Source: a virus. From it: a DNA stretch of 64,000 bases. How positions within the stretch are numbered: position 1 is the stretch's first letter; the number at the start of each line of letters is the position of its first letter. The position numbers and the translations under genes are program-made. The stretch is taken from IMG/VR virus record IMGVR_UViG_3300047558_000077, positions 108,365 through 172,364 of that record. One strand, 5' to 3'. Of this stretch, positions 1 to 64,000 are shown piece by piece. Under the pieces are notes generated by a model. That model did not search any database. It was not told the DNA's origin and was given only the letters and a program-made list of their open reading frames with translations.

Positions 1-525
1 GCCCTCGAAGGCAAAGACGCTGACTTGGTGGAAGCGTATAAGGGTTGGCGCAAGCCAGTTCTTAAAATCATGGCTCTATTCATCAAGCGTATAATCGACC
101 ATATGGTTGAACTGGACTCCGCTGGGCAGACAGTTCGCAAGCCACGCAAGAAGAAGGTAAAGCCTGCTTCGGTTCTGGTCGCCAAGATGAACTATTGTAA
201 ATCCGCAGATACTCTAACGAGTGTTGATCCGAAGGAGATTATCGGTGCTTCGCAACTTTGGGCATACAATCATAAAACTCGCAATCTTTCTGTGTATAAT
301 GCCGTGGGTCATTCTGGCCTTTCGGTCAGAGGGTCTACGATTACAGGATTTGACGAGACAACTTCGGTTACAAAGAAACTCCGTAAACCAGAAGCAGTAA
401 TCAAGCCGCTGATGGAAGGTAGTAAGGTTTATCTTCGCAAGGTTATGGACAATCTCACAACGACCGAACAGAAAGCAACTGGTCGCATCAATGTGGACAC
501 AATACTACTGAGAGTGGTAAAATGA
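1..525 (+). CDS. Conserved phage protein of unknown function, 5' end outside window
   Basis: The frame is open from base 1, so the true start lies upstream; the TTG at 25 is only the first possible start inside the window. The visible 174 residues are basic in the middle (a KPRKKKVKP stretch near residues 44-52) and have no transmembrane segment. The C-terminal half looks like a compact beta-rich domain. I do not recognise the family. The stop overlaps the next start as ATGA, so it is translationally coupled to the small membrane protein at 522. Confidence 0.75.
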   Translation, partial: ALEGKDADLVEAYKGWRKPVLKIMALFIKRIIDHMVELDSAGQTVRKPRKKKVKPASVLVAKMNYCKSADTLTSVDPKEIIGASQLWAYNHKTRNLSVYNAVGHSGLSVRGSTITGFDETTSVTKKLRKPEAVIKPLMEGSKVYLRKVMDNLTTTEQKATGRINVDTILLRVVK

Positions 526-623
526 CCGTAGAAGCATTCATGTGGGCGTGGATATACATGGGTTATGTAGTGGCAGCACTCTCGGTGTTGACACTACTAC
601 TCATTACAATTTATAAGGACTAA
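522..623 (+). CDS. Small single-pass membrane protein (33 aa)
   Basis: This short frame starts in an ATGA overlap with the preceding gene. It encodes 33 residues with one hydrophobic segment (about residues 6-29, rich in W, Y, V, L and I) and a short charged tail, YKD. It is probably an inner-membrane peptide. Similar tiny membrane proteins occur throughout the small-gene regions of large phages, but no function can be assigned. Support is the start-stop overlap and continuous same-strand packing. Confidence 0.55.
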   Translation: MTVEAFMWAWIYMGYVVAALSVLTLLLITIYKD

Positions 624-625
624 CA

Positions 626-1027
626 ATGGCTAATAAAGTAATCGAGTTCCCCAAGAGTAAGGTTGTTCGTGAAATTCCAGAAGAAGTTCATATAGAACGA
701 CAAGCCAAAGCAGACATGAAACAAGCCGATGTTATCGTGGACGAAGTTGCTGGTCTAATGATCACCGAACTTGATAACTACTTTGTCGATGTTACATCCA
801 AACAGTTTAGTAAAGATATTATTCTGGTTGTGGATGCTCTAAAGGCTGCCGTGTATAGATCATACGGAATCGACCATCATCTTCATCCGTTCATTGACGA
901 TAATGTGAAACTGATTGAAGGCGATATCAACGGAATGTCAAAAGAAGAAATCAAGGAAAAGATCGAAAAGATCATGCTGGAACTTTCCGAAGCGAAAGAA
1001 AAGATTGACAGCGAAGAAGAAGAGTGA
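626..1027 (+). CDS. Conserved hypothetical acidic protein
   Basis: 133 residues. The N-terminus reads MANKVIEFPKSK, the centre is predicted helical, and the C-terminal third (residues 100-133) is a highly charged E/K-rich helix, likely a coiled coil, ending in EEEE. It lies 2 nt after the small membrane gene and 32 nt before RNase H, so it is probably cotranscribed with the replication genes. There is no enzymatic motif, and I do not recognise a function. Confidence 0.7.
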   Translation: MANKVIEFPKSKVVREIPEEVHIERQAKADMKQADVIVDEVAGLMITELDNYFVDVTSKQFSKDIILVVDALKAAVYRSYGIDHHLHPFIDDNVKLIEGDINGMSKEEIKEKIEKIMLELSEAKEKIDSEEEE

Positions 1028-1059
1028 TATACTTTCTATTCACTCAATAAGGAAATATT

Positions 1060-1920
1060 ATGTCTTACATGCTGATTGACCTCAACCAGGTTCTAATCTC
1101 TAATCTGATGCAACACCTAAAGTTTGTATCAAAGCAGCACGAAATGAGTGAAGACCTTATTCGTCATATGTGCATCAATACAATCCGATCTAACGTAAAG
1201 CAGTTTCGTTCCAAATATCAGAACGTTATTCTTTGCTGCGACTCGAAGCATTATTGGCGGCGTGATTACTTTGCGTTTTACAAGTCGCATCGTAAGCATG
1301 ATCGTGAGGCATCTGGTCTTGATTGGGATATGATCTTCACTGTCCTAAATGGTCTTCGTGATGAGTTGCGTGATAACTTTCCGTATAAGACACTAAATGT
1401 GGAAGGCGCAGAAGCCGACGATGTTATTGCTGTGCTAACTGCTAGACTGGCTCCACATGCTCCTGTTCTTATTCTATCGTCAGATAAAGACTTTGGTCAG
1501 TTGCAGAAGTATCCAAACGTTACACAGTATTCACCTATTCTAAAGCGGTTTATCAAGATTGATGATCCGAAGACTTTCGTTCGGGAGCATATCATCAAGG
1601 GTGATCGTGGCGATGGCATTCCAAACTTTCTTACAAATGACAATGCTCTTGCTGTTGGCGAACGACAGAAGCCTATCAGTAGCAAGAAACTGACCGAATG
1701 GGTTCACAAAGATGCCTCCGAGTTTTGCACTACGGATTGGATGCTTCGTTGTTATAAGCGCAATCAGACTCTTATTGATTTTGACTATATACCTAACGAG
1801 ATCCAGTCTAAAATCGTTGATGCATTTGAAGAGACAAAACCCGCAGACAAACAGAAAATGCTGAACTACTTTATCAACAAAGGACTCAAGGCGATGATTG
1901 AGTCTATTCATGATTTTTGA
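1060..1920 (+). CDS. rnh: RNase H / 5'-3' exonuclease (T4 Rnh-like)
   Basis: This is a FEN-1/RNase H family flap nuclease that removes RNA primers and 5' flaps during lagging-strand synthesis. At 286 residues it is close to T4 Rnh (305). The metal-binding acidic residues are visible in family order: D7 (MLIDLNQ), D61 (CCDSKHYWRR), E118/D120/D121 (EGAEADDVIAV), D142/D144 (SSDKDFGQL) and D182/D185 (KGDRGDGIPNF, the helix-hairpin-helix). The start has a ribosome site (AAGGAAATATT). It is followed by a DUF6433-like gene, whereas T4 has dsbA and 33 after rnh. Confidence 0.93.
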   Translation: MSYMLIDLNQVLISNLMQHLKFVSKQHEMSEDLIRHMCINTIRSNVKQFRSKYQNVILCCDSKHYWRRDYFAFYKSHRKHDREASGLDWDMIFTVLNGLRDELRDNFPYKTLNVEGAEADDVIAVLTARLAPHAPVLILSSDKDFGQLQKYPNVTQYSPILKRFIKIDDPKTFVREHIIKGDRGDGIPNFLTNDNALAVGERQKPISSKKLTEWVHKDASEFCTTDWMLRCYKRNQTLIDFDYIPNEIQSKIVDAFEETKPADKQKMLNYFINKGLKAMIESIHDF

Positions 1921-1927
1921 GGATAAC

Positions 1928-2365
1928 ATGACAAATAAAAACATATATGAAGTTTTCAATGAGTTTAAAAATGCCAAGACAAAACAAGATCGCTTAGAGG
2001 TTCTAAGACGTAACAACAACTACGCTTTAAAAAATGTTTTGTTAGGTGCATTCAATAACAATATCAAATTCACTGTTAATAAAGTTCCTGACTACAAAAA
2101 GATAGATGTGCCGCCAGGCATGTCATACTCACACATGACCGAGGCATTATCAAAGGTATACCTTTTTGTGGAGGGTAATGCAAAACGACCACAAGGTCTG
2201 ACAGAAAAAAGAGCAACAGAACTTCTGATACAGTTGTTGGAATCTCTTGAACCAAATGAAGCAGAAGTTTTTGCCAACATGATTCAAAAAGATTTAAAAA
2301 TACCATATCTAACAGTCAATCTAATCAATGAAGCATTCCCTGGCCTGTTGCCGGATAAGGAGTAA
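1928..2365 (+). CDS. DUF6433-like conserved T4-type phage protein
   Basis: 145 residues. I start it at ATG 1928, which follows GAGG, rather than at the in-frame GTG or TTG codons inside rnh. The pattern matches a conserved protein of T4-like marine phages assigned to DUF6433: IYEVFNEFKNAKTKQDRLEVLRR is split over the N-terminal helix, NALKNVL-type in the middle, and a C-terminal NEAFPGLLP. No enzymatic motif is seen. It sits between RNase H and a small gene that may be cotranscribed. The family name is from memory of the motif pattern and was not searched. Confidence 0.7.
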   Translation: MTNKNIYEVFNEFKNAKTKQDRLEVLRRNNNYALKNVLLGAFNNNIKFTVNKVPDYKKIDVPPGMSYSHMTEALSKVYLFVEGNAKRPQGLTEKRATELLIQLLESLEPNEAEVFANMIQKDLKIPYLTVNLINEAFPGLLPDKE

Positions 2366-2380
2366 TCAAGGCTTAATACC

Positions 2381-2578
2381 ATGAAGAACAAATCACCAAG
2401 TTTGAAACACGATCCTTTATATGCCGAATTATTCGAAGAAGATAGAAAGTATGGTGGCAAACGTTTGGAACTTCCTCAAACCGACTTAAAAAAGAAACGT
2501 CCCATCCAAAATCTAAGGAAAGCATGGATGGAGCACGAGGAAGACTTCGACGAGGTTGATGACTTTTACGAACATTGA
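2381..2578 (+). CDS. Small charged protein, unknown function
   Basis: 65 residues, lysine/glutamate-rich, soluble, ending in an acidic DEVDDFYEH tail. It follows the DUF6433-like gene by 15 nt. In T4 the gene after rnh is dsbA, a small double-stranded DNA-binding protein, but I see no convincing sequence match to it. It may be the last gene of its operon, because a new promoter follows at 2597. Confidence 0.6.
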   Translation: MKNKSPSLKHDPLYAELFEEDRKYGGKRLELPQTDLKKKRPIQNLRKAWMEHEEDFDEVDDFYEH

Positions 2579-2596
2579 TTGTAAACAGGATAGTGC

Positions 2597-2624
2597 TTGA
2601 CATTCCTTAAATTTCGAGTAGGAT
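2597..2624 (+). promoter_or_regulatory. Sigma-70-type promoter for the DUF262-HNH gene
   Basis: TTGACA at 2597-2602 and TAGGAT at 2619-2624, spaced 16 nt. Transcription would start near 2631, giving a leader of about 54 nt before ATG 2685 with AGAAGGA as ribosome site. Just upstream, 2580-2589 carries TTGTAAACAG, which also occurs at the left edge of the repeat copy at 7544. Confidence 0.7.
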
Positions 2625-2684
2625 AGGTACCATGCTGATCAATAGTGACAGCAGGTATCTATCCTTAACAGAAGGAATTATAGA

Positions 2685-4055
2685 ATGTCTAATTGGAAAT
2701 ATGTCACCCGCACAGTTCAGGAATTTGTCAACGAGGCTCAACGTGATAACTGGAATGTTGATCCTGAGTGGCAGCGCCTTGACACAAATTTAAACCTTAA
2801 TGCTAAAGGCTCGAAGCCCTCTAAGGCACAGAGCATCATTGCTTCCATGTTTAATGGCCAAGATATTGGTGAAATTAAACTTTGTGACTATGAAGGTGTT
2901 AAGTCCTCAATTGATGGTGGTAATCGTAAGAGAGCCATTCTAAATTTTTATAATAACAAGTTTGCCCTTCCCAAGGGTAGCAAGTATGCAGGCCTAAAGT
3001 ATAAAGACCTTAGCGAAGATGCGAAAGAACTCTTCCTTAGCTATGTGATCCGTTTCATCGAATACGGTGAAATCACTACACAAGAAATTGGTGAAACTTT
3101 CCGTAACACCAACAATACAACTCCCGTCAATAAGCAGGAAATGCGTAACAGCGAAGGACAGAATCCAGTTGCGGTTCTCGTTCGTCGTACCACACGCAAG
3201 ATTGATGAGGTTGGTAATATCCCTCACATCCTCTTTGATTGGAGAATTAACGCAAAGGGTGATGCGGAATATACTTATCTTACCTTCAATAACAAAGGCC
3301 TGCATCTGGATGAACAGACGGCTCGTTTGCTTTGCCGTGTTTTACAGGGTGAAAAGTCCATTGCCGTGAGCGATGACGACCTTGATAAAATGTATGCAGA
3401 TTATGAGGCGTTTTTGACCGATGAGGAAAACCTCAAGAAGGCTAAGAAGAAGTTGTATGAAGTATTGGACTTTATTGTCAATATTGCCGATACAGCTAGA
3501 AAGTATAAGAATGGTCGTGGTCTTGCCCATAAGCAGTATGAAATGCTGGTTCGCCTGTATTTCTACCTTAAAGAACACCACAAGTCCTTTAAGGTTACCG
3601 ATGCTAGTGAATTTTGGGTTGCGTTCACTACCGCTATGGACTCGGTTCTTTCGTGTGACGATATCACATTTAAGGAGCGTAGCGGTAAGACTCGTGTCGT
3701 TGCAGAAGCCTTCGGTCAGTATCTTAAAAGCGACTTGAACGACCAGTGGAAGTATGATAAGTCCCTCGAACTCTTCCTGAATGAGTTTAATCTTGATAAC
3801 TGCGGTCTAAAGTTGCTTGATCCTAAGCGTTGCTTTAGCCGTGATGAAATCGAGAGTGCCTTGATCAAGCAAGGTTACAAGGACTTTATTGATGGTAAGA
3901 AACTGACCATGAAAGATGCGGTTGGTGCCCATGTTATTGCACATTCTAATGGTGGTAAGACGGAGACCGACAATCTAGTGGTCGTTTCTAAGGCTCATAA
4001 CACGGCGATGGGTACCATGCCCGTTGATGTTTACAAAGCCTCTCTCGGGTATTGA
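2685..4055 (+). CDS. DUF262 domain protein with C-terminal HNH nuclease motif
   Basis: 456 residues. The N-terminal third follows the DUF262/ParB-like pattern: DPEWQR near residues 26-31, then SKAQSIIASMFNGQDIGEI and SSIDGGNRKRAIL, equivalent to the family's 'DGQQR' motif. The C-terminal 43 residues form an HNH core with H416/H420 (AHVIAHSNGG), N430 (TDNL) and H438-N439 (KAHN). There are no zinc-binding CxxC pairs. DUF262 plus HNH is the architecture of GmrSD-type modification-dependent restriction enzymes and relatives. In a phage it could be a DNA-targeting effector against competitors or host DNA, but its target is unknown. It is monocistronic, with its own promoter and a structured repeat element downstream. 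Confidence 0.8.
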   Translation: MSNWKYVTRTVQEFVNEAQRDNWNVDPEWQRLDTNLNLNAKGSKPSKAQSIIASMFNGQDIGEIKLCDYEGVKSSIDGGNRKRAILNFYNNKFALPKGSKYAGLKYKDLSEDAKELFLSYVIRFIEYGEITTQEIGETFRNTNNTTPVNKQEMRNSEGQNPVAVLVRRTTRKIDEVGNIPHILFDWRINAKGDAEYTYLTFNNKGLHLDEQTARLLCRVLQGEKSIAVSDDDLDKMYADYEAFLTDEENLKKAKKKLYEVLDFIVNIADTARKYKNGRGLAHKQYEMLVRLYFYLKEHHKSFKVTDASEFWVAFTTAMDSVLSCDDITFKERSGKTRVVAEAFGQYLKSDLNDQWKYDKSLELFLNEFNLDNCGLKLLDPKRCFSRDEIESALIKQGYKDFIDGKKLTMKDAVGAHVIAHSNGGKTETDNLVVVSKAHNTAMGTMPVDVYKASLGY

Positions 4056-4056
4056 T

Positions 4057-4076
4057 CTAAGTCAAAGGTAACTTAG
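4057..4076 (+). other. Small hairpin after the DUF262-HNH stop
   Basis: CTAAGT (4057-4062) and ACTTAG (4071-4076) form a 6-bp stem with an 8-nt loop immediately after the stop codon. There is no T-tract, so it is not a classic terminator. It abuts the nested inverted repeat beginning at 4076. Confidence 0.45.
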
Positions 4077-4143
4077 GTATGTCAACAGTCTACCTAAAAC
4101 GTAGACTTAGGGTGCGTCACCCTGTCGCACCTGTTGACATACC
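4076..4143 (+). repeat. Nested inverted-repeat element, copy A
   Basis: A perfect 13-bp outer inverted repeat (GGTATGTCAACAG at 4076-4088, CTGTTGACATACC at 4131-4143) encloses two smaller hairpins. These are AGTCTAC/GTAGACT (4087-4093 with 4101-4107) and GGTGCGTCA/TGTCGCACC (4111-4119 with 4123-4131, one mismatch, 3-nt loop). The 42 nt between the outer core arms is the same length in copies C and D. It lies upstream of the -35 of the promoter at 4151, so that promoter does not transcribe it. Confidence 0.85.
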
Positions 4144-4150
4144 TTTTTTA

Positions 4151-4179
4151 TTGACTCTTCCGTTCCGCCGTGCTATATT
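4151..4179 (+). promoter_or_regulatory. Sigma-70 promoter, GIY-YIG/sigma4 operon
   Basis: TTGACT (4151-4156), a 17-nt spacer and TATATT (4174-4179). The spacer CTTCCGTTCCGCCGTGC is nearly identical to those at 4782 and 7621. The expected transcription start is about 4186, which is the A of the only plausible start codon of the next gene, so the transcript may be leaderless. Confidence 0.8.
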
Positions 4180-4185
4180 AAGTCC

Positions 4186-4506
4186 ATGATCACGAAACGC
4201 AAGAAGCGGTCCGACCGCAATCACATAATCTACAGCTTGACTGTAAAGGGTCAGGAATATATCGGTGTTACCCATGTCGAAAACGGCAAGGTTAACAAGT
4301 CTTTGGACCGTCGCTGGCGCAAGCATGTCGGTCGTGCGATGACCGAAGGTAAACTGTGGAAATTGTGCGTGGCTATTCGTAAGCATGGACCTGACAATTT
4401 CACTGTCGGCGTTCTGGAAATTGTGCGTGGTAAGTCTGCGGCTCATATACGTGAGCGGGAACTTATCCGTGAACGTAAGCCTAAACTTAACTCGGATGTG
4501 CGCTAA
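4186..4506 (+). CDS. GIY-YIG endonuclease
   Basis: 106 residues making up essentially one GIY-YIG nuclease domain. Visible motifs are IIYSLT...EYIGVTHV (GIY and YIG elements, residues 14-30), the helix with RRWRKHVGR (catalytic Arg region), CVAIRKHGPDNFTVGVLE, and RERELIRERKPKLN at the C-terminus, which supplies the metal-binding Glu and terminal Asn. No DNA-binding module follows, unlike intron-encoded I-TevI. It is probably a free-standing homing-type nuclease. No ribosome site precedes ATG 4186, and the stop overlaps the next gene as TAATG. Confidence 0.8.
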   Translation: MITKRKKRSDRNHIIYSLTVKGQEYIGVTHVENGKVNKSLDRRWRKHVGRAMTEGKLWKLCVAIRKHGPDNFTVGVLEIVRGKSAAHIRERELIRERKPKLNSDVR

Positions 4507-4745
4507 TGTCTACAACCTTCAATGATCTTATTGGTATGCATGACCTTGACCAGAAGGTGATTGTAAAAAAGGCCTTAGAGAGCCTTACGCCCAGAATGCA
4601 ATTTGTCGTCATTCGTCGGTTTTTTCAGAACCAGACCTTGTCGTCAATCGCTGAGGAAATTGGTCTATCTGAGGCTAGACTATATCAAATTGAACGCAAA
4701 GCCCTATGCAGCCTAAAGCGTGGCTTTAGGCGAAACAAAATCTGA
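4506..4745 (+). CDS. Stand-alone sigma-70 region 4-like protein
   Basis: 79 residues. Residues 26-73 read like sigma region 4: SLTPRMQFVVIRRFF, then TLSSIAEEIGLSEARLYQIE and KALCSLKR, matching the consensus 'LTPRExxVLxxRF...TLxEIGxxxGVSxxRVxQIExxALxKLR'. Regions 1-3 are absent, so it cannot be a full sigma factor. It may bind RNA polymerase at the beta flap or -35-like DNA as a regulator or appropriation factor. It is coupled to the GIY-YIG gene by a TAATG overlap and is followed by repeat copy B. Confidence 0.75.
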   Translation: MSTTFNDLIGMHDLDQKVIVKKALESLTPRMQFVVIRRFFQNQTLSSIAEEIGLSEARLYQIERKALCSLKRGFRRNKI

Positions 4746-4764
4746 GGTGCGACAACCTGTCGCA
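4746..4764 (+). repeat. Nested inverted-repeat element, truncated copy B
   Basis: Only the second inner hairpin is retained: TGCGACA (4748-4754), loop ACC, TGTCGCA (4758-4764). The left half is replaced by the end of the sigma4-like gene (stop at 4743-4745). A degenerate right outer arm (GTTTACAG) follows at about 4768-4775. It sits just upstream of the promoter at 4776. Confidence 0.75.
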
Positions 4765-4775
4765 TATGTTTACAG

Positions 4776-4804
4776 TTGACTCTTCCATTCCGCTGTGCTA
4801 ATAT
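4776..4804 (+). promoter_or_regulatory. Sigma-70 promoter of the 4832-7384 small-gene/RtcB run
   Basis: TTGACT (4776-4781), 17-nt spacer CTTCCATTCCGCTGTGC, TAATAT (4799-4804). The expected start is near 4811, with the first ribosome site AAAGGA about 10 nt further on. It is a sister of the promoters at 4151 and 7615. Confidence 0.8.
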
Positions 4805-4831
4805 ATTCCCATAATGATGAAAGGAACAAAT

Positions 4832-5002
4832 ATGTCTAACGCTCGCTTCGCTCCCAAGAACCCCAACGGCAAAGATACTGCTAACATTTTTGCGCTTATT
4901 CGCTGGCACGAAAATGGTGGTAAAATCACCAAAGTGAAATCGTCCAAGCGTCCGAAGCGTGGTTATACTGTCGGTAAATCTGTCAAAACGGGAGATAAGT
5001 GA
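4832..5002 (+). CDS. Small basic protein, unknown function
   Basis: 56 residues from ATG 4832, chosen because GAAAGGA lies 6-12 nt upstream; the earlier in-frame ATG at 4817 has no ribosome site. The protein is basic, with a KSSKRPKRGYTVGKSVK tail that suggests nucleic-acid binding, but no family is recognised. It is the first gene of an early-type operon and overlaps the next gene as TGATG. Confidence 0.6.
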   Translation: MSNARFAPKNPNGKDTANIFALIRWHENGGKITKVKSSKRPKRGYTVGKSVKTGDK

Positions 5003-5202
5003 TGGAAGTTTTCGTCCTGATGAGCCATATCCTCTATGAATGCGACGAGTTGCTGGGCGTCTACCACAATGAATCGGACGCCGAGTTTGCCCGTGATGAA
5101 TATAAACGAGAAAACGAAGATCATATGTTCGATCAATTTAGCATTGAACGCCGTGTAATCGGTGCTGCGGCTCGGGCAGATTGGGAGACAGATAATGTCT
5201 GA
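5002..5202 (+). CDS. Small conserved phage protein (VFVLMSH type)
   Basis: 66 residues. The N-terminal strand VFVLMSHILYE is followed by a helix SDAEFARDEYKRE, a pattern seen in small phage proteins that read 'VYxLxHxYE...GVYxxExxA'. Function is unknown. The start overlaps the preceding stop, and its own stop lies inside the next gene's second codon region. Confidence 0.6.
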   Translation: MEVFVLMSHILYECDELLGVYHNESDAEFARDEYKRENEDHMFDQFSIERRVIGAAARADWETDNV

Positions 5203-5275
5203 TATCGTTCTGTTTATTGTGCTATTCGGTATGCCTATATCCCTGGGCCTTATTGCTATTCTCTCGGAGGACTAA
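5195..5275 (+). CDS. Tiny membrane peptide (26 aa)
   Basis: Starts inside the end of the preceding gene and encodes MSDIVLFIVLFGMPISLGLI plus AILSED, one hydrophobic helix. The sequence GGAGGACTAATATG at its end is the ribosome site of the next gene. Assigned on packing and hydrophobicity only. Confidence 0.45.
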   Translation: MSDIVLFIVLFGMPISLGLIAILSED

Positions 5276-5276
5276 T

Positions 5277-5381
5277 ATGACAGAACAGGAAATCACCAAG
5301 CACAATAACCGCAATTCTGAACATCAGCTTATTTGGCATGGTGTTTGCGTTTGGATCTATTCTGAATATCTGAATGGATAA
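5277..5381 (+). CDS. Small hypothetical protein (34 aa)
   Basis: Preceded by TCGGAGGACTAAT, a strong ribosome site that is repeated almost exactly before the gene at 5396. It encodes 34 polar residues ending in WHGVCVWIYSEYLNG. Function unknown. Confidence 0.45.
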   Translation: MTEQEITKHNNRNSEHQLIWHGVCVWIYSEYLNG

Positions 5382-5395
5382 CTCGGAGGACTAAT

Positions 5396-5581
5396 ATGAT
5401 TGATCGTGATGCCTTAATAGCCGCAATATATGATCGTTATCTTGTTATAGGTAACTATTGGTGGTGTATTGATGATGTGCCCGACTTTTTAGATGATGTT
5501 ATGTCCGATGGTCACTATGATAATATATCTTTTGATCAGATAGTTGTCATGGTTTCCGATTATATGTATGATTGCGACTAA
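5396..5581 (+). CDS. Small acidic protein, unknown function
   Basis: 61 residues, strongly acidic (IDDVPDFLDDVMSD) with aromatic patches. The ribosome site TCGGAGGACTAATATG is identical to the one at the previous gene. The start MIDRDALIAAIYDRY resembles other tiny genes in this cluster. No function recognised. Confidence 0.55.
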   Translation: MIDRDALIAAIYDRYLVIGNYWWCIDDVPDFLDDVMSDGHYDNISFDQIVVMVSDYMYDCD

Positions 5582-5591
5582 GGAGAATGAA

Positions 5592-5696
5592 ATGATCGAT
5601 AATTCTAAAACGGTTCAGTTTGTGGCACTAACGGTAATGTCACTAGCATTGGTGTTCGGTGTTTATCTGATTTATCTTCTGGATGGAGGCATCTAA
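5592..5696 (+). CDS. Small single-pass membrane protein (34 aa)
   Basis: MIDNSKTVQ followed by a 22-residue hydrophobic helix (FVALTVMSLALVFGVYLIYL) and a short LDGGI tail. Ribosome site AAGGAG at 5580-5585. The stop TAA shares its last base with the next ATG. Confidence 0.5.
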   Translation: MIDNSKTVQFVALTVMSLALVFGVYLIYLLDGGI

Positions 5697-5887
5697 TGGA
5701 GTTTACTCTCTTCAAGGCTCTAATGATTATTATGTTTATTCTCACGGCTGTTGGCATGGCATATAATGCTAAAATCATGAATGATTGTATTGATAGTGGC
5801 AGTCCAAAAAGCCAGGCGTGTTTCAAGTATAATGTAATCAATAACAACATGCATAATCTCAACCTGAACGTAGATAATGGAGAATGA
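5696..5887 (+). CDS. Small membrane-anchored protein (63 aa)
   Basis: One N-terminal transmembrane helix (residues about 5-23, ALMIIMFILTAVGMAY), then a polar region with two cysteines (C31 and C42) that would be periplasmic or cytoplasmic depending on orientation. It is coupled to its neighbours by a one-base overlap upstream and an ATGA overlap downstream. Confidence 0.5.
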   Translation: MEFTLFKALMIIMFILTAVGMAYNAKIMNDCIDSGSPKSQACFKYNVINNNMHNLNLNVDNGE

Positions 5888-6042
5888 AAATGGCTAATGT
5901 GAAGACCTATAACCTTTCTATTCATCTGAAAGGTAATCGCACTCTCACTTTTCGTGGCATTTCTCGTGTAGCGGTTGAACGATATCGCAAGCACTATGAA
6001 ATCCAAATGGACTATATTTCCGCATCGGTGGAGAATCGTTAA
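5884..6042 (+). CDS. Small basic protein, unknown function (52 aa)
   Basis: Begins at ATG 5884 in an ATGA overlap; a second ATG at 5890 is equally possible. Predicted beta-beta-alpha: VKTYNLSIHLKGNRTLTFRG followed by a helix ISRVAVERYRKHYE. Ends in TAATG overlapping rtcB. Function unknown. Confidence 0.5.
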   Translation: MKMANVKTYNLSIHLKGNRTLTFRGISRVAVERYRKHYEIQMDYISASVENR

Positions 6043-7265
6043 TGTCTTATCAGTTCGTGCAAGGTCGTGGTGCGCCGCTCAAGATGTGGTGCGAAGGTGT
6101 TGAGGTCGAGGACGATGCTCGTACCCAGTTAGAGAACATAGCGTCCTTGCCGTTCGTGTATAAGCATGTGGCGGTGATGCCGGATGTTCACTTGGGTAAG
6201 GGTGCTACGGTTGGTTCGGTTATCGCTACCAAGGGTGCGGTAGTTCCGGCGGCTGTTGGTGTTGATATCGGTTGCGGTATGATGGCAGTTCGGTTGTCTC
6301 TAAAGGCAAACGACTTGCCGGACAATCTTGCTTCGCTTCGTTCTCATATCGAGTCCGTAGTGCCGCATGGTCGCACGGACAACGGCGGTAAGAACGACAA
6401 GGGAACGTGGCTTGACCGCATTCCGAACTCGGCTTCAAATGCTTGGTTGTCTTTGTGTAGCCGTTATGATGCTATAGTGGCAAAGCACCCGAAGATTGCG
6501 TCTCATAAGACTTTTGAGTTTATGGGCACTCTCGGCACGGGCAACCACTTTATCGAGTTGTGTCTGGACGAGGACGATTATGTGTGGGTAATGCTACACT
6601 CTGGTTCTCGTGGTGTAGGTAACAAGATCGGTCAGTATTTCATCGAGGCTGCTCGCAAGGAGATGGAGCGATATCATATCCTGCCGTATCTGCCGGATAA
6701 GGACTTGTCCTATTTGGTAGAGCATACCACGCTATTCGATGATTATGTTGAAGCAGTATCCTGGGCACAGGAGTTTGCTGCTCTCAACCGTCAGGTGATG
6801 ATGGATGCGGTGCTTGATGTTCTGCGTCAGCGTTTGCCGTCGTTTGTCGTGTCTGATGAAAAGGCTGTGAACTGCCACCACAACTATATCTCCAAGGAAA
6901 ACCACTTTGGAGAAAATGTGTTTGTGACCCGTAAGGGTGCGGTTCGTGCCCGTGAAGGCGATCTTGGTATCATACCGGGTTCTATGGGCACGGGTTCGTT
7001 TATCGTTCGTGGTCTTGGTAATCAGGAGTCGTTTTGTTCGTGTTCTCATGGTGCTGGTCGTCGTATGTCCCGCAATGCGGCTCGTAAGGCTATCACGCTA
7101 GATGATCATATCAAGGCGACCGAGGGTATTGAGTGCCGTAAGGACGTAGATGTGATTGACGAATCGCCGGCTGCTTACAAGGATATCGGTGCGGTCATGG
7201 CTGCACAGGATGACCTTGTTGAGATTGTCCACCGATTGCGTCAGGTTCTAAACGTAAAGGGATAA
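6042..7265 (+). CDS. rtcB: RtcB RNA-splicing ligase (GTP- and Mn-dependent)
   Basis: 407 residues, the usual size. RtcB joins 2',3'-cyclic phosphate and 5'-OH RNA ends. The whole active site is visible: MPDVHLGKGATVGSV (47-60), VGVDIGCGM with D75 and C78, GTGNHF with H169, LHSGSRGVGN with H186, NCHHNY (278-282), GSMGTGSFIVRG, and CSHGAGRRMSR with H336, equivalent to the guanylylated histidine. No archease gene is seen. In phages it probably repairs RNAs cut by host anticodon nucleases or similar defences; that role is inference. It ends the operon of tiny genes beginning at 4832. Confidence 0.96.
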   Translation: MSYQFVQGRGAPLKMWCEGVEVEDDARTQLENIASLPFVYKHVAVMPDVHLGKGATVGSVIATKGAVVPAAVGVDIGCGMMAVRLSLKANDLPDNLASLRSHIESVVPHGRTDNGGKNDKGTWLDRIPNSASNAWLSLCSRYDAIVAKHPKIASHKTFEFMGTLGTGNHFIELCLDEDDYVWVMLHSGSRGVGNKIGQYFIEAARKEMERYHILPYLPDKDLSYLVEHTTLFDDYVEAVSWAQEFAALNRQVMMDAVLDVLRQRLPSFVVSDEKAVNCHHNYISKENHFGENVFVTRKGAVRAREGDLGIIPGSMGTGSFIVRGLGNQESFCSCSHGAGRRMSRNAARKAITLDDHIKATEGIECRKDVDVIDESPAAYKDIGAVMAAQDDLVEIVHRLRQVLNVKG

Positions 7266-7267
7266 AA

Positions 7268-7384
7268 ATGAAACGCAAGAATGTAAACCCAGTGGCTAAG
7301 GCGTTACGTCTTGGTGTATGTAAACCTAAGGTGATTGTAGACAGGAAAACTGTATACAATCGCAAAAGGCTACCAAAACTATAG
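7268..7384 (+). CDS. Tiny conserved basic phage protein (NPVAKAL type, 38 aa)
   Basis: Two nt after the rtcB stop. It encodes MKRKNVNPVAKALRLGVCKP and a tail VIVDRKTVYNRKRLPKL. The pattern 'NPVAKxL...VVxDxKxxYxRKR' recurs in tiny proteins of many unrelated phages and prophages; function is unknown. The coding sequence contains a 12-bp inverted repeat (7333-7344 with 7350-7361), so its mRNA can form a hairpin. Confidence 0.65.
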   Translation: MKRKNVNPVAKALRLGVCKPKVIVDRKTVYNRKRLPKL

Positions 7385-7544
7385 ACTATAGTGACTTGGT
7401 GTTCTAATATCTCAAAAATACCCCTTCAAGGGCAACCATGCCCTGTCCGAAAAATCGATAGGAAGCACCAGGAGACTTTTCACGGTCTTCTGGTGCTATA
7501 GTCTCTTCCAGACCTCAAAACTCTCCTGGCGTCTCCTGGAGATT
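7385..7544 (+). other. Structured non-coding stretch after rtcB
   Basis: No gene is visible in these 160 bases. They contain a 13-bp hairpin with one G-T pair (AGCACCAGGAGAC 7464-7476, GTCTTCTGGTGCT 7485-7497, 8-nt loop) and the direct repeat CTCCTGGCGTCTCCTGGAG at about 7522-7540. No T-tract follows the hairpin, so it could be a processing site, a small RNA or a rho-independent-like end. The block runs directly into repeat copy C. Confidence 0.6.
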
Positions 7545-7602
7545 GTAAACAGTCTACCAACTCTATAGACTTTAGGTGCGACATCCTGTCGCACCTGTTG
7601 AC
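7545..7602 (+). repeat. Nested inverted-repeat element, copy C
   Basis: Outer arms are GTAAACAG (7545-7552) and CTGTTGAC (7595-7602), 7 of 8 paired and 42 nt apart. Inner stems are AGTCTA/TAGACT and a perfect 9-bp hairpin GGTGCGACA, loop TCC, TGTCGCACC (about 7574-7594). It lies 17 nt upstream (TTGACA to -35) of the promoter at 7615, the same distance as in copies A and D. Confidence 0.85.
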
Positions 7603-7614
7603 ATACGATTTCTC

Positions 7615-7643
7615 TTGCTTCTTCCGTTCCGTTGTGCTACTAT
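7615..7643 (+). promoter_or_regulatory. Sigma-70 promoter of the Gp88-type operon
   Basis: TTGCTT (7615-7620), spacer CTTCCGTTCCGTTGTGC (17 nt, nearly identical to the spacers at 4157 and 4782), TACTAT (7638-7643). The leader ends with GAAAGGAACAAAATG, the same ribosome-site context as at 4832. Confidence 0.78.
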
Positions 7644-7669
7644 ATCCGCATAATGTTGAAAGGAACAAA

Positions 7670-8311
7670 ATGATCAATCTCTCCAAGGCCTCTAAAATGC
7701 CTGCTAAGTCCTGGTCGCTTCAAGCGGGTTCGACCTGTCCGGGTTCTATCGATCCCGTTACCAAGCAGCCGCTTCCTGTTTGTGCGGGTTGTTATGCAAA
7801 AGATGGCATGTATAATATGCCAAACGTCAAGTCGGTTCGTGACGCTAATCGAGAAGATTGGAAGCGTGCCGAATGGGTCGATGAAATGGTTGCTTTGCTT
7901 AAAAAGCAAAAGTATTTCCGTTGGTTCGACTCGGGAGACGTTTATCATCCGGCTCTTGCTTTCAAAATCTTTCTGGTTATGCAAAAGACTCCGCATGTGA
8001 AGCATTGGCTTCCTACCAAGTCTTATAACATTCCGAAGATCCGTGCTATTCTTGATCAGATGAAAATGCTTCCGAATGCATCTGTTCGATATTCGTCTCC
8101 GTCTATTACGGGTGAATTTAATAGCGAACATGGCTCCACTGTTATCGCATATGCCGATGATGAAACGACCGCTACGGTCTGTGGTGCTTATTCTCGGAAT
8201 GGCAAGTGTGGCGATTGCCGTGCTTGCTGGGATACGAATGTTAAGGTTGTCGCTTATCCCGCACATGGTCGTCGTATGATGTCCAAAGTCCGTAAAATGA
8301 AAGCAGCCTAA
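7670..8311 (+). CDS. Gp88-type (mycobacteriophage gene product 88) protein
   Basis: 213 residues from ATG 7670, selected for the GAAAGGA ribosome site; the longer frame to 7598 would start upstream of the promoter -10. The cysteine pattern is conspicuous: STCPGS, CAGCYAKDG, and a C-terminal cluster CGAYSRNGKCGDCRAC, with WFDSGDVYHPA in the middle. This pattern resembles the Gp88 family found in many phages, whose biochemical role is unknown; the cysteines suggest a metal or Fe-S site. Assigned from memory of the family. Confidence 0.7.
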   Translation: MINLSKASKMPAKSWSLQAGSTCPGSIDPVTKQPLPVCAGCYAKDGMYNMPNVKSVRDANREDWKRAEWVDEMVALLKKQKYFRWFDSGDVYHPALAFKIFLVMQKTPHVKHWLPTKSYNIPKIRAILDQMKMLPNASVRYSSPSITGEFNSEHGSTVIAYADDETTATVCGAYSRNGKCGDCRACWDTNVKVVAYPAHGRRMMSKVRKMKAA

Positions 8312-8322
8312 GGAGGATTAAT

Positions 8323-8529
8323 ATGTCACGCATATCTGATCTGATTATTCAAGCAGAGAACCTCGTTATTGAGGCTATGGGCGTTTCGGGTATTATGACC
8401 GACCGTGATGTTCTCGAATATGTAAATGACCGTATGCCTATTTACGTCGATATGCATTTTGTCGAGAGTGTCCTTGACAAGTATTTCGGCGATGACTGGT
8501 ATGGCGGCGATATTCGCTCTTATAATTGA
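8323..8529 (+). CDS. Small hypothetical protein (68 aa)
   Basis: Strong ribosome site AAGGAGGATTAAT. All-helical, acidic protein (SDLIIQAENLVIEAMG, then DVLEYVNDRMP). No recognised domain. Same strand and tight spacing as its neighbours. Confidence 0.6.
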   Translation: MSRISDLIIQAENLVIEAMGVSGIMTDRDVLEYVNDRMPIYVDMHFVESVLDKYFGDDWYGGDIRSYN

Positions 8530-8538
8530 GGTGATGAA

Positions 8539-8781
8539 ATGTCGTGTAGATGGCATTCATTCTATGAAAATGGACGCCTAAGGATTTATCTTTCCCATGA
8601 ATCGCTCGAAGACCTGGAAAATAGTCTTTGTCAAGGTTTCTTTGTAGCATACGGCACTTCGCCGAATGGCGGTCCGTCAGATTGTATCTGGTATGTGCCT
8701 AACACCATAATGCAACAGGAAGGAATTTTCGCTTATGAAAACCCGAGAATATACCAACAAGATTATCGAAATGGTCGATGA
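8539..8781 (+). CDS. Small hypothetical protein (80 aa)
   Basis: Preceded by GAGGTGATGAA. Encodes MSCRWHSFYENGRLRIYLSH, a beta-rich aromatic protein with GTSPNGGPSDCIWYVPN in the middle. The last 47 bases overlap the next gene in another frame, so either the C-terminus is genuinely shared DNA or one of the two starts is later. Function unknown. Confidence 0.5.
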   Translation: MSCRWHSFYENGRLRIYLSHESLEDLENSLCQGFFVAYGTSPNGGPSDCIWYVPNTIMQQEGIFAYENPRIYQQDYRNGR

Positions 8782-8953
8782 AGGTCTAATCGATCGGGAT
8801 ATTCTTATTCGTGATCTTCTAAACTATATGTCCGAGTCCGATGTTGAAAACTTTTATGACCAGTATTATGGTTATGAGGACGAGGACGATGAATTGGATG
8901 ATGGTCAGCCGTCGGAAATGGACGAATGGCACGACTATGACCCAGGATGCTGA
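8735..8953 (+). CDS. Small acidic protein (72 aa)
   Basis: Start ATG 8735 has AGGAAGGA 10 nt upstream. The N-terminal helix KTREYTNKIIEMVDEGLID is followed by an extremely acidic stretch (YEDEDDELDDG) and ends DYDPGC. Acidic, DNA-mimic-like composition is common in small phage effectors, but function is unknown. It overlaps the preceding gene by 47 nt and is followed by repeat copy D. Confidence 0.55.
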   Translation: MKTREYTNKIIEMVDEGLIDRDILIRDLLNYMSESDVENFYDQYYGYEDEDDELDDGQPSEMDEWHDYDPGC

Positions 8954-8967
8954 CTGTAAACGAGAGA

Positions 8968-9029
8968 ATGTCAACAGTCTACCGACTTTATAGAATATGG
9001 ATGCGTCACCCTGTCGCACCTGTTGACAT
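8968..9029 (+). repeat. Nested inverted-repeat element, copy D
   Basis: Perfect 10-bp outer arms ATGTCAACAG (8968-8977) and CTGTTGACAT (9020-9029), 42 nt apart as in A and C. Inner hairpins are TCTA/TAGA and TGCGTCA/TGTCGCA (one mismatch). TTGACA within the right arm is 17 nt before the -35 at 9040. Confidence 0.83.
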
Positions 9030-9039
9030 ACCTTTTCGC

Positions 9040-9068
9040 TTGCAATCTGTCCTTACTTGTGTTATCCT
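9040..9068 (+). promoter_or_regulatory. Sigma-70 promoter of the winged-helix gene
   Basis: TTGCAA (9040-9045), 17-nt spacer, TATCCT (9063-9068). The spacer differs from the other three promoters, but spacing and position relative to the repeat element are the same. The gene follows at 9099 with ACAGGAG as ribosome site. Confidence 0.7.
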
Positions 9069-9098
9069 TAGTCATCAAATCGAAACAGGAGTTTTAAT

Positions 9099-9641
9099 AT
9101 GCCCCGTACCGCTCAATCTAATGGTATCAAACCCTACCTGCGTGCCCTTGCCGTTATCAAGCTCGGTGTTCCTGTGACCCCGACCGAGATTAACGAGCAT
9201 GTTGGCACCGGTGACTATGCTGCAAAGTATATCTCTTTTCTTCGCAATCGCAACGGCTTCGAGTTTACCATTCAGAAAGATGGTCGCAAGGTCGTTTCTT
9301 ATACCTTGATCAAGGAACCGGCTGATGCCGAGGCCTTGCGTAATCTAATGCCAAAGGCCGCTAAGTCTAAGGCGCCTAAGGTTGCTAAGACTTCTGCTCC
9401 CAAGGTCGTGGTTGCTCCTGCTCCTAAGGCTGCTAAGACTAAAGCGCCTAAGAAGGTTGCGGCTAAGAAGTCTGTTGCCGATATCAAGGCAGCTAATCTT
9501 GCTAAACTCAAGGCAGTTGGTCAGCGTTTCAAGGCTGATCAGGTTCAGGTTCTGACCGAAGCGCCTGCGTCCACTTCGTTTAGCATTGACAACGACTGGG
9601 ACTCGGTCGAAGGTCTTGACCTCAAGAACCTCATTGGATAA
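9099..9641 (+). CDS. Helix-turn-helix protein with histone H1-like Lys/Ala/Pro tail
   Basis: 180 residues. Residues about 10-72 look like a winged helix: LRALAVIKLGVPVTPTEINE, a recognition-type helix DYAAKYISFLRNRNG, then a wing FTIQKDGRKVVSYTL. Residues about 84-128 are repeats of A, K and P (KAAKSKAPKVAKTSAPKV and similar), as in H1 or HU-extension tails. The C-terminus is acidic and hydrophobic (WDSVEGLDLKNLIG). It probably binds phage or host DNA, possibly as a nucleoid-type or transcription-modulating protein. It is first in an operon with its own promoter, which fits high expression. Confidence 0.65.
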   Translation: MPRTAQSNGIKPYLRALAVIKLGVPVTPTEINEHVGTGDYAAKYISFLRNRNGFEFTIQKDGRKVVSYTLIKEPADAEALRNLMPKAAKSKAPKVAKTSAPKVVVAPAPKAAKTKAPKKVAAKKSVADIKAANLAKLKAVGQRFKADQVQVLTEAPASTSFSIDNDWDSVEGLDLKNLIG

Positions 9642-9652
9642 GGAGTGCTAAT

Positions 9653-9907
9653 ATGGCATATGTTCGTATTGATATGGACGACATTGAAACAGAGGATTTG
9701 GTCGAGGAACTGGAGGATCGTGGTTATACTATGATTGAGCCTGGTGGTGAACATGAAAATGTAGAAACAATCAAGCGCATGGAAGATGATATCTATAATC
9801 TCTATCGTGATTATGTTCAATGGGCAGGTAATAAGTCGTCTTGTAGTTCCTTCGAGAGTGCCATAAAACGCTTCTTTGAGAAGCATACTAATAAGATTGT
9901 ATCCTAA
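9653..9907 (+). CDS. Small acidic conserved phage protein (84 aa)
   Basis: The N-terminus VRIDMDDIETEDLVEELEDR recurs in small phage proteins of unknown function ('DIxTEDLVEELExRG'). The rest is helical, with CSSFESAIKRFFEKH at the end. Ribosome site AAGGAGTGCTAAT. Confidence 0.6.
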   Translation: MAYVRIDMDDIETEDLVEELEDRGYTMIEPGGEHENVETIKRMEDDIYNLYRDYVQWAGNKSSCSSFESAIKRFFEKHTNKIVS

Positions 9908-9917
9908 GGAGAAACAA

Positions 9918-10280
9918 ATGGCCCGTCTCAAAATCAAATATAAAAATACTCTGGTTTTGCGTGGGTCAAATGTTTATGTGCCTGATCATAGCGTATATGT
10001 CGGTCGTGTCGTAAAGCCACGGCCGTCTTGGCTTTCCAAAGACGAATTTCTTTTCACCACTGGTGATATTGACTCGCCTGTCCGTATTCTTGATAAGAAA
10101 AACATTATTGAGGCGTGGGTGTCACATAAGAATGTTGATGATGGTGTGACACTTGTTCCTGGTGAAAAGCGACCGTATGTTGTGACTCGTGGTCCATTCG
10201 GTCGTTATTCGTGTAACTGTACCGCATATGGCTATCGGCAGCGGTGTTCTCATATTGATGGAGTGAAACATGGGTCTTGA
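9918..10280 (+). CDS. SWIM zinc-finger protein
   Basis: 120 residues from ATG 9918 (AAGGAGAAACAA upstream); the longer frame from 9876 lies inside the previous gene. The C-terminal segment YSCNCTAYGYRQRCSHIDG has the CxC...CxH spacing of a SWIM zinc finger, a DNA/protein-binding module. The N-terminus is a beta-rich, basic domain. Partner unknown. Overlaps the next start. Confidence 0.7.
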   Translation: MARLKIKYKNTLVLRGSNVYVPDHSVYVGRVVKPRPSWLSKDEFLFTTGDIDSPVRILDKKNIIEAWVSHKNVDDGVTLVPGEKRPYVVTRGPFGRYSCNCTAYGYRQRCSHIDGVKHGS

Positions 10281-10701
10281 TATGAATCTTTATGGTGAAA
10301 AGATTATTTGTGGTTCGGAGGCGGCCCCGGAGGCAGCCCTCGAAGATGGATTTCCTCTTTCATCTAAAATTCTTGACTTGGGATATTGGCGTAAACATCC
10401 CAATCTTCATGGTTACATCGTTGATACTTTCGCTGATGGTAAAGACGAATGCCAGCGTATTTATTTGGACGAGAATGAACTCCAAAAGATCATAGAAGCA
10501 TTAGAAAACGATGCTATCTATGATGAACCTGTTACGGGTTTCTTCTTCGGCAAATCTTACTTTCCTGGTGAGAAAGATGAATATAGTTCTTATGAAGAAC
10601 AGAAGTCCCGTGATATAGATATCTTCACAAAGGCACTCAATTGGATTCAGAATAATCCTTCTAAAGAGTGGCGAAATCTGTATTATCAGGCATCGTGGTG
10701 A
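10270..10701 (+). CDS. Conserved phage protein (MGLDM...YWRK family)
   Basis: 143 residues. It begins MGLDMNLYGEK and contains LGYWRKHPNLHGYIVDTF, a pattern ('GLDMYLxxxxYWRKxNxIHxWFV') common in phage and bacterial hypothetical proteins of unknown activity. Conserved Trp/Arg/Lys/His residues suggest a small-molecule or nucleotide pocket. It overlaps the SWIM gene by 11 nt. Confidence 0.65.
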   Translation: MGLDMNLYGEKIICGSEAAPEAALEDGFPLSSKILDLGYWRKHPNLHGYIVDTFADGKDECQRIYLDENELQKIIEALENDAIYDEPVTGFFFGKSYFPGEKDEYSSYEEQKSRDIDIFTKALNWIQNNPSKEWRNLYYQASW

Positions 10702-10705
10702 TAAT

Positions 10706-10834
10706 ATGTGGGACATTCACTGGATATGGAACCCTCGACATTGGGCGGTTCATAAAGTAACAAGATTCAATGGCGGCCGCCCCTATGAAAGTTATAGATT
10801 CGGTCCACTGTTTATCAGGAGATTTTGGAAATGA
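10706..10834 (+). CDS. Small basic aromatic protein (42 aa)
   Basis: Short frame filling the gap between two genes: MWDIHWIWNPRHWAVHKVTR then GPLFIRRFWK. It is unusually rich in Trp and Arg, so it may bind membranes. The stop overlaps the next ATG (AAATGA). Confidence 0.4.
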   Translation: MWDIHWIWNPRHWAVHKVTRFNGGRPYESYRFGPLFIRRFWK

Positions 10835-11244
10835 AAATACACAATGAAAGTTCCTGGCTAAACTGTGATGGCATCGCCATGGCAGAAAAGATGTATAATG
10901 CCAAGTATGTGTTCGAGTCCTGCTTAAAGACGAAAGATGGTGGTTGGTGTAATATGCCAGTCGCTATCTTCTATACTGAAAAGGCCCACCCAGAAGGTTC
11001 AAACTATTTTGGATTGTATCGCACAGACTATGGTGATCTAATGATCACAGACGGTATCTCTGCTACCGAACCATTTGATGCTTTACAGGTAGGTGAAGAT
11101 ATTATCTATTCTCGTTATCGTCACGATTGTCGTGAGTTTAATGGTGCGATGGTTGATGGTGGTCGAGATTACTTCAAGACCAATATGAAGGGCACTCCTG
11201 TCAAACTACAGGTTGTTGGTGATCATTTGGAGGTGGTGAAATGA
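10831..11244 (+). CDS. Conserved phage protein of unknown function (137 aa)
   Basis: Starts at ATG 10831 rather than the TTG at 10825, with AGGAGATTTTGGAA upstream. Conserved-looking motifs are NMPVAIFYTEKAHPEGSNYF, GDLMITDG and YSRYRHDC. The pattern is familiar from phage hypothetical proteins, but no activity is known to me. ATGA overlap with the next gene. Confidence 0.6.
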   Translation: MKIHNESSWLNCDGIAMAEKMYNAKYVFESCLKTKDGGWCNMPVAIFYTEKAHPEGSNYFGLYRTDYGDLMITDGISATEPFDALQVGEDIIYSRYRHDCREFNGAMVDGGRDYFKTNMKGTPVKLQVVGDHLEVVK

Positions 11245-11459
11245 AGATTAAACATTCAGTTGAATTAGACTTCGATTCTGTTAGTGAATTGATTCGTAAA
11301 AGTCTAATGTATGATTATGAAATCAATAGCAAACCTGATAAATTTGATTGTTCAGATGATGTTATTGAACCGGATCATGAGTTTCTAAGATGTTTAGAAG
11401 TTGTGATTCAGTATTATTGTAGTTGTTCTCAGTTCGAAGAATGGAAAAAGAATAGATAA
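11241..11459 (+). CDS. Small hypothetical protein (72 aa)
   Basis: Helical, acidic, with four cysteines (C38, C51, C61, C63). Coupled to the upstream gene by ATGA. No recognised family. Confidence 0.5.
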   Translation: MKIKHSVELDFDSVSELIRKSLMYDYEINSKPDKFDCSDDVIEPDHEFLRCLEVVIQYYCSCSQFEEWKKNR

Positions 11460-11542
11460 CCGATTATCATGGAGCTCCTGAATCATCGCTAATTATTTGG
11501 CTTCATGATGCCCATGATAGAAACCCTTTAAGGAGAAAGTAA

Positions 11543-11686
11543 ATGAAACTGGCATGGCTTTGCTATCATCTAATAGAGAACACTGGAAAACTGGAATACG
11601 ATAAACCTGAAATTCTGTTCTATGAACCAGACCGTTATCTTTATGATAAGGTTGTTCCAATCGTATATGCGGAGATTGTAGAATGA
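11543..11686 (+). CDS. Small hypothetical protein (47 aa)
   Basis: AAGGAGAAAGTAA precedes ATG 11543. MKLAWLCYHLIENTGKLEYD and YEPDRYLYDKVVPIVYAEIV form a short alternating alpha/beta pattern. The stop overlaps the ligase start (ATGA), so it is translationally coupled to the ligase. Confidence 0.5.
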   Translation: MKLAWLCYHLIENTGKLEYDKPEILFYEPDRYLYDKVVPIVYAEIVE

Positions 11687-12813
11687 AAACCACCCAGAAA
11701 CTTTACAAGATTGACTCCAACGGTAATGCTCGTGTCTGGTGGATGGAGTATGACAATACCAAGTATCGCACTCATTCAGGTATCGATGGTGGCAAGATTG
11801 TAGTTTCTGGTTGGAAGTATCCAGAGGCCAAGAATGTCGGTCGTGCTAATGAAACATCTGTGAAGGAGCAGGTTGAGTTAGAGGTTATTTCTCAACTCAC
11901 TAAAAAGTCCGCACAAGGCAAGTATCACGCCAGCAAGAATACTGCCGCTAAGGGTGCCAAGTTCTATGAATGTATGCTGGCATCAAAGTATGATCCCAAG
12001 AAGCATAAGAACTTTCCCTATTACTCGCAGCCTAAACTAGATGGCATTCGCTGTCTGGTTTCAAAGGACGGTATGCAGTCTCGCAATGGCAAGCCTATTC
12101 TTTCTTGCCCGCATATTCTTGAGGCGCTTGAACCGTTCTTTGACAAGTATCCTGATGTTGTGCTTGACGGTGAACTGTATAATCACGACCTGAAAAACGA
12201 CTTTGAAAAGATTGTGTCTCTTGTTCGCAAGACTAAGCCAACCACCCACGATTATATCGAGGCATCTAAACTGGTTCAGTATCATATCTATGACTGTATG
12301 ACAGACTATGATTTTGCTGGTCGTAATCAGATGATAGCGGATATATTCGAGACATTTGATTCAAAGTATAGAAAAGAGAACGATCCTATTGGTAGAGTGA
12401 ATACTACTGTAGTTGAAAATGAACACGACATTGAAACAATGCTTGGTCATTATCTTGAACAAGGTTACGAAGGTCAAATGCTTCGTGTTCCTAACTCTCT
12501 GTATGAAGGCAAGCGTTCAAAAGGACTTATCAAGCATAAAGAGTTTGAGGATGACGAGTTTGAAATCGTCTCTATTGAAGAAGGCAAAGGTAACTGGGCA
12601 GGTGCTGCCAAGCGTGTTGAAATCCGTTTGAAAGACGGAACGACACAGTTTTCGGGAGTGCGTGGCTCGTTTGACTTTCTGAAAGAACTGCTGTATAATG
12701 CTAATGATTATATCGGTACGGATGTTACCGTGAGATATCAGAACAAAACGGACGATAACAAACTCCGTTTCCCTGTGATCGTTACATTCTGGAAAGGTAA
12801 GCGTGATGTCTAA
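11683..12813 (+). CDS. ATP-dependent DNA ligase
   Basis: 376 residues. The nucleotidyltransferase motifs are complete: motif I KLDGIR with adenylated K118, motif III SRNGKP, motif IIIa LDGELYNH, motif IV YEGQMLR, and motif V LIKHKEF, followed by an OB-fold domain containing EGKGNWAGAAKRVEIRLKDG. Residues 1-80 resemble a WGR-type domain (VWWMEYDNTKYRTHSG), seen in some phage ligases and in PARPs, which binds nucleic acid ends. It seals nicks during replication and repair. Its size is nearer the T7 ligase (359) than T4 gp30 (487). Confidence 0.93.
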   Translation: MKTTQKLYKIDSNGNARVWWMEYDNTKYRTHSGIDGGKIVVSGWKYPEAKNVGRANETSVKEQVELEVISQLTKKSAQGKYHASKNTAAKGAKFYECMLASKYDPKKHKNFPYYSQPKLDGIRCLVSKDGMQSRNGKPILSCPHILEALEPFFDKYPDVVLDGELYNHDLKNDFEKIVSLVRKTKPTTHDYIEASKLVQYHIYDCMTDYDFAGRNQMIADIFETFDSKYRKENDPIGRVNTTVVENEHDIETMLGHYLEQGYEGQMLRVPNSLYEGKRSKGLIKHKEFEDDEFEIVSIEEGKGNWAGAAKRVEIRLKDGTTQFSGVRGSFDFLKELLYNANDYIGTDVTVRYQNKTDDNKLRFPVIVTFWKGKRDV

Positions 12814-13009
12814 GGACATTGTTTACTACAAACTGGTAAAAGAAACCATTCCTCATAATCCTAATGCTTTTGTAACTGCTGCTGTTTGGTCGTGTGTCCT
12901 TTGTGACGAAACTATTAGCGGTCACAGTGGACCTGGTTCTGGTGAGATTTGTGTGCAATGTGCCGTTGATATTCGCTCAAATAAACTAAAATATAAGCGT
13001 GACCTATGA
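12806..13009 (+). CDS. Small zinc-ribbon protein (67 aa)
   Basis: Two CxxC pairs (CVLCDE and CVQC) 15 residues apart form a likely zinc ribbon. Starts at ATG 12806, overlapping the ligase stop by 8 nt. It could bind nucleic acid or protein; no partner is visible. ATGA overlap with the next gene. Confidence 0.6.
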   Translation: MSKDIVYYKLVKETIPHNPNAFVTAAVWSCVLCDETISGHSGPGSGEICVQCAVDIRSNKLKYKRDL

Positions 13010-13227
13010 CCGAGATTAGAAAGATTGACATTGAACTGGATGAACGTGTGGAGACTGGTCCTCTCCAGTTTGGTGATGACTGGCCCGGCTTATTTATTCG
13101 TGGTGATAATGCCGCTTACTATGCCATGGTGCTTCGTTACCATCTTGATGGTGGTCGTGATGATATCTTTGGTAAAATGGCACTAGAAAGACTCTATAAA
13201 GACCTATCAGGGTGTATAGTGAAATGA
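13006..13227 (+). CDS. Small hypothetical protein (73 aa)
   Basis: MTEIRKIDIELDERVETGPL, then QFGDDWPGLFIRGDNAAYYA and a helical C-terminus. The 'DWPGxFIRGD' core recurs in phage hypothetical proteins; role unknown. Overlaps both neighbours as ATGA. Confidence 0.55.
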   Translation: MTEIRKIDIELDERVETGPLQFGDDWPGLFIRGDNAAYYAMVLRYHLDGGRDDIFGKMALERLYKDLSGCIVK

Positions 13228-13388
13228 TTACCGACTATATGAGACAGATAGCATATAACGAAGGATATAAAGCATACATCGATAACTTTGATTGTAGGGA
13301 TAATCCATATGAAGGTAATAGTGATGAGTTATATTATATGTGGGATGATGGTTGGTGGGATGCTTTTTACGAGGATGAAGCACGATGA
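13224..13388 (+). CDS. Ribosome modulation factor-like small protein (54 aa)
   Basis: The pattern AYNEGYKAYI...DNPYEGNSDELYYMWDDGWW resembles RMF and RMF-like phage proteins ('GxxAxxxGxxxNPY...xxxWxxGW'). RMF dimerises ribosomes in stationary-phase gammaproteobacteria, but RMF-like phage peptides are functionally untested and this copy is acidic rather than basic, so ribosome binding is doubtful. Coupled to both neighbours by 4-nt overlaps. Confidence 0.5.
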   Translation: MITDYMRQIAYNEGYKAYIDNFDCRDNPYEGNSDELYYMWDDGWWDAFYEDEAR

Positions 13389-13927
13389 ACATTTTCTATA
13401 TCCATACTGACCCTAAAATGTGTGCCGAGTGGGCAGTGGATAGCCATTGTGTAAAAATGATTTTAGAGGCGAGCCAGTTGCTGTCTACCGCACATCGTTT
13501 GCTCGACGGTGTAGAGTATACCGATAAGACTAAGACTGGTCGCAATGTAAAGCGTTGGCGTTTGCCTGATTCCAGAGAAACTGTATTATACTCCGCAACT
13601 CATGTGTCGCACCCATCGGCTGTGTGGGCTCGGGAGAATGCCCGCAACTATGGATGGCTATGGTGTTATCTAGATGAACATTGTAAAGAATACACCTATC
13701 GTTATGGTAAGATTCACAAGGTTGAAGAAAGTGGTCTAAAAGGCACACTTGCTCTTACACCGAATAACATTCCTAATAAAGACTTTACACAACCTCCAAG
13801 TGCGATGGATACTAAATACATCATATCAGAAGATGCGGTAAAGAACTATCGCAACTACTACAAGGTTGGCAAAGCGCATCTTCACAAGTGGCGCAATCGA
13901 CAGCCACCAGCATGGATTATGGAGTGA
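13385..13927 (+). CDS. Pyrimidine-dimer DNA glycosylase-like protein (DenV family)
   Basis: 180 residues. Motifs are MNIFYIHTDPKMCAEWAVDS, HCVKMILEASQLLSTAHRLL, SHPSAVWARENARNYGWLW and the C-terminal AVKNYRNYYKVGKAHL. This matches a family in large phages usually annotated as pyrimidine-dimer DNA glycosylase, which would excise UV dimers from phage DNA. It is longer than T4 DenV (138), and the catalytic N-terminal Thr of DenV is not evident, so the activity is uncertain even though the family match is good. Confidence 0.65.
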   Translation: MNIFYIHTDPKMCAEWAVDSHCVKMILEASQLLSTAHRLLDGVEYTDKTKTGRNVKRWRLPDSRETVLYSATHVSHPSAVWARENARNYGWLWCYLDEHCKEYTYRYGKIHKVEESGLKGTLALTPNNIPNKDFTQPPSAMDTKYIISEDAVKNYRNYYKVGKAHLHKWRNRQPPAWIME

Positions 13928-13929
13928 CA

Positions 13930-14121
13930 ATGCCAACATATAGTTTTCACAACAAAGAAACAGGAGAAGAGTTTGACATTTTCATGTCAATCTCCGAATT
14001 AGACAAGTATCTAGAAGACCATCCTGAGCTTGAAAAGCTATTGTCTGCACCTCATTTTTTAGGCGCTCAAATGAATGGCGGTTTGCTAAATAACAGAACA
14101 TATGATCCAAAGGGTAAGTGA
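13930..14121 (+). CDS. Small conserved phage protein, paralogue 1 (MPTYSF type)
   Basis: 63 residues from ATG 13930. MPTYSFHNKETGEEFDIFMS followed by a helix and NPELEKLL resembles the N-terminal strand pattern of FmdB-like proteins but lacks the zinc cysteines. A related gene follows directly. Role unknown; common next to T4-like DNA metabolism genes. Confidence 0.6.
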   Translation: MPTYSFHNKETGEEFDIFMSISELDKYLEDHPELEKLLSAPHFLGAQMNGGLLNNRTYDPKGK

Positions 14122-14385
14122 ATGCCATATTATACGTTTCGCAATAAAAAGACTAATGAAGAAATGACTGTCCAGATGACTATGGCAGAACATGATACAT
14201 ATCTAAATGACAAGCCTGATTGGGAACAGGTTATTCGTGCTGTCAACTTTGCTGATCCTGTGACCATAGGCGTCACCAAACCTCCGTCCGATTTTCAGAA
14301 GTATGTGCTTGGTCGTGTCAAAGAAAAGATGCCAGGCGCTACTGCTATTGCTAACAAGCGTTGGGACATTCCCAAGGAGATTTAG
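14122..14385 (+). CDS. Small conserved phage protein, paralogue 2 (MPYYTF type)
   Basis: 87 residues. The first 45 align with the preceding protein (MPYYTFRNKKTNEEMTVQMT against MPTYSFHNKETGEEFDIFMS), so the pair is a tandem duplication. The extra C-terminus PPSDFQKYVLGRVKEKMPGA is the usual ending of this family. No spacer separates the two genes; a strong terminator follows. Confidence 0.6.
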   Translation: MPYYTFRNKKTNEEMTVQMTMAEHDTYLNDKPDWEQVIRAVNFADPVTIGVTKPPSDFQKYVLGRVKEKMPGATAIANKRWDIPKEI

Positions 14386-14417
14386 CCTGTCAGAAGATCA
14401 ACCTTCCAGAAAGTTTA

Positions 14418-14453
14418 GAGGTCGTGCCCGTAAAAAGGCATCGACCTCTTTTT
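14418..14453 (+). terminator. Rho-independent terminator
   Basis: GAGGTCG (14418-14424) pairs with CGACCTC (14442-14448). It is extended by TGCC/GGCA around an 8-nt loop with one bulged T, and is followed by TTTTT. Closes the small-gene/ligase transcript. Confidence 0.85.
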
Positions 14454-14467
14454 GTTATGATGATGTG
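14452..14467 (+). promoter_or_regulatory. 16-nt motif in the phoH leader, shared with the gp32 leader
   Basis: TTGTTATGATGATGTG here is identical to 20187-20202 in the gp32 leader. It includes TATGAT, a possible -10, with no matching -35, so it could be an activator-dependent promoter or an RNA operator. One such match is near chance for a window this size. Confidence 0.3.
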
Positions 14468-14494
14468 ACTAACAATAACAAAAAAGGTCAATAT

Positions 14495-15211
14495 ATGTCA
14501 CGTAAGAATAGAAGAAATAGCAAGCAACAAAATCAAAATCAAAACTTTGAGGAGAACAATCATTTTGCTTTGCGTCATATCAATCCACTAACAGTAAACC
14601 AGCAAAGAGTGTGGGACGCATACAATAATGAATCTAATCTCATGTTGCATGGCTATGCCGGTACCGGTAAAACCTTTCTATCAATGTATCTTGCACTAAA
14701 GGAGGTCCTAACCAGCGACATATATAAGAGGGTCGTTATCATCCGCTCAGTTGTTCCATCCAGAGACATGGGTTTTCTACCAGGAACAGAGAAACAAAAA
14801 GCGGAAGTATATGAACAACCCTATCAAGAAATCTGTGACAATCTATTTGGTCGTGGAGATGGATGGCGCATATTGAAACTAAAGAGACTTGTTGAGTTTA
14901 CGACAACATCGTTTCTACGTGGCACTACGTTCAACGATTCTATTATCATTGTTGATGAGTGCAACAATATGAACTTTCAAGAGATTGATACAGTTATGAC
15001 TCGTATTGGTAATAACTCTCGTATCATTTTCTGTGGAGACTATCGCCAGGCAGATTTACATAAACCACATGATAAAACAGGTATCAAAGAGTTGATGGCA
15101 GTTACTCGCCGTATGCCATCATTTGAGCATATTGAATTTGGTATTGAGGACATTGTCCGCTCTGGTGTGGTAAAAGAGTATATCATCCAGAAAACTGAAA
15201 TGGGACTGTGA
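14495..15211 (+). CDS. phoH: PhoH-like ATPase
   Basis: 238 residues from ATG 14495, which has AAAAGG upstream; the longer frame to 14303 would cross the terminator. Walker A is LHGYAGTGKTFLS and Walker B is IIIVDECNNM, with FCGDYRQADL (sensor region) and SRDMGFLPGTEKQKAEVY between them. This is the PhoH fold, an SF1-helicase-like ATPase widespread in T4-like and other marine and soil phages. Its role is uncertain (RNA metabolism or phosphate-stress link). The N-terminal 25 residues are basic, N/Q-rich and disordered. Confidence 0.92.
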   Translation: MSRKNRRNSKQQNQNQNFEENNHFALRHINPLTVNQQRVWDAYNNESNLMLHGYAGTGKTFLSMYLALKEVLTSDIYKRVVIIRSVVPSRDMGFLPGTEKQKAEVYEQPYQEICDNLFGRGDGWRILKLKRLVEFTTTSFLRGTTFNDSIIIVDECNNMNFQEIDTVMTRIGNNSRIIFCGDYRQADLHKPHDKTGIKELMAVTRRMPSFEHIEFGIEDIVRSGVVKEYIIQKTEMGL

Positions 15212-15220
15212 CTAAATAGC

Positions 15221-15245
15221 AGGTGGGAGTGCAATGCTCCCACCT
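15221..15245 (+). terminator. Terminator-like hairpin after phoH
   Basis: Perfect 9-bp stem AGGTGGGAG (15221-15229) / CTCCCACCT (15237-15245) with a 7-nt loop. The T-tract is weak (ATTCACTT). It is followed 7 nt later by the -35 of the next promoter. Confidence 0.65.
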
Positions 15246-15251
15246 ATTCAC

Positions 15252-15280
15252 TTGACAATTCAGTAAAGGTGATATATAAT
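15252..15280 (+). promoter_or_regulatory. Consensus sigma-70 promoter of the exonuclease gene
   Basis: TTGACA (15252-15257), 17-nt spacer, TATAAT (15275-15280): a perfect consensus. The expected start is about 15287, only about 5 nt before ATG 15292, so the mRNA would be almost leaderless. Confidence 0.9.
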
Positions 15281-15291
15281 GAACACATACC

Positions 15292-15969
15292 ATGAAAACT
15301 TTTAGACATTTATACAACGATCCGATTCTATGTGAACTGAAAAGGGAAGAATATAATGGCAAGCGATACTACATATCTCCAACAGGCAAGAGACTTCCCT
15401 CCGTTACTACCTTCTTATCCCATTTTAAAGGGGACGCCATCCTCAAGTGGCGGCAAAAAGTGGGGGAAGAAGAAGCGAATAAAATATCAGCAAGAGCAAG
15501 CCGAAGAGGTACAAAATTTCATTCTCTTATGGAATCTTATCTCGGAAATCAGGAAGGATTCCTAACTCACAAAGATGTTATGCCAGATATGCGACATTCT
15601 TTCAGATTGATGCAGCCTCTGGTTGACAGAATAGACAATATACATTATATTGAGACTATGCTTTATAGCGATGCATTAGGACTCGCTGGACAGGTAGATT
15701 GTATAGCAGAGTTCGATGGTGTTCCTTCCATTATAGATTTCAAAACATCTCTAAAACTGAAAAAAGAGGAATGGATTCTAAACTACTTTGAACAATGCAC
15801 CTGCTATTCTTTGATGTATGAGGAAATGACAGGAGTGAAGTGCAAGCAGATTGTTGTATTGATAGCAGTTGATGGCGAAGACCCGCAATGTTTTGTCAAG
15901 CAACGTAAGGACTACATTCCAGAACTAGCCAATAAGATCAAAACATTTAGACAGGAGTTTGTGTTATGA
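15292..15969 (+). CDS. PD-(D/E)XK exonuclease (RecB/Cas4-like)
   Basis: 225 residues. The N-terminus YISPTGKRLPSVTTFLSHF and the helix RASRRGTKFHSLMESYL are typical. The active-site strands are LAGQVDCIAEFDG and PSIIDFKTSLK (D...D-x-K), followed by the QCTCYSLMYEEMTG helix. The family is common in T4-like phages and probably degrades or processes DNA ends during recombination. There is no ribosome site before ATG 15292. The next gene overlaps by 4 nt. Confidence 0.85.
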   Translation: MKTFRHLYNDPILCELKREEYNGKRYYISPTGKRLPSVTTFLSHFKGDAILKWRQKVGEEEANKISARASRRGTKFHSLMESYLGNQEGFLTHKDVMPDMRHSFRLMQPLVDRIDNIHYIETMLYSDALGLAGQVDCIAEFDGVPSIIDFKTSLKLKKEEWILNYFEQCTCYSLMYEEMTGVKCKQIVVLIAVDGEDPQCFVKQRKDYIPELANKIKTFRQEFVL

Positions 15970-16085
15970 GAAAAGCATATCTAGCAATAGCATTGGTGTT
16001 TCTTAGTTTGGGTTTGTCTGGTTGTGTTTTGGCGACCGTCGGTAAGTGCGTTGTATGGGATGCAACTAGCCGTCCCTGTAACTGA
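15966..16085 (+). CDS. Small lipoprotein (39 aa)
   Basis: MRKAYLAIALVFLSLGLSGC is a full lipoprotein signal with lipobox LSGC, then 19 residues including two more cysteines and WDATSRPC. It would be lipid-anchored in the envelope. Candidate roles are superinfection exclusion or an outer spanin, but no inner partner is visible. Start overlaps the exonuclease stop (ATGA). Confidence 0.65.
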   Translation: MRKAYLAIALVFLSLGLSGCVLATVGKCVVWDATSRPCN

Positions 16086-16124
16086 ACCAATTATAGAAGA
16101 TTTTGAAAATCAGATACCAGAAGA

Positions 16125-17591
16125 ATGATTATCACTCGTAACTGGATACGTGACGACATACTCATATACACCGAGAAAGCCACTGGCGGTCTTCGTGTGT
16201 ATGGTAAGAAAGACATATGCGAGTTTATCAATTATTGGAAACTGAAACTACTATCACATAATGCAAAGCCTGGTGATAAATTAGGATTTACGTTTGAGAA
16301 CACCGAGATTCATTCTTATGCTCTTATGTTTGCAGCATTTGAACTTGGGTTACGTGTTGTGGTTTTACATCGACCAAGCACAGAGAAGGAATGTTTGGCA
16401 CCAAAAAGCAATGCTCATTTACCTCTAGACTTCTATGTCTATCTCACATCATACCTAAATCGTTCAACTACTGTCACGGGTGTCAATCATTATCGAAAGC
16501 ATTCTAAAGTTTGCATTAGCTATGGTCCTATGGAATGGACCGAGTTTAGTGAAGACTTTAGATCAAATGAAGAAACACCTATAACAGTCAAACCCGACGA
16601 TGTTGCTTTTTGTTGTAACAGTAGCGGTACAACCGGAGATCCTAAACTCATATCATACACACACGAGTTTCTTTACAACCTATGCACACATAACTGGCAA
16701 GACTTAGGTTATAAAGACGATGATACCATTGTGCATCTGTCTTCCCTAAATCACGGTGGAGTCATAACTTTACTATTACCGGCACTAAGAACTTGCAAGA
16801 CACACTTCTTTTATAACTACATCTTTGCAGCATCATATGATCGTCTTCTATCATTCATAGATGTTTGTCTAGATTATAATGTGTCAAAAATATTCTTTGC
16901 AAACGGTGGGGAGCTGAATACGCTCATTGATCACTTAATAGAAACCGATAATAAACTATCCAATGTTAGTGCCTACATTCTTTCGTTTATCAGTCCTAGA
17001 TGGTCAGATACTATTCGTGATCAAAGACTAAAGGAGATTGTTAGCGTTTTTGGTTGTAGTGAGATATGTGGTCCTGTCTTTATGCCTAGACTAGACAATA
17101 GCAATGTTGATGGCTTTGATCCAAAGTTACTAGGCAAGCCAATGACAGGCTTCTATGAAACAAAGATCATTAATAACAGAATACACACGAAACTAAAAGA
17201 CGGAGGAGAGTTTGTCTTTGATGATGTTGTAGAAGATAGAGTAGAAGGCGCTTATTTCATATCAAAGAATAGACTACAGAAGATCAATGATGTGGATATC
17301 AATCCACTGGACATTATAGAGATAGTAGAAAGATATGTATCACGGTATGAGTTTGAGTTATATGTGGACGAAATCTATAACGAGATATACATCATAACTT
17401 CCAATGCCAATCTTGATAGAGGGAAGATAAGACAAGACATATCTGCATTCTATCTGGACAAGATAACTCTAACCGATATCATATACGAAAAGGAACTATA
17501 TGATACTCGGATCACTCACAAAGCGGAAAGAGATAAACTATCACACATAGTTGAAAGATTCCGCTTGACATTTCAGAATAACTCTGTATAA
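16125..17591 (+). CDS. AMP-binding (ANL superfamily) adenylate-forming enzyme
   Basis: 488 residues. The P-loop CNSSGTTGDPKLISYTH (164-180) matches the acyl-CoA/aryl-CoA synthetase A3 motif. FGCSEICGP (309-317) is the A5 motif. KNRLQKINDVDINPLDIIEI (381-400) is the hinge and C-terminal domain entry, and THKAERDKL (464-472) provides the A10 lysine, K467. The enzyme should activate a carboxylate as an acyl-AMP, but the substrate is unknown; there is no carrier protein or thioesterase beside it. It might modify lipids, a surface group or a small molecule. The 3' end contains the tmRNA promoter. Confidence 0.85.
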   Translation: MIITRNWIRDDILIYTEKATGGLRVYGKKDICEFINYWKLKLLSHNAKPGDKLGFTFENTEIHSYALMFAAFELGLRVVVLHRPSTEKECLAPKSNAHLPLDFYVYLTSYLNRSTTVTGVNHYRKHSKVCISYGPMEWTEFSEDFRSNEETPITVKPDDVAFCCNSSGTTGDPKLISYTHEFLYNLCTHNWQDLGYKDDDTIVHLSSLNHGGVITLLLPALRTCKTHFFYNYIFAASYDRLLSFIDVCLDYNVSKIFFANGGELNTLIDHLIETDNKLSNVSAYILSFISPRWSDTIRDQRLKEIVSVFGCSEICGPVFMPRLDNSNVDGFDPKLLGKPMTGFYETKIINNRIHTKLKDGGEFVFDDVVEDRVEGAYFISKNRLQKINDVDINPLDIIEIVERYVSRYEFELYVDEIYNEIYIITSNANLDRGKIRQDISAFYLDKITLTDIIYEKELYDTRITHKAERDKLSHIVERFRLTFQNNSV

Positions 17592-17592
17592 T
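17565..17592 (+). promoter_or_regulatory. tmRNA promoter inside the 3' end of the ANL gene
   Basis: TTGACA (17565-17570), 16-nt spacer, TATAAT (17587-17592). The start is expected at about 17598-17599, where an 8-bp hairpin of the acceptor piece begins. A T4-late-like AATAAATA (17590-17597) overlaps it, which could allow early and late expression. Confidence 0.8.
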
Positions 17593-17597
17593 AAATA

Positions 17598-17884
17598 CTA
17601 TGCCGAGGTCGTTGAGAGGAACGGCATAGACGTTTCGGACGGGAGTTCGACTCTCCCCACCTCCACCATAGGTACACATTTTGAGGTCTTGGTCGTTACC
17701 AGCATGGCAAAAACGGCGACAATGTGTATCTTTGATGGGGGTGTAACGGGTATCGACGGGCGTAGTAAGGGTTCAAGGAGACCAAAGGCAAATTGCAGGT
17801 GCAGCAAACGACAATGTACCATTTGATTACGCTCTAGCAGCATAATCATTGGGGTGGCGACTTCCCTAGAAACAGAAAAGTCGC
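17598..17884 (+). ncRNA. ssrA: Phage-encoded circularly permuted (two-piece) tmRNA
   Basis: Acceptor piece first: TTTCGGAC, T-stem GGGAG/CTCCC around TTCGACT (17641-17657), CACCTCC (17658-17664), A and encoded CCA (17666-17668). Coding piece begins GGGGGTG at 17737-17743, which pairs with CACCTCC to give a 7-bp acceptor stem with the alanine-type G-U at the third pair. It continues with a D-loop-like GGGTATCGACGGG. The tag reads GCA 17804 to TAA 17845: ANDNVPFDYALAA. Between the pieces, 17671-17680 pairs with 17721-17730, a hairpin over the spacer to be removed. Transcript ends at GCGACTT/AAGTCGC (17857-17884) and ATTTTC. Pseudoknots and helix P2 were not resolved. It rescues stalled ribosomes and tags proteins for proteolysis. 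Confidence 0.92.
17857..17884 (+). terminator. Terminator-like hairpin at the tmRNA 3' end
   Basis: GCGACTT (17857-17863) pairs with AAGTCGC (17878-17884), followed by ATTTTC. It may end the tmRNA precursor, with some readthrough into gp33. Confidence 0.65.
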
Positions 17885-17906
17885 ATTTTCAAAAAGGATC
17901 TATGTG

Positions 17907-18131
17907 ATGACACCGGATGATATTCAAAAGTTTAGTATGGAGATCGAGGAACTGGTCTATATGAAGGACATTCCTTATATTGATGCTGTTGTGGAATACT
18001 GTGAGATGACCGGGTTTGAAATAGAAACTGCGGCCAAATTAGTCTCCGGCGTTCTCAAATCTAAAATCAAACTCGAAGCAGAAAACCTCCACTACCTCAA
18101 AAAGTCAAACACCTCACAACTTCCTCTCTAA
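17907..18131 (+). CDS. 33: Late-transcription coactivator gp33
   Basis: 74 residues from ATG 17907 (AAAAAGGATC upstream). The core MKDIPYIDAVVEYCEMTGFE then ETAAKLVSGVLKSKIK and EAENLHYLKK follows the Gp33 coactivator pattern (T4: MSYLEATTAFLEE...AKFI...KIQSEAIDENLL). Gp33 bridges RNA polymerase beta flap and the gp45 sliding clamp to activate late promoters. It is shorter than T4 gp33 (112), mainly at the N-terminus. The neighbours gp59 and gp32 match the T4 order 33-59-32. Confidence 0.75.
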   Translation: MTPDDIQKFSMEIEELVYMKDIPYIDAVVEYCEMTGFEIETAAKLVSGVLKSKIKLEAENLHYLKKSNTSQLPL

Positions 18132-18147
18132 AAGGAGAACCTATATT

Positions 18148-18996
18148 ATGTCTGAACCGCATACGATTACTAAATCGGTTTTTGACCGTGAAGAAACAAC
18201 ACACATCGCTAATGTCAAAGCAAAGTTGGAATCAGCACTATCTGGTGCTGGTGTATTTGACTGTATGCAACTCAAAGTCAGCGATGATGGAGATCGTGAA
18301 GCGATAACGCATAAACTTCAACCCGATCAGCGACACAATATTGTGATTGCCGGCGGTGTAATGGCTTCTCTTATCAGCAATGAGCATGTCAATGATATTG
18401 ATGTGTTTATACTCAATTCCAAAGAATCTTTGTTCAATTCTCTTATTCGCTTTAAAAGAGGTAAATGGAATGTTCGTTACCAACTGAATGAGGATGAAAA
18501 CTATTACAATCCTCATATCATCGCTACAGCAACAAACAAAGAATCAAAAGTTCAGTATATTCTAACGGACTTCACTAATCGACAAGATATACTAAAGGAC
18601 TTTGACTTTCTACATTGTACCTGTTCGTATCACAACGATCAGTTGTTTATCAGTCGGGAGACATATGATGCTATCGTCAAAAAGCATTTGATTTGTCAGA
18701 ACAAAAAGAAGAAGCCTAAAAAATGGCGTATAGATAAGTTTCTCGGTCGTGGTTGGTCGGATCACACTAATCCAGACTATAAACTTATCACCATTTTTGA
18801 CAAAGCAATTGAAAGGTCAATGGCCCAAAAGAGTGCGGCAATGCTTGAAAAATATGAGTGGCCAACCACCAGCATGGGCGCTGAATACAATGAAAAGGCA
18901 TGGAAAGAACTATTCGAGAAAGATAAAGAAAAGTGGAGAGTGAAGGAAGAATCTAGTCTTCCTGACTATTGGAAAAACATTGTAAGAGAATTATGA
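18148..18996 (+). CDS. Nucleotidyltransferase-like protein
   Basis: 282 residues. IVIAGGVMASLIS then NDIDVFIL (about residues 66-91) fits the nucleotidyltransferase-fold GG...DxD signature. YILTDFTNRQDILKDFDFLH supplies a further acidic strand, giving the general pattern of phage nucleotidyltransferase-like proteins. The C-terminal part is basic (KKKKPKKWRIDKFLGRG) and helical. Substrate unknown. It is inserted between gp33 and gp59 and overlaps gp59 by 4 nt. Confidence 0.65.
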   Translation: MSEPHTITKSVFDREETTHIANVKAKLESALSGAGVFDCMQLKVSDDGDREAITHKLQPDQRHNIVIAGGVMASLISNEHVNDIDVFILNSKESLFNSLIRFKRGKWNVRYQLNEDENYYNPHIIATATNKESKVQYILTDFTNRQDILKDFDFLHCTCSYHNDQLFISRETYDAIVKKHLICQNKKKKPKKWRIDKFLGRGWSDHTNPDYKLITIFDKAIERSMAQKSAAMLEKYEWPTTSMGAEYNEKAWKELFEKDKEKWRVKEESSLPDYWKNIVREL

Positions 18997-19631
18997 AACA
19001 CTTTTCTGGATATGGAGCATATCTGTTATTCTTGGCCTTGAGGACACATTTCACCAAGGCCAAGTATGACTTCTTTGAAATGAACGGCAAACTCCGTGCT
19101 AACAAAGAGTCATATGAAAAACGCAGAGATAAAATGTTCTTTGTGAAGTTGGCTAAGACATACAATACAGAAGAACTAAAATACTTCTTTGTAGCCAACT
19201 TCCTAGACGACAGACATTACATAACCGACATGTTATCGGAGGAAGCACACGGAGCCTATTATGAATTTGAGAAACGAAGACAATCGCTATCCTATGTCTT
19301 CAAGAATGATATTGAAAAGTTATTTGAGAATGGGTGCCATTCTGCTTTCAAGTCTGATGATGGTGATTATCCTTTGCTTGTCGGCATGGTTCTCAGCCGA
19401 GATGTCTCTTTGGATTCTGCGGTTATTCTGAATGAGTTTGTTCCTTATGTGTCAAAATTTGATAAATATATGGACGACGATTGTATATGGCAAAAAGTAT
19501 CAAGTAAGATCAAAAAGTATAGACCATTTCTAAAGTATGAAAAAGATAAGATGAAGATCATACTGAAAGGTGTAATACATGAACAAAGAGAAAAGACAGA
19601 AGCGTTTTCAGCAAAAACAGCGACACATTGA
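18993..19631 (+). CDS. 59: Helicase loader gp59
   Basis: 212 residues from ATG 18993 (ATGA overlap), close to T4 gp59 (217). Diagnostic segments: SGYGAYLLFLALRTHFTKAK near the N-terminus, YDFFEMNGKLRANKESYEKR, then FVANFLDDRHYITDMLSEEA and SLSYVFKNDIEKLFE. Gp59 loads the gp41 helicase on forks coated with gp32, consistent with the downstream gp32 gene. Confidence 0.85.
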   Translation: MKHFSGYGAYLLFLALRTHFTKAKYDFFEMNGKLRANKESYEKRRDKMFFVKLAKTYNTEELKYFFVANFLDDRHYITDMLSEEAHGAYYEFEKRRQSLSYVFKNDIEKLFENGCHSAFKSDDGDYPLLVGMVLSRDVSLDSAVILNEFVPYVSKFDKYMDDDCIWQKVSSKIKKYRPFLKYEKDKMKIILKGVIHEQREKTEAFSAKTATH

Positions 19632-19890
19632 ACGCCAGTTTTCTATTCGAAAGACAAATAACTCATTATGGGATTATAACAACAACGAAGAACAAAAGCA
19701 CCGTTATCACAAGATGAAAGGATGGACTTGCCATTCTGGTTGTGCTTTGTGTGGTAATCCTAGAACATATTGGGGTGCTAAGACGCTTCAAGAAACAAAG
19801 TTTGAATGTTCCGCAGTTGAACAAACTAATCGGGACGCTATTGGTAAACAGGAATGGGAAGATTTGAATGATCCTAGAATGGAGTGGTGA
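19579..19890 (+). CDS. Small conserved phage protein with Cys motif
   Basis: 103 residues overlapping the end of gp59 by 53 nt. A basic N-terminal helix is followed by HRYHKMKGWTCHSGCALCGN and WGAKTLQETKFE. The 'CxxxCxxC...PR...G.xTxQE' arrangement recurs in small phage proteins of unknown role and may bind zinc. The overlap suggests translational coupling. Confidence 0.55.
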   Translation: MNKEKRQKRFQQKQRHIERQFSIRKTNNSLWDYNNNEEQKHRYHKMKGWTCHSGCALCGNPRTYWGAKTLQETKFECSAVEQTNRDAIGKQEWEDLNDPRMEW

Positions 19891-19960
19891 CTAAATACTA
19901 AGAACAGGATTGTTGTTATGGATTTTCCTGTGAGATACATCTATCTTTAAGGAGAAAGGT

Positions 19961-20140
19961 ATGACAAGAGAAGACTTAATCGATTCAATGGAAATCATTA
20001 TCAAGGAACACTCACCTGAAAACGCAGCCGAGTATATCTACCGTCTGTGGACAAATCATAATGACTATGAGATTAAGAAGGGTAAGGTGGTCCATATCAC
20101 CAAGGGTCTTGATATCTCGCAGAAAGTTCCGAGGGATTAA
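19961..20140 (+). CDS. Small hypothetical protein (59 aa)
   Basis: AAGGAGAAAGGT lies directly before ATG 19961. The protein is an N-terminal helix (MTREDLIDSMEIIIKEHSPE) and a short basic beta end (KKGKVVHITKGLD). Unknown function. It ends 10 nt before the gp32 promoter. Confidence 0.55.
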   Translation: MTREDLIDSMEIIIKEHSPENAAEYIYRLWTNHNDYEIKKGKVVHITKGLDISQKVPRD

Positions 20141-20150
20141 TACTATATAC

Positions 20151-20179
20151 TTGACAGGAGCTTCGGCTCCTGTTATAAT
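20151..20179 (+). promoter_or_regulatory. gp32 promoter with a hairpin as its spacer
   Basis: Consensus TTGACA (20151-20156), 17-nt spacer and TATAAT (20174-20179). Positions 20154-20173 form a perfect 8-bp hairpin, ACAGGAGC-TTCG-GCTCCTGT, spanning the whole spacer. In readthrough RNA the hairpin could act as a terminator or processing site for the upstream gene. Confidence 0.88.
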
Positions 20180-20240
20180 ACACTTATTGTTATGATGATG
20201 TGGATAATACGACTATACAACGAACATACGGAGAAATACT

Positions 20241-21164
20241 ATGAACTTTGCAAACCTTAAGAAACAGTCAAAAGATTTCAGCAGCCTTCTCAAGAAGGTT
20301 GATGAACTCAATAAGCCCACCTACGATAGAGACGATTCCACAGACAACTATTGGAAGCCAACGCCCGATAAGGCTGGCAATGCTCTAGCTGTCATTCGCT
20401 TTCTTCCTGGTCCAGCCGTTGATGGCGACGATGCTCTACCATGGGTTCAGTATTGGGATCACGGTTTTCAGAACAAGACAACCGGTAAGTGGTATATTGA
20501 AAAGTCTCTGACTACACTCGGTCAGAAGGATCCTGTTTCTGAATATAACTCCACACTTTGGAACTCTAGCAGCGATGATAATTCGCCGGAGCGCAAGCAG
20601 GCCCGTGACCAGAAGCGTCGCCTGCATTACGTTTCTAACATCTATGTTGTGAGTGATCCTAAGAATCCTCAGAATGAAGGCAAGGTCTTTCTATTCAAGT
20701 ATGGTAAGAAAATCTTTGATAAGCTAACAAAGATGATGAACCCAGACCTTGAGTCCGAAGAAGCTATCAATCCATATGATCTATGGGCTGGTGCTAACTT
20801 CAAGTTGAAGATGGTCCGTCAGTCTGGCTTTCCAAACTATGACGAGTCAACATTCTTGGCTCCTGGTCCATTGTCAAAAGATGACGATGAACTAGAAAAG
20901 ATTTGGAAGAGTGAATATTCACTTGCTGAAATTACCGATCCGAAGAACTTTAAGACATACGATCAGTTGAAGGCACGTTTGGATGAAGTTCTCGGTCTTG
21001 GTGGTTCACCCGCTCGTGCGGCTAAGCCAACAATTGAAGATAGTGAAGAGGTTCCGTTTACGGACTCGAAGCCGGTCGCTAAGACCACAACTAAGGCTCC
21101 CGTTGTCGAAGACGAAGACGAAGACCTTAAGATGTTCCGTGAACTAGCTGATCTAGACGACTAA
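20241..21164 (+). CDS. 32: Single-stranded DNA-binding protein gp32
   Basis: 307 residues (T4 gp32: 301). The basic N-terminal B-domain contains LKKQSKDFSSLLKKV (residues 6-20), resembling the LAST motif used for cooperativity. The core OB domain has NALAVIRFLPGP, WVQYWDHGF and LHYVSNIYVVSDP. The C-terminal A-domain is acidic (EDEDEDLKMFRELADLDD) and recruits replication proteins. The zinc-finger cysteines of T4 gp32 are absent: the expected CPVC site reads QKDPVSEY. Strong promoter upstream; a shared terminator follows. Confidence 0.93.
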   Translation: MNFANLKKQSKDFSSLLKKVDELNKPTYDRDDSTDNYWKPTPDKAGNALAVIRFLPGPAVDGDDALPWVQYWDHGFQNKTTGKWYIEKSLTTLGQKDPVSEYNSTLWNSSSDDNSPERKQARDQKRRLHYVSNIYVVSDPKNPQNEGKVFLFKYGKKIFDKLTKMMNPDLESEEAINPYDLWAGANFKLKMVRQSGFPNYDESTFLAPGPLSKDDDELEKIWKSEYSLAEITDPKNFKTYDQLKARLDEVLGLGGSPARAAKPTIEDSEEVPFTDSKPVAKTTTKAPVVEDEDEDLKMFRELADLDD

Positions 21165-21169
21165 GATTT

Positions 21170-21187
21170 GGGGAGCTTCGGCTCCCC
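21170..21187. terminator. Bidirectional terminator between gp32 and the hub block
   Basis: GGGGAGC-TTCG-GCTCCCC, a perfect 7-bp stem with a UUCG-type loop. It sits 5 nt after the gp32 stop and directly beside the stop of the convergent minus-strand gene (TAA at 21188-21190), so it can end both transcripts. The T-tracts are short on both sides. Confidence 0.8.
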
Positions 21188-23719
21188 TTATCCTATCTTT
21201 GTCCCACCGAAATGATCATATGCAGCCCCGCTAGGATCATGTGTGTTTCTCATAGCACGTTCTAACGATGGTGTCGGAAACGCTGGGTTGCTTCTTTCCA
21301 AAAATTTATCAATATTTACTGTCTGTTGTGGTTTGGCAGCCGTCGCTGGCTGCATATTGAATGATTGTTTTTGAGGTTCTTTATACATTTGATCTGGTGC
21401 CATCATAGCAGGATCTAAGTTTTTCTTATCCACACCAGGCAATGGTTGACTGTCCTTCGTGAAAGAAGGTGCTAATACACTAGGCGTAAGAGACGGAACA
21501 GCAGGAGGTGTTTGTTTTACTTCTTTAGCTGTGAGAGGCGTCTCCACAAGTGACTCGAAATAATCCTTGGCTTTCTGATAGAAAGACTTTGGTGGCGCTT
21601 TTTCAACTTTAGCAGTTTGTGTCTGAGAGGGTTGTGCAGGTGTTGGCGCAGGTGTTGGTGCCGTAGGCTTTTCTGGCGCTTGAGCTATTCTTGTATCTGT
21701 TGATTTAGCTGCAATTTCCGTTCTAGCAGAAACCAAAGATTCTTTAACTTGCTCTAGTGTATGACTTGCTTTGTTTCCGCCTTTATAATGCGAACGTCCT
21801 GTTTTAGGATCAGGCAAAGATGCCCATTCTTCTGATAAGTCTAATTGAGCAGCATGAAGATCATTCGACTTACCTGTTAGATAAGCGTTTAGATGTGGTC
21901 TATTTTGAATAAGAGCCATTGCTAATCTCTTTTGAGTATCTTCATTGAAAACTTCATCTTTACTGATACCAGCCAACGCCACGGCTCTTTTCATTGTCTG
22001 AGGAATTATTTGAAATCTACCCGCAGCAAAAATCTCTCTTCCCGATCCTCTTGTGCCTTCTTGCTTTTTCATTATTTCAGCAATAGTTAATTCAGACAGA
22101 CTTTTGCCACCAAACTTGGCATCGTGAACGCTTCCAAAACTTTTTCCTGAACCTTTGTTGATTGAATTGTAACCACCCTCACCTTGTCCAATAAGTGATA
22201 GAAGACTGTCTACAGGAGATAGATGATCTTTAACTTCCGATGGCATAACATCAACATCAAAATTAGGTTTTGCATTACCTCGCCCTTTCTTCTTACCTCT
22301 GCTATCACCAAGTCCTTCACCTTGTGTGAAGAATCCTGCTAGATCACCGGCGAAACGCATCATGTCGCCTACTGTTGCTGTTTGAATACTCTTAACTGTT
22401 TCTTGTTGTTGAAGATTTGTTTGTGGACCTGGTGCATTATCTGGAACAGTTGCCTCATCATTTGTTGTGACTGATCCTGTTGCTGTTTCAGGTCCAGAGG
22501 ATCCGCCTTTTAAAATGGCATCATGATGGCCCATGATACTGTTTTTGATTTCATCATTAGGCGCAAGCGCAGCACCATAACGTAATGCTTCGACCGATTG
22601 TTCATTGTGTAGTTTACCATCAGACTGAATGATACCAAACTTTACTGTACCACCCATAGCACCACCATCATATGAGTTAGCATTGACTTGTCTTAGCTGT
22701 GGCTTTTTACCAGAGAATTGTTCAAGCAACCAGAATTTGCCATCTTTATCAGGTGTAGTCATAGCAACACCGGCGTGATAACCTGAACCAGTTCTATCAC
22801 CTCCAGGAAGATTATAGCGCATAGTTGCAACAGTCATACCGGGCTTGATTTCACCATCTACAACTGACCAACTATGAGAACGACCAATATTTGGATTGAA
22901 TGCTTTTGCTAGTGTCGCACACTGTTCTTCGTTCTTTTGATCATAGAGAGACTTATCTTTTGGAACAACATAGCCAGAACTTGATATCTCATAACTACCA
23001 CCTGGTGCGGATTCGTTACCGGCTCTATTGCTCATCTCCGAACCGTAGCCCTCTGCCGTGCCAGCACGATAAGCGGCTGTCGCATCTGTATTAGCTGGTC
23101 TCTCAAAGTCTTTGGTGAATCCCATAGATGCATCACGGCCATTAGCAAAGTTCTTACCGAGATAAGTTTTCATTTCACCTTCTGTTAAAGCAAAGTCGAT
23201 TTGCTTTTTCCAGTTTGTTTTCCAATCATCACCGACATAATTCTTCATGGCTGTGAATCGAGAAGCATGGTGTTGAAACAAACCACCAGATGTTCCGCCA
23301 TCGCCAATAGCACCTGAATTGAAGTTGGATTCATACTTCATATTGTTTACTATACCTACAGCATGATTATGATCTACACCTTTCTGTCTTAGATAATCAT
23401 AAATCTCTCTTGCTCTAACAACATTAGTAACTTTCTCACCTGTAGCAACATTAGCAGTTCCTTGTGCTTCTCCTGCTCTACTTGTCTTTTCACCACCTGA
23501 TGTTCCCTTTGATAATGCTCTTTGGAATCCAGCAACATCAGGCTTCGCTTCTCTATAATAACGAGGAAATAACTCGGCAAATTGCTCAGGTGTCAATAAT
23601 GTGAATGGTGTTCCGCCTTCTTGATACTTTGTCTTATTGAAGAGATCAAGACGCTTTGCCGGAGCCATTGTCTTTAGTTTAGAAAAGATATCTGATTGTT
23701 TACCTACGTTGAAAGCCAT
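21188..23719 (-). CDS. Tail-associated multi-domain peptidoglycan hydrolase
   Basis: 843 residues with three putative lytic domains. Residues about 100-210 match a tail-lysozyme type domain (REIYDYLRQKGVDHNHAVGI, then KYESNF with E130 and GGLFQHHASRF). Residues about 250-365 look like an NlpC/P60- or CHAP-type amidase with C267 (EEQCATLAKAF) and H316 (SGYHAGVAM). Residues about 503-670 look like a muramidase/transglycosylase-like domain with E514 (LIGQGEGGYNS) and AGRFQIIPQTMKRAVALAG. Pro/Ala/Thr-rich linkers follow. It probably sits in the tail hub and opens the cell wall during DNA entry, replacing the T4 gp5 lysozyme domain; a role in lysis is possible. One-base overlap with the upstream gene. 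Confidence 0.8.
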   Translation of the reverse strand: MAFNVGKQSDIFSKLKTMAPAKRLDLFNKTKYQEGGTPFTLLTPEQFAELFPRYYREAKPDVAGFQRALSKGTSGGEKTSRAGEAQGTANVATGEKVTNVVRAREIYDYLRQKGVDHNHAVGIVNNMKYESNFNSGAIGDGGTSGGLFQHHASRFTAMKNYVGDDWKTNWKKQIDFALTEGEMKTYLGKNFANGRDASMGFTKDFERPANTDATAAYRAGTAEGYGSEMSNRAGNESAPGGSYEISSSGYVVPKDKSLYDQKNEEQCATLAKAFNPNIGRSHSWSVVDGEIKPGMTVATMRYNLPGGDRTGSGYHAGVAMTTPDKDGKFWLLEQFSGKKPQLRQVNANSYDGGAMGGTVKFGIIQSDGKLHNEQSVEALRYGAALAPNDEIKNSIMGHHDAILKGGSSGPETATGSVTTNDEATVPDNAPGPQTNLQQQETVKSIQTATVGDMMRFAGDLAGFFTQGEGLGDSRGKKKGRGNAKPNFDVDVMPSEVKDHLSPVDSLLSLIGQGEGGYNSINKGSGKSFGSVHDAKFGGKSLSELTIAEIMKKQEGTRGSGREIFAAGRFQIIPQTMKRAVALAGISKDEVFNEDTQKRLAMALIQNRPHLNAYLTGKSNDLHAAQLDLSEEWASLPDPKTGRSHYKGGNKASHTLEQVKESLVSARTEIAAKSTDTRIAQAPEKPTAPTPAPTPAQPSQTQTAKVEKAPPKSFYQKAKDYFESLVETPLTAKEVKQTPPAVPSLTPSVLAPSFTKDSQPLPGVDKKNLDPAMMAPDQMYKEPQKQSFNMQPATAAKPQQTVNIDKFLERSNPAFPTPSLERAMRNTHDPSGAAYDHFGGTKIG

Positions 23720-23937
23720 TACATTCTTCTTCTGTTGATTTGAGACATCATGTTTTTATATTCTTGCTCTTGTTGCTTTGTTAAGTCTTCTTGTTCTCTT
23801 AACCACGCATTTAATAACTCAACATATATGTGTTTCTCCCATGGCATCATTCCGTCTATTTCACCAAGATTCCACTTATGATGATGTATAAGATTGAAGT
23901 TAGATTTGATATGGTTAGATAACGTATCATGACCCAT
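23719..23937 (-). CDS. Small baseplate hub assembly protein (gp51-like position)
   Basis: 72 residues. HHHKWNLGEIDGMMPWEKHI and YVELLNAWLREQEDL resemble the small protein next to gp26 in T4-like cyanophages, and also the GpE-type tail chaperone extension ('W...I..M.P.E...Y..LL'). It lies 2 nt after gp26 in the -1 frame. A T7 run in the last codons of gp26 could allow frameshift fusion, as in tail-assembly chaperone pairs. The assignment to gp51 rests on position and pattern. Confidence 0.6.
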   Translation of the reverse strand: MGHDTLSNHIKSNFNLIHHHKWNLGEIDGMMPWEKHIYVELLNAWLREQEDLTKQQEQEYKNMMSQINRRRM

Positions 23938-23939
23938 GA

Positions 23940-24662
23940 TTAGGTAAAAAAATCGTAGAACTCTGTATACCTCACATTATGATGAAAACCACATTTTGGG
24001 CAATCTGCTTCGATCTTTCCTGCTATTGTTGGAAACCTATCTACGTATGCTTCCAGCTTCTTATAGTTTTCTTCTGTCAATCCCTCGACAAAATCCTTTA
24101 GTTCATCTTGTGTGTAGTCTTTATATGAGTGCATACCACTCTTGTCGTATATGTAATCGATAGAACTGACGATGATATGCGTCTTCTTATCAATATCAGG
24201 CAGTTCTTCAATCTTTCTCATGATATCATAATTTGGATACCTCATTCTAACACCAGAGGCCGGACCCAATTTGATATCATCAAGCACACCATCAAACTTT
24301 ACGAGTTCAACGTTACCAATATCTACTTCTGTGACAAACTTATGGCCGCATGTGCTGTTATCTTCTAATGTGTTGTTACACGTTAAATTGACCGCAGCCG
24401 ACTCTCCGACAGACTTTGCTCTTAGAAAGATAAAGAGATAGTCGATATCAAAAAACGGTAACTTTTCTACATCAATATCATCTTGCACACAGTTATTAAT
24501 AACTTGTTTAACAGTGGCGATGATATCACTTGCGACTTTCGACTCAATTGCCATCAACAGTAATTTTTCTTCCTTGACTGTAAATGGTCTAACTTTGACT
24601 ACTTTGCCGTTTGATGGAATAGTAAAGTCATATGTTGGCAAATCAATCTTTGGTAAAGGCAT
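23940..24662 (-). CDS. 26: Baseplate hub subunit gp26
   Basis: 240 residues (T4 gp26: 208). The N-terminus LPTYDFTIPSNGKVVKVRPF then TVKEEKLLLMAIESK is the signature of the T4 gp26 baseplate family. Two cysteine pairs, CNNTLEDNSTC and ADCPKCGF, suggest a zinc site near the C-terminus. It belongs to the hub assembled with gp5/gp27-type proteins. It ends YDFFT with a TTTTTTT run in the codons for D-F-F. Confidence 0.85.
   Translation of the reverse strand: MPLPKIDLPTYDFTIPSNGKVVKVRPFTVKEEKLLLMAIESKVASDIIATVKQVINNCVQDDIDVEKLPFFDIDYLFIFLRAKSVGESAAVNLTCNNTLEDNSTCGHKFVTEVDIGNVELVKFDGVLDDIKLGPASGVRMRYPNYDIMRKIEELPDIDKKTHIIVSSIDYIYDKSGMHSYKDYTQDELKDFVEGLTEENYKKLEAYVDRFPTIAGKIEADCPKCGFHHNVRYTEFYDFFT
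23946..23952 (-). promoter_or_regulatory. Candidate -1 frameshift site (T7) at the end of gp26
   Basis: Seven Ts on the minus strand in GAT TTT TTT ACC TAA. A -1 slip continues as TAC CTA ATC ATG GGT and enters the frame of the 72-residue downstream gene with no stop. No stimulatory structure was identified. Confidence 0.5.
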
Positions 24663-24674
24663 AATAATACTCCA

Positions 24675-25268
24675 TTATAATAGTTCTGATCTTTCCCAAT
24701 ACTTATATGCAAATGCGACTTGCAGTCTTAGAACATCTTGATCTGCCCAGTTGACAGGTTGATCATTGATCAATGTTGGCCAGGCTCTAAGTAACTTCCA
24801 GCTATACGAAATAGTTGGAACAGGTCGTGTTGTTGAACCTACGTTTGGATTACCCCATTCTGTATACTGATAAATATTGATTTCACTATGATACGTATTT
24901 GGGTATCTAAAGTTGAAATTGTTAACTGGGTTTATATAATCCATCCAATCGTCAAAGAAACGTCTCTCTTTACTATCAGCACGACATATGAATGTAAGTG
25001 ATAGTGGTTGATACTCAGTATTCGTTGGTATCATTTGAGATGGACCATAATCACGTAACGTTGCTAGACTGAATCCACGGCCTGGCAAATCTGCTGTTTC
25101 GCAAAGATAATGTAAGTCTTTAGGATAGGTTCTTATTGCTTCTGGTGGTCTGATCGATACTATAAATCGACATGCCTTGGACACACTTCCTGCGGCATCT
25201 AGAACAGATTTAAATCTGTTTAAGTTTAAGTCTTTAAGACCATTTTGTTTTACTTGAATCTCTGCCAT
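24675..25268 (-). CDS. Tail-tube-family baseplate protein (gp54/gp19-like)
   Basis: 197 residues. ETADLPGRGFSLATLRDYGP, YQPLSLTFICRADSKERRFF then DDWMDYINP, and YSWKLLRAWPTLINDQPVNW near the C-terminus follow the tail-tube (T4 gp19) fold family, which also includes gp48 and gp54. Lying between gp48 and gp26, the best guess is gp54, the protein that starts tube polymerisation. It is shorter than T4 gp54 (320) and nearer gp19 (163) in length. Confidence 0.7.
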   Translation of the reverse strand: MAEIQVKQNGLKDLNLNRFKSVLDAAGSVSKACRFIVSIRPPEAIRTYPKDLHYLCETADLPGRGFSLATLRDYGPSQMIPTNTEYQPLSLTFICRADSKERRFFDDWMDYINPVNNFNFRYPNTYHSEINIYQYTEWGNPNVGSTTRPVPTISYSWKLLRAWPTLINDQPVNWADQDVLRLQVAFAYKYWERSELL

Positions 25269-25270
25269 TG

Positions 25271-26116
25271 TTAGTATCCGCTGTCTATGTCATACTGGCT
25301 AATAACACGCATTTCTCTGAATACCATTGTTAGCTGCATGTTAGTCGGTGCACCATTTTCAAATGTGCTGAAATCGCCTTGTTGTGCTACGTCAATATCA
25401 ATTCTTTCTAGAACACATCTACCAATCTTTGGTAAGTATTGATTTTCAGGAGCATTGCGGCCCTGACCGTTACTTGTGATTGAATGAAATGTAATGATAA
25501 ACTCAGCAGGCGGAATGAACCATAGACCTGATTGCAACTGTGATGCTTGCCCTGATGGGCTTTGAAAAGCACCACCAAACTCTAAAACACTATTCACAAA
25601 TCCTAATCCTGGAGGTACCGCAGAAATCTCAGGTGATGAATACTTTCTTAGCTGCTTTACAATTTCTTTAGCAGTTCTACTTTCTTTCTCTGATTGTGGT
25701 GCAAGAAAGAAAGTGAACGTAAATTTACGTAACTCTGTGTTACCATATAGAACGTCAACCTTGGGGTTAATTGTTCCGTATCCTGCTAGTCTGGCTCCTG
25801 TCAAAGCCGCACTTGATATTTTCTCAGCCGCTGCCGCAATCGCCTCTCCACCCGGAAACATTCTTGTCATGGCACCAACAACACCAACACCTAGCTTTGT
25901 TAACTTAACATCGTCATATTCGTGTGCTGCGGTCCATGTCAGAGGGCCACCATTCGAGTTACCACCTGGTATGAATAGCATGATTGTTGGTGGGTTTTTA
26001 GATGCTGACGCCTTGCTTGGTATAGTTTGTATCTTCATAAAGTGTCCTTGCTGACGAGTAGCAAGATCAGAAGGAAATACGAGTGGGCCAATATTAATGT
26101 CTGGTAACGTTACCAT
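25271..26116 (-). CDS. 48: Baseplate tail-tube cap gp48
   Basis: 281 residues (T4 gp48: 364). Typical segments are VLYGNTELRKFTFTFFLAPQ, IGRCVLERIDIDVAQQGDF and a C-terminal MVFREMRVISQYDIDSGY. Gp48 caps the hub and, with gp54, templates the tail tube. The start has GGAGG 6 nt upstream. It is the first gene of the minus-strand block and diverges from gp4 across 39 bases. Confidence 0.8.
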   Translation of the reverse strand: MVTLPDINIGPLVFPSDLATRQQGHFMKIQTIPSKASASKNPPTIMLFIPGGNSNGGPLTWTAAHEYDDVKLTKLGVGVVGAMTRMFPGGEAIAAAAEKISSAALTGARLAGYGTINPKVDVLYGNTELRKFTFTFFLAPQSEKESRTAKEIVKQLRKYSSPEISAVPPGLGFVNSVLEFGGAFQSPSGQASQLQSGLWFIPPAEFIITFHSITSNGQGRNAPENQYLPKIGRCVLERIDIDVAQQGDFSTFENGAPTNMQLTMVFREMRVISQYDIDSGY

Positions 26117-26155
26117 TTATACCTCCGTGCTACATATATTTAGTGAGGTATCAGA
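26117..26155. promoter_or_regulatory. Divergent intergenic region between hub block and gp4
   Basis: 39 bases carrying ribosome sites for both directions (GGAGG on minus, GAGG on plus). The AT-rich centre contains CACTAAATATATG on the minus strand, a weak late-promoter-like box. No consensus sigma-70 promoter is visible. Confidence 0.4.
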
Positions 26156-26611
26156 ATGGCAAATAGTTACAAACAAGGTTTTTTTACTCCCAAGTTTCCA
26201 AATAAATATATCGGAGATCATAATAACATCGTCTATCGATCGGGATGGGAAAAAAGGGTTATGATTTCCTTAGATGAAAACGTTAACGTTATTCGATGGT
26301 CGTCAGAGGAAATCATCATACCGTATATCTCTCCTATTGATAATCGTCCGCATAGATACTTTGTTGACTTTTATGTAGAAGCCAAGGCACCAGACGGTTC
26401 AGTTAAGAAGATGTTGTTAGAGGTTAAACCAGCGGCACAGGTTAAACCACCGACTACTTCGAAACGAAAAACAAAACGATACATAACCGAAGTTATGACA
26501 TATGGTGTAAATGAAGCTAAGTGGAAAGCAGCCAGAGAGTTTTGCAAAGATAGAGGATGGGAGTTTCGAATAATAACAGAGGCCGAACTATTCAAAAAGA
26601 AGACTAAATAA
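26156..26611 (+). CDS. 4: Head-completion nuclease gp4
   Basis: 151 residues (T4 gp4: 150). YRSGWEKRVMISLDENVNV, the active-site-like FVDFYVEAKAP and MLLEVKPAAQVKPP strands, and REFCKDRGWEFRIITEAEL match the gp4 family, which has a TnsA-like restriction-endonuclease fold. It trims or seals packaged DNA heads before tail attachment. First gene of the long rightward structural run. Confidence 0.88.
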   Translation: MANSYKQGFFTPKFPNKYIGDHNNIVYRSGWEKRVMISLDENVNVIRWSSEEIIIPYISPIDNRPHRYFVDFYVEAKAPDGSVKKMLLEVKPAAQVKPPTTSKRKTKRYITEVMTYGVNEAKWKAAREFCKDRGWEFRIITEAELFKKKTK

Positions 26612-26615
26612 CTAT

Positions 26616-27146
26616 ATGGCAAAAGATTACACAAACGACGAATTAGCCGAATGGTTTAGAGATAAAGCTCTATCCACCAAAAATGCTGGGGTTATTCGTA
26701 ATAGAATATTAGATGCCTCAGAAAGACAAACTGACGTATCCGATAATTTTGTCGGCTCTATGTATTTCTTTCGCTATGATCCAAAGCATAAAGCGACACT
26801 ACCAATGTATGATAAGTATCCGCTTGTTATTGTGATTGATCGTTATAATGACGGTTTTCTAGGTTTGAACCTTCATTATCTGACACGAGGTCAGCGAGGT
26901 TCTATGGTGAGATTGTTTAATGACTTTTACACTAAGAGAAAGTTAGTCAATGGAATCATTTCTGGTTCAGCAAAGTCTAACTGGAACTTGATTCAATCAG
27001 CCACAACCGGTGTAGAAAGCTATTCAAGAGAATGTGTCAAGAGATATTTATACAATCACATTCGTAGTCAAATTATCAGAATAAACAAAGACGAATATGA
27101 TAAAGCAGTCCAGCTACCCATCGATGAATGGGTCATTAAAAGGTAA
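26616..27146 (+). CDS. Conserved T4-type structural or head-completion protein
   Basis: 176 residues. The core GSMYFFRYDPKHKATLPMYD then PLVIVIDRYNDGFLGLNLHY is a pattern I associate with proteins next to gp4 and gp53 in T4-like phages, sometimes labelled DNA end protector gp2. It is shorter than T4 gp2 (274), so I leave it unnamed. Starts 4 nt after gp4. Confidence 0.6.
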   Translation: MAKDYTNDELAEWFRDKALSTKNAGVIRNRILDASERQTDVSDNFVGSMYFFRYDPKHKATLPMYDKYPLVIVIDRYNDGFLGLNLHYLTRGQRGSMVRLFNDFYTKRKLVNGIISGSAKSNWNLIQSATTGVESYSRECVKRYLYNHIRSQIIRINKDEYDKAVQLPIDEWVIKR

Positions 27147-27151
27147 GATTA

Positions 27152-27937
27152 ATGGTAGATGTATCGCCATATTTTGGTAACTTTCCAAAAATACAGTATT
27201 CAATCAGTGACGACAAAAACATTAAAGAGTCCGTAACGGATATCTTCAAACGCTTTGCCATCCTCAGAGAGATTATGAGCAATGCATCTTCTTATGTTCT
27301 ATACGAAGTAGAAGACGGAGAGACGCCAGAGATACTAGCTGAAAAGGTTTATGGTGATGCTGGCGCCGGCTGGATCATTCTATATGCCAATCAGATTATC
27401 GATCCACAGTTTGACTGGCCTCTATCCGAAACAAACTTTAGGAAATATATCATTTCAAAGTATGGTTCACTGTCCACAGCGCAAACCACATATCATCATT
27501 ATGAAAAAATCGTCGAAACGACAGTTGGCGATCAGACTTATACCAGAACTTATCTGATTAACAAAGAAAGACTTACGGAGAATGCTCCTGATGTCCCTTA
27601 TACTTACTTTGAACCATATTCCAATAACTTCTTTCTGACATGCGACACGACTAATGTGACCGCAGATAATGTCTATTTCACCGTAGATCATAACAATCAC
27701 TACTCATGGAATGACACTTCCGTATCTCAGTATTTTTCTTATGAAACCCATGATGTAAATGATAAGACGGTATTTTTAAATACATATGGTAAAGCAGTTA
27801 CTAATTACGACTATGAACTATTACTAAATGACAATAGAAAGTTTATTAAAGTTATTAAAGCAGCATACTATGCACAGATTATGAGTGAGTTTAAAGCACT
27901 AACACTAGGCGATCCAAGATACATAAGGAATTTCTAA
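27152..27937 (+). CDS. 53: Baseplate wedge protein gp53
   Basis: 261 residues. FKRFAILREIMSNASSYVLY, then EVEDGETPEILAEKVYGDAG and AGWIILYANQIIDPQFDWPL are the LysM-like core conserved in gp53. T4 gp53 (196) joins the six wedges around the hub. The insertion after residue 110 is phage-specific. Confidence 0.9.
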   Translation: MVDVSPYFGNFPKIQYSISDDKNIKESVTDIFKRFAILREIMSNASSYVLYEVEDGETPEILAEKVYGDAGAGWIILYANQIIDPQFDWPLSETNFRKYIISKYGSLSTAQTTYHHYEKIVETTVGDQTYTRTYLINKERLTENAPDVPYTYFEPYSNNFFLTCDTTNVTADNVYFTVDHNNHYSWNDTSVSQYFSYETHDVNDKTVFLNTYGKAVTNYDYELLLNDNRKFIKVIKAAYYAQIMSEFKALTLGDPRYIRNF

Positions 27938-27940
27938 AGT

Positions 27941-29209
27941 ATGGTTGATGAAAATGTAACAGGTCAAAACAGATTCAATCGAATTGACCTGACACAACAA
28001 AGTAATGATCCCAAATATCAAGTAACAGCGGCTGTCAGCATTGACGGAAGATTATTCCAAGATGTTACTCTTAAGGAAGTTATCATTGGCGAAAGTCTAT
28101 TGAATCCGTCAGCACATGCTGTGGTCACTCTACAGTCCGCTATGTATTTTCGTCCTCAAGATTGGGATTATTTTAGATGTCGTCCTCTTACAATCACAGT
28201 CAGTGATAATAGTAACAATGAAGCCAGGAGAATGACTGTTAATCAGGAGGTCTATCGCTGTGACAATAGAAAATTTACAACAACAAATACTGGTTCAGTC
28301 GAAGAACTAAGTCTTCACACTATCGATAAATCCATTCTTCGTGACGCAGAGACAATCTGGGAAAAGTCATGGAAGTGTTCAACACCAGCGCAAGTTGTTA
28401 AAGAAGCGTTGCAAAAAATCGGCGCAACGAATGTGAGAATAGAAAACAACACAGGACCTGGTCGCCCATACGTAGCAGAATCCATTCATCCATTGCAGGT
28501 CATTCAGCAACAGGCAAACGTTGCATTGCATAACGGAACTGATCCATCTTTTCTACACTACATGACGATTGAGGAACAAACTGGACGCAATGTTCATAAT
28601 TTCTATCCATTAGCAACACTAATGAAGAAAACACCGTATGACATATTTGCAGCGGATACTGCCGTTAGTGGAGGTGTTGGATTCTCGGACTCTTACGCTA
28701 ATTCGTTTGCTCCTAAGGCTCTTAGAACGGCTGTCACATTTAACTTTCCATGTGATTATGATGTCCTATCTGACATTCTGAATGGTATTGATTGCGGTGG
28801 TAAATATCTAAACGATGTTCGAACGTTTAATCTAGCATCTGGTGAGTTTAACTCAGCTAAGGGTGCATTGTCACAAGCAGCTAACATCTTTAAGACTCTT
28901 ACAAATCTAGGCACCGCACAACAGCAAAATAGCTGTGAAACTAATGTTGAAAAATATCTTCAAATGAGACAAGCAAGAATGGGATTGCTTGACAAGAATA
29001 AGATTGCTTTGCGTATTACAGTTCCGTGGTCGCCATGGCTACATGTTGGGCAGACAATTAACTTTATCTGGCAGAATAGATATGATCCAACATACAAACA
29101 ATATGGCTCAGGTAAGTATTTAATTCTACATATGACACATAATATTCAATACGGTGGTTATGCCACAACCACACTCGATTGCATTGCTAATACTTATGGA
29201 GGTCAATGA
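27941..29209 (+). CDS. Baseplate hub protein, gp27/gpD-like
   Basis: 422 residues. DKSILRDAETIWEKSWKCS, AESIHPLQVIQQQANVAL, and VPWSPWLHVGQTINFIWQNR follow the hub-ring pattern shared by T4 gp27 and the gpD/VgrG family. It begins just after gp53 and ends overlapping the OB-domain gene. It would form the trimeric hub that carries the central spike. The exact T4 counterpart is inferred from position and length (T4 gp27: 391). Confidence 0.65.
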   Translation: MVDENVTGQNRFNRIDLTQQSNDPKYQVTAAVSIDGRLFQDVTLKEVIIGESLLNPSAHAVVTLQSAMYFRPQDWDYFRCRPLTITVSDNSNNEARRMTVNQEVYRCDNRKFTTTNTGSVEELSLHTIDKSILRDAETIWEKSWKCSTPAQVVKEALQKIGATNVRIENNTGPGRPYVAESIHPLQVIQQQANVALHNGTDPSFLHYMTIEEQTGRNVHNFYPLATLMKKTPYDIFAADTAVSGGVGFSDSYANSFAPKALRTAVTFNFPCDYDVLSDILNGIDCGGKYLNDVRTFNLASGEFNSAKGALSQAANIFKTLTNLGTAQQQNSCETNVEKYLQMRQARMGLLDKNKIALRITVPWSPWLHVGQTINFIWQNRYDPTYKQYGSGKYLILHMTHNIQYGGYATTTLDCIANTYGGQ

Positions 29210-30870
29210 TGGCAGGTAAGTTTCCGGGACCAGATTCCAAGTTTCAGGTCTGCGTCGTAACAGATCAAAAGGCAGAAGATCACTCTGGTAATCAGGGCTG
29301 CTATTCACCAATTGATCATGGTGAAGGTGTAGAAATAGATCATCTTGCTCTCAATCCGATGCTTAGTTCACCAGTTGCATTCCTACAGCAAATCTTTCCA
29401 GGTGGACTAGATCCCGGCACATCCGTTGTTACTCTCAAGCAAGCTGGCGAACTTGGTGGTATTATTCTCGGACAATCTAATACTGTTAAAGGTGGCGGGC
29501 AGCCAACATCTGGTAAAAGTCTCGGTTCGGCGCAAAAAGTCTCACAACTTACTAATACAGAGCGTGAGATTAATATCGCTCCTGACGTTAAAGAAGTAGA
29601 AGAAAATGGCGTCAAGATTAGAAAGATCATCGAAAAAGGTATAGGCCATAAGCTAGACTTGCTTGATGGTCTACCTGTTCACGGTGCATTATTTGACATA
29701 GCTGGCTTTAGACTACCAGAAATCAAAAACGTTCCTACTGCTAAACAGACTAATGATGCTATGATGTCTGTTCAAAATCTACAGCAAATGATGGGACAGA
29801 TTATGTCTCTTGGACAAATGATCCAAGGACTAGCTGGTAATAAAGGCGGAGGTGGTGGAGCAGGCGGCTTTGGTGCTGGTTATACTCCGCCAACTACTGG
29901 TGTCTATACACCATATATTCCACCAGGAACCGAAGATGGTGCTGGTGGTGGAGAATATGGCGGTGGACTTGGCCCTAATATTGTTCGTGGCTTTGAAGCT
30001 GATTCGAATACACCACTACATCAAATTAATGAGGGACTAACACCTGCCATGCGCTCGGCAGTTAATAGTCTTAGCGTTCTATTGCAGGGATATGAAGCGC
30101 AAGATGGTGTAGCGTTTGTCACTGGCGATGTTGTTCACGAAGACACATATCTACAAAATGCTCAGGAATTACTAAGTCAAGTCACATCTCTTGATGATCT
30201 AATGTATGTGTTGCATCGTCTACAGTGGGACGATTCACTTAAAGGCACAGAGAAACTAGCCAACGTCAAGAATGAAATACAGACAGCTTGGGGTGTCGCT
30301 CTACAAGAAATTGACGTGGATGGTAATGTCATTATCACTTATGGTGCAGAAGATGCTAATAATGAATTAGACTTTGCCAATACAATGACCAGCAATACGG
30401 GTAGTCCTGCATTGGGCTATTTCGATGGTGATAATACAACCGACGTTTTCTATTCAATTAACTCTACTGGTGCAAGTCTCGGCTTTGATGCTCAGTCTAA
30501 TCTACCTGTTGGTCCCGGTGGCCCATCTGGCTCCGGTTCTGGTAATAACCCTGGTCAAGTCATCGGTCAGGTGCAAGGACTACTAGGCCAAATTCAGGGC
30601 CTAGCCCAAGGCATGAACCAGAATATGTTTGGTGAAGCAGCTGGCACAATGAAAGAAATGTGGAAGCGTATGACACGAGAACAAGAAAATGATGCCAAGA
30701 AAATGCACGAGAAATTAAATCAAGCACAAGACACACAGAAAATGACTCAGATTGTAGAAAAGACCGTCAAAGGCGGTAAGCCACTATCTACAGAACACTT
30801 TGATGAAAGCGCACTGGAAAGTGGTGCTGATATATCTAATTTCGGTGTATCATTTAATCCAAATCCATAA
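29206..30870 (+). CDS. Hub spike-base protein with gp5-like OB domain
   Basis: 554 residues; ATG 29206 or 29209 with GGAGG upstream. FQVCVVTDQKAEDHSGNQGC and GLDPGTSVVTLKQAGELGGI fit the OB domain at the start of T4 gp5. There is no lysozyme domain. The middle is glycine-rich and flexible (residues about 205-265), followed by a helical region (QVQGLLGQIQGLAQGMNQNM) and a coiled coil rich in M/K/E. It likely connects the gp27-like hub to the beta-helical spike encoded next. Confidence 0.6.
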   Translation: MMAGKFPGPDSKFQVCVVTDQKAEDHSGNQGCYSPIDHGEGVEIDHLALNPMLSSPVAFLQQIFPGGLDPGTSVVTLKQAGELGGIILGQSNTVKGGGQPTSGKSLGSAQKVSQLTNTEREINIAPDVKEVEENGVKIRKIIEKGIGHKLDLLDGLPVHGALFDIAGFRLPEIKNVPTAKQTNDAMMSVQNLQQMMGQIMSLGQMIQGLAGNKGGGGGAGGFGAGYTPPTTGVYTPYIPPGTEDGAGGGEYGGGLGPNIVRGFEADSNTPLHQINEGLTPAMRSAVNSLSVLLQGYEAQDGVAFVTGDVVHEDTYLQNAQELLSQVTSLDDLMYVLHRLQWDDSLKGTEKLANVKNEIQTAWGVALQEIDVDGNVIITYGAEDANNELDFANTMTSNTGSPALGYFDGDNTTDVFYSINSTGASLGFDAQSNLPVGPGGPSGSGSGNNPGQVIGQVQGLLGQIQGLAQGMNQNMFGEAAGTMKEMWKRMTREQENDAKKMHEKLNQAQDTQKMTQIVEKTVKGGKPLSTEHFDESALESGADISNFGVSFNPNP

Positions 30871-30881
30871 GGGAATAGAAT

Positions 30882-32054
30882 ATGTCTAATACTGATGGCT
30901 CACAGGGATCCGGTTCAGTTTCTTTTCTTGAAGAACCTAAGAAGGAAACGCCTAAGAAGTGGAAACAGCCACATAAATCTGATGCACGTAAAGCTAAATC
31001 ATCTGGTAAGTATCCTGACTATTTCTCATGGAAGACTAGATCGGGACATGTATTACAACTAGACGACAGCAAAGGCGGTGAGACAGTCACACTACAGCAT
31101 CGTGGCGGTACAGCTATACAAATGGCACCCGATGGCTCTATGCATGTCACCGCACATAACGGTAAATATGAAATTACATTTGGTGAAGATCGTGTGACCA
31201 TATCCGGCGCACAGGATATCACAGTCAAAGGTGATGCATCGTTTCGTGTCTATGGCGACTATAATGTGACCTGCCAAAAAGATTATAATCTTACCGTGCT
31301 AGGTAATTTCAATCTAATGGCAAAGAACCACAATCGCCATATTCTCGGTAATATCGATACACAGGCCAGAAACGAGAATAAAAAACTTATGGGTTCGTCG
31401 GCCAAGATTGCTCGTGGTGCCATTGCTTATGTGTCGAAAGGTTCTGCAACGATTGCGTCTCAGTCTGATCAAATATTCCTAGGCGGTGCAGCGGGTGCTA
31501 ATCTCTGGGCTAAAAAGGGTAATATCACTCAGAACATCGAGGAACAAGGCAACTTTCATAGTGAAGCAAAAGATGGCGAGTATCATGTCAAAGCAAAGAA
31601 AGCCGTCAATGTCGAGTCGACCGATGAAAATATGAAATTTAAATCTAAGAAAGATATGGGTCTAGAGTCCGCTGATAACAGCATTCAAGTCAAGGCACAG
31701 CAAGATATTGGTCTAAGTTCAACATCCGGTGATATTCAAGCATCCGCAACAGGTGGTAATGTTGAAATGACCGCACAGTCTAAAATGGATCTTAGAGCCA
31801 CTGGAGATGCCTCTCTATCTGGCTCAACTACTCACGTTAGCGGCACAACAGTTCATGTCAAAGGATCGGCCACTACTAACATTGATGGTCCATCGGCACT
31901 TAATTTGAATAGCGGCACAAGTCAGCTAATGTCTGCTCTAGGATTACAGTTAAACTTTGATTTTGGACAAGCACAAGGTGAGACAGGAACATCAAGAGGT
32001 AGTCATGCACCTGATAGACCAGCAGGAAGAAACGAGGCTGACGAATGGGCATAA
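30882..32054 (+). CDS. Central spike beta-helix protein (gp5 C-terminal/VgrG-like)
   Basis: 390 residues. From residue about 55 there are tandem short beta repeats: GHVLQLDDSKGGETVTLQHR, then ITVKGDASFRVYGDYNVTCQ and many 'V.G...' and 'I.G...' turns to residue about 350. This is typical of the triple-stranded beta-helix of gp5C, gpV and VgrG spikes that pierces the outer membrane. N-terminal 50 residues are basic and disordered. T4 carries this part fused to the gp5 OB and lysozyme domains. Confidence 0.75.
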   Translation: MSNTDGSQGSGSVSFLEEPKKETPKKWKQPHKSDARKAKSSGKYPDYFSWKTRSGHVLQLDDSKGGETVTLQHRGGTAIQMAPDGSMHVTAHNGKYEITFGEDRVTISGAQDITVKGDASFRVYGDYNVTCQKDYNLTVLGNFNLMAKNHNRHILGNIDTQARNENKKLMGSSAKIARGAIAYVSKGSATIASQSDQIFLGGAAGANLWAKKGNITQNIEEQGNFHSEAKDGEYHVKAKKAVNVESTDENMKFKSKKDMGLESADNSIQVKAQQDIGLSSTSGDIQASATGGNVEMTAQSKMDLRATGDASLSGSTTHVSGTTVHVKGSATTNIDGPSALNLNSGTSQLMSALGLQLNFDFGQAQGETGTSRGSHAPDRPAGRNEADEWA

Positions 32055-32057
32055 ATA
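32050..32057 (+). promoter_or_regulatory. T4-type late promoter box before gp25
   Basis: CATAAATA, 22 nt before the gp25 start. It matches the late box NATAAATA recognised by gp55-type late sigma with gp33 and the clamp. Confidence 0.55.
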
Positions 32058-32079
32058 ATATGGACACCAGGGAACTAAA

Positions 32080-32484
32080 ATGGCACAGGTAAATATCAGC
32101 CGTCAACCAGATTATTCTGATCTTGATCTAGACTTTCAGATCAATCCGATCACCGGAGATATCAATAAAAAGAAAGGTGCGGATGCGGTCAAAAGATCCA
32201 TTCGCAATCTTATCTTTACTAGTTATTATGAGAGACCTTTTAACTCCTCTATTGGATCAGATATTCCTAAATTGCTATTTGACAATGTTGATATCGTCAC
32301 GGCATCATTGATCGAAGACGCTTTACGGAATCTAATAAATACATATGAGCCTAGAGTTCAGGTCAATAATCTGACTGTATATGCCGATGAGGACAATCAC
32401 GGTTTTAGTGTTATACTGGAATATGTCATTTTAAATACAGAAACACCGGCTACCTTTAATCTATTCCTGGAGAGGATTCGTTAA
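32080..32484 (+). CDS. 25: Baseplate wedge protein gp25
   Basis: 134 residues (T4 gp25: 132). The GPW/gp25 fold is clear: LDFQINPITGDINKKKGADA, VKRSIRNLIFTSYYERPFNS then IGSDIPKLLFDN. It is sheath initiator and wedge component, contacting gp6 encoded next. Confidence 0.93.
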   Translation: MAQVNISRQPDYSDLDLDFQINPITGDINKKKGADAVKRSIRNLIFTSYYERPFNSSIGSDIPKLLFDNVDIVTASLIEDALRNLINTYEPRVQVNNLTVYADEDNHGFSVILEYVILNTETPATFNLFLERIR

Positions 32485-32488
32485 TCTA

Positions 32489-34558
32489 ATGTCTAGAGCA
32501 AATACAACCCTAAGAGTAGCGGAACTAGATTTTAATACTATTCGCAATAATCTCAAGACATATCTAAACAGCCAGTCAGAGTTCTCAGACTATAACTTCG
32601 AGGGTTCTGGTCTTTCTGTGCTTTTAGACATTCTAGCCTATAATACATACTATAATGGCTTCTATCTCAATATGGTCGCCAACGAAGCATTTTTGGATAC
32701 TGCACAACTTCGTCAGAGTATTCTATCACAAGCCAAACTAATTAACTATTTTCCATCATCATCTCATGGCTCAGAAGCTATGATCAATATTAGAGTGACG
32801 CCTACTAGTTCTGAAAATCAGACAATTGATTATGTTGTCCTAGACAAATACACACAACTACTAGGTGCTGATATCGAAGGCACATCATATCCTTTTATCA
32901 CGATTAATTCAAATACAGCTTATAAGTCTAATGGGTCATTTTACTTTCCTAATGTTCGTATCAAGCAAGGAGAAGTAATTACGCAGCAGTTTTCTATGAC
33001 TTCTAATAATAAAACTGCCAGATTTGAAATTCCATCAGCCAATATCGACATTAGCACACTGACTGTCACCGTTCAGGAGTCTCCTTCTAACACATACACC
33101 GAAGAGTATTTGCATTCCGCTGATATCACAGAGATAACAGCTAATAGCCGCATTTACTTTATGGAAGAAAATGAAAACCTAAACTATACTCTACAGTTTG
33201 GCGATGGTATTCTAGGATATCGTCCAAAGATCGGCAACATTGTTATAACAACATATGTTGATACTCAAGGCTCAGAAGCCAATGACGTTTCTAAATTCAA
33301 TGTAGTCGATCCTATTGGCGTGTATAGAGGTAATGTAAGAGTTACCACCGTATCCAGTTCAAGATCAGGATCAGATAAAGAGTCGATAGAAACGATTAGA
33401 CTCAGAGCACCACAATATTACACAGCGCAAAATCGCTGCGTCACAACTCGTGACTATGAAGCTATTCTAATGAAGGACTATCCAAACATCGATGCCGTCT
33501 CTATTTGGGGTGGTGAGGATAATGATCCACCAGTTTACGGAAAAGTTTATATCTCTATCAAGACGAAAGGCTTCTATACACTCACAAATCTTGAAAAAGA
33601 GAATATCAAGACCAATCTGATTAAAGACAAGAATGTTGTCACGGTAACTCCTGTTATTGTCGATCCCGATTATATCTTTGTTACAGTTCGTGGTAAGATT
33701 TATTACAATCCATCTCTTACAACAAAGACAGCTAACGAAATCATGGATCTTGTCAAGCAGGCTGCATACAACTATGCCGATGTTGAGTTGAATACATATC
33801 GTTCAACATTTAAAAAGTCACGCCTACAAGGTTATATCGAGAGGGCTGACCCATCTATTACTGGTGCCGATATCGATATCTTTTTGCAGTCTCGTAAGCT
33901 AATCGATAGAACACAGAGTAGAAAATATACTTTCGACTTTAAGACTCCAATCGAAAGAGGCACATTTACAAATAAGCTATACTCTTTCCCACAGATTACT
34001 GTTACGGATAGCAGTCTTATTAATCGTAACGTCTTCTATGAAGAGGTACCAAACTCATTCACAGGTGTTGATGAAATTGAAATCACCAACCCTGGTCGTG
34101 ATTATACCTACGCTAATGTCGCTATTACTGGTGATGGTACTGGTGCCACTGCCGATGTGACCGTGGTCAATGGTAGAATTATCTCAGCCAGAATGACGAA
34201 TAAGGGTATTAATTATTCTCGTGCTATTGCCACGATCTATGGTGACGGTGTTGATGCTCTCGCTACGGTCACACTACAGGCCAGAGTCGGCACACTTAGA
34301 ACTTATTACTATGACAATCTCGGTAATAAGATCATCGTTGACGAAGAGGCAGGAACAATTGACTATAACACCGGTGAGATTGTTCTGGATAGTATCAGGC
34401 CAAGTGCGGTGGTCGCCAATGATTACTATGATACAGATATTCTAACTATCAATGTCGTAGCTGGTGAAGAAATTATTCCGCCATTGAGAAATCGTATTCT
34501 AACCATGGACGATAACAATATCCAGACGGTACAGCTAGAAATGGTAGCGGAAAAGTAA
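32489..34558 (+). CDS. 6: Baseplate wedge protein gp6
   Basis: 689 residues (T4 gp6: 660). The N-terminus FSDYNFEGSGLSVLLDILAY then NTYYNGFYLNMVANEAFLDT is the signature of gp6/baseplate J. Gp6 forms the inner ring that keeps the baseplate together. The C-terminal part contains an inserted GYT-rich repeat (EITNPGRDYTYANVAITGDG), shared with the gp7-like and gp8 proteins. Confidence 0.92.
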   Translation: MSRANTTLRVAELDFNTIRNNLKTYLNSQSEFSDYNFEGSGLSVLLDILAYNTYYNGFYLNMVANEAFLDTAQLRQSILSQAKLINYFPSSSHGSEAMINIRVTPTSSENQTIDYVVLDKYTQLLGADIEGTSYPFITINSNTAYKSNGSFYFPNVRIKQGEVITQQFSMTSNNKTARFEIPSANIDISTLTVTVQESPSNTYTEEYLHSADITEITANSRIYFMEENENLNYTLQFGDGILGYRPKIGNIVITTYVDTQGSEANDVSKFNVVDPIGVYRGNVRVTTVSSSRSGSDKESIETIRLRAPQYYTAQNRCVTTRDYEAILMKDYPNIDAVSIWGGEDNDPPVYGKVYISIKTKGFYTLTNLEKENIKTNLIKDKNVVTVTPVIVDPDYIFVTVRGKIYYNPSLTTKTANEIMDLVKQAAYNYADVELNTYRSTFKKSRLQGYIERADPSITGADIDIFLQSRKLIDRTQSRKYTFDFKTPIERGTFTNKLYSFPQITVTDSSLINRNVFYEEVPNSFTGVDEIEITNPGRDYTYANVAITGDGTGATADVTVVNGRIISARMTNKGINYSRAIATIYGDGVDALATVTLQARVGTLRTYYYDNLGNKIIVDEEAGTIDYNTGEIVLDSIRPSAVVANDYYDTDILTINVVAGEEIIPPLRNRILTMDDNNIQTVQLEMVAEK

Positions 34559-34561
34559 TTA

Positions 34562-37500
34562 ATGTCCCGATCAAATAACAAAACCTCAATACTTGTCGCT
34601 AGTCAGCTTCCTGCATTTGTCAGGGAAGAACATGAACAATTTGTCAAGTTTCTGGAGTATTACTACAAGCAACAGGAAAGAGAAGGCCAGGCTCTTTATC
34701 TTTCCAAGAATATGCTACGTAATCTGGATATTGACAGACTATACCAGCACGTATTAGATGCTCATACAGATTTACAGGGTCTAAGAACGGATTATGAATA
34801 TCATGCATTTCTTCAAGAGATGTATAATACATTCATTAAATATATTCCTGATACTGTTCTAGCCGATAGAACACTTATTCTAAAACATGCCAAAGAGTTT
34901 TACCAGGCCGCTGGTTCAGAGAAGTCGGTTCGCTTTCTTATTCAGGCTCTATTCAATAAAGAAGCTAGTTTCTATTATCCAAAGACAGACATTCTAAGAG
35001 CGTCGGATGGTAAGTGGTTCATTGAGAAATCTCTAAAGATCAATAGTATTCACGTTAATAATGTTTCAAATACCATAGCAGCATCTCGATTCGCTAATAC
35101 AACAATTAAAGGCCTAAGATCAAACGCCACAGCTATTGTAGAAAAGGTTGATACTTACTTCGATAAAGGTCAGCTAATTAACGAACTGAAACTCTCTAAT
35201 ATCTATAAAGAGTTTTTGAATGATGAAACAATCTTTGCCTACTACACCGAAGAAGGTGTAAATAATTATATCACGGCAAATCTGTTTTCTGGTATTATTA
35301 CCGCCGCTCAAATCATTTCTGGTGGTTCGGGTTATACCGAAGGCGCAACTGTTCCTATTACAAGTAATACGGGTGTAGGTGGTCAGGTTATTATTTCCAG
35401 AGTATCAAAAGGAACAATTCAGGCTGCCGGTGTTGTTAGCGGTGGTGCTGGCTTTAGAGTCGATGATGCTCTACTAATCTTCGGTTCTGGTACAGGTGCC
35501 ACAGGTATCGTAACAGACGTGGATGACAGCGGTTTCTATCATCCCAATAGCTATAACGTTATATGGTCAACTATCAATCTTGAAGCCAATACAACTATCG
35601 GCAATACTCTATACTCAAATCTTAATTCATCAAACGTTAATACGACAATTGCCGACGCTATGTCTTATTTTGTGTTCGCCAACTGCGGTCCAGCGTTTGC
35701 TCTATCTATCACTAACGGTGGTCAGAACTATGTTCCACCTATCACGATTGGTATCTCTGCCAACTCAATCATTTCAAGAATGGGTATTATTGGTAAGATG
35801 CAAATCGTCTCTGGCGGTCTAAATTATACCGCTGGTGATACTATTGAGTTTATCAATCCACCAGGCAGCACAGGCTTTGGTGCAAGAGCTAATGTTACAA
35901 ACGTAGCCGCTAACGGTATGATTACCGAAGTTAAGTTTGAACAAGTTCCTGGACAAATTATTGGTGGTTCTGGATATGACTGGTTCAATCTGCCCACAGC
36001 AAATGTTATCACTAGCACAGGTTCTGGAGCAAATATTGCTGTTACAGCTATCATTGGCCATAACGAAGAAGTTATTCAGTCTGTCTCTAACGTCGGTACA
36101 ATTCAGGCACTAACCGTTATTTCTGGTGGTTCTGGCTATACAGATAATCCAACACTTAGACTTGATACGCTAGGCGATGGCACTGCCAATGCAACACTAT
36201 CAACGGTGTCTGGTGCGTTCTCATATCCTGGTCGTTATATCACAGACGACGGTCACTTGTCTGGTTATAACTTCCTTGAAGATAGAGATTATTATCAAGA
36301 GTTCTCATATGTTGTTAAGGTTGACGAGTCGATCAACAAATATAGATCAGCAATCAAGGATCTAACACATCCCGCAGGCACGAGACTGTTTGGTGAATAT
36401 AACTTCATATTCGATGATGAAACACAAACTAATACAAACGTCGAAATCACGTATGCAAATACCGAGTCAATAACTCTTCCATACAAGACAATGTATCAGG
36501 TTCAGGAATACACATCTGGTGTGTTTACTCCTAACGTTCTGGTCGGTGTAGCAAATGCCGAATTTGTTGTCGGTAGCTATTCTGTCAATACATCTAATCA
36601 TCTATCAAGATATGCGGCACAGAATAACAATATCACTATCGCATATAACTTCCACGGCTTCTTTGTCAATGATTACGTATTCCTACACTTCCAGACAAAT
36701 GCGTGGTCAAATCTAGGTAATACGAACTACGTTGTCACCGATGCTAACGTAACTCACTTTACTGTCTATAACCCACTAACAGAGACCGTAACAGGTAACG
36801 TGGGTAATGTTCGTGTCTATAATCCTGATATTATGGTCAATATGCCATATAGTCGTCCTTCTCTAAATGAGAACGTCTATATCCAGTTCCAGTCTGTTGA
36901 TCCATCTCTAGCTAACGCTTTCTATCAAGTTATTAGCGTCAAAGATGCCAATACGTTTAACGTTCTGCATCCTGACATGACGACCGCTAATGCTCCTACT
37001 GGTGTAGCAAATACGATTACAAAGAAAGTTATCGTGACTGCCGAAGAGCATGGTTTCAGTGTTGGTGATCATACTTACCTACTATTAATCGGAGGTGACT
37101 CTGCCAATACAGACAATGGCTACTATACTGTAACTGGAGTCAATGGAGCTAATTCATTCAATGTAACCGCAGCTAATACACTATTTGATGGTTCTGTTGC
37201 TGTTGTTCACCAGAAGAAGTCACACATTATTGTTCCTTCTCACCCATACGCAAACGGAAATCTTGTTTATATCTCATTTACCAGTGGTGATCAGGCTAAC
37301 GTAACAAATGGTGTATACCAGCCTGTCAATATTGGTTCAGATGTATTCCGTATAAACGTAGCCAAGCCAGCTACAGGCAATAGTAATGTTAGAGTTTGGT
37401 ATCAGTCAAACAACTACTCCAACATCAAGTTTACCACATTGATGACAAATAATGGCCTATCGGCTAATGATAATGTTTATATCGAGTTCTATTCATCGGC

Positions 37501-37732
37501 GACCGATCTTGCCAATGGCATCTATATGATCAAGTCCGACTATAACGGAAATACGTATAACATCATGTATGATGGTAATACATATATTCAGAATGCGTTT
37601 AGCACATATCAGTCACTAGTCTATATTCCAGGTAACACGAATAACACGATCAATATTGTTGCACATTCAGGTCTTGGTGTTGTTTCTAGTTCGCTCATGG
37701 AAGGTATGGCTTTGGTTTCGCCTTATAAATAA
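34562..37732 (+). CDS. Baseplate wedge protein, gp7-like
   Basis: 1056 residues (T4 gp7: 1032), located between gp6 and gp8 as in T4. The N-terminus VREEHEQFVKFLEYYYKQQE, then a helical region including YQAAGSEKSVRFLIQALFNK, is conserved in T4-like phages. The middle holds several ISGGSGYT/VVSGGAGF repeats, and the C-terminal half repeats VTAEEHGFSVGDHTYLLL-type beta units. It initiates wedge assembly. The stop codon overlaps a late promoter box for gp8. Confidence 0.8.
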   Translation: MSRSNNKTSILVASQLPAFVREEHEQFVKFLEYYYKQQEREGQALYLSKNMLRNLDIDRLYQHVLDAHTDLQGLRTDYEYHAFLQEMYNTFIKYIPDTVLADRTLILKHAKEFYQAAGSEKSVRFLIQALFNKEASFYYPKTDILRASDGKWFIEKSLKINSIHVNNVSNTIAASRFANTTIKGLRSNATAIVEKVDTYFDKGQLINELKLSNIYKEFLNDETIFAYYTEEGVNNYITANLFSGIITAAQIISGGSGYTEGATVPITSNTGVGGQVIISRVSKGTIQAAGVVSGGAGFRVDDALLIFGSGTGATGIVTDVDDSGFYHPNSYNVIWSTINLEANTTIGNTLYSNLNSSNVNTTIADAMSYFVFANCGPAFALSITNGGQNYVPPITIGISANSIISRMGIIGKMQIVSGGLNYTAGDTIEFINPPGSTGFGARANVTNVAANGMITEVKFEQVPGQIIGGSGYDWFNLPTANVITSTGSGANIAVTAIIGHNEEVIQSVSNVGTIQALTVISGGSGYTDNPTLRLDTLGDGTANATLSTVSGAFSYPGRYITDDGHLSGYNFLEDRDYYQEFSYVVKVDESINKYRSAIKDLTHPAGTRLFGEYNFIFDDETQTNTNVEITYANTESITLPYKTMYQVQEYTSGVFTPNVLVGVANAEFVVGSYSVNTSNHLSRYAAQNNNITIAYNFHGFFVNDYVFLHFQTNAWSNLGNTNYVVTDANVTHFTVYNPLTETVTGNVGNVRVYNPDIMVNMPYSRPSLNENVYIQFQSVDPSLANAFYQVISVKDANTFNVLHPDMTTANAPTGVANTITKKVIVTAEEHGFSVGDHTYLLLIGGDSANTDNGYYTVTGVNGANSFNVTAANTLFDGSVAVVHQKKSHIIVPSHPYANGNLVYISFTSGDQANVTNGVYQPVNIGSDVFRINVAKPATGNSNVRVWYQSNNYSNIKFTTLMTNNGLSANDNVYIEFYSSATDLANGIYMIKSDYNGNTYNIMYDGNTYIQNAFSTYQSLVYIPGNTNNTINIVAHSGLGVVSSSLMEGMALVSPYK
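37724..37731 (+). promoter_or_regulatory. T4-type late promoter box before gp8
   Basis: TATAAATA, an exact T4 late consensus, 26 nt before the TTG start of gp8 and overlapping the last codons of the gp7-like gene. Confidence 0.6.
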
Positions 37733-37757
37733 GTAGATAATAAGAGAGGTATATTCC

Positions 37758-39083
37758 TTGGCATCGTCACGCTCTAAAAATCTTGATATCTTTGTCGCAA
37801 AGCAGGTCAAAGAATCCGTATCTGAACCACAATCATCAAATGTGTATCTAACTTTTGGTAAGAGTTCGTCATGGGCCAATGACGCTGCACCACCTCAGGC
37901 AAATACATCTACCGTCGAATACAATGATATTTGGAAGAATATGATTGGTGGTAAGAGAATATCAGGTAACAATATCAGACATGCCATTCCTAGAGTGGAC
38001 TGGACATCTGGTGTTGTATATGAAGCCTATAGTGATACGAACGACTCCCTTGAACAATTAAACATCAATAATCAATTCTATGTTCTAACATCGGAGCATA
38101 ACGTATATAAGTGTCTGTCGAATAATGGCGGTGTACCATCTACAGTTATGCCTAACATTCTAGTTACAACTACACACTTCCAGACTAGCGATGGTTACAT
38201 TTGGAAATATATGTATAGTCTAAATGCCGAAGAGAAGTTGCGCTTTCTCACATCATCATTCATGCCTGTCAAGACTATCTCCGAGAGTGATAACAGTCAG
38301 CAATGGCTAGTTCAAGAAAATTCTATCGACGGTGCTATCCATGTCATCGATGTTCTTAACGGCGGTTCTAATTATTCTGCAAATGATGTGGTTGTTTCTA
38401 TCGTTGGTGATGGTTTTTATGCGAATGCTTTTGCTGTATTAAACACATCATCAAATACCGTTCAGTCAATTGTTGTCGATAATCTAGGGTATGGTTACAC
38501 ACACGCAAACGTATCAATTATTTCTTCATTTGGTGGTGGAGCAACAGCTAGGGCTATCATTAGTCCTCCAGGCGGTCACGGATCAGATCCAATAACAGAA
38601 CTTGGTGGTTCATATCTACTAGTCAATGTTCAAATTAGAGACACTGAAAACGGAGTTCTTTCAACTCACAACGACTATAGACAGATTGCTCTTATAGAAG
38701 ATCCTCGCCTATATGGTACAACTACGGTGTCATCTTTACCCGCAGTTTCACAGCTAACAGTTCTCAATCTAAACGGCACGTCAGTTGAATACAACGAAGA
38801 TGAATGGGTGTATCAGGGTTCATCATTTGCAACGTCATTCTTTAAAGGCTACGTAGTTGAATGGGATACAGGTAACAACATCATTAAACTAGCACAGACA
38901 GAAGGTGTTCCATCAAAGGATCTATTGATCGGTGCTAATACCACCGCTGCTCGCTTCGTTAGTTCTATCACTAATCCAACTCTACAGCCTCGTAGCGGAA
39001 ATCTACTATATACAGATAACATGACTGCAATTCAAAGGGCTGATGACCAAGCCGAAGATTACAAAATTGTCCTGAATTTTTAA
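37758..39083 (+). CDS. 8: Baseplate wedge protein gp8
   Basis: 441 residues (T4 gp8: 334). It starts at TTG 37758 (reads MASSRSKNLDIFVAKQVKES) with AGAGAGGT upstream; no better ATG exists. YNDIWKNMIGGKRISGNNIR then HAIPRVDWTSGVVYEAYSDT, and GYIWKYMYSLNAEEKLRFLT, are gp8 signatures. An extra GYT-rich segment (LNGGSNYSANDVVVSIVGDG) explains the added length. Confidence 0.88.
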   Translation: MASSRSKNLDIFVAKQVKESVSEPQSSNVYLTFGKSSSWANDAAPPQANTSTVEYNDIWKNMIGGKRISGNNIRHAIPRVDWTSGVVYEAYSDTNDSLEQLNINNQFYVLTSEHNVYKCLSNNGGVPSTVMPNILVTTTHFQTSDGYIWKYMYSLNAEEKLRFLTSSFMPVKTISESDNSQQWLVQENSIDGAIHVIDVLNGGSNYSANDVVVSIVGDGFYANAFAVLNTSSNTVQSIVVDNLGYGYTHANVSIISSFGGGATARAIISPPGGHGSDPITELGGSYLLVNVQIRDTENGVLSTHNDYRQIALIEDPRLYGTTTVSSLPAVSQLTVLNLNGTSVEYNEDEWVYQGSSFATSFFKGYVVEWDTGNNIIKLAQTEGVPSKDLLIGANTTAARFVSSITNPTLQPRSGNLLYTDNMTAIQRADDQAEDYKIVLNF

Positions 39084-39098
39084 AAGGAAAGAATAAAA

Positions 39099-42000
39099 AT
39101 GGCTTATAACAAAGCAAATAATACATTGACTACAGACTTCAATGTGACTCCTTATTATGACGATTACACCATTGACAGTAATTACTATAGAATCCTATTC
39201 AAGCCAGGCTTTGCAGTTCAGGCCCGTGAACTTACACAGATTCAGTCATCATTGCAGGAACAGATCAATCGCTTTGGTAAGCACGTATTCAAAGAAGGTT
39301 CTATCGTCATTCCTGGTGGCTTCACACTAGAAACACATGGCGGAGCTAATACAGGTTCAGGTATTCGTTATGTTAAGGTAAAAGATTTCGACGCATCTAA
39401 CAATAGTGTTACGATTTCCGATTTCACTGGCTATGACGTTATCGGTGCTACATCAAACATTACCGCAGCGGTTGTTGATGTTCTACCTGGTACTCAGTCA
39501 AGTTCAAACACAAAAACTCTCTATGTTAAGTATAAAACCACGTCAAGTTCAAACAATCGTCAGAAAGTATTCCTTGCTGGTGAAACACTAACTGCAAATG
39601 TCGGTGGTGAAAACAAGACACTAGTTGTTCTTAATACTGACCCAGTTGCTAACGTTGGCTTTGGTTCACGCTTTAAGATCGAAGAAGGTGTTGTGTTCGC
39701 CAAGAATCACTTCATTTCTTTCCCAACACAGACGATCATTCTTGATAGATATAATCCAAACCCATCTTGTAAAGTTGGTTTCTTTATTTCAGAAGATATC
39801 ACCAATGCTTCACAGGACACATCTCTACTAGATCCAGCACTAGAAGCATCTAACTATGCTGCTCCGGGTGCAGATCGTCTAAAGCTAACACCTACTCTAA
39901 CAATTAGACCATATGATGATCCAGTTGGCCCTCCAGACTTCGTTGAACTATTCAGCGTAGAAGGTGGTGTTGTTAAGTCATACTTTGAACGTTCGCAGTA
40001 TAACATCATTCAGGACGAAATGGCCAAGCGTCTATTTGACCAGTCTGGTGACTATGTTGTTCGTGGTCTTGATGTTCAAATTCGTGAGCATGATGATACA
40101 GGATCAAACTTCGGTCGTTATGCTAACGGTAATAATAGCCTACTATTCGTCGGTGTATCATCTGGACTAGCATATGTTCAAGGTTATGAAATCAATAATC
40201 TTGATACCGCAGAACTACAGATCGAAAAAGGTTTAGCAACATCCGAGTTTAGAGAACAGATTTCATCCGCTACACTTGGTTCATACGTTACTGCCAATAA
40301 CGTTGTCGGCTCATGGGCACTTGACAAAGCTATCCCTGTCAACCTCTATGATACTGTCCAGCGTCGTGTTGCTAACAATCTATGGTCAGGCGGCTCGGCT
40401 CCTACAGGTAGAGTTATCGGTACAGCCAACGTAGCATCATTTGAATATGCTACAGGCACACCAAGTTACGATGGACAATACAATCTATACTTGATGGACG
40501 TAAGAATGTTGGGAAGTAACAGCTTCGCCAACGTAAGAAGTGTTTATTACGATAGTGCTGTGTCTGACGGATATGCAGACGTTGTATTAAGTTCAGCCGG
40601 TAATGCTACACTCACCGACGTGAACAACTCACAGTTGCTATATTATGTCGGCGATGATTACGTTAAGAGCGTAAGAGATATTGACGATTCTGGTGTAAAT
40701 GCCACAACGTTCTATTTCAATAAGACAGCATCTATTTCACCAATTGCTGCTAATGGCACATTTACAATTGGTGATGGTAGCACAACCGAAACTCTACCAT
40801 ATGGCACAGCAACACTATCCGCAGCACAGAAGTCAGAACTTGTTCTAACTCTCGATTCATCTGCTAACATTGCAATGACTGGTACAGTTAGCGGATCAGG
40901 ATCATCTCTAACTGGTGTCGGCACATTCTTCACAAGATTGAATGTTGGCGACAAGCTAGAGTTTGCTGGTAACACAAGATCATATTACATTTCATCTATC
41001 ACCAACGACAATGCTCTTACTGTTGTAGGAACACTACCAAGTCTTTCTGGCGCAGCATTCTTCAAGGCATACAAGACTGGTGATATTGTTGATCTAACAG
41101 GTAAAGGATCAGCCGCTGGTGCTACCAGAACTGTAACAGCAACCTCTGGCCCATCAGGATCACTAACATTTGATCTAAAAGAAACATTCCCAACTACACT
41201 AAATGCCACACTAACTTATAAGATGGCTAGAACAACAGCCAAAGAAATCGAAAAGGTTAAGAGAGCCGGTAGATATGTAAGAATTAACTGTTCTACAGCC
41301 GGCACATCTGGACCATTCGATCTAGGTTTCTCTGACGTTTATAAAGTTAAGAGCATTAGACTTGGTTCAGGTTCATATCCTGCATCTAATACGGCAGGCA
41401 CAGACGTTACAACTCTATTCAAGATTGATAATGGTCAGCGTGATGGTTACTATGATCACGGAACAATTACACCTGCCGGTATCGGTCTATCTGCATCTGA
41501 TAGACTACTAGTAGAGCTAGATTACTTTGAACCAAACTTCACATCTCGTGCAGGTTACTTCTCTATTGATTCTTATCCAATCGAAGATGATGACACACTA
41601 TACAATGATTCGTTGGATATTAGAACAGAGAATGTTCCTATCTACAAATCACCTGTAAATGGTAAAGAGCTTAATCTAAGAAATTATCTAGACTTTAGAC
41701 CAGTCAAGACTAACACAGCGACAGATACTACTACACCAGCTTCTGGTACAGAGAATCCTGCTAAGTCATATTCCTATCAGAATAGCACGAATGGTCTAAG
41801 AATACCAGTTCCATCAAGTCAGATCACCTATGATTATACAACATACATGGGTCGTCGTGATCTACTTGTAGTTGACAAGGATAAACGATTCCAGGTTATT
41901 CCTGGTATTCCAAGCAACTTCCCTATCACACCAGAAGCAACACCTGGTACGATGGCAATTGCTGTTCTTAATATTACACCATATCCATCGCTGTCACCGG

Positions 42001-45000
42001 CTTATGCTTCGTCTATCAATAGACCGGATCTATCAACATCTACCAAGAAGATGTCGAACGCCAGGTTTACAATGCGTGATATTGGCACACTAAAACAGCG
42101 TATCGTCAATCTTGAATATTACACATCATTGTCTGTCCTGGAAAAGGCAGCCGCTGATATGCTTATTCTTGATAGTAATGGACTTGATCGCTTCAAGAAT
42201 GGTATCTTCACAGACTCATTCCGTGATCAGTCTCTTGCTGCAACTTATAATGCCGATCATCGTATTACTGTTGACCCAGAAGAAAAAGTTATTCGTCCAC
42301 TCTATACCATGGACTCATTCGGCTATGACTATGTTAGCGGAACAAACGTTGTCAAGAATGACGATCTAGTTACACTAACGTTTACCGAAGAGTTGCTATG
42401 GAATCAGCAATGGGTAACATCTGATAGAAACGTCGAACGCCGTGATTGGCTATTCGTTGGTCAGGTTCGTCTATTCCCAGAGCAAGATGTTTGGGTTGAT
42501 ACGACTACAGCACCTGACGAAGAGATCAATCTAGGCACATGGACACAAACAAACGTTCTAACCAATAAGTCAGTATTGACAAGCACCGAGTGGGGTGCAT
42601 GGAGAAAATACGTAGTTGGTTACCGTGTCTACACTGGCACAGGTTCGGGAAGAACCGCATATAACTACGGCAATCTTTACAGAACATATGACGAAGCCAG
42701 AGACGTTGCTAACTCTCTAAACCCACCAGGTAATGGTCGTGGTGTTTCTGTTGAGACAGTCTATAACAATGTTCGCACAGGCACAGAATATTGGATGTCC
42801 GATCAGACTCAGAAGGCTGAAAGCGGATATAAGATCATCAATACAGAGGTCATTCCATATATTCGTCCTCAGACAATTACTGTTGCTTGTACCTCATTGA
42901 AGCCATTTACAAGAGTTTGGACATTCTTTGATAATGAGCCAATGACACAGTATGCACGCCCAATTACGGCAGAGCAACATGCGGCCATTACGGATGGTGT
43001 TGAAAATACACTACCACAAGGTCCATGGGCAGCCGAAGGTTCTGATCTTGTAACTGACGAAAACGGAACACTATACTTCCAGTTACGTCTACCAAACGAG
43101 AAGAGATTCCGTTGTGGTAATCGTGCGCTAGTGGTTGCAGATACTCTTGTTCCTGTAAACGAAGCATCTGTATCACCACTTGGTGCATCTGACGATCTTT
43201 CAACTGGTGGTCGTGCATTCTTCTATGCATCTGGTACCGCAGTAACAAGACAGAAATCAATCTACTCTTCAAGACGTATCGATTACTATGAAAAAGAACT
43301 TGAAGAGACATACAGTGACAGCGGCTTCCAAGATATCGCTGCTCCACCACCTCCACCACCAGCAGGAAAGCACTGTTCCGCTTATTCATTCTTGGCACAG
43401 GCTCCTGACGGTGAAGAAGGTATGTTCCTAACATCCGTTGATATCTTTATTTCTCGTATCAGAGATAAGGGTGTTTGGTTCGAGGTTCGTGAGATGACCG
43501 CAGGCGGTAACATTACACGTAATCAGGTTCCATTCTCAGAAGTCTGGTACGAAGATGTTTCACAGATTCCAATTTCTACAGACGGCAGAACCAATCCTCT
43601 AAACGTAAAGTTTAAGGCACCAATCTTCTTGTTCCATAATACAATGTATGCGTTTATCGTTCATGCTATCGATGGCAACCCTGATGTTTACTTCTGGACT
43701 GCTAAACTTGGACAGACAGATATTAATGGTAGAGGTCAGTATAATAATCGTCGTAACACTGGTACATTCTATCAGACAAACAATAACATCAACTGGGACG
43801 TTATCGCCGACGTTGATCTAACTTGTAAGTTCTATAGAGCAAACTTCGTTACAAATGTTGAAGGTGAGGCTATTCTTGGTAACAAGCCAGTTGAAAATCT
43901 ACTTCTATCAAGTAGATCAAAAGACCTAAGACCAAGACAGGGTGACGTATTCACTACTGGTGCCAAGCTAGTTCTATCATCAAACGGAACTATTCAGACA
44001 ACAGATATCATCAAGGGTGTAACATCTCTTGCTAACTCTTCTGTTTCTTCTATTGACGGTTCAACATATTCAATGTCCAACACTGGATATGTCGTAGGCG
44101 AAACTGTTAACGTCTTTGCCGCTAACAACGTTTATCGTGGTATCTCAGCAAATGTCACATCGGTATCATATGGTCGTGGTGTTCTAAACAACTATGTTGA
44201 CGGACCATCAACCAACTCTGCTATCACATATAGCATTGCTCAGTTGACCAACTCTGATGGTAACTTCTCTGCTAATGACTATATCTTTAGTGCTACTAAC
44301 CCAGATTACAATGCTGTAATCGGTCAAGTCAAAAACTATAGATATTCAGCTATCTCATTTGAGCCAGGAACAATGAACTTCAAAGATACTGATCTTAAGT
44401 TCGAAATGCGTTCTTACTCAAATACTGGCATTGAAGGTCCATATGTTTCTATTCAGCCATCAGAGACATACTACTACATTGATGAACAGGCTCTACACTC
44501 TAAGAGCAATGAGATTGCAACCCTCGGTGGTGCAAGATCAAATCAGCTTAGAGCTAAGTTTAGAACTGGTAAGATCGGTGTTTCACCTGTCATCGATATG
44601 GCTAGAACACATACGATCTATCTTGACAATATCATTAGTGCCAACTCTGGTGGTGAGACAGCCGCATCTGGTGGTGAGTTAATAAATAGATACATCTCCA
44701 AGACTGTAACACTAGCAGAAGGTCAGGACGCAGAAGACATTCAAGTTGTTCTAACTGCATATCGTCCACCAAACACAGATGTTAAGGTATGGATCAAGAT
44801 CCTACATCGTGAAGATGCTACACTATTCGACAATGCTCCTTGGGTCGAGCTATCAAGAATTAGCGGTGATGTTTATTCATCTCTAGCCCTTAGAACAGAC
44901 TTCAAGGAATACACATACGGATTTAGTAGCTCATACCTAACTGGTCCAAATGGCGAGGTTCAATACACTAATGCTGCCGGAATCAAGTTCACTGGCTATA

Positions 45001-45098
45001 AGTATTTTGCAGTTAAGATTGGTCTAGTAAATACTCAGAACAATACTGCAATCTATCCTCGTGTCGGTGATCTTCGTTGTATCGCACTACAGATATAA
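39099..45098 (+). CDS. Large DUF4815 baseplate/tail structural protein
   Basis: 1999 residues. The N-terminus DFNVTPYYDDYTIDSNYYRI, LFKPGFAVQARELTQIQSSL then QEQINRFGKHVFKEGSIVIP is the DUF4815 signature found in T4-like marine and rhizobial phages. A proline run (AAPPPPPPAGKHC) near residue 1420 marks a linker, and the C-terminal region is beta-rich. By position after gp8 it likely replaces gp10 and fibre-attachment components of T4 and anchors the fibres encoded downstream. That role is inference. Confidence 0.75.
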   Translation: MAYNKANNTLTTDFNVTPYYDDYTIDSNYYRILFKPGFAVQARELTQIQSSLQEQINRFGKHVFKEGSIVIPGGFTLETHGGANTGSGIRYVKVKDFDASNNSVTISDFTGYDVIGATSNITAAVVDVLPGTQSSSNTKTLYVKYKTTSSSNNRQKVFLAGETLTANVGGENKTLVVLNTDPVANVGFGSRFKIEEGVVFAKNHFISFPTQTIILDRYNPNPSCKVGFFISEDITNASQDTSLLDPALEASNYAAPGADRLKLTPTLTIRPYDDPVGPPDFVELFSVEGGVVKSYFERSQYNIIQDEMAKRLFDQSGDYVVRGLDVQIREHDDTGSNFGRYANGNNSLLFVGVSSGLAYVQGYEINNLDTAELQIEKGLATSEFREQISSATLGSYVTANNVVGSWALDKAIPVNLYDTVQRRVANNLWSGGSAPTGRVIGTANVASFEYATGTPSYDGQYNLYLMDVRMLGSNSFANVRSVYYDSAVSDGYADVVLSSAGNATLTDVNNSQLLYYVGDDYVKSVRDIDDSGVNATTFYFNKTASISPIAANGTFTIGDGSTTETLPYGTATLSAAQKSELVLTLDSSANIAMTGTVSGSGSSLTGVGTFFTRLNVGDKLEFAGNTRSYYISSITNDNALTVVGTLPSLSGAAFFKAYKTGDIVDLTGKGSAAGATRTVTATSGPSGSLTFDLKETFPTTLNATLTYKMARTTAKEIEKVKRAGRYVRINCSTAGTSGPFDLGFSDVYKVKSIRLGSGSYPASNTAGTDVTTLFKIDNGQRDGYYDHGTITPAGIGLSASDRLLVELDYFEPNFTSRAGYFSIDSYPIEDDDTLYNDSLDIRTENVPIYKSPVNGKELNLRNYLDFRPVKTNTATDTTTPASGTENPAKSYSYQNSTNGLRIPVPSSQITYDYTTYMGRRDLLVVDKDKRFQVIPGIPSNFPITPEATPGTMAIAVLNITPYPSLSPAYASSINRPDLSTSTKKMSNARFTMRDIGTLKQRIVNLEYYTSLSVLEKAAADMLILDSNGLDRFKNGIFTDSFRDQSLAATYNADHRITVDPEEKVIRPLYTMDSFGYDYVSGTNVVKNDDLVTLTFTEELLWNQQWVTSDRNVERRDWLFVGQVRLFPEQDVWVDTTTAPDEEINLGTWTQTNVLTNKSVLTSTEWGAWRKYVVGYRVYTGTGSGRTAYNYGNLYRTYDEARDVANSLNPPGNGRGVSVETVYNNVRTGTEYWMSDQTQKAESGYKIINTEVIPYIRPQTITVACTSLKPFTRVWTFFDNEPMTQYARPITAEQHAAITDGVENTLPQGPWAAEGSDLVTDENGTLYFQLRLPNEKRFRCGNRALVVADTLVPVNEASVSPLGASDDLSTGGRAFFYASGTAVTRQKSIYSSRRIDYYEKELEETYSDSGFQDIAAPPPPPPAGKHCSAYSFLAQAPDGEEGMFLTSVDIFISRIRDKGVWFEVREMTAGGNITRNQVPFSEVWYEDVSQIPISTDGRTNPLNVKFKAPIFLFHNTMYAFIVHAIDGNPDVYFWTAKLGQTDINGRGQYNNRRNTGTFYQTNNNINWDVIADVDLTCKFYRANFVTNVEGEAILGNKPVENLLLSSRSKDLRPRQGDVFTTGAKLVLSSNGTIQTTDIIKGVTSLANSSVSSIDGSTYSMSNTGYVVGETVNVFAANNVYRGISANVTSVSYGRGVLNNYVDGPSTNSAITYSIAQLTNSDGNFSANDYIFSATNPDYNAVIGQVKNYRYSAISFEPGTMNFKDTDLKFEMRSYSNTGIEGPYVSIQPSETYYYIDEQALHSKSNEIATLGGARSNQLRAKFRTGKIGVSPVIDMARTHTIYLDNIISANSGGETAASGGELINRYISKTVTLAEGQDAEDIQVVLTAYRPPNTDVKVWIKILHREDATLFDNAPWVELSRISGDVYSSLALRTDFKEYTYGFSSSYLTGPNGEVQYTNAAGIKFTGYKYFAVKIGLVNTQNNTAIYPRVGDLRCIALQI

Positions 45099-45107
45099 GG
45101 AATTGGT

Positions 45108-45899
45108 ATGGAAATTGAATTTGATCTAAACAATGATTTTAAAGAGATAGAAGAGTATGATTTTGGTAATGGTCCGGTCCCCGCACATCGCCACATTCGT
45201 GGCGGTGGCTGGGTCGCTAACTCAGCCACTGTAGAAGACACATGCTATGTTGGCCCTTATGCCAGAGTGTTTGAAAACGCATTTGTTTCCGGTAATGCTT
45301 TTATCAATGATGCTGCAAGTGTATTTGGTAATGCTTCTGTAACGGGTAATGCCAAAGTCTATGGTGATGCAATGGTCTATGACAATGCATCTATCAGAGA
45401 TCAAGCAAAAGTTAGTGGCTTTAGTAAAATATACGGCAATGCTACTGTCATGAATAACGCACAAGTATACGAAAGTGCGGAAGTTTTCGACAGAGCCGTT
45501 GTTTGTAACAATGCAGAAATCTATGACAATAGTAAAGTATATGGTGATGGTTACGTATTTGAGTGTATTAGACTGTATGGTCATTGTATTGTGACCCGTA
45601 AGCCTATTCTTGGTCTAGGTTTTGAATATCCGGTTACAATCACTGACCATCATGTATTGTTAGGATGCACAGTCATTCCGCCAACCACACTTAAGAAACT
45701 AGGTAGACGTATTATAACTCTTGTTGGTTATGAAAAAGAGCAGGCCGATTTGTGGCTAGAGATTGTCGATAGATTGATACAGGTTCACGGATGCACAGAC
45801 ATACCAGAGGATCTAACACCAGAGAACGAAAGACGGGTTATACTCAATCTTATAACCGAAAGAAATGCAGGTAGTGATAGAGATGTCCGCACAAGATAG
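45108..45899 (+). CDS. Left-handed beta-helix (hexapeptide-repeat) protein
   Basis: 263 residues. GGGWVANSATVEDTCYVGPY starts at least 20 hexapeptide-like turns (A.V.[GN][ND]A pattern: VSGNAFINDAASVFGNASVT) up to residue about 155. A C-terminal globular domain (KKLGRRIITLVGYEKEQADL) follows. Similar beta-helical proteins occur in T4-like phages. It could be a structural shaft or a trimeric enzyme, but no catalytic His is obvious. Overlaps the next gene by 17 nt. Confidence 0.75.
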   Translation: MEIEFDLNNDFKEIEEYDFGNGPVPAHRHIRGGGWVANSATVEDTCYVGPYARVFENAFVSGNAFINDAASVFGNASVTGNAKVYGDAMVYDNASIRDQAKVSGFSKIYGNATVMNNAQVYESAEVFDRAVVCNNAEIYDNSKVYGDGYVFECIRLYGHCIVTRKPILGLGFEYPVTITDHHVLLGCTVIPPTTLKKLGRRIITLVGYEKEQADLWLEIVDRLIQVHGCTDIPEDLTPENERRVILNLITERNAGSDRDVRTR

Positions 45900-46089
45900 C
45901 AAAACCGATAGACCTGGAATTTATAAGTCGTCTGACGGATATCTTATAAATAAAGATAATGAGGCTCTAGCAGCTTATAAGAAGCGTAAAAGAAAAGAAC
46001 AGGTTGTTGATAGAATGCAAGAGCAATTGGACGAGTTAAGATCCGATATCAGCGAGATCAAAGACATACTTAGAGGATTAGCAAAGTAA
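45883..46089 (+). CDS. Small coiled-coil protein (68 aa)
   Basis: From ATG 45883. RPGIYKSSDGYLINKDNEAL is followed by a basic segment and a heptad helix (VVDRMQEQLDELRSDISEIK DI... in two phases), ending LRGLAK. A likely oligomerisation or assembly factor for fibre attachment. It contains TATAAATA (45944-45951), possibly a late promoter for the next gene. Confidence 0.55.
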   Translation: MSAQDSKTDRPGIYKSSDGYLINKDNEALAAYKKRKRKEQVVDRMQEQLDELRSDISEIKDILRGLAK

Positions 46090-46090
46090 A

Positions 46091-47149
46091 ATGTCATTAG
46101 CAAACGTAGCACTCACAGATACATTTGACTATTGGAGAACGGTAACTAACTCGCTGGTTGTTGCTCTAAACGACACGCTGGTTTTCTGTAATACTTCCAA
46201 TGCCAACGCAGTATCGATTCCATCATCTATTTCAAGAACCAGTAATCTATACGTAAACATTCTCACATCATCATCTGTTAATGACGCAGCGCCAGGTAAC
46301 GTAGCTTCGGCACTGGTCGTTAATACTGTTCACGGATTGGCTCTATCTTACGTAGCGGCAGCCAATAGTAACGCCGGAATTTCGGTCGCTAGTGCTAATG
46401 CATGGAGTAATAGTGTAGCAGCTTCTGCTAACAATTGGGCAAATACGAAACTTGCAAACACATCGGGAATGTCGTTTGCTGGTAGTCTTTCGATACCTGG
46501 TACACTAACAATCTCTACAAATAACGTTATTGATACCAATGGCGGTAGATTTAGAACTGGCGCTGGTAACTTTGGTGTAAGAATTTTCCCTGGTGGTGGA
46601 ACAGATACATCCGCCAGTATTCTACAGTTCACTAATGCCGCACAAGACACACAATGGGGTTCTGTTGTTGCTAACGGACAGTTTATGTATGTCGGCACAC
46701 AACCTGGTGCAGGACCTCTATGGTTTGGTACAGTAGGCACAACTGGTCTTGCAATTGATACATCGAATAGAGTTGGTATTGGTACAGTTAGCCCCGCAGC
46801 AACACTGGATGTTGTTGGCACAGTTAGCATCGCTAAAGCGAGCGTTCTATCACAAACACTAACAGATGGTGCCACCATCAACTGGGACACATCTCTCGGT
46901 CAAGTTGCGACAATTACTCTTGGTGGTGCTAGAACAATGGCAGCACCAACCAATCTTAAAGTAGGCACATATATACTTCATGTGGTACAAGATGGTGTTG
47001 GAGGCAGAACGATAACTTGGAACTCAGTGTTCAAATGGCCGGCAGGCGTAGCACCAACACTTACGACAACAGCCAATAGAAGAGATTTGTTTTCGTTTGT
47101 TTGTGATGGTACAAATCTCTACGGATCATATCTACCGGATGTAAGGTAA
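46091..47149 (+). CDS. Tail fibre protein
   Basis: 352 residues. The N-terminal attachment segment is followed by a NAWSNSVAASANNWANTKLA heptad-like stretch. Next comes a module GVRIFPGGGTDTSASILQFT, shared with the fibre at 62744, and a GIGTVSPAATLDVVG unit that often precedes fibre tips. The C-terminal domain (QTLTDGATINWDTSLGQVAT) is a beta-rich tip seen in phage fibres. Confidence 0.75.
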   Translation: MSLANVALTDTFDYWRTVTNSLVVALNDTLVFCNTSNANAVSIPSSISRTSNLYVNILTSSSVNDAAPGNVASALVVNTVHGLALSYVAAANSNAGISVASANAWSNSVAASANNWANTKLANTSGMSFAGSLSIPGTLTISTNNVIDTNGGRFRTGAGNFGVRIFPGGGTDTSASILQFTNAAQDTQWGSVVANGQFMYVGTQPGAGPLWFGTVGTTGLAIDTSNRVGIGTVSPAATLDVVGTVSIAKASVLSQTLTDGATINWDTSLGQVATITLGGARTMAAPTNLKVGTYILHVVQDGVGGRTITWNSVFKWPAGVAPTLTTTANRRDLFSFVCDGTNLYGSYLPDVR

Positions 47150-47152
47150 TAA

Positions 47153-48349
47153 ATGTTCTTAGCACCTATTGTAAGACCGACTAGAATTGTAAATATCGAT
47201 TCATCAACAAACAATGTTGATCTATATGCACAGGCAGGCAATCCAGCTTATCCTGTCAATGTCCTTTGCTTTGTTAATGCGGCTGTTACTGCAACGTCAC
47301 CTTCGACACCAGCTTTCAGAACTGGTGGTTCATGGATGGGTGGCTCATGGATCTATATCGAAAATAACTCCACTATCACTGGACGTATTGGAAATACAGG
47401 TTCTCAAGGAGCTACAGGATCAACAGGCGCCACTGGAGCACATGGTCATCAAGGCTCTGAAGGTGCATATGGCGCAGGTGGTCACGGTGGTCATGGTGCT
47501 CATTCTTCCGCCGGCAGCACTTCTGGTGCTGGTCACGGCGGCGGCGGCGGTCCAGGAGCTACTGGAGGAACAGGAAATCAAGGTGGCACAGGAGCAACAG
47601 GTGGGCCTGGAGGAACAGGCGCAACTGGAGGCACTGGCGGTATTTCGTTTCAAGCAGATACAGCTACACTTGCCGCTCTTATCGTAAATAACAAAAACGC
47701 AATCATCGGCGGCACAGGCGGTCCTGGTGGTGCGGGTGGTATCGGTGGTCCTGGTGGTCCTGGCGGACCCGGAGGCGCAGGTGGCCATGGCGGCTGGGGC
47801 GGCGGAGGCGGCGGTGGCGGTGGCGGTGCAGCGCACGGTTACGGACAACATCAACATTGCGTTCCTTACGGTTGTCACGCACACGGCGGTCACGCTAACG
47901 GTGGTGGCGGCGGCGGTGGCGGTGGCGCTGGTCATGCAGGACATGGTGCTCCCGGCGGTGCAGTTCACTCAACGACTCATGGTCATGGCGGCGGTCATGG
48001 TGGAAATCATTATGGTGGCGGCGGTGCTCCTGGTGCAGGACATTACGACGGCAATCAACATCATGCTCACGTTCACGGTGGACATGGTGGACATGGTGGT
48101 CACTGGAATGCTGCGGGCGCTCATGGCGGTGCTGGTCACGGCGGCGGCAATCATGGCGGCCACGGCGGTGCACCAGGTGGCGGTGCTGGTGGTCATGGTG
48201 CTCAAGGTGCTACGGGTGCAACCGGGCCAACAGGAGCCCAAGGCGTTACAGGACCTACAGGTGCTCAAGGCGCTCAAGGAAATGCTATCGTAGGCAACTC
48301 AAACATTAGATACATTAATAACGGACACACATCCGGACCAATTTCATAA
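47153..48349 (+). CDS. His/Gly-rich collagen-like adhesin
   Basis: 398 residues. A beta-rich head (residues 1-80, FRTGGSWMGGSWIYIENNST) is followed by G-X-Y repeats (GNTGSQGATGSTGATGAHGH). Then come long GGxGG and GH-rich segments (GGHGGHGAHSSAGSTSGAGH; GGGGGGGGGAGHAGHG), and it closes with GATGPTGAQGVTGPTGAQGA. The glycine arrays could pack as polyglycine-II bundles like the T-even gp38-type adhesin. Abundant His and HCVPYGCHAH may bind metal. Probably a receptor-binding tip. GC content is much higher than in neighbouring genes because of Gly codons. Confidence 0.75.
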   Translation: MFLAPIVRPTRIVNIDSSTNNVDLYAQAGNPAYPVNVLCFVNAAVTATSPSTPAFRTGGSWMGGSWIYIENNSTITGRIGNTGSQGATGSTGATGAHGHQGSEGAYGAGGHGGHGAHSSAGSTSGAGHGGGGGPGATGGTGNQGGTGATGGPGGTGATGGTGGISFQADTATLAALIVNNKNAIIGGTGGPGGAGGIGGPGGPGGPGGAGGHGGWGGGGGGGGGGAAHGYGQHQHCVPYGCHAHGGHANGGGGGGGGGAGHAGHGAPGGAVHSTTHGHGGGHGGNHYGGGGAPGAGHYDGNQHHAHVHGGHGGHGGHWNAAGAHGGAGHGGGNHGGHGGAPGGGAGGHGAQGATGATGPTGAQGVTGPTGAQGAQGNAIVGNSNIRYINNGHTSGPIS

Positions 48350-48364
48350 GAGGCTCAAAAAGAG

Positions 48365-48892
48365 ATGAACATTCATTACAGAGTAGTCAAAGTAGATCCT
48401 TCCGCACACGGTCTTGTCATTCGTTACTATACAGACAAAGTAACTGAAATGGATCTTGCCAATTCATTCAATGAAGATGGTTCAGTGAAGATGAATGCAG
48501 ATGGTTATCCAATTAGCACAAGAACCGATGTCTTCATGAGCATTTACGATATACCTGCACCAGATCAGCAAGAGATTGATAGACGTATCAAGCTAAATGC
48601 TCCTGTTGATTGGCTAAAGCTACAAGAAGATATCAAAGATCCAAACGTCAATACAAAGATGACCGAGTTGAGAAATCTAACGGGCGAAGAACAGACTTTT
48701 ACGACCCAAGATATTGATAATCTAAAAGTTAGCCTTGTTCCAAATACACCCATTGATGAGGCAGACGCAGCACAAAGTAACACACAAAGAGCATATGAGA
48801 CTGTGGTTAACTTCCTAGACTCAATCAAGGTGTTAGCTGAAAAAGATCCATCAATTGTTGAGGAACTAAAGAAAACCCTTAATACTATGTAA
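48365..48892 (+). CDS. Conserved protein in the fibre module, possible fibre chaperone
   Basis: 175 residues. VVKVDPSAHGLVIRYYTDKV, then DGYPISTRTDVFMSIYDIPA resembles proteins found next to fibres in T4-like phages. The C-terminal half is helical (TVVNFLDSIKVLAEKDPSIV). No enzymatic motif. Fibre-assembly chaperone is a guess from position and size. Confidence 0.55.
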   Translation: MNIHYRVVKVDPSAHGLVIRYYTDKVTEMDLANSFNEDGSVKMNADGYPISTRTDVFMSIYDIPAPDQQEIDRRIKLNAPVDWLKLQEDIKDPNVNTKMTELRNLTGEEQTFTTQDIDNLKVSLVPNTPIDEADAAQSNTQRAYETVVNFLDSIKVLAEKDPSIVEELKKTLNTM

Positions 48893-48911
48893 TTCATACT
48901 TTGGATATATT

Positions 48912-49550
48912 ATGAGATATAAAAAAGTTAGCAATGACATTATGATGAGAAGAAGGATCACTCCTTCAAGTCTTGTCATAACAGAAGTTTTTGATAGTAA
49001 TGATATAAACCTTATAGAGTATTACTGTTCTCGAAAAGAAGGTGATCTAGCACAAGCAAAAGTTGCTAGTGACACAAATGATCTTAGAAAAGATATTAGA
49101 GAATCCAAGATAAAGTTCATCAAACGTGACGATGAGAATAGTTGGATTTTTCAAAGATTGAACGATTCCATAGATCAGTATAATGAAGATTTTTACGGTT
49201 TTGATCTATTTGGATATGACTATTTTCAATACACTGTATATGAAGGTGAGAAGAAAGGTCAATACAACTGGCATAGTGATCTTCTTTATGGCAGTGAATT
49301 AGGCGATACACTACACAATTCTATCACGAGAAAACTCACACTCGTTATGTTATTAAATGAGCCTGGTGTAGACTTTACAGGCGGTGAGTTTCAATTGAAT
49401 ACTGGTAAAGAGGACTCAGCAATAACTATAGACTTGAAAAGAGGTTCAATAGTTATGTTTCCTTCTTTTGTGCTACATAGGGTGAAACCTGTTCTTTCTG
49501 GAGTAAGAAAGTCTATCGTTATTTGGGTGGAAGGTCCTAAGTTTAGATAA
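48912..49550 (+). CDS. 2OG-Fe(II) dioxygenase (prolyl 4-hydroxylase-like)
   Basis: 212 residues. The iron triad is visible: H and D in YNWHSDLLYG and the distal H in FPSFVLHRVKP. The 2-oxoglutarate Arg follows in GVRKSIVIWVEGP, all in the double-stranded beta-helix order of the P4H family (GGEFQLNT, KRGSIVMFPS). It hydroxylates an unknown substrate. It lies two genes after a collagen-like adhesin, so fibre modification is an attractive but untested role. Such oxygenases are frequent in T4-like cyanophages. Confidence 0.85.
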   Translation: MRYKKVSNDIMMRRRITPSSLVITEVFDSNDINLIEYYCSRKEGDLAQAKVASDTNDLRKDIRESKIKFIKRDDENSWIFQRLNDSIDQYNEDFYGFDLFGYDYFQYTVYEGEKKGQYNWHSDLLYGSELGDTLHNSITRKLTLVMLLNEPGVDFTGGEFQLNTGKEDSAITIDLKRGSIVMFPSFVLHRVKPVLSGVRKSIVIWVEGPKFR

Positions 49551-49551
49551 A

Positions 49552-49559
49552 TATAAATA
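49552..49559 (+). promoter_or_regulatory. T4-type late promoter box before the fibre pair
   Basis: TATAAATA, exact consensus, immediately after the oxygenase stop and 25 nt before ATG 49584. It would drive the 112-residue protein and the 2689-residue fibre. Confidence 0.65.
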
Positions 49560-49583
49560 GTAAAAAGACGGAAAGAACCACCA

Positions 49584-49922
49584 ATGGCTGAATACGTAGA
49601 ACTTTTCATAGATCAAGGAAGCGACTTCTCTACCACTATCAATCTTAATGATGATAATACAAATCTTCCCCAAAACGTATATGGCTACTCAGTTTCAAGT
49701 TCTCTGAGAAGATCGCTGTTATCTCCAAACGCATCGGCATATCTATCGGCTTCCGTGTTCGATGCTGCAAATGGTGAGTTTCTACTTACAATGAACTCCT
49801 CAAACACTGCTAATCTACGAGCAGGTTCATACTTTTTTGATGTTAAGGTGACCGATACATCTAGCACTGTAACTAGACTTATTGAAGGTGTGATCTATGT
49901 TACTCCATCAATAACAAGGTAA
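49584..49922 (+). CDS. Small fibre-associated structural protein (112 aa)
   Basis: All-beta: VELFIDQGSDFSTTINLNDD, then SSSLRRSLLSPNASAYLSAS and AGSYFFDVKVTDTSSTVTRL. This Ig-like pattern ('QGxxFxxTIxLxD...G.Y.YDV') is common beside fibres in T4-like phages and resembles baseplate upper-protein N-terminal domains. Likely a fibre attachment adaptor. Confidence 0.65.
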   Translation: MAEYVELFIDQGSDFSTTINLNDDNTNLPQNVYGYSVSSSLRRSLLSPNASAYLSASVFDAANGEFLLTMNSSNTANLRAGSYFFDVKVTDTSSTVTRLIEGVIYVTPSITR

Positions 49923-49930
49923 CCTAATTA

Positions 49931-52900
49931 ATGTCAATCAAGATTACAACTGGCGGCGATAACAAAGTCAACGTAGTAACCACACCAAAGAATAGAGTCC
50001 AGGTCACCAATGGTGGTTCTGGATCAATGGCGGGTGTAGCTCTCGCTACCGATTTACCACCAATTTTCATTCATGCTAACTCAGCTTTCAATACAGCTAA
50101 TGCTGCATATGGTTCAGTAAACTCTAACTGGACGGTGATGAATGTTGTCTATCAGACGACTAATGCTAACTACACTATGGGCAATGCAGCTTATATTGCT
50201 CTCAACTCAGCATATAACACCGTCAACGCTGTATATGCATCCGCTAATTCTAACTGGACAGTCCAGAACCTAGTCTATGCCACGGTCAATGCCAACTACG
50301 TTATGGCTAACGCTGGCTATGTAACACTAAACGCAGCATATGATACTATCAATGCGGTCTATGTTTCAAGTAACTCTAATTGGGTAGTCCAGAACGTTGT
50401 TTACGCAACGGTAAATGCCAATTACATAATGTCAAATGCGTCGTTTGTTGCTCTCAATTCAGCATATGACACTGTAAATGCCGTATATGCTTCAAGCAAC
50501 TCTAACTGGGTTGTGCAAAATGCGGTCTATGATCTGGCCAATACAATCTATGCTTCCGCCAATTCTAACTGGGAAGTCCAGAACCTAGTCTATGCTACAG
50601 TAAATGCCGCTTACGATTCTTCTAATTCGAACTGGGCGGTTCAGAACGCTGTTTATGACCTAGCAAACACAATTTATGCTTCGGCCAATTCAAACTGGGA
50701 AGTTCAAAATCTAGTTTACGCTACGGTAAACTCCAGCTATGTTATGGGTAACGCATCTTACGTTACCTTGAATGCTGCTTACGATACCGTCAATTCTGTT
50801 TATGATGTATCAAATAGCAACTATACTATGGCAAATGCCAGTTATGTTGCGCTAAACGCAGCATATGATACCGTAAACGCAGTTTTTGCTTCGTCCAATT
50901 CTAATTGGGTCATCCAAAACGTAATCTATCACACTGTAAACGCCGACTACACAATGTCGAATGCCGCTTACAGAACGTTGAACGTGGCATTTGACACAGC
51001 TAATGCATCGTATGACTCTGCAAACTCAAATTGGACAGTTCAAAACACACTATACGAAACTACAAATGCTTCGTATGTTATGGGCAATGCTGCATATCAC
51101 ACAATCAATGCTGCATATGCTTCTATCAATTCAAACTGGACCGTTCAAAACGCTCTTTATAAAGTAGCCAACACTGCATATGATTCCGTCAACTCTAATT
51201 GGACGGTACAAAACCTTGTATATGCTACAGTAAATTCTAGCTATGTTATGGGTAATGCCGCTTATGTGGCATTGAACTCTGCTTACGATACTGTAAACGC
51301 TGTATATGCTTCTTCAAATTCTAACTGGGTTGTCCAAAACCTAGTTTATGCGACCGTTAATGCTGCTTATACACTATCAAACGCAGCATACGCTAATGCT
51401 AACTCACTAGCAATCGGTGCCAACAACTGGACAAACACTGTAGGTATGTCAGCAAACTCATATGCTGGCTTCATGGCAAACTCTGCCAATATCTACACAG
51501 AAGCAACTTATGTAAAGCTATCTTCTCCATCACTACAGCTAATCACTAGCGATCTAGGAATTGCTGGTAATCTATTCGTTGTCGGCGAAGTAACTTACGC
51601 TAACACAAGACAGCTACAGGTTGGTGATAACATTATCACCCTAAATGCTGATCTACCTCTAACAGTACCACCAATCGAAAACGCTGGTATCGAAGTCAAT
51701 AGAGGTAATAAGGATTCTAATGCTGCCTTACTCTGGATCGAGTCATCGGAAAAGTGGGGCTTTACAGGTAACGTTGCTCAGTCAATCTCCACCTTTATTG
51801 CTTCTAACACCGATCTAGGCAAAGTTCATGATCTAACTAATGCTGTTTATGCCTCTGCAAATTCCAATTGGGTAGTGCAGAACCTTGTATATGCAACTGT
51901 AAATGCCAACTATACTATGGCAAATGCAGGCTATACAACTCTCAATGCAGCCTACGATACTGTCAATACTGTTTACGCTTCTGCAAACTCAAATTGGACA
52001 GTTCAAAATATTGTATATGCAACAGTCAACGCCAATTACACAATGGCGAACGCTGGTTACAATACGCTAAATGCTGCATATGATACTGTCAATGCTGTTT
52101 ACGCATCGGCCAATTCTAACTGGGCAGTCCAGAACTTAGTCTATGCGACTGTCAATACAAACTATACAATGAGCAATGCCTCATATGAGGCGCTAAATGC
52201 TGCATACGATACAGCAAACGCAATCTATGCTTCAAGCAACTCCAACTGGGTTGTTCAAAATCTAGTTTACGCTACGGTAAATGCCAATTATGTTATGGCT
52301 AATGCAGGCTATGAGACACTAAACGCAGCATATGCCACTCTAAATGCTGCATATGATACGGTCAATGCCGACTATGCATTTACTAACTCAGCATATGCTT
52401 CTATCAATTCCAACTGGGAAGTCCAGAACCTAATCTATGCAACTACTAATGCTGCATATGTTATGGGTAATGCTAACTATGAAACAACTAATGCGGCTTA
52501 TGACACCGTAAATGCTGTTTACGCATCAGCCAACTCAAACTGGACGGTACAGAACCTAGTTTATGCTACAGTAAACGCTAACTACGTAATGTCTAATGCT
52601 GGTTACGAAACACTAAACGCAGCATACGACACAACTAATGCAGTCTATGCTTCTGCAAACTCCAATTGGGTTGTTCAAAACCTTGTATATGAGACTGTCA
52701 ATGCATCTTATACGCTAGCCAACGCTGCCTATGCAAATGCTAACTCACTTGCAATTGGTGCAAACAACTGGGCAAATACAAAACTAGCAAACACAAACAA
52801 CATTTGGTTTGATGGTTCGCTAAACATTCCACAAGACTTGTTCATTGGTAGAAACATCACCAATGTTACACAGGTAATCTTCAACACAGGAACAAACATC

Positions 52901-55900
52901 AATCCTAATGTTCCTGGCGCTATGACATGGTCGCAAGATGAATTGACATTGCGTTTTGATATGGATACACCAGGCAATGTCATTCAACACATTGGTCAGG
53001 ATCTATTCTATCTTGTCAAGAACCAGACTGGCGAAACTATTCCAAAAGGCACTGCCGTTAGATACGCTGGCACCCTGGGTGCTTCTGGTAGACTACTGAT
53101 TGCTAAGGCTACTGCTAACAATGCGTATCCATCAAGATACTTTATGGGTCTTACCGCAGCCGCTATTAATAATGGCGACGATGGATTTGTTCTAGCAAGA
53201 GGTAAACTAAAGCAACTTAATACTAACGGTTTTAGTGAAGGTGATATTCTGTATCTTTCTCCAACTGTTATTGGTGGTCTACAGAATACAATGCCATTGG
53301 CACCAAACAATAAGATCACTGTTGCTGCTGTTATCAACAAAGGTACCAATAACGGTTCTATCGAAATTAGACCTGCATTTGGTTCACAACTTGGTGAAGA
53401 TGAACTAGTTGAACTAAATGCTCTCGCTAATGGCGATTTCATTAGATATAACTCTGCAACACTTCGCTTTGAAAACTTCAATGAGAATGACACTGGCCCA
53501 GCCATCAATGCTGTTGCGGCATTTGCTCATTCAAACTCTGTGGCGATTGCTGCCAATGCGTGGTCAAACACAGTAGGCACCGCTGGTAATAACTATACCG
53601 ATCACGTTGGACTATCTGCCAATAGCTATGCTGGCCATATGGTCAATAGTTCTAACTCATATGCTAACTCTACATATGTCAAGCTGATAGATGGTCTGCA
53701 AACGATTACTGGCAATATTGATATCACTGGTAACGTTAGCATTGAGAAAAATCTATATGTAACAGGTAATGTTTTCTTCACCGATTCGACTACACTACGA
53801 ATTGGTGATCCACTAATCTATCTCGCTGCCAATAACTATGCTACCGATCTTGTAGATATCGGCTTCATCGCTAACTACGTAAACACTGGCGGCGCAAACG
53901 TTCACACCGGTCTATACCGTGAGCATATAACAAAAGAATACTTCCTATTCCAAGAGTATTCATCGGAACCAATCGGTAATCATATTGATCCGTATGGTAA
54001 CAACTTTACACTAGCAGTTCTAAATGCTGATCTAATCACAAACAATCTTGCTCTTGCTGGTGCGAATGCTATCAACTGGATTTCCAGTGCATTTGATAAA
54101 GCTAACGCAGCATATGTAAATGCTAATGCAGTATCAATCGGCGCTAACACATGGGCTAATACAGTAGGTATTGCTGGCAACAACTATACTGATCATGTCG
54201 GTGTATCTGCCAACGCATACATGCTATATTCAACCACATCAGCCAATACATACGCTGGTCATATGGCAAATAGTGCCAATATCTATGCTTACGATGTTGG
54301 CGTTGCTGGTAACTCATTCACCGTTTCTATTGGACTAGCTGGTAATTCATATACACAGCAAGTCGGTACTGCCGGTAACAACTATACTGATCATGTAGGA
54401 CTTTCCGTAAACACATATGCATCAATCCTTGCTGCTAACAATGCAGTCGGAGCAAATGCATGGTCAAACCTAGTCGGTCTATCAGTCAATACATATGCTT
54501 CTATTCTAGTAGCTAACAATTCCGCTGGTGCTAACGACTGGTCAAATACAGTTGGGCTATCTGCTAATAGCTACGCTGGCTTCATGGCCAATAGTGTCAA
54601 TGACTGGATTAGCATTGTATCACTAGCAGGTAACAATTATGCATCCGTTCTAGCAGCAAATAACGCTGTTGGTGCTAATGCATGGGCTAACACAGTCGGT
54701 GTTTCAGGTAATGCGTATACCGACTTTGTTGGTCTTTCAGTAAATACCTATACATCAATTCTAGCCGCTAATAATGCAGTAGGCGCAAACAACTGGGCCA
54801 ATACTGTTGGTGTAGCAGGTAATAACTATACTGATCACGTTGGTCTTTCTGTCAATACTTACGCATCTATCTTGGCTGCTAACAATGCTGTTGCTGCTAA
54901 TGGATGGGCAAATACAGTAGGTATTGCGGGAAATAATTACACTGATTATGTTGGTCTATCAGTTAACACCTATGCATCGATACTTGCAGCAAATAACGCT
55001 GTCGGAGCAAACAACTGGGCTAACACTGTTGGCACATCTGGAAATGCTTATGCAGACTTTGTTGGTGCCTCAGGCAATTCTTATATGCTTGCTGTCACAA
55101 CCGCAGGCAATAACTATGCATCTATCTTGGCTGCTAACAATGCAGTCGGTGCAAATGCATGGGCAAATACTGTTGGTGTAGCTGGTAACAATTATACCGA
55201 CTATGTTGGCGCTTCTGGTAACAACTATACTAACGCAGTAGGTATCGCTGGTAACAACTATACAGATTATGTTGGTACATCTGCCAATACATTTGCCGAT
55301 GCGACATACTACAAGAAGACTGGCGGTCTAATTAGCGGTGATGTTGCAATCACCGGTAACCTAACAATCTCTGGTGAAACAACCTATGCTAATACACAAC
55401 AGCTACAGGTTGGTGACAACATTATCACTCTTAATGCCGATCTACCACTTTCTGTCACACCTATCGACGATGCTGGTATTGAAGTAAATCGTGGTGATAA
55501 GAACTCTAATGCAGCCTTGCTATGGATTGAAACAACAGAACAGTGGGGCTTCACTGGTAACGCTGCACAGTCTATTTCGACATTCATTGCATCAAACACA
55601 CTAGTTGAGACATATGCTGTAGCAGGTAACAACTATACCTTTAACACAGGTATTGCCGGTAACGCTTATGCTAACTATGTTGGATCATCTACAAATGCAT
55701 ATGCTACCGCTACATACGCAACACTATCAAATGTAGCGATTGTCTATAACACATCTAACGTTGCGTTCGATACTGCTAACGCAGCATTCGCTGTGGCCAA
55801 TAATGTTGCACCTCAGATTGCGCCATCATATGGAACAGCTAACAACGCATATGATACTGCTAACGCATCATACACACTAGGCAATGCTGCATACGCCACT

Positions 55901-58000
55901 ATCAATGCCGCCTATACAATGGGCAATGCGAACTATGATACAACTAATGCTGCATTTACGGTTGCTAACAATGCTCTACCAAACACAACTGGTGCAGTAT
56001 TCGCAGGCAATCTAACAATCTCTGGTTCGTCAACCAGCAACAATGGCTTCTACTCAGTTCATGACTATAGAGGTCCATTTACCGATGGTATTGTTGTCGA
56101 TTATGTCAACGGTATTGGTCGTATCAGTGTTGGCGCTAACGATGCTCTAACATTCTACAATCATGGTGTTGGTAACATTCCAATTTTAACATTGACCGAG
56201 TATGGCTTTGTTGGTATCGGAACAACTAACCCAATCTATCCCGTTTCGATCATTGCCAATGGTGCAACAACCACAACTCTTGCCGGCGCTATCTTTGATG
56301 CAGAAGGTTCAGAGAATGGTTATGTCCAGCTAAACATTCGTAACGCTAACAACGGCTCCGATGCTTCTGGTGACTTTATTGCTACAGCCGACGATGGTAA
56401 TGATACAAGCAACTATATCGATCTTGGTATCAACAGTTCGCAGTATGCAAGTCCTGGATTTACTATCGCTGGCGCTCATGATGGATATCTCTATACATCA
56501 AATAGCAATCTAGCAATCGGTACCGCTAACACCACAGCATACAAGCATATCTCATTCTTCACTGGCGGCACACTAGCTGGCAATGAAGTTCTACGCATTC
56601 AAGACAGTGCTGCCGGTGGCAACATTGGTATCGGTAGAACCGATCCGCAACATAAGATCGATGTTGTCGGTTCGATCAATGCTTCTAACATTCTTATCAA
56701 TGGCATTCCACTTGGCACAGCATCTGTCAAGGTAAGCAACACTGCACCTTCACTACCTGCCGGTGGTAACATGTGGTGGGATACAGAAACTGGTAAGCTC
56801 TACATCTACTATATCGATGTGGATTCAGCACAGTGGGTTGAAGCATTCCCAGCCGAAGGTATCGACACTAGCTTTATTATTCCTGTTTATGAAACGGCAA
56901 ACGTTGGCACAATAGTTGCTAATGCTGCTTTTGCTACACTAAACGTCGCTTACGGTTCAATCAATTCCAATTGGACTGTAACAAATGCAATTTACAGTGT
57001 TTCAAACACAGCTTTTGCTTCTATCAACTCTAACTGGGTAGTAACTAATACAGTTTATGATGTTGCTAATGCAGCATTCAACTCTGCAAATAACGTTGCA
57101 CCACAAGTAGAGCCAGCATTTAGAACCGCTAACAATGCATACTTCAATAGTAATGCAGCGTTCATACATGCTAATGCTGCATTCGACTCGGCTAACAATG
57201 TTGCTCCGCAGGTAGAACCATCTTATAGAACAGCGAATAACGCTTACTTCAATAGTAACGCAGCATTTGATACTGCCAATGCGGCTTTCGCTGTAGCTAA
57301 CAATGTTGCACCTCAGGTCGAGCCAGCATTTAGAACTGCTAATAACGCATATCTAACTGCTAACGCTGCCTTTGATAGAGCAAATGCTGGCGGAGCTAAC
57401 GTCGGTCAGACTGCTCCTGCTGGTGCTACATCTGGTAGACTTTGGTGGAACAGTGATCTCGGTAAGATGTTCATCTACTATACAGATCCTGCTAACACTA
57501 GTGCATGGGTTGAAACATCACCATCTGCTTCTGTAATCGAAGGCAACATTGTCACTGGTTATCTTGATCCATTTGGTGCATTGGTCAACGCATCGTTCAA
57601 TGCTGCCAACTCATCATTCAATGCTGCAAACACAGCACTACAGAACACAACTACAACATACACTGGTACACTAACTGTTTCCGGTAATGTTTCATTCATT
57701 GCCAATAACAACTTTACTCTACCAACTGGTCCAACTGCCGGCAGACCGAGTCTCGCAAACTCTGGTATGCTTCGTTACAATACGACACTAAATAAGTTTG
57801 AGGGTTATACTACATCATGGGGTTCACTCGGTGGTGCTACAGGTGGAGGATCAGACGATGCATTCTATGAGAACACATCAACTATCAATAGCGACTACAC
57901 AATCAGCACAGGTAAGAATGCTATGACTGCCGGACCAGTTACAGTCAACACAGGTGTAACGATTACTGTTCCCGCTGGTTCAACTTGGACAGTAGTATAA
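49931..58000 (+). CDS. Giant repeat tail fibre (2689 aa)
   Basis: Most of the protein consists of seven-residue units starting with N and with Y/W/F at position 4 (NAAYDTV NAVYASA NSNWTVQ). Arrays lie at about 50080-51440 and 51830-52740. A second repeat type (VGLSVNTYASILAANNAVGA) fills about 54150-55290. A beta module with LQVGDNIITLNADLPL and NAGIEVNRG/DAGIEVNRG occurs twice (about 51590-51800 and 55390-55600), with a divergent third near 53790. Two LWWN/MWWD-type modules lie near 56770 and 57440. It ends TVNTGVTITVPAGSTWTVV, a common fibre C-terminus. It is probably the main long fibre; repeats would form a trimeric shaft. Confidence 0.85.
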   Translation: MSIKITTGGDNKVNVVTTPKNRVQVTNGGSGSMAGVALATDLPPIFIHANSAFNTANAAYGSVNSNWTVMNVVYQTTNANYTMGNAAYIALNSAYNTVNAVYASANSNWTVQNLVYATVNANYVMANAGYVTLNAAYDTINAVYVSSNSNWVVQNVVYATVNANYIMSNASFVALNSAYDTVNAVYASSNSNWVVQNAVYDLANTIYASANSNWEVQNLVYATVNAAYDSSNSNWAVQNAVYDLANTIYASANSNWEVQNLVYATVNSSYVMGNASYVTLNAAYDTVNSVYDVSNSNYTMANASYVALNAAYDTVNAVFASSNSNWVIQNVIYHTVNADYTMSNAAYRTLNVAFDTANASYDSANSNWTVQNTLYETTNASYVMGNAAYHTINAAYASINSNWTVQNALYKVANTAYDSVNSNWTVQNLVYATVNSSYVMGNAAYVALNSAYDTVNAVYASSNSNWVVQNLVYATVNAAYTLSNAAYANANSLAIGANNWTNTVGMSANSYAGFMANSANIYTEATYVKLSSPSLQLITSDLGIAGNLFVVGEVTYANTRQLQVGDNIITLNADLPLTVPPIENAGIEVNRGNKDSNAALLWIESSEKWGFTGNVAQSISTFIASNTDLGKVHDLTNAVYASANSNWVVQNLVYATVNANYTMANAGYTTLNAAYDTVNTVYASANSNWTVQNIVYATVNANYTMANAGYNTLNAAYDTVNAVYASANSNWAVQNLVYATVNTNYTMSNASYEALNAAYDTANAIYASSNSNWVVQNLVYATVNANYVMANAGYETLNAAYATLNAAYDTVNADYAFTNSAYASINSNWEVQNLIYATTNAAYVMGNANYETTNAAYDTVNAVYASANSNWTVQNLVYATVNANYVMSNAGYETLNAAYDTTNAVYASANSNWVVQNLVYETVNASYTLANAAYANANSLAIGANNWANTKLANTNNIWFDGSLNIPQDLFIGRNITNVTQVIFNTGTNINPNVPGAMTWSQDELTLRFDMDTPGNVIQHIGQDLFYLVKNQTGETIPKGTAVRYAGTLGASGRLLIAKATANNAYPSRYFMGLTAAAINNGDDGFVLARGKLKQLNTNGFSEGDILYLSPTVIGGLQNTMPLAPNNKITVAAVINKGTNNGSIEIRPAFGSQLGEDELVELNALANGDFIRYNSATLRFENFNENDTGPAINAVAAFAHSNSVAIAANAWSNTVGTAGNNYTDHVGLSANSYAGHMVNSSNSYANSTYVKLIDGLQTITGNIDITGNVSIEKNLYVTGNVFFTDSTTLRIGDPLIYLAANNYATDLVDIGFIANYVNTGGANVHTGLYREHITKEYFLFQEYSSEPIGNHIDPYGNNFTLAVLNADLITNNLALAGANAINWISSAFDKANAAYVNANAVSIGANTWANTVGIAGNNYTDHVGVSANAYMLYSTTSANTYAGHMANSANIYAYDVGVAGNSFTVSIGLAGNSYTQQVGTAGNNYTDHVGLSVNTYASILAANNAVGANAWSNLVGLSVNTYASILVANNSAGANDWSNTVGLSANSYAGFMANSVNDWISIVSLAGNNYASVLAANNAVGANAWANTVGVSGNAYTDFVGLSVNTYTSILAANNAVGANNWANTVGVAGNNYTDHVGLSVNTYASILAANNAVAANGWANTVGIAGNNYTDYVGLSVNTYASILAANNAVGANNWANTVGTSGNAYADFVGASGNSYMLAVTTAGNNYASILAANNAVGANAWANTVGVAGNNYTDYVGASGNNYTNAVGIAGNNYTDYVGTSANTFADATYYKKTGGLISGDVAITGNLTISGETTYANTQQLQVGDNIITLNADLPLSVTPIDDAGIEVNRGDKNSNAALLWIETTEQWGFTGNAAQSISTFIASNTLVETYAVAGNNYTFNTGIAGNAYANYVGSSTNAYATATYATLSNVAIVYNTSNVAFDTANAAFAVANNVAPQIAPSYGTANNAYDTANASYTLGNAAYATINAAYTMGNANYDTTNAAFTVANNALPNTTGAVFAGNLTISGSSTSNNGFYSVHDYRGPFTDGIVVDYVNGIGRISVGANDALTFYNHGVGNIPILTLTEYGFVGIGTTNPIYPVSIIANGATTTTLAGAIFDAEGSENGYVQLNIRNANNGSDASGDFIATADDGNDTSNYIDLGINSSQYASPGFTIAGAHDGYLYTSNSNLAIGTANTTAYKHISFFTGGTLAGNEVLRIQDSAAGGNIGIGRTDPQHKIDVVGSINASNILINGIPLGTASVKVSNTAPSLPAGGNMWWDTETGKLYIYYIDVDSAQWVEAFPAEGIDTSFIIPVYETANVGTIVANAAFATLNVAYGSINSNWTVTNAIYSVSNTAFASINSNWVVTNTVYDVANAAFNSANNVAPQVEPAFRTANNAYFNSNAAFIHANAAFDSANNVAPQVEPSYRTANNAYFNSNAAFDTANAAFAVANNVAPQVEPAFRTANNAYLTANAAFDRANAGGANVGQTAPAGATSGRLWWNSDLGKMFIYYTDPANTSAWVETSPSASVIEGNIVTGYLDPFGALVNASFNAANSSFNAANTALQNTTTTYTGTLTVSGNVSFIANNNFTLPTGPTAGRPSLANSGMLRYNTTLNKFEGYTTSWGSLGGATGGGSDDAFYENTSTINSDYTISTGKNAMTAGPVTVNTGVTITVPAGSTWTVV

Positions 58001-58009
58001 GGAAGTAAT

Positions 58010-58819
58010 ATGTCAGTAGTTATTAATGGCACAACAGGTATCTCTGGTGTTGATGGAACAGCGGCTGCTCCTGCCGTTCAAGGCAATGACACGAATACTG
58101 GCATCTTCTTTCCTGCAAACGATACGATTGCTTTTGCTGAAGGTGGCACCGAGGTTATGCGTATTGATCCTAATGGTAGATTGGGAATAGGTACAACTAC
58201 TCCATCTACTAAGTTACATATTAGCACAGGTACTACTGGAGGCATAGCACTTCTTCAAAGTTCTTCTAGAACAATATATTTTGAGGATGATGGTTCCAGT
58301 GCAAGATTATCTACAGAAGGTACAGGTCAATTTGCTATTCGTGCATCTTCATCTGGTGGTAGTCATCTTATCATTGATACCTCGGGTCGTATCACTAAGC
58401 CAAGTCAACCAGCGTTTCATGCGTTTTTGACAAACACAACATCTTTTGCCGCTGGTATATCCGCAAGGACTTTAGATAATGTTCAATTTAATATTGGTAA
58501 TCATTTCAATACATCAACAGGCAGATTCACGGCTCCGGTGTTAGGAACTTATGTGTTTTATTGTAATATATCACTAAATTCTTCAACACAAACTCAAGCA
58601 TATATATCGGCAGAGCTATATCTTAATGGCAATAGACAATATGTTGGTGGATGGGTAAATAGAGTCACAGCCAGTAACAGTTATTTAAAAGTAGGAACAA
58701 GTTATATGATTAGATTGAATCCCGGGGATTATGTTCAGCTTGGGTGTGAAATACATCAAACAGAAAATGTAATTGGTGGCTCAGGACACACCTATATGAC
58801 CGGATACTTGATAGGATAA
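58010..58819 (+). CDS. Fibre protein with C1q-like tip (1)
   Basis: 269 residues. INGTTGISGVDGTAAAPAVQ and GIGTTTPSTKLHIS lead to a C-terminal C1q/TNF-like jelly roll (about 130-269): QPAFHAFLTNTT, NIGNHFNTSTGRFTAPVLGT, then YVFYCNISL and TYMTGYLIG. C1q heads are trimeric binding domains, used here for receptor recognition. First of five such genes. Confidence 0.8.
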   Translation: MSVVINGTTGISGVDGTAAAPAVQGNDTNTGIFFPANDTIAFAEGGTEVMRIDPNGRLGIGTTTPSTKLHISTGTTGGIALLQSSSRTIYFEDDGSSARLSTEGTGQFAIRASSSGGSHLIIDTSGRITKPSQPAFHAFLTNTTSFAAGISARTLDNVQFNIGNHFNTSTGRFTAPVLGTYVFYCNISLNSSTQTQAYISAELYLNGNRQYVGGWVNRVTASNSYLKVGTSYMIRLNPGDYVQLGCEIHQTENVIGGSGHTYMTGYLIG

Positions 58820-58822
58820 ACA

Positions 58823-59449
58823 ATGCCAATTAAGATCAAATCAACAGGTGGTGGTTCAGTATCAATCGATGTTCCTAACACGGGTTCAGATTTCGCACTA
58901 ACTGCACCAGCGATATCAGGCAATATCATTACGAGCGGCGACACTGCCACTATTACTCAGGCTATGTTAGGCGCTAATTCTGTAATACAGAGCAAACTAG
59001 CTAATGGCATAGCATCTACAGGTCCCGCTTTTTCCGTTTATAGAAATACAACACAAACAATTCCACACAACACTTTTACTAGGGTAAACTTTGAAATAGA
59101 AGAATTTGACACCGCTAACTGTTATGACAATACCACTAACTTTAGATTTACACCTAATGTTGCTGGTTACTATCAGATTTCTTTGCACTTATCTATAAGT
59201 CTATCTGGAACAAATGCTTCCACATTCATTGCGGCGATCGCAAAAAATGGTAGCGTTACTTCTCAAAACTATATAACATATAGAGACATTACTAATACAT
59301 ATTCGGCTCATACTACTAAGTTGATTTATATGAATGGCACAACAGATTATATTGATGGTCAGATATATCATAATCAGGGCGCCGATCGAGTATTAGCGGT
59401 AAATCAGACTTTTTGTTATATGTCAGGTTTTCTAGCGAGGGCAGCGTAA
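58823..59449 (+). CDS. Fibre protein with C1q-like tip (2)
   Basis: 208 residues. A short N-terminus (KIKSTGGGSVSIDVPNTGSD) leads to a C1q-like domain GPAFSVYRNTTQTIPHNTFT, NFRFTPNVAGYYQISLHLSI and QTFCYMSGFLA. The 3' end overlaps the next start by 1 nt. Confidence 0.75.
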   Translation: MPIKIKSTGGGSVSIDVPNTGSDFALTAPAISGNIITSGDTATITQAMLGANSVIQSKLANGIASTGPAFSVYRNTTQTIPHNTFTRVNFEIEEFDTANCYDNTTNFRFTPNVAGYYQISLHLSISLSGTNASTFIAAIAKNGSVTSQNYITYRDITNTYSAHTTKLIYMNGTTDYIDGQIYHNQGADRVLAVNQTFCYMSGFLARAA

Positions 59450-60207
59450 TGTCGACCATTAGAGTCAATAGTATTCAACATTCAGGTGCAGCTAATGCTT
59501 CTATAGAATTAAGTTCTAATGGTAGAGTTACTTTTTCTAATACAGTAGCTTTTACAAGCAATGTCGGTATTGGCACAACATCGCCCGACACCAAACTAGT
59601 GATTGAAGGTGGCACATCTGAGGACCAATTCAGACTAGGGACAGGAACAAACTATTATAGAATAGGTCGTGAGTCGATTTCTACCGGTTCACTAACGTTT
59701 TATGGAACACAGTCCGGCGCTACAGGATATGTGTTTAGCGGCATAAATGGCGAACGTATGCGTATTGATAGTGCTGGTCGTATTACTATGCCGTTTCAAC
59801 CAGCGTTTGCTGCCTGGGGAGGAACAACTCAATCATGGTCTGGAACAGCGAACTATCAAGTTTTGCAATTAAACACTACTGGAACATCAAATAATTCTAG
59901 AAACTCTGGCTATAGCACCTCAACATATCGCTATACTGCACCGGTTTCAGGTATGTATATGTTTTTTGGTAAAATTACACAAACAACCGCTGTGACTGGT
60001 CCAGCGTTAATATTGACTGTCAATGGATCAACTGTCATGACGGAAATGGCAATTGGTTATAGTGTCGCTTATATGTCTACATCTGGTATGTGGCCAGTTT
60101 ATATGAATGCTGGAGATTTTGCTGATCTTAGAGTTGCAAATTTTAACAATGTCAACTTGACACTCGATTTGGGTAGATGTAATTTTGTAGGATGGTTATT
60201 AGGCTAA
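59449..60207 (+). CDS. Fibre protein with C1q-like tip (3)
   Basis: 252 residues from ATG 59449 (TAATG overlap). STIRVNSIQHSGAANASIEL, then a GIGTTSPDTKLVIEGG unit and GERMRIDSAGRI, which lead into FQPAFAAWGGTTQ and a C1q-like head ending LGRCNFVGWLLG. The 'IRVNSIQ' N-terminus is common in cyanophage fibres. Confidence 0.75.
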   Translation: MSTIRVNSIQHSGAANASIELSSNGRVTFSNTVAFTSNVGIGTTSPDTKLVIEGGTSEDQFRLGTGTNYYRIGRESISTGSLTFYGTQSGATGYVFSGINGERMRIDSAGRITMPFQPAFAAWGGTTQSWSGTANYQVLQLNTTGTSNNSRNSGYSTSTYRYTAPVSGMYMFFGKITQTTAVTGPALILTVNGSTVMTEMAIGYSVAYMSTSGMWPVYMNAGDFADLRVANFNNVNLTLDLGRCNFVGWLLG

Positions 60208-60208
60208 A

Positions 60209-60216
60209 CATAAATA
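60209..60216 (+). promoter_or_regulatory. T4-type late promoter box before fibre 4
   Basis: CATAAATA immediately after the stop of fibre 3 and 8 nt before ATG 60224. The transcript would start close to or inside the start codon unless the next AUG region is used, so activity is uncertain. Confidence 0.4.
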
Positions 60217-60223
60217 GGAAGAC

Positions 60224-61384
60224 ATGGCATTAACATTTCCATCATCACCGATTGACGGGCAGGTCTTTACAGACACAGAAACTGGCAATAGATATCTCTA
60301 TGATGCCACTCGTGGTCTATGGAAATTTGCTGCTAACAATGTAGGCATGACCGTCTCGTCTATACCGCCAGTAGCACCAGCACAAGGTGCCATGTGGTAT
60401 CACAGAGATATTGGTAGAACATTCGTCTATTATGACGATGGTGACTCCAAGCAATGGGTCGAAGTTGTTCCTGCACCCGGTTCATTTGATAGTGCGACAG
60501 TTGCCGGCTTTGCTAATGCTGCGGCACAGATTTACGTTATACCAGTTTATACCAACGCTAATGCTGCATTTAGACACGCTAATGCCGGATTTACAAGGGC
60601 TAATACAGCATTACAGAACACAAGTGGAACATTTGCTGGTGATTTGAGTATTACAGGTAATGTTGGTATCGGAACCAATTTTTCTAGTAAATTTTTTGAG
60701 ATTAGAAAAGATCAAAACTCCGAAACGTCGTTATGGATTACTAATAATAATAGTATTGCTCCCGGCACGAACAATTCAATCATATTCGGCGGTTACCGTG
60801 ATGTTGAATTTAATTATCAGGTAGCTAAAATTTCAGCTATTCATGGAACAGGATCATCAGCAAACTTAAATCATTCTGGAGCATTAGCATTTTTTACACA
60901 ACAAGCAAGTGGTTTATTGAATCCTGATTTACCTATAGAACGTATGCGTATTGATAGTTCTGGACGTGTAACTAAGCCATATCAACCCGCATTTCGAGTA
61001 ACTACTACAGATAATGGTAGTTTTACTACTGGAACGATTCCATGGAATACTAGTATATTTAATAATGGTGGACACTTTTCAACTTCAACGTATAGATTTA
61101 CTGCGCCAGTGGCGGGATTCTACTTTTTTGAAGCGCATACACTTTCAAATCGTAATACAAACACCGGTGATCATGGATTTGATTTCTTTGTCAATGGTTC
61201 TGCGGTTAAGAGAATTTACTCTGGCATTTCTGGTTCGGCGAGCGTTCACTCGGAAGCCAGAGGTTTTGTGTTGCTACAATTAAATGTCAATGATTATGTT
61301 ACCACTGAAATGTATGGTAATGCTAAAACTGGTATAGTTGGTACACCAAATCATGATCAGTTTGTCGGATACTTTCTAGGCTAA
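60224..61384 (+). CDS. Fibre protein with C1q-like tip (4)
   Basis: 386 residues. LTFPSSPIDGQVFTDTETGN is a recurring attachment module, followed by an MWYHRDIGRTFVYYDDGDSK module, HANAGFTRANTALQNTSGTF linker and GERMRIDS-like RMRIDSSGRVTKPYQPAF. The C1q-like head ends HDQFVGYFLG. Confidence 0.8.
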   Translation: MALTFPSSPIDGQVFTDTETGNRYLYDATRGLWKFAANNVGMTVSSIPPVAPAQGAMWYHRDIGRTFVYYDDGDSKQWVEVVPAPGSFDSATVAGFANAAAQIYVIPVYTNANAAFRHANAGFTRANTALQNTSGTFAGDLSITGNVGIGTNFSSKFFEIRKDQNSETSLWITNNNSIAPGTNNSIIFGGYRDVEFNYQVAKISAIHGTGSSANLNHSGALAFFTQQASGLLNPDLPIERMRIDSSGRVTKPYQPAFRVTTTDNGSFTTGTIPWNTSIFNNGGHFSTSTYRFTAPVAGFYFFEAHTLSNRNTNTGDHGFDFFVNGSAVKRIYSGISGSASVHSEARGFVLLQLNVNDYVTTEMYGNAKTGIVGTPNHDQFVGYFLG

Positions 61385-61385
61385 A

Positions 61386-61403
61386 CATAAATAACAATAA
61401 ATA
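61386..61403 (+). promoter_or_regulatory. Paired late promoter-like boxes before fibre 5
   Basis: CATAAATA (61386-61393) and AATAAATA (61396-61403), ten bases apart, between fibre genes 4 and 5. Two overlapping late promoters are possible. Confidence 0.45.
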
Positions 61404-61410
61404 GGATACA

Positions 61411-62445
61411 ATGGCATTAAACTTTCCTAACTCACCAACTGATGGTCAGATATACACAGATACCTCTACTGGCTATCGCTGGGTGTGGGACTCTGGCAAT
61501 ACGACATGGAAATCAACCTCAACGTATGCTCAGACGATTACTGTGTCATCTACACAACCAGGCTCACCAGTCATTGGTCAGCTATGGTGGAATAATGATT
61601 ACGGTCGCTTGTTTGTCTATTATAGCGATGGCGACTCTTCACAGTGGGTCGATGCTTCACCAAATGACTTCAATGCTGTTGCTGCATTTAGACATGCTAA
61701 TGCTGGATTTACAAGGGCTAATACAGCTTTACAGAATACAACAGGCACGTTTGCTGGAACATTATCCACTTCTGGTGGCATAAGCGTTACTGGCAACATG
61801 GCATCAATCTCACCATCGTCTATTGGTGTTTATTTGGGCCGTGATTCTGGCGCCGCTAACAATGCAGGTATCGATATCTCTTGTAGTCCAACTGGCTATG
61901 GTTGGTTAGATTTTAACAATTCATCTAGTATAGACTATAAAGGTCGAATCGGTTACGATATTGGTAATGATATCATGCATTTAGTTACCAATGGTATCAT
62001 TAGACAACAGATTGATAGTGTTGGTCGTGTCACAAAACCATATCAGCCGGCCTTTTGGATTGAAGATTTTGATTGGTCTAGTTCAACACAAAGACCACAC
62101 AATGGATATGTAAGATACAATATAGGTAACCATTACAACAACACTAATGGATATTTCACCGCACCAATTACTGGTCGATATATGTTCATCTGCACTGTTC
62201 AAGGTCATGCTCCAAATGAAACTTCAGGTAGAAATGCGACATACTATAATCTAAAGGTTAATATTAATGGTGTTGATATTGGAAACGAGATTGTGGCTAC
62301 TTGTCAGGACTCAGTGTATGGTAAGCATAGTCAAATCACATACCCAGCCTTAGTAGTCCTAAATGCCAACGATGTGTTTTATTTTAACAGTAATTATGGT
62401 TTCAGAGTTGTTCAAAACAGTTATGTCGGTTATCTATTAGGATAA
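61411..62445 (+). CDS. Fibre protein with C1q-like tip (5)
   Basis: 344 residues. The N-terminal LNFPNSPTDGQIYTDTSTGY module and QLWWNNDYGRLFVYYSDGDS module are close copies of fibre 4, as is HANAGFTRANTALQNTTGTF. The middle is unrelated (GVYLGRDSGAANNAGIDISC), and the C1q-like head begins RVTKPYQPAFWIED and ends NSYVGYLLG. Shows module shuffling between neighbours. Confidence 0.8.
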   Translation: MALNFPNSPTDGQIYTDTSTGYRWVWDSGNTTWKSTSTYAQTITVSSTQPGSPVIGQLWWNNDYGRLFVYYSDGDSSQWVDASPNDFNAVAAFRHANAGFTRANTALQNTTGTFAGTLSTSGGISVTGNMASISPSSIGVYLGRDSGAANNAGIDISCSPTGYGWLDFNNSSSIDYKGRIGYDIGNDIMHLVTNGIIRQQIDSVGRVTKPYQPAFWIEDFDWSSSTQRPHNGYVRYNIGNHYNNTNGYFTAPITGRYMFICTVQGHAPNETSGRNATYYNLKVNINGVDIGNEIVATCQDSVYGKHSQITYPALVVLNANDVFYFNSNYGFRVVQNSYVGYLLG

Positions 62446-62459
62446 AAAAGGAGTAAACA

Positions 62460-62744
62460 ATGACAACTTACACAGTAGAATACACAAACACAGAAGACCT
62501 TGCAATGCAGTATGCAGCGGCATCCGTTGACGACTGGATTCAAAACGCAGCACATGAACGTGCCAGAATTGCTATTGATGAAATCGTAGCACTTGCCGTT
62601 CAGAAATTTCTAGATGCTGGACAGTCTATTCCAGGTTCAAAGGATGAAATCGTTGCCGCTGCTTTTGCTAACGGTTGGGTCAAGACCGCAGCACAACGTA
62701 ACAAGGAATCTGCAAGTCAAATTCCAGTAGCACCTGAAGCCTAA
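62460..62744 (+). CDS. Small helical protein in the fibre module (94 aa)
   Basis: AAGGAGTAAACA precedes the start. Mostly helical: SVDDWIQNAAHERARIAIDE then IVALAVQKFLDAGQ and a KDEIVAAAFANGWVKTAAQR end. Similar small proteins sit beside fibres in T4-like phages. A fibre chaperone or virion protein; function unknown. Overlaps the next ATG by one base. Confidence 0.6.
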   Translation: MTTYTVEYTNTEDLAMQYAAASVDDWIQNAAHERARIAIDEIVALAVQKFLDAGQSIPGSKDEIVAAAFANGWVKTAAQRNKESASQIPVAPEA

Positions 62745-63604
62745 TGCCATCATTAGACTTTCCATCGAATCCTACTGATCAACAGACATACACACTAAAC
62801 GGCATTACGTATCAGTATAATGCTTCTATAGGTGCATGGCTAACCGTTGTGGTTGGTAGTCAGCCAGTTACATTAGCTAACAACAAACAAGTTTTGTATA
62901 GTAATAATGGATTGATTAGCGGAACAAATGGATTAGTCTACGATAACTCAGCAAATACGCTTCATGCAAATACGGTTATAGTTGCTGGGTCGGCTATTCC
63001 GAGTGGTAATGTCTTCAATTTAGCTTATGCTACTGCAAATGCAGGATTTGCTAAGGCCAATGCAGCATTGGCCAACACAAGTGGTACATTTGCTGGTAAT
63101 CTTGGTGTTACTGGTTCAGCCACTGTCGGTTCTTTTTGCTACATGGATGTTAATGGTATAGTAGTTAGAACGGGCGGCGGCAACTACGGACTAAGAATAT
63201 ATCCAGGCGGTGGTACTGATACCTCAGCTTCAATACTTCAATTTACAAATGCCGCTCAGAATGCTCAGTGGGGTTCGTTATATCAAAGTAACACCTCTAT
63301 GGGTATTGGAACAGATTTATCAGTGCCTTTGTATTTTAGAACTGGCGGCACAAATAGACTCTATGTCGATTCAACAGGTCATGTATTACCGGCGGCAACC
63401 AACACTTATGATCTTGGTTCATCATCCGCCAGATGGCGAAACATTTTTACACAAGATTTGCATCTTTCCAACGGAATAGGTGATTACACTATTGTTGAAG
63501 GTGAAGAAGAACTATTTCTATATAATAACAAAACACAAAAAGTGTTTAAGTTTGCGTTGATAGAAGTTGATCCATCTACAGCGCCGAAGAAAATGGATCA
63601 ATAA
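62744..63604 (+). CDS. Tail fibre protein with DLGSSSARWRNI tip module
   Basis: 286 residues. PSLDFPSNPTDQQTYTLNGI is the attachment module shared with fibres 4 and 5. YGLRIYPGGGTDTSASILQF is shared with the fibre at 46091. The C-terminal NTYDLGSSSARWRNIFTQDL, then IVEGEEELFLYNNKTQKVFK is a widespread T4-like fibre end. Confidence 0.75.
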   Translation: MPSLDFPSNPTDQQTYTLNGITYQYNASIGAWLTVVVGSQPVTLANNKQVLYSNNGLISGTNGLVYDNSANTLHANTVIVAGSAIPSGNVFNLAYATANAGFAKANAALANTSGTFAGNLGVTGSATVGSFCYMDVNGIVVRTGGGNYGLRIYPGGGTDTSASILQFTNAAQNAQWGSLYQSNTSMGIGTDLSVPLYFRTGGTNRLYVDSTGHVLPAATNTYDLGSSSARWRNIFTQDLHLSNGIGDYTIVEGEEELFLYNNKTQKVFKFALIEVDPSTAPKKMDQ

Positions 63605-64000
63605 ATGCCTATCAATACTGCTAATGGCATTTTAGCATCTCGACCACCTAGAACTGTTGTAAGTCTCGACAGTAGGTCAGGGTGTCCTGGTGCTGATGCG
63701 GCAGGACCATATAGCACCAATAACAACTTATTAACTCAAACTATAGTCTTATCATCTTCCTCTGTTGTGTGGATACAGGGCAGAATGATTTATAACAATC
63801 TAGGTCGTTGTGATATGCAACTATTCATCAACAATGTTGCTTATTGCAATGGACTACAAAGCGTTCAAACCACTGCCAATTGGGAAGAAGAAAATGTTTC
63901 TTGGGCGCTAGTATTAGCAGCGGGAACCTACAATATAGAATTGAGAAGATCAACTTGTCCTGGTAGATGGGGATGTGGAGCAGATTGGGGTGAGATAGTA
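63605..64000 (+). CDS. Probable fibre or receptor-binding protein, 3' end outside window
   Basis: The frame is open for 132 codons to the window edge. Beta-rich: MPINTANGILASRPPRTVVS, QTIVLSSSSVVWIQGRMIYN and GTYNIELRRSTCPG, consistent with a C1q/TNF- or jelly-roll-like binding domain that begins near residue 40. Several cysteines (CPG, CDM, YCN, CPGRWGCG) are unusual for this region. Starts one base after the preceding stop. Confidence 0.6.
   Translation, partial: MPINTANGILASRPPRTVVSLDSRSGCPGADAAGPYSTNNNLLTQTIVLSSSSVVWIQGRMIYNNLGRCDMQLFINNVAYCNGLQSVQTTANWEEENVSWALVLAAGTYNIELRRSTCPGRWGCGADWGEIV

What the first reader, a model, noticed from the sequence alone, without database searches (positions are those of the whole stretch)
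17565..17884. Phage-encoded circularly permuted tmRNA with tag ANDNVPFDYALAA
Acceptor piece (T-arm, CCA at 17666-17668) precedes the coding piece (5' GGGGGTG at 17737). The 7-bp acceptor stem, G-U at the third pair, TTCG loop, tag frame and stop are all present. A 10-bp hairpin bridges the spacer between the pieces and a consensus promoter starts just before it. Two-piece tmRNA is typical of alphaproteobacteria, so this points to the host. The tag keeps the ANDN start and ends YALAA. A phage copy could redirect tagging or keep ribosome rescue active after host shut-off.
Basis: partly seen in the sequence, partly recalled or inferred. Interest (0 to 1): 0.85.

Follow-up and report, generated by a model that had tools for sequence, protein, structure and literature searches.

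The report
Phage two-piece tmRNA beside gene 33
This T4-like phage carries a complete, apparently working two-piece copy of the bacterial RNA (tmRNA) that frees stuck ribosomes; phage copies of this kind are already known, but close relatives show the gene is under strong selection, has its own 14-residue tags, and is sometimes invaded by an HNH nuclease gene.

Summary
One correction: the tag is probably 14 codons (AANDNVPFDYALAA), not 13, because relatives' tags all have 14 codons and the first GCA is the position-homologous resume codon. The window is the end of a 172-kb T4-like viral contig. The gene lies between an exonuclease and late-transcription coactivator gp33, as in isolated phage Melnitz, so the kind is known (PMC9004378). 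In 15 distinct relatives none of 22 predicted pairs is ever broken, 12 have two-sided changes, and G3-U70 is invariant: the RNA is maintained as an alanine-accepting tmRNA. The contig has no detectable SmpB, so the host's is probably used. No tmRNA starting ANDNVPF[D/E] was found in 84,980 bacterial and archaeal species. Unexpected: in several relatives the spacer cut out between the two pieces holds a whole HNH endonuclease gene ending one base before the coding piece; the window has the empty form.

The parts
17565..17592 (+). sigma-70-type promoter, TTGACA-16-TATAAT, inside the 3' end of the upstream AMP-binding gene
   Evidence: 12/12 consensus match; TTGACA followed by TATAAT or ATAAATA at the same distance in some relatives, not all
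17607..17668 (+). acceptor piece of the tmRNA: 5' strand of P2 (GGTC..GAAC), T-arm, 3' strand of acceptor stem CACCTCC 17658-17664, A, CCA 17666-17668
   Evidence: RF04321 and RF01849; covariation in relatives
17669..17736 (+). 68-nt intervening segment expected to be removed, closed by an 11-bp stem 17670-17680/17721-17731; no ORF here
   Evidence: stem length 10.5 on average in 25 distinct relatives against 6.1 for shuffles, with compensated variants
17737..17884 (+). coding piece: 5' strand of acceptor stem GGGGGTG 17737-17743, D-arm analogue, P2 3' strand, tag, 3' hairpin
   Evidence: RF04321, RF01849; 3' end set by hairpin
17798..17820 (+). hairpin around the resume codon, 17798-17802 paired with 17816-17820
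   Evidence: 89% of cells paired in 15 distinct relatives, two pairs with two-sided changes, 0/500 shuffles reach the covariation score
   Evidence: ARAGORN; all 16 distinct relatives' tags are 14 codons and align without gaps
17857..17884 (+). 3'-terminal hairpin of the coding piece, 17857-17863 with 17878-17884, loop holding the conserved AGAAACAGAA
   Evidence: fold, RF01849 alignment to its 3' end, conserved in relatives
17907..18131 (+). gp33, late-transcription coactivator; gene downstream, conserved neighbour
   Evidence: Pfam PF16805, E 2.6e-20; 58 related loci

Best explanation
It is a functional permuted ssrA (two-piece tmRNA) gene carried by a T4-like phage. The strong promoter at 17565 makes one precursor. 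Host enzymes (RNase P at the 5' end of the coding piece, 3' tRNA maturation at the CCA) remove the 68-nt spacer, and the two pieces stay paired through the acceptor stem and P2. Host AlaRS charges it through G3-U70; host SmpB and EF-Tu bring it to ribosomes stalled on broken mRNA. Translation resumes at 17801 and adds (A)AANDNVPFDYALAA, whose ALAA end directs the product to ClpXP-type proteolysis. The likeliest benefit is to keep ribosomes recycling while host mRNA and DNA are being degraded. Shown here: the gene, its structure, long-term selection on the structure, its conserved location. Inferred: transcription, processing, charging, tagging and benefit.
For: Two Rfam models above cut-off and ARAGORN. 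In 15 distinct relatives all 330 cells of 22 predicted pairs are standard pairs, 12 pairs have two-sided changes, G3-U70 is 15/15 while neighbouring acceptor pairs swap, and the covariation score is 0.442 against 0.125 for shuffles. Tags always 14 codons, begin (A)ANDN, end ALAA. Resume hairpin covaries. tmRNA evidence in 52 of 58 gp33 loci, 5 of the other 6 being cut close to gp33. Same place (exonuclease .. tmRNA .. gp33) in isolated phages Melnitz and HTVC008M. No integrase in the contig.
Against: No RNA-seq or protein data. No SmpB in the contig, so function depends on the host. RF01849 score is low (56 bits) against about 250-310 in the best-scoring bacteria, so it is diverged or shortened. 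T-loop is TTCGACT here but GGCAGTT, GGCGGTA or TGCGATT in relatives, so canonical T-loop contacts are not conserved. Contig is probably incomplete, host unknown.
Confidence: 0.88

Rival explanations
1. A decoy: the phage RNA binds SmpB, AlaRS or stalled ribosomes and blocks host trans-translation rather than performing it.
For: Phage DS6A carries a tag-less tmRNA-like RNA reported to inhibit host tmRNA in E. coli (cited in PMC11915505). The phage has no SmpB, so it would compete for the host's.
Against: The tag is kept at exactly 14 codons with ANDN start, ALAA end and stop in all distinct relatives; a decoy needs no tag frame.
Confidence: 0.05
2. It redirects tagging: the phage tag has a different fate from the host tag (for example escaping SspB-type adaptors or changing protease preference).
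For: Tag middle differs strongly between relatives and from sampled bacterial tags; 14 codons against mostly 12 in sampled alphaproteobacteria; ANDNVPF[DE] not found as a tmRNA tag in 84,980 species.
Against: Terminal ALAA, the ClpX-recognised end, is invariant in the relatives. Tag variation is partly explained by pairing with the sequence before the tag. Host tag unknown.
Confidence: 0.2
3. A by-product of site-specific integration: a host ssrA fragment picked up by imprecise excision, without function.
For: ssrA is a common integration site, and PMC9004378 raises this origin for Melnitz.
Against: No phage integrase domain in the contig, complete gene, fixed place beside gp33 across a lineage, strong covariation.
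Confidence: 0.02

Closest known systems
Two-piece tmRNA of Methylophilales phage Melnitz and of other marine and aquatic phages (PMC9004378)
   Same: Permuted ssrA in a T4-like Kyanoviridae phage, alpha-like, at the same place between an exonuclease and gp33; tag ANDNYVPVDYALAA ends DYALAA. That paper counted 53 two-piece tmRNAs among 18,146 phage genomes.
   Different: No detectable DNA similarity at E 1e-5 to any record of the phage collection; no glutamine riboswitch reached the cut-off in the window; 14-codon tag with a different middle; freed of most of the alpha-specific 5' extension.
Permuted tmRNA of Pelagibacter phage HTVC008M
   Same: Permuted tmRNA called by ARAGORN just upstream of the late-transcription gene; not annotated in the record.
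   Different: Short tag ANFNEYALAA (10 aa).
Alphaproteobacterial two-piece tmRNA (RF01849), e.g. Caulobacter
   Same: Gene order acceptor piece, spacer, coding piece; G3-U70; ANDN tag start.
   Different: 56 bits against about 250-310 in the best-scoring alphaproteobacterial genomes; those sampled have mostly 12-residue tags and no resume-codon helix in the phage register.
tmRNA genes with group I introns bearing LAGLIDADG homing endonucleases (PMC11915505)
   Same: A homing-type endonuclease gene inside a stretch removed from a tmRNA precursor.
   Different: In the phage relatives it is an HNH gene in the spacer of the permuted form, not an intron in the T-loop.

Membership tests
permuted (two-piece) tmRNA | acceptor piece precedes coding piece; covariance model above curated cut-off | tested here: met
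   RF04321 95 bits, cut-off 47; ARAGORN tmRNA*
permuted (two-piece) tmRNA | 7-bp acceptor stem with G3-U70 and CCA end | tested here: met
   7/7 pairs, G3-U70 invariant with covarying neighbours in 15 relatives
permuted (two-piece) tmRNA | tag frame with resume codon and stop, hydrophobic AA end | tested here: met
   AANDNVPFDYALAA*
permuted (two-piece) tmRNA | precursor cut into two pieces in the cell | not testable with these tools
   spacer is variable in sequence and closed by a conserved stem; no RNA data
permuted (two-piece) tmRNA | works with SmpB in trans-translation | not testable with these tools
   no SmpB found in this contig; host SmpB assumed
alphaproteobacterial tmRNA RF01849 | score above family cut-off and alpha-specific 3' end | tested here: met
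   56.2 bits, cut-off 50, aligned to the model's 3' end; weak compared with bacteria
phage tmRNA of the Melnitz type | same locus: exonuclease, tmRNA, gp33 | tested here: met
   exonuclease 15292-15969 phrog_298, gp33 17907-18131, Melnitz region; in this window an extra AMP-binding gene lies between exonuclease and tmRNA
phage tmRNA of the Melnitz type | glutamine riboswitch in the 3' domain | tested here: not met
   no riboswitch reached its cut-off in the window; PMC9004378 says it is not a defining feature

The most novel reading that the evidence does not exclude
In this phage lineage the excised spacer of the two-piece tmRNA is a home for HNH endonuclease genes. The nuclease gene fills the spacer from just after the CCA to one base before the coding piece, so RNA processing would remove it without harm, as an intron would. 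The window would then be an empty (target) allele, and homing with co-conversion would help explain why pieces and tags are shuffled between relatives (L180 has the same tRNA-like part as the window but another tag).
Probability: 0.4. Interest if true: 0.62.

Novelty: new member of a known kind. Interest (0 to 1): 0.4.

Why it matters
It adds a well-supported phage lineage in which tmRNA is kept under strict structural selection while the tag drifts or is swapped, which makes the open question of why phages carry tmRNA testable. It corrects the tag reading. The related loci show an HNH gene nested in the spacer of a permuted tmRNA, which I did not find described in the tmRNA papers searched and read. 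It would be a new kind of harmless niche for a mobile nuclease gene. The permuted layout also hides such genes from ARAGORN.

Tried and rejected
blastn of 17500-17950 against 50,697 phage records: no match. SmpB, ClpP and integrase in the contig: none. Tag ANDNVPF[DE] in 84,980 bacterial and archaeal species: 8 hits, none in a tmRNA by ARAGORN. A tmRNA in the first 50 kb of Caulobacter phage Cr30, by ARAGORN: none (the remaining 106 kb was not read). Resume-codon hairpin in sampled alphaproteobacterial tmRNAs: not at the phage register, 59% of cells paired against 89% in phages. HNH relatives in the two isolated Synechococcus phages examined (S-SRM01, S-SKS1) are not beside an annotated tmRNA. 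Host could not be identified: nearest named phages by gp32 infect Prochlorococcus (52%) and by gp6 Pelagibacter (37%). Excess identity of the coding piece between filled and empty alleles (98.7% against about 80% in flanks) was considered as proof of co-conversion and set aside, because structural constraint alone could give it.

Full report
What is there. Rfam's covariance models find a permuted tmRNA at 17607-17845 (RF04321, 95 bits, cut-off 47) and an alpha-type tmRNA at 17561-17887 (RF01849, 56.2 bits, cut-off 50); ARAGORN finds a permuted tmRNA with tag AANDNVPFDYALAA. The acceptor piece is 17607-17668 with CCA at 17666-17668, the spacer 17669-17736, and the coding piece 17737 to about 17884. 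The promoter scores 12/12 with a 16-nt spacer. The spacer stem is 11 bp.

Where it is. The window is bases 108365-172364 of a 172,364-base IMG/VR record, a T4-like phage: gp32 matches phrog_224 and is 52.8% identical to Prochlorococcus phage P-SSM5; gp6 is nearest to Pelagibacter phage HTVC008M. Upstream lie an exonuclease (15292-15969, phrog_298) and an AMP-binding protein (16125-17591, PF00501); downstream is gp33 (17907-18131, PF16805, E 2.6e-20). The record carries 24 tRNA genes by ARAGORN in another region. No SmpB, ClpP or integrase domain was found in it.

Is it maintained? I fetched 58 loci encoding gp33 relatives. A permuted tmRNA or one of its pieces was seen in 52: 40 by pattern; nine more in longer or altered form (L167-L170, L174, L176, L177-L179; Rfam confirms L167, L174, L176 and L177; L168-L170, L178 and L179 look identical to these over the stretch printed); two cut at a contig end (L171, L175); and one different permuted tmRNA 1.7 kb upstream (L184). 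Of the other six, five are cut close to gp33 (L149 of them still shows the tag), and only L183, the locus with 54% gp33 identity, shows none by ARAGORN or pattern. In 15 distinct sequences with the spacer removed, RNAalifold predicts 22 pairs; none is broken in any sequence and 12 show two-sided changes. Shuffling gives a covariation score of 0.125 +/- 0.020 against 0.442 observed, and slid controls fall to 0.06 or less. Acceptor stems occur as GGGGGTG/CACCTCC, GGGGGCG/CGCCTCC, GGGGCAG/CTGCTCC, GGGCCGG/CCGGTCC and GGGCCAG/CTGGTCC, and the third pair is G-U in all. That is the alanine identity element (established knowledge), so selection for alanylation is the simplest reading. Relatedness inflates such shuffle tests, but the slid controls and the zero broken pairs do not depend on the shuffles.

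The tag. In 16 distinct sequences the tag is always 14 codons and aligns without gaps. Relatives read AUAGGU|GCU AAC, sampled bacteria AUAGUU|GCA AAC, and the window GCAGGU|GCA GCA AAC, so the first GCA (17801) is in the homologous place and ARAGORN's reading is preferred. The resume codon sits in a small hairpin (17798-17802 with 17816-17820) that is 89% paired over 15 distinct sequences with two-sided changes at two pairs; part of the tag variation therefore follows from pairing. Forty-four alphaproteobacterial tags read here are mostly 12 residues (35 of 44), and none equals a phage tag. The string ANDNVPF[DE] was found in eight places among 84,980 bacterial and archaeal species, none in a tmRNA by ARAGORN, and in viral contigs of this lineage. 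Locus L180 has the same acceptor piece and the same start of the coding piece as the window, but tag ANDNYAPFEMALAA: parts of the gene are exchanged.

Is it new? Two-piece tmRNAs in phages are published: PMC9004378 describes Melnitz, counts 53 such genes in 18,146 phage genomes, and proposes maintenance of translation or tagging of host proteins. Melnitz has its tmRNA in the same gene order. HTVC008M has one that its record does not annotate. The window's gene is thus a new member of a known kind. The host inference is weak, since Melnitz carries an alpha-like tmRNA in a gammaproteobacterial host.

Something less ordinary nearby. In L167-L170 and L177-L179 the spacer holds a complete ORF of 156 or 144 aa beginning MKHKHHIIPKHMGGND, weakly matching Pfam HNH (E 0.0005 and 0.003, just below the curated score). 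The ORF starts 10 or 56 bases after the CCA and its stop lies in TTATGATGGG, one base before the coding piece. RF04321 still matches across 650-670 bases in L167, L177 and L283. A scan with this protein returned the same arrangement in L278-L282, L283 (158 aa, beta-like tmRNA, tag ANDSNYNYALAA), L284-L286 and L287-L289; several of these are the same contigs as the gp33 loci. Against the empty allele in L146, homology of L177 stops at 3150, just past the CCA, and resumes at 3632, at the coding piece. The tmRNA survey PMC11915505 reports endonucleases in T-loop group I introns, and a tRNA and a repeat in permuted spacers; its passages that I read name no endonuclease there. Mobility itself is inferred, not shown. 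ARAGORN misses these genes.

Verdict. Observation confirmed; interpretation right about the object, slightly wrong about the tag, weak about the host, untested about the benefit. Known kind, solid new member, with an unexpected feature in its close relatives.

Noticed in passing
L167:3097-3749, L177:3085-3747, L283:2428-3098 (also L278-L282, L284-L289): An HNH endonuclease ORF (144-158 aa) fills the spacer of the permuted tmRNA, its stop codon one base before the coding piece; ARAGORN misses these genes.
   Followed up: partly
L180 against window:17607-17783: Identical tRNA-like part, different tag (ANDNYAPFEMALAA), which suggests exchange of tmRNA modules between phages.
   Followed up: partly
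L144:3521-3960: A 242-nt spacer holds a 68-aa ORF without a Pfam match and a different closing stem.
   Followed up: no
window:16125-17591: AMP-binding (adenylation) enzyme gene in a T4-like phage directly upstream of the tmRNA; its end contains the tmRNA promoter; relatives in some of the same loci.
   Followed up: no
window:18148-18996: Nucleotidyltransferase-like protein (phrog_4400, phrog_1614) just downstream of gp33.
   Followed up: no
G000:C1:74500-84500 (L226): 24 tRNA genes covering most amino acids, in a separate region from the tmRNA.
   Followed up: no
L216:10121-10462 (Pelagibacter phage HTVC008M): Permuted tmRNA with tag ANFNEYALAA, not annotated in the GenBank record.
   Followed up: partly
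window:17587-17598 and relatives: ATAAATA is conserved just upstream of the tmRNA in the relatives, close to the T4 late promoter TATAAATA; the gene may have both early and late transcription.
   Followed up: no
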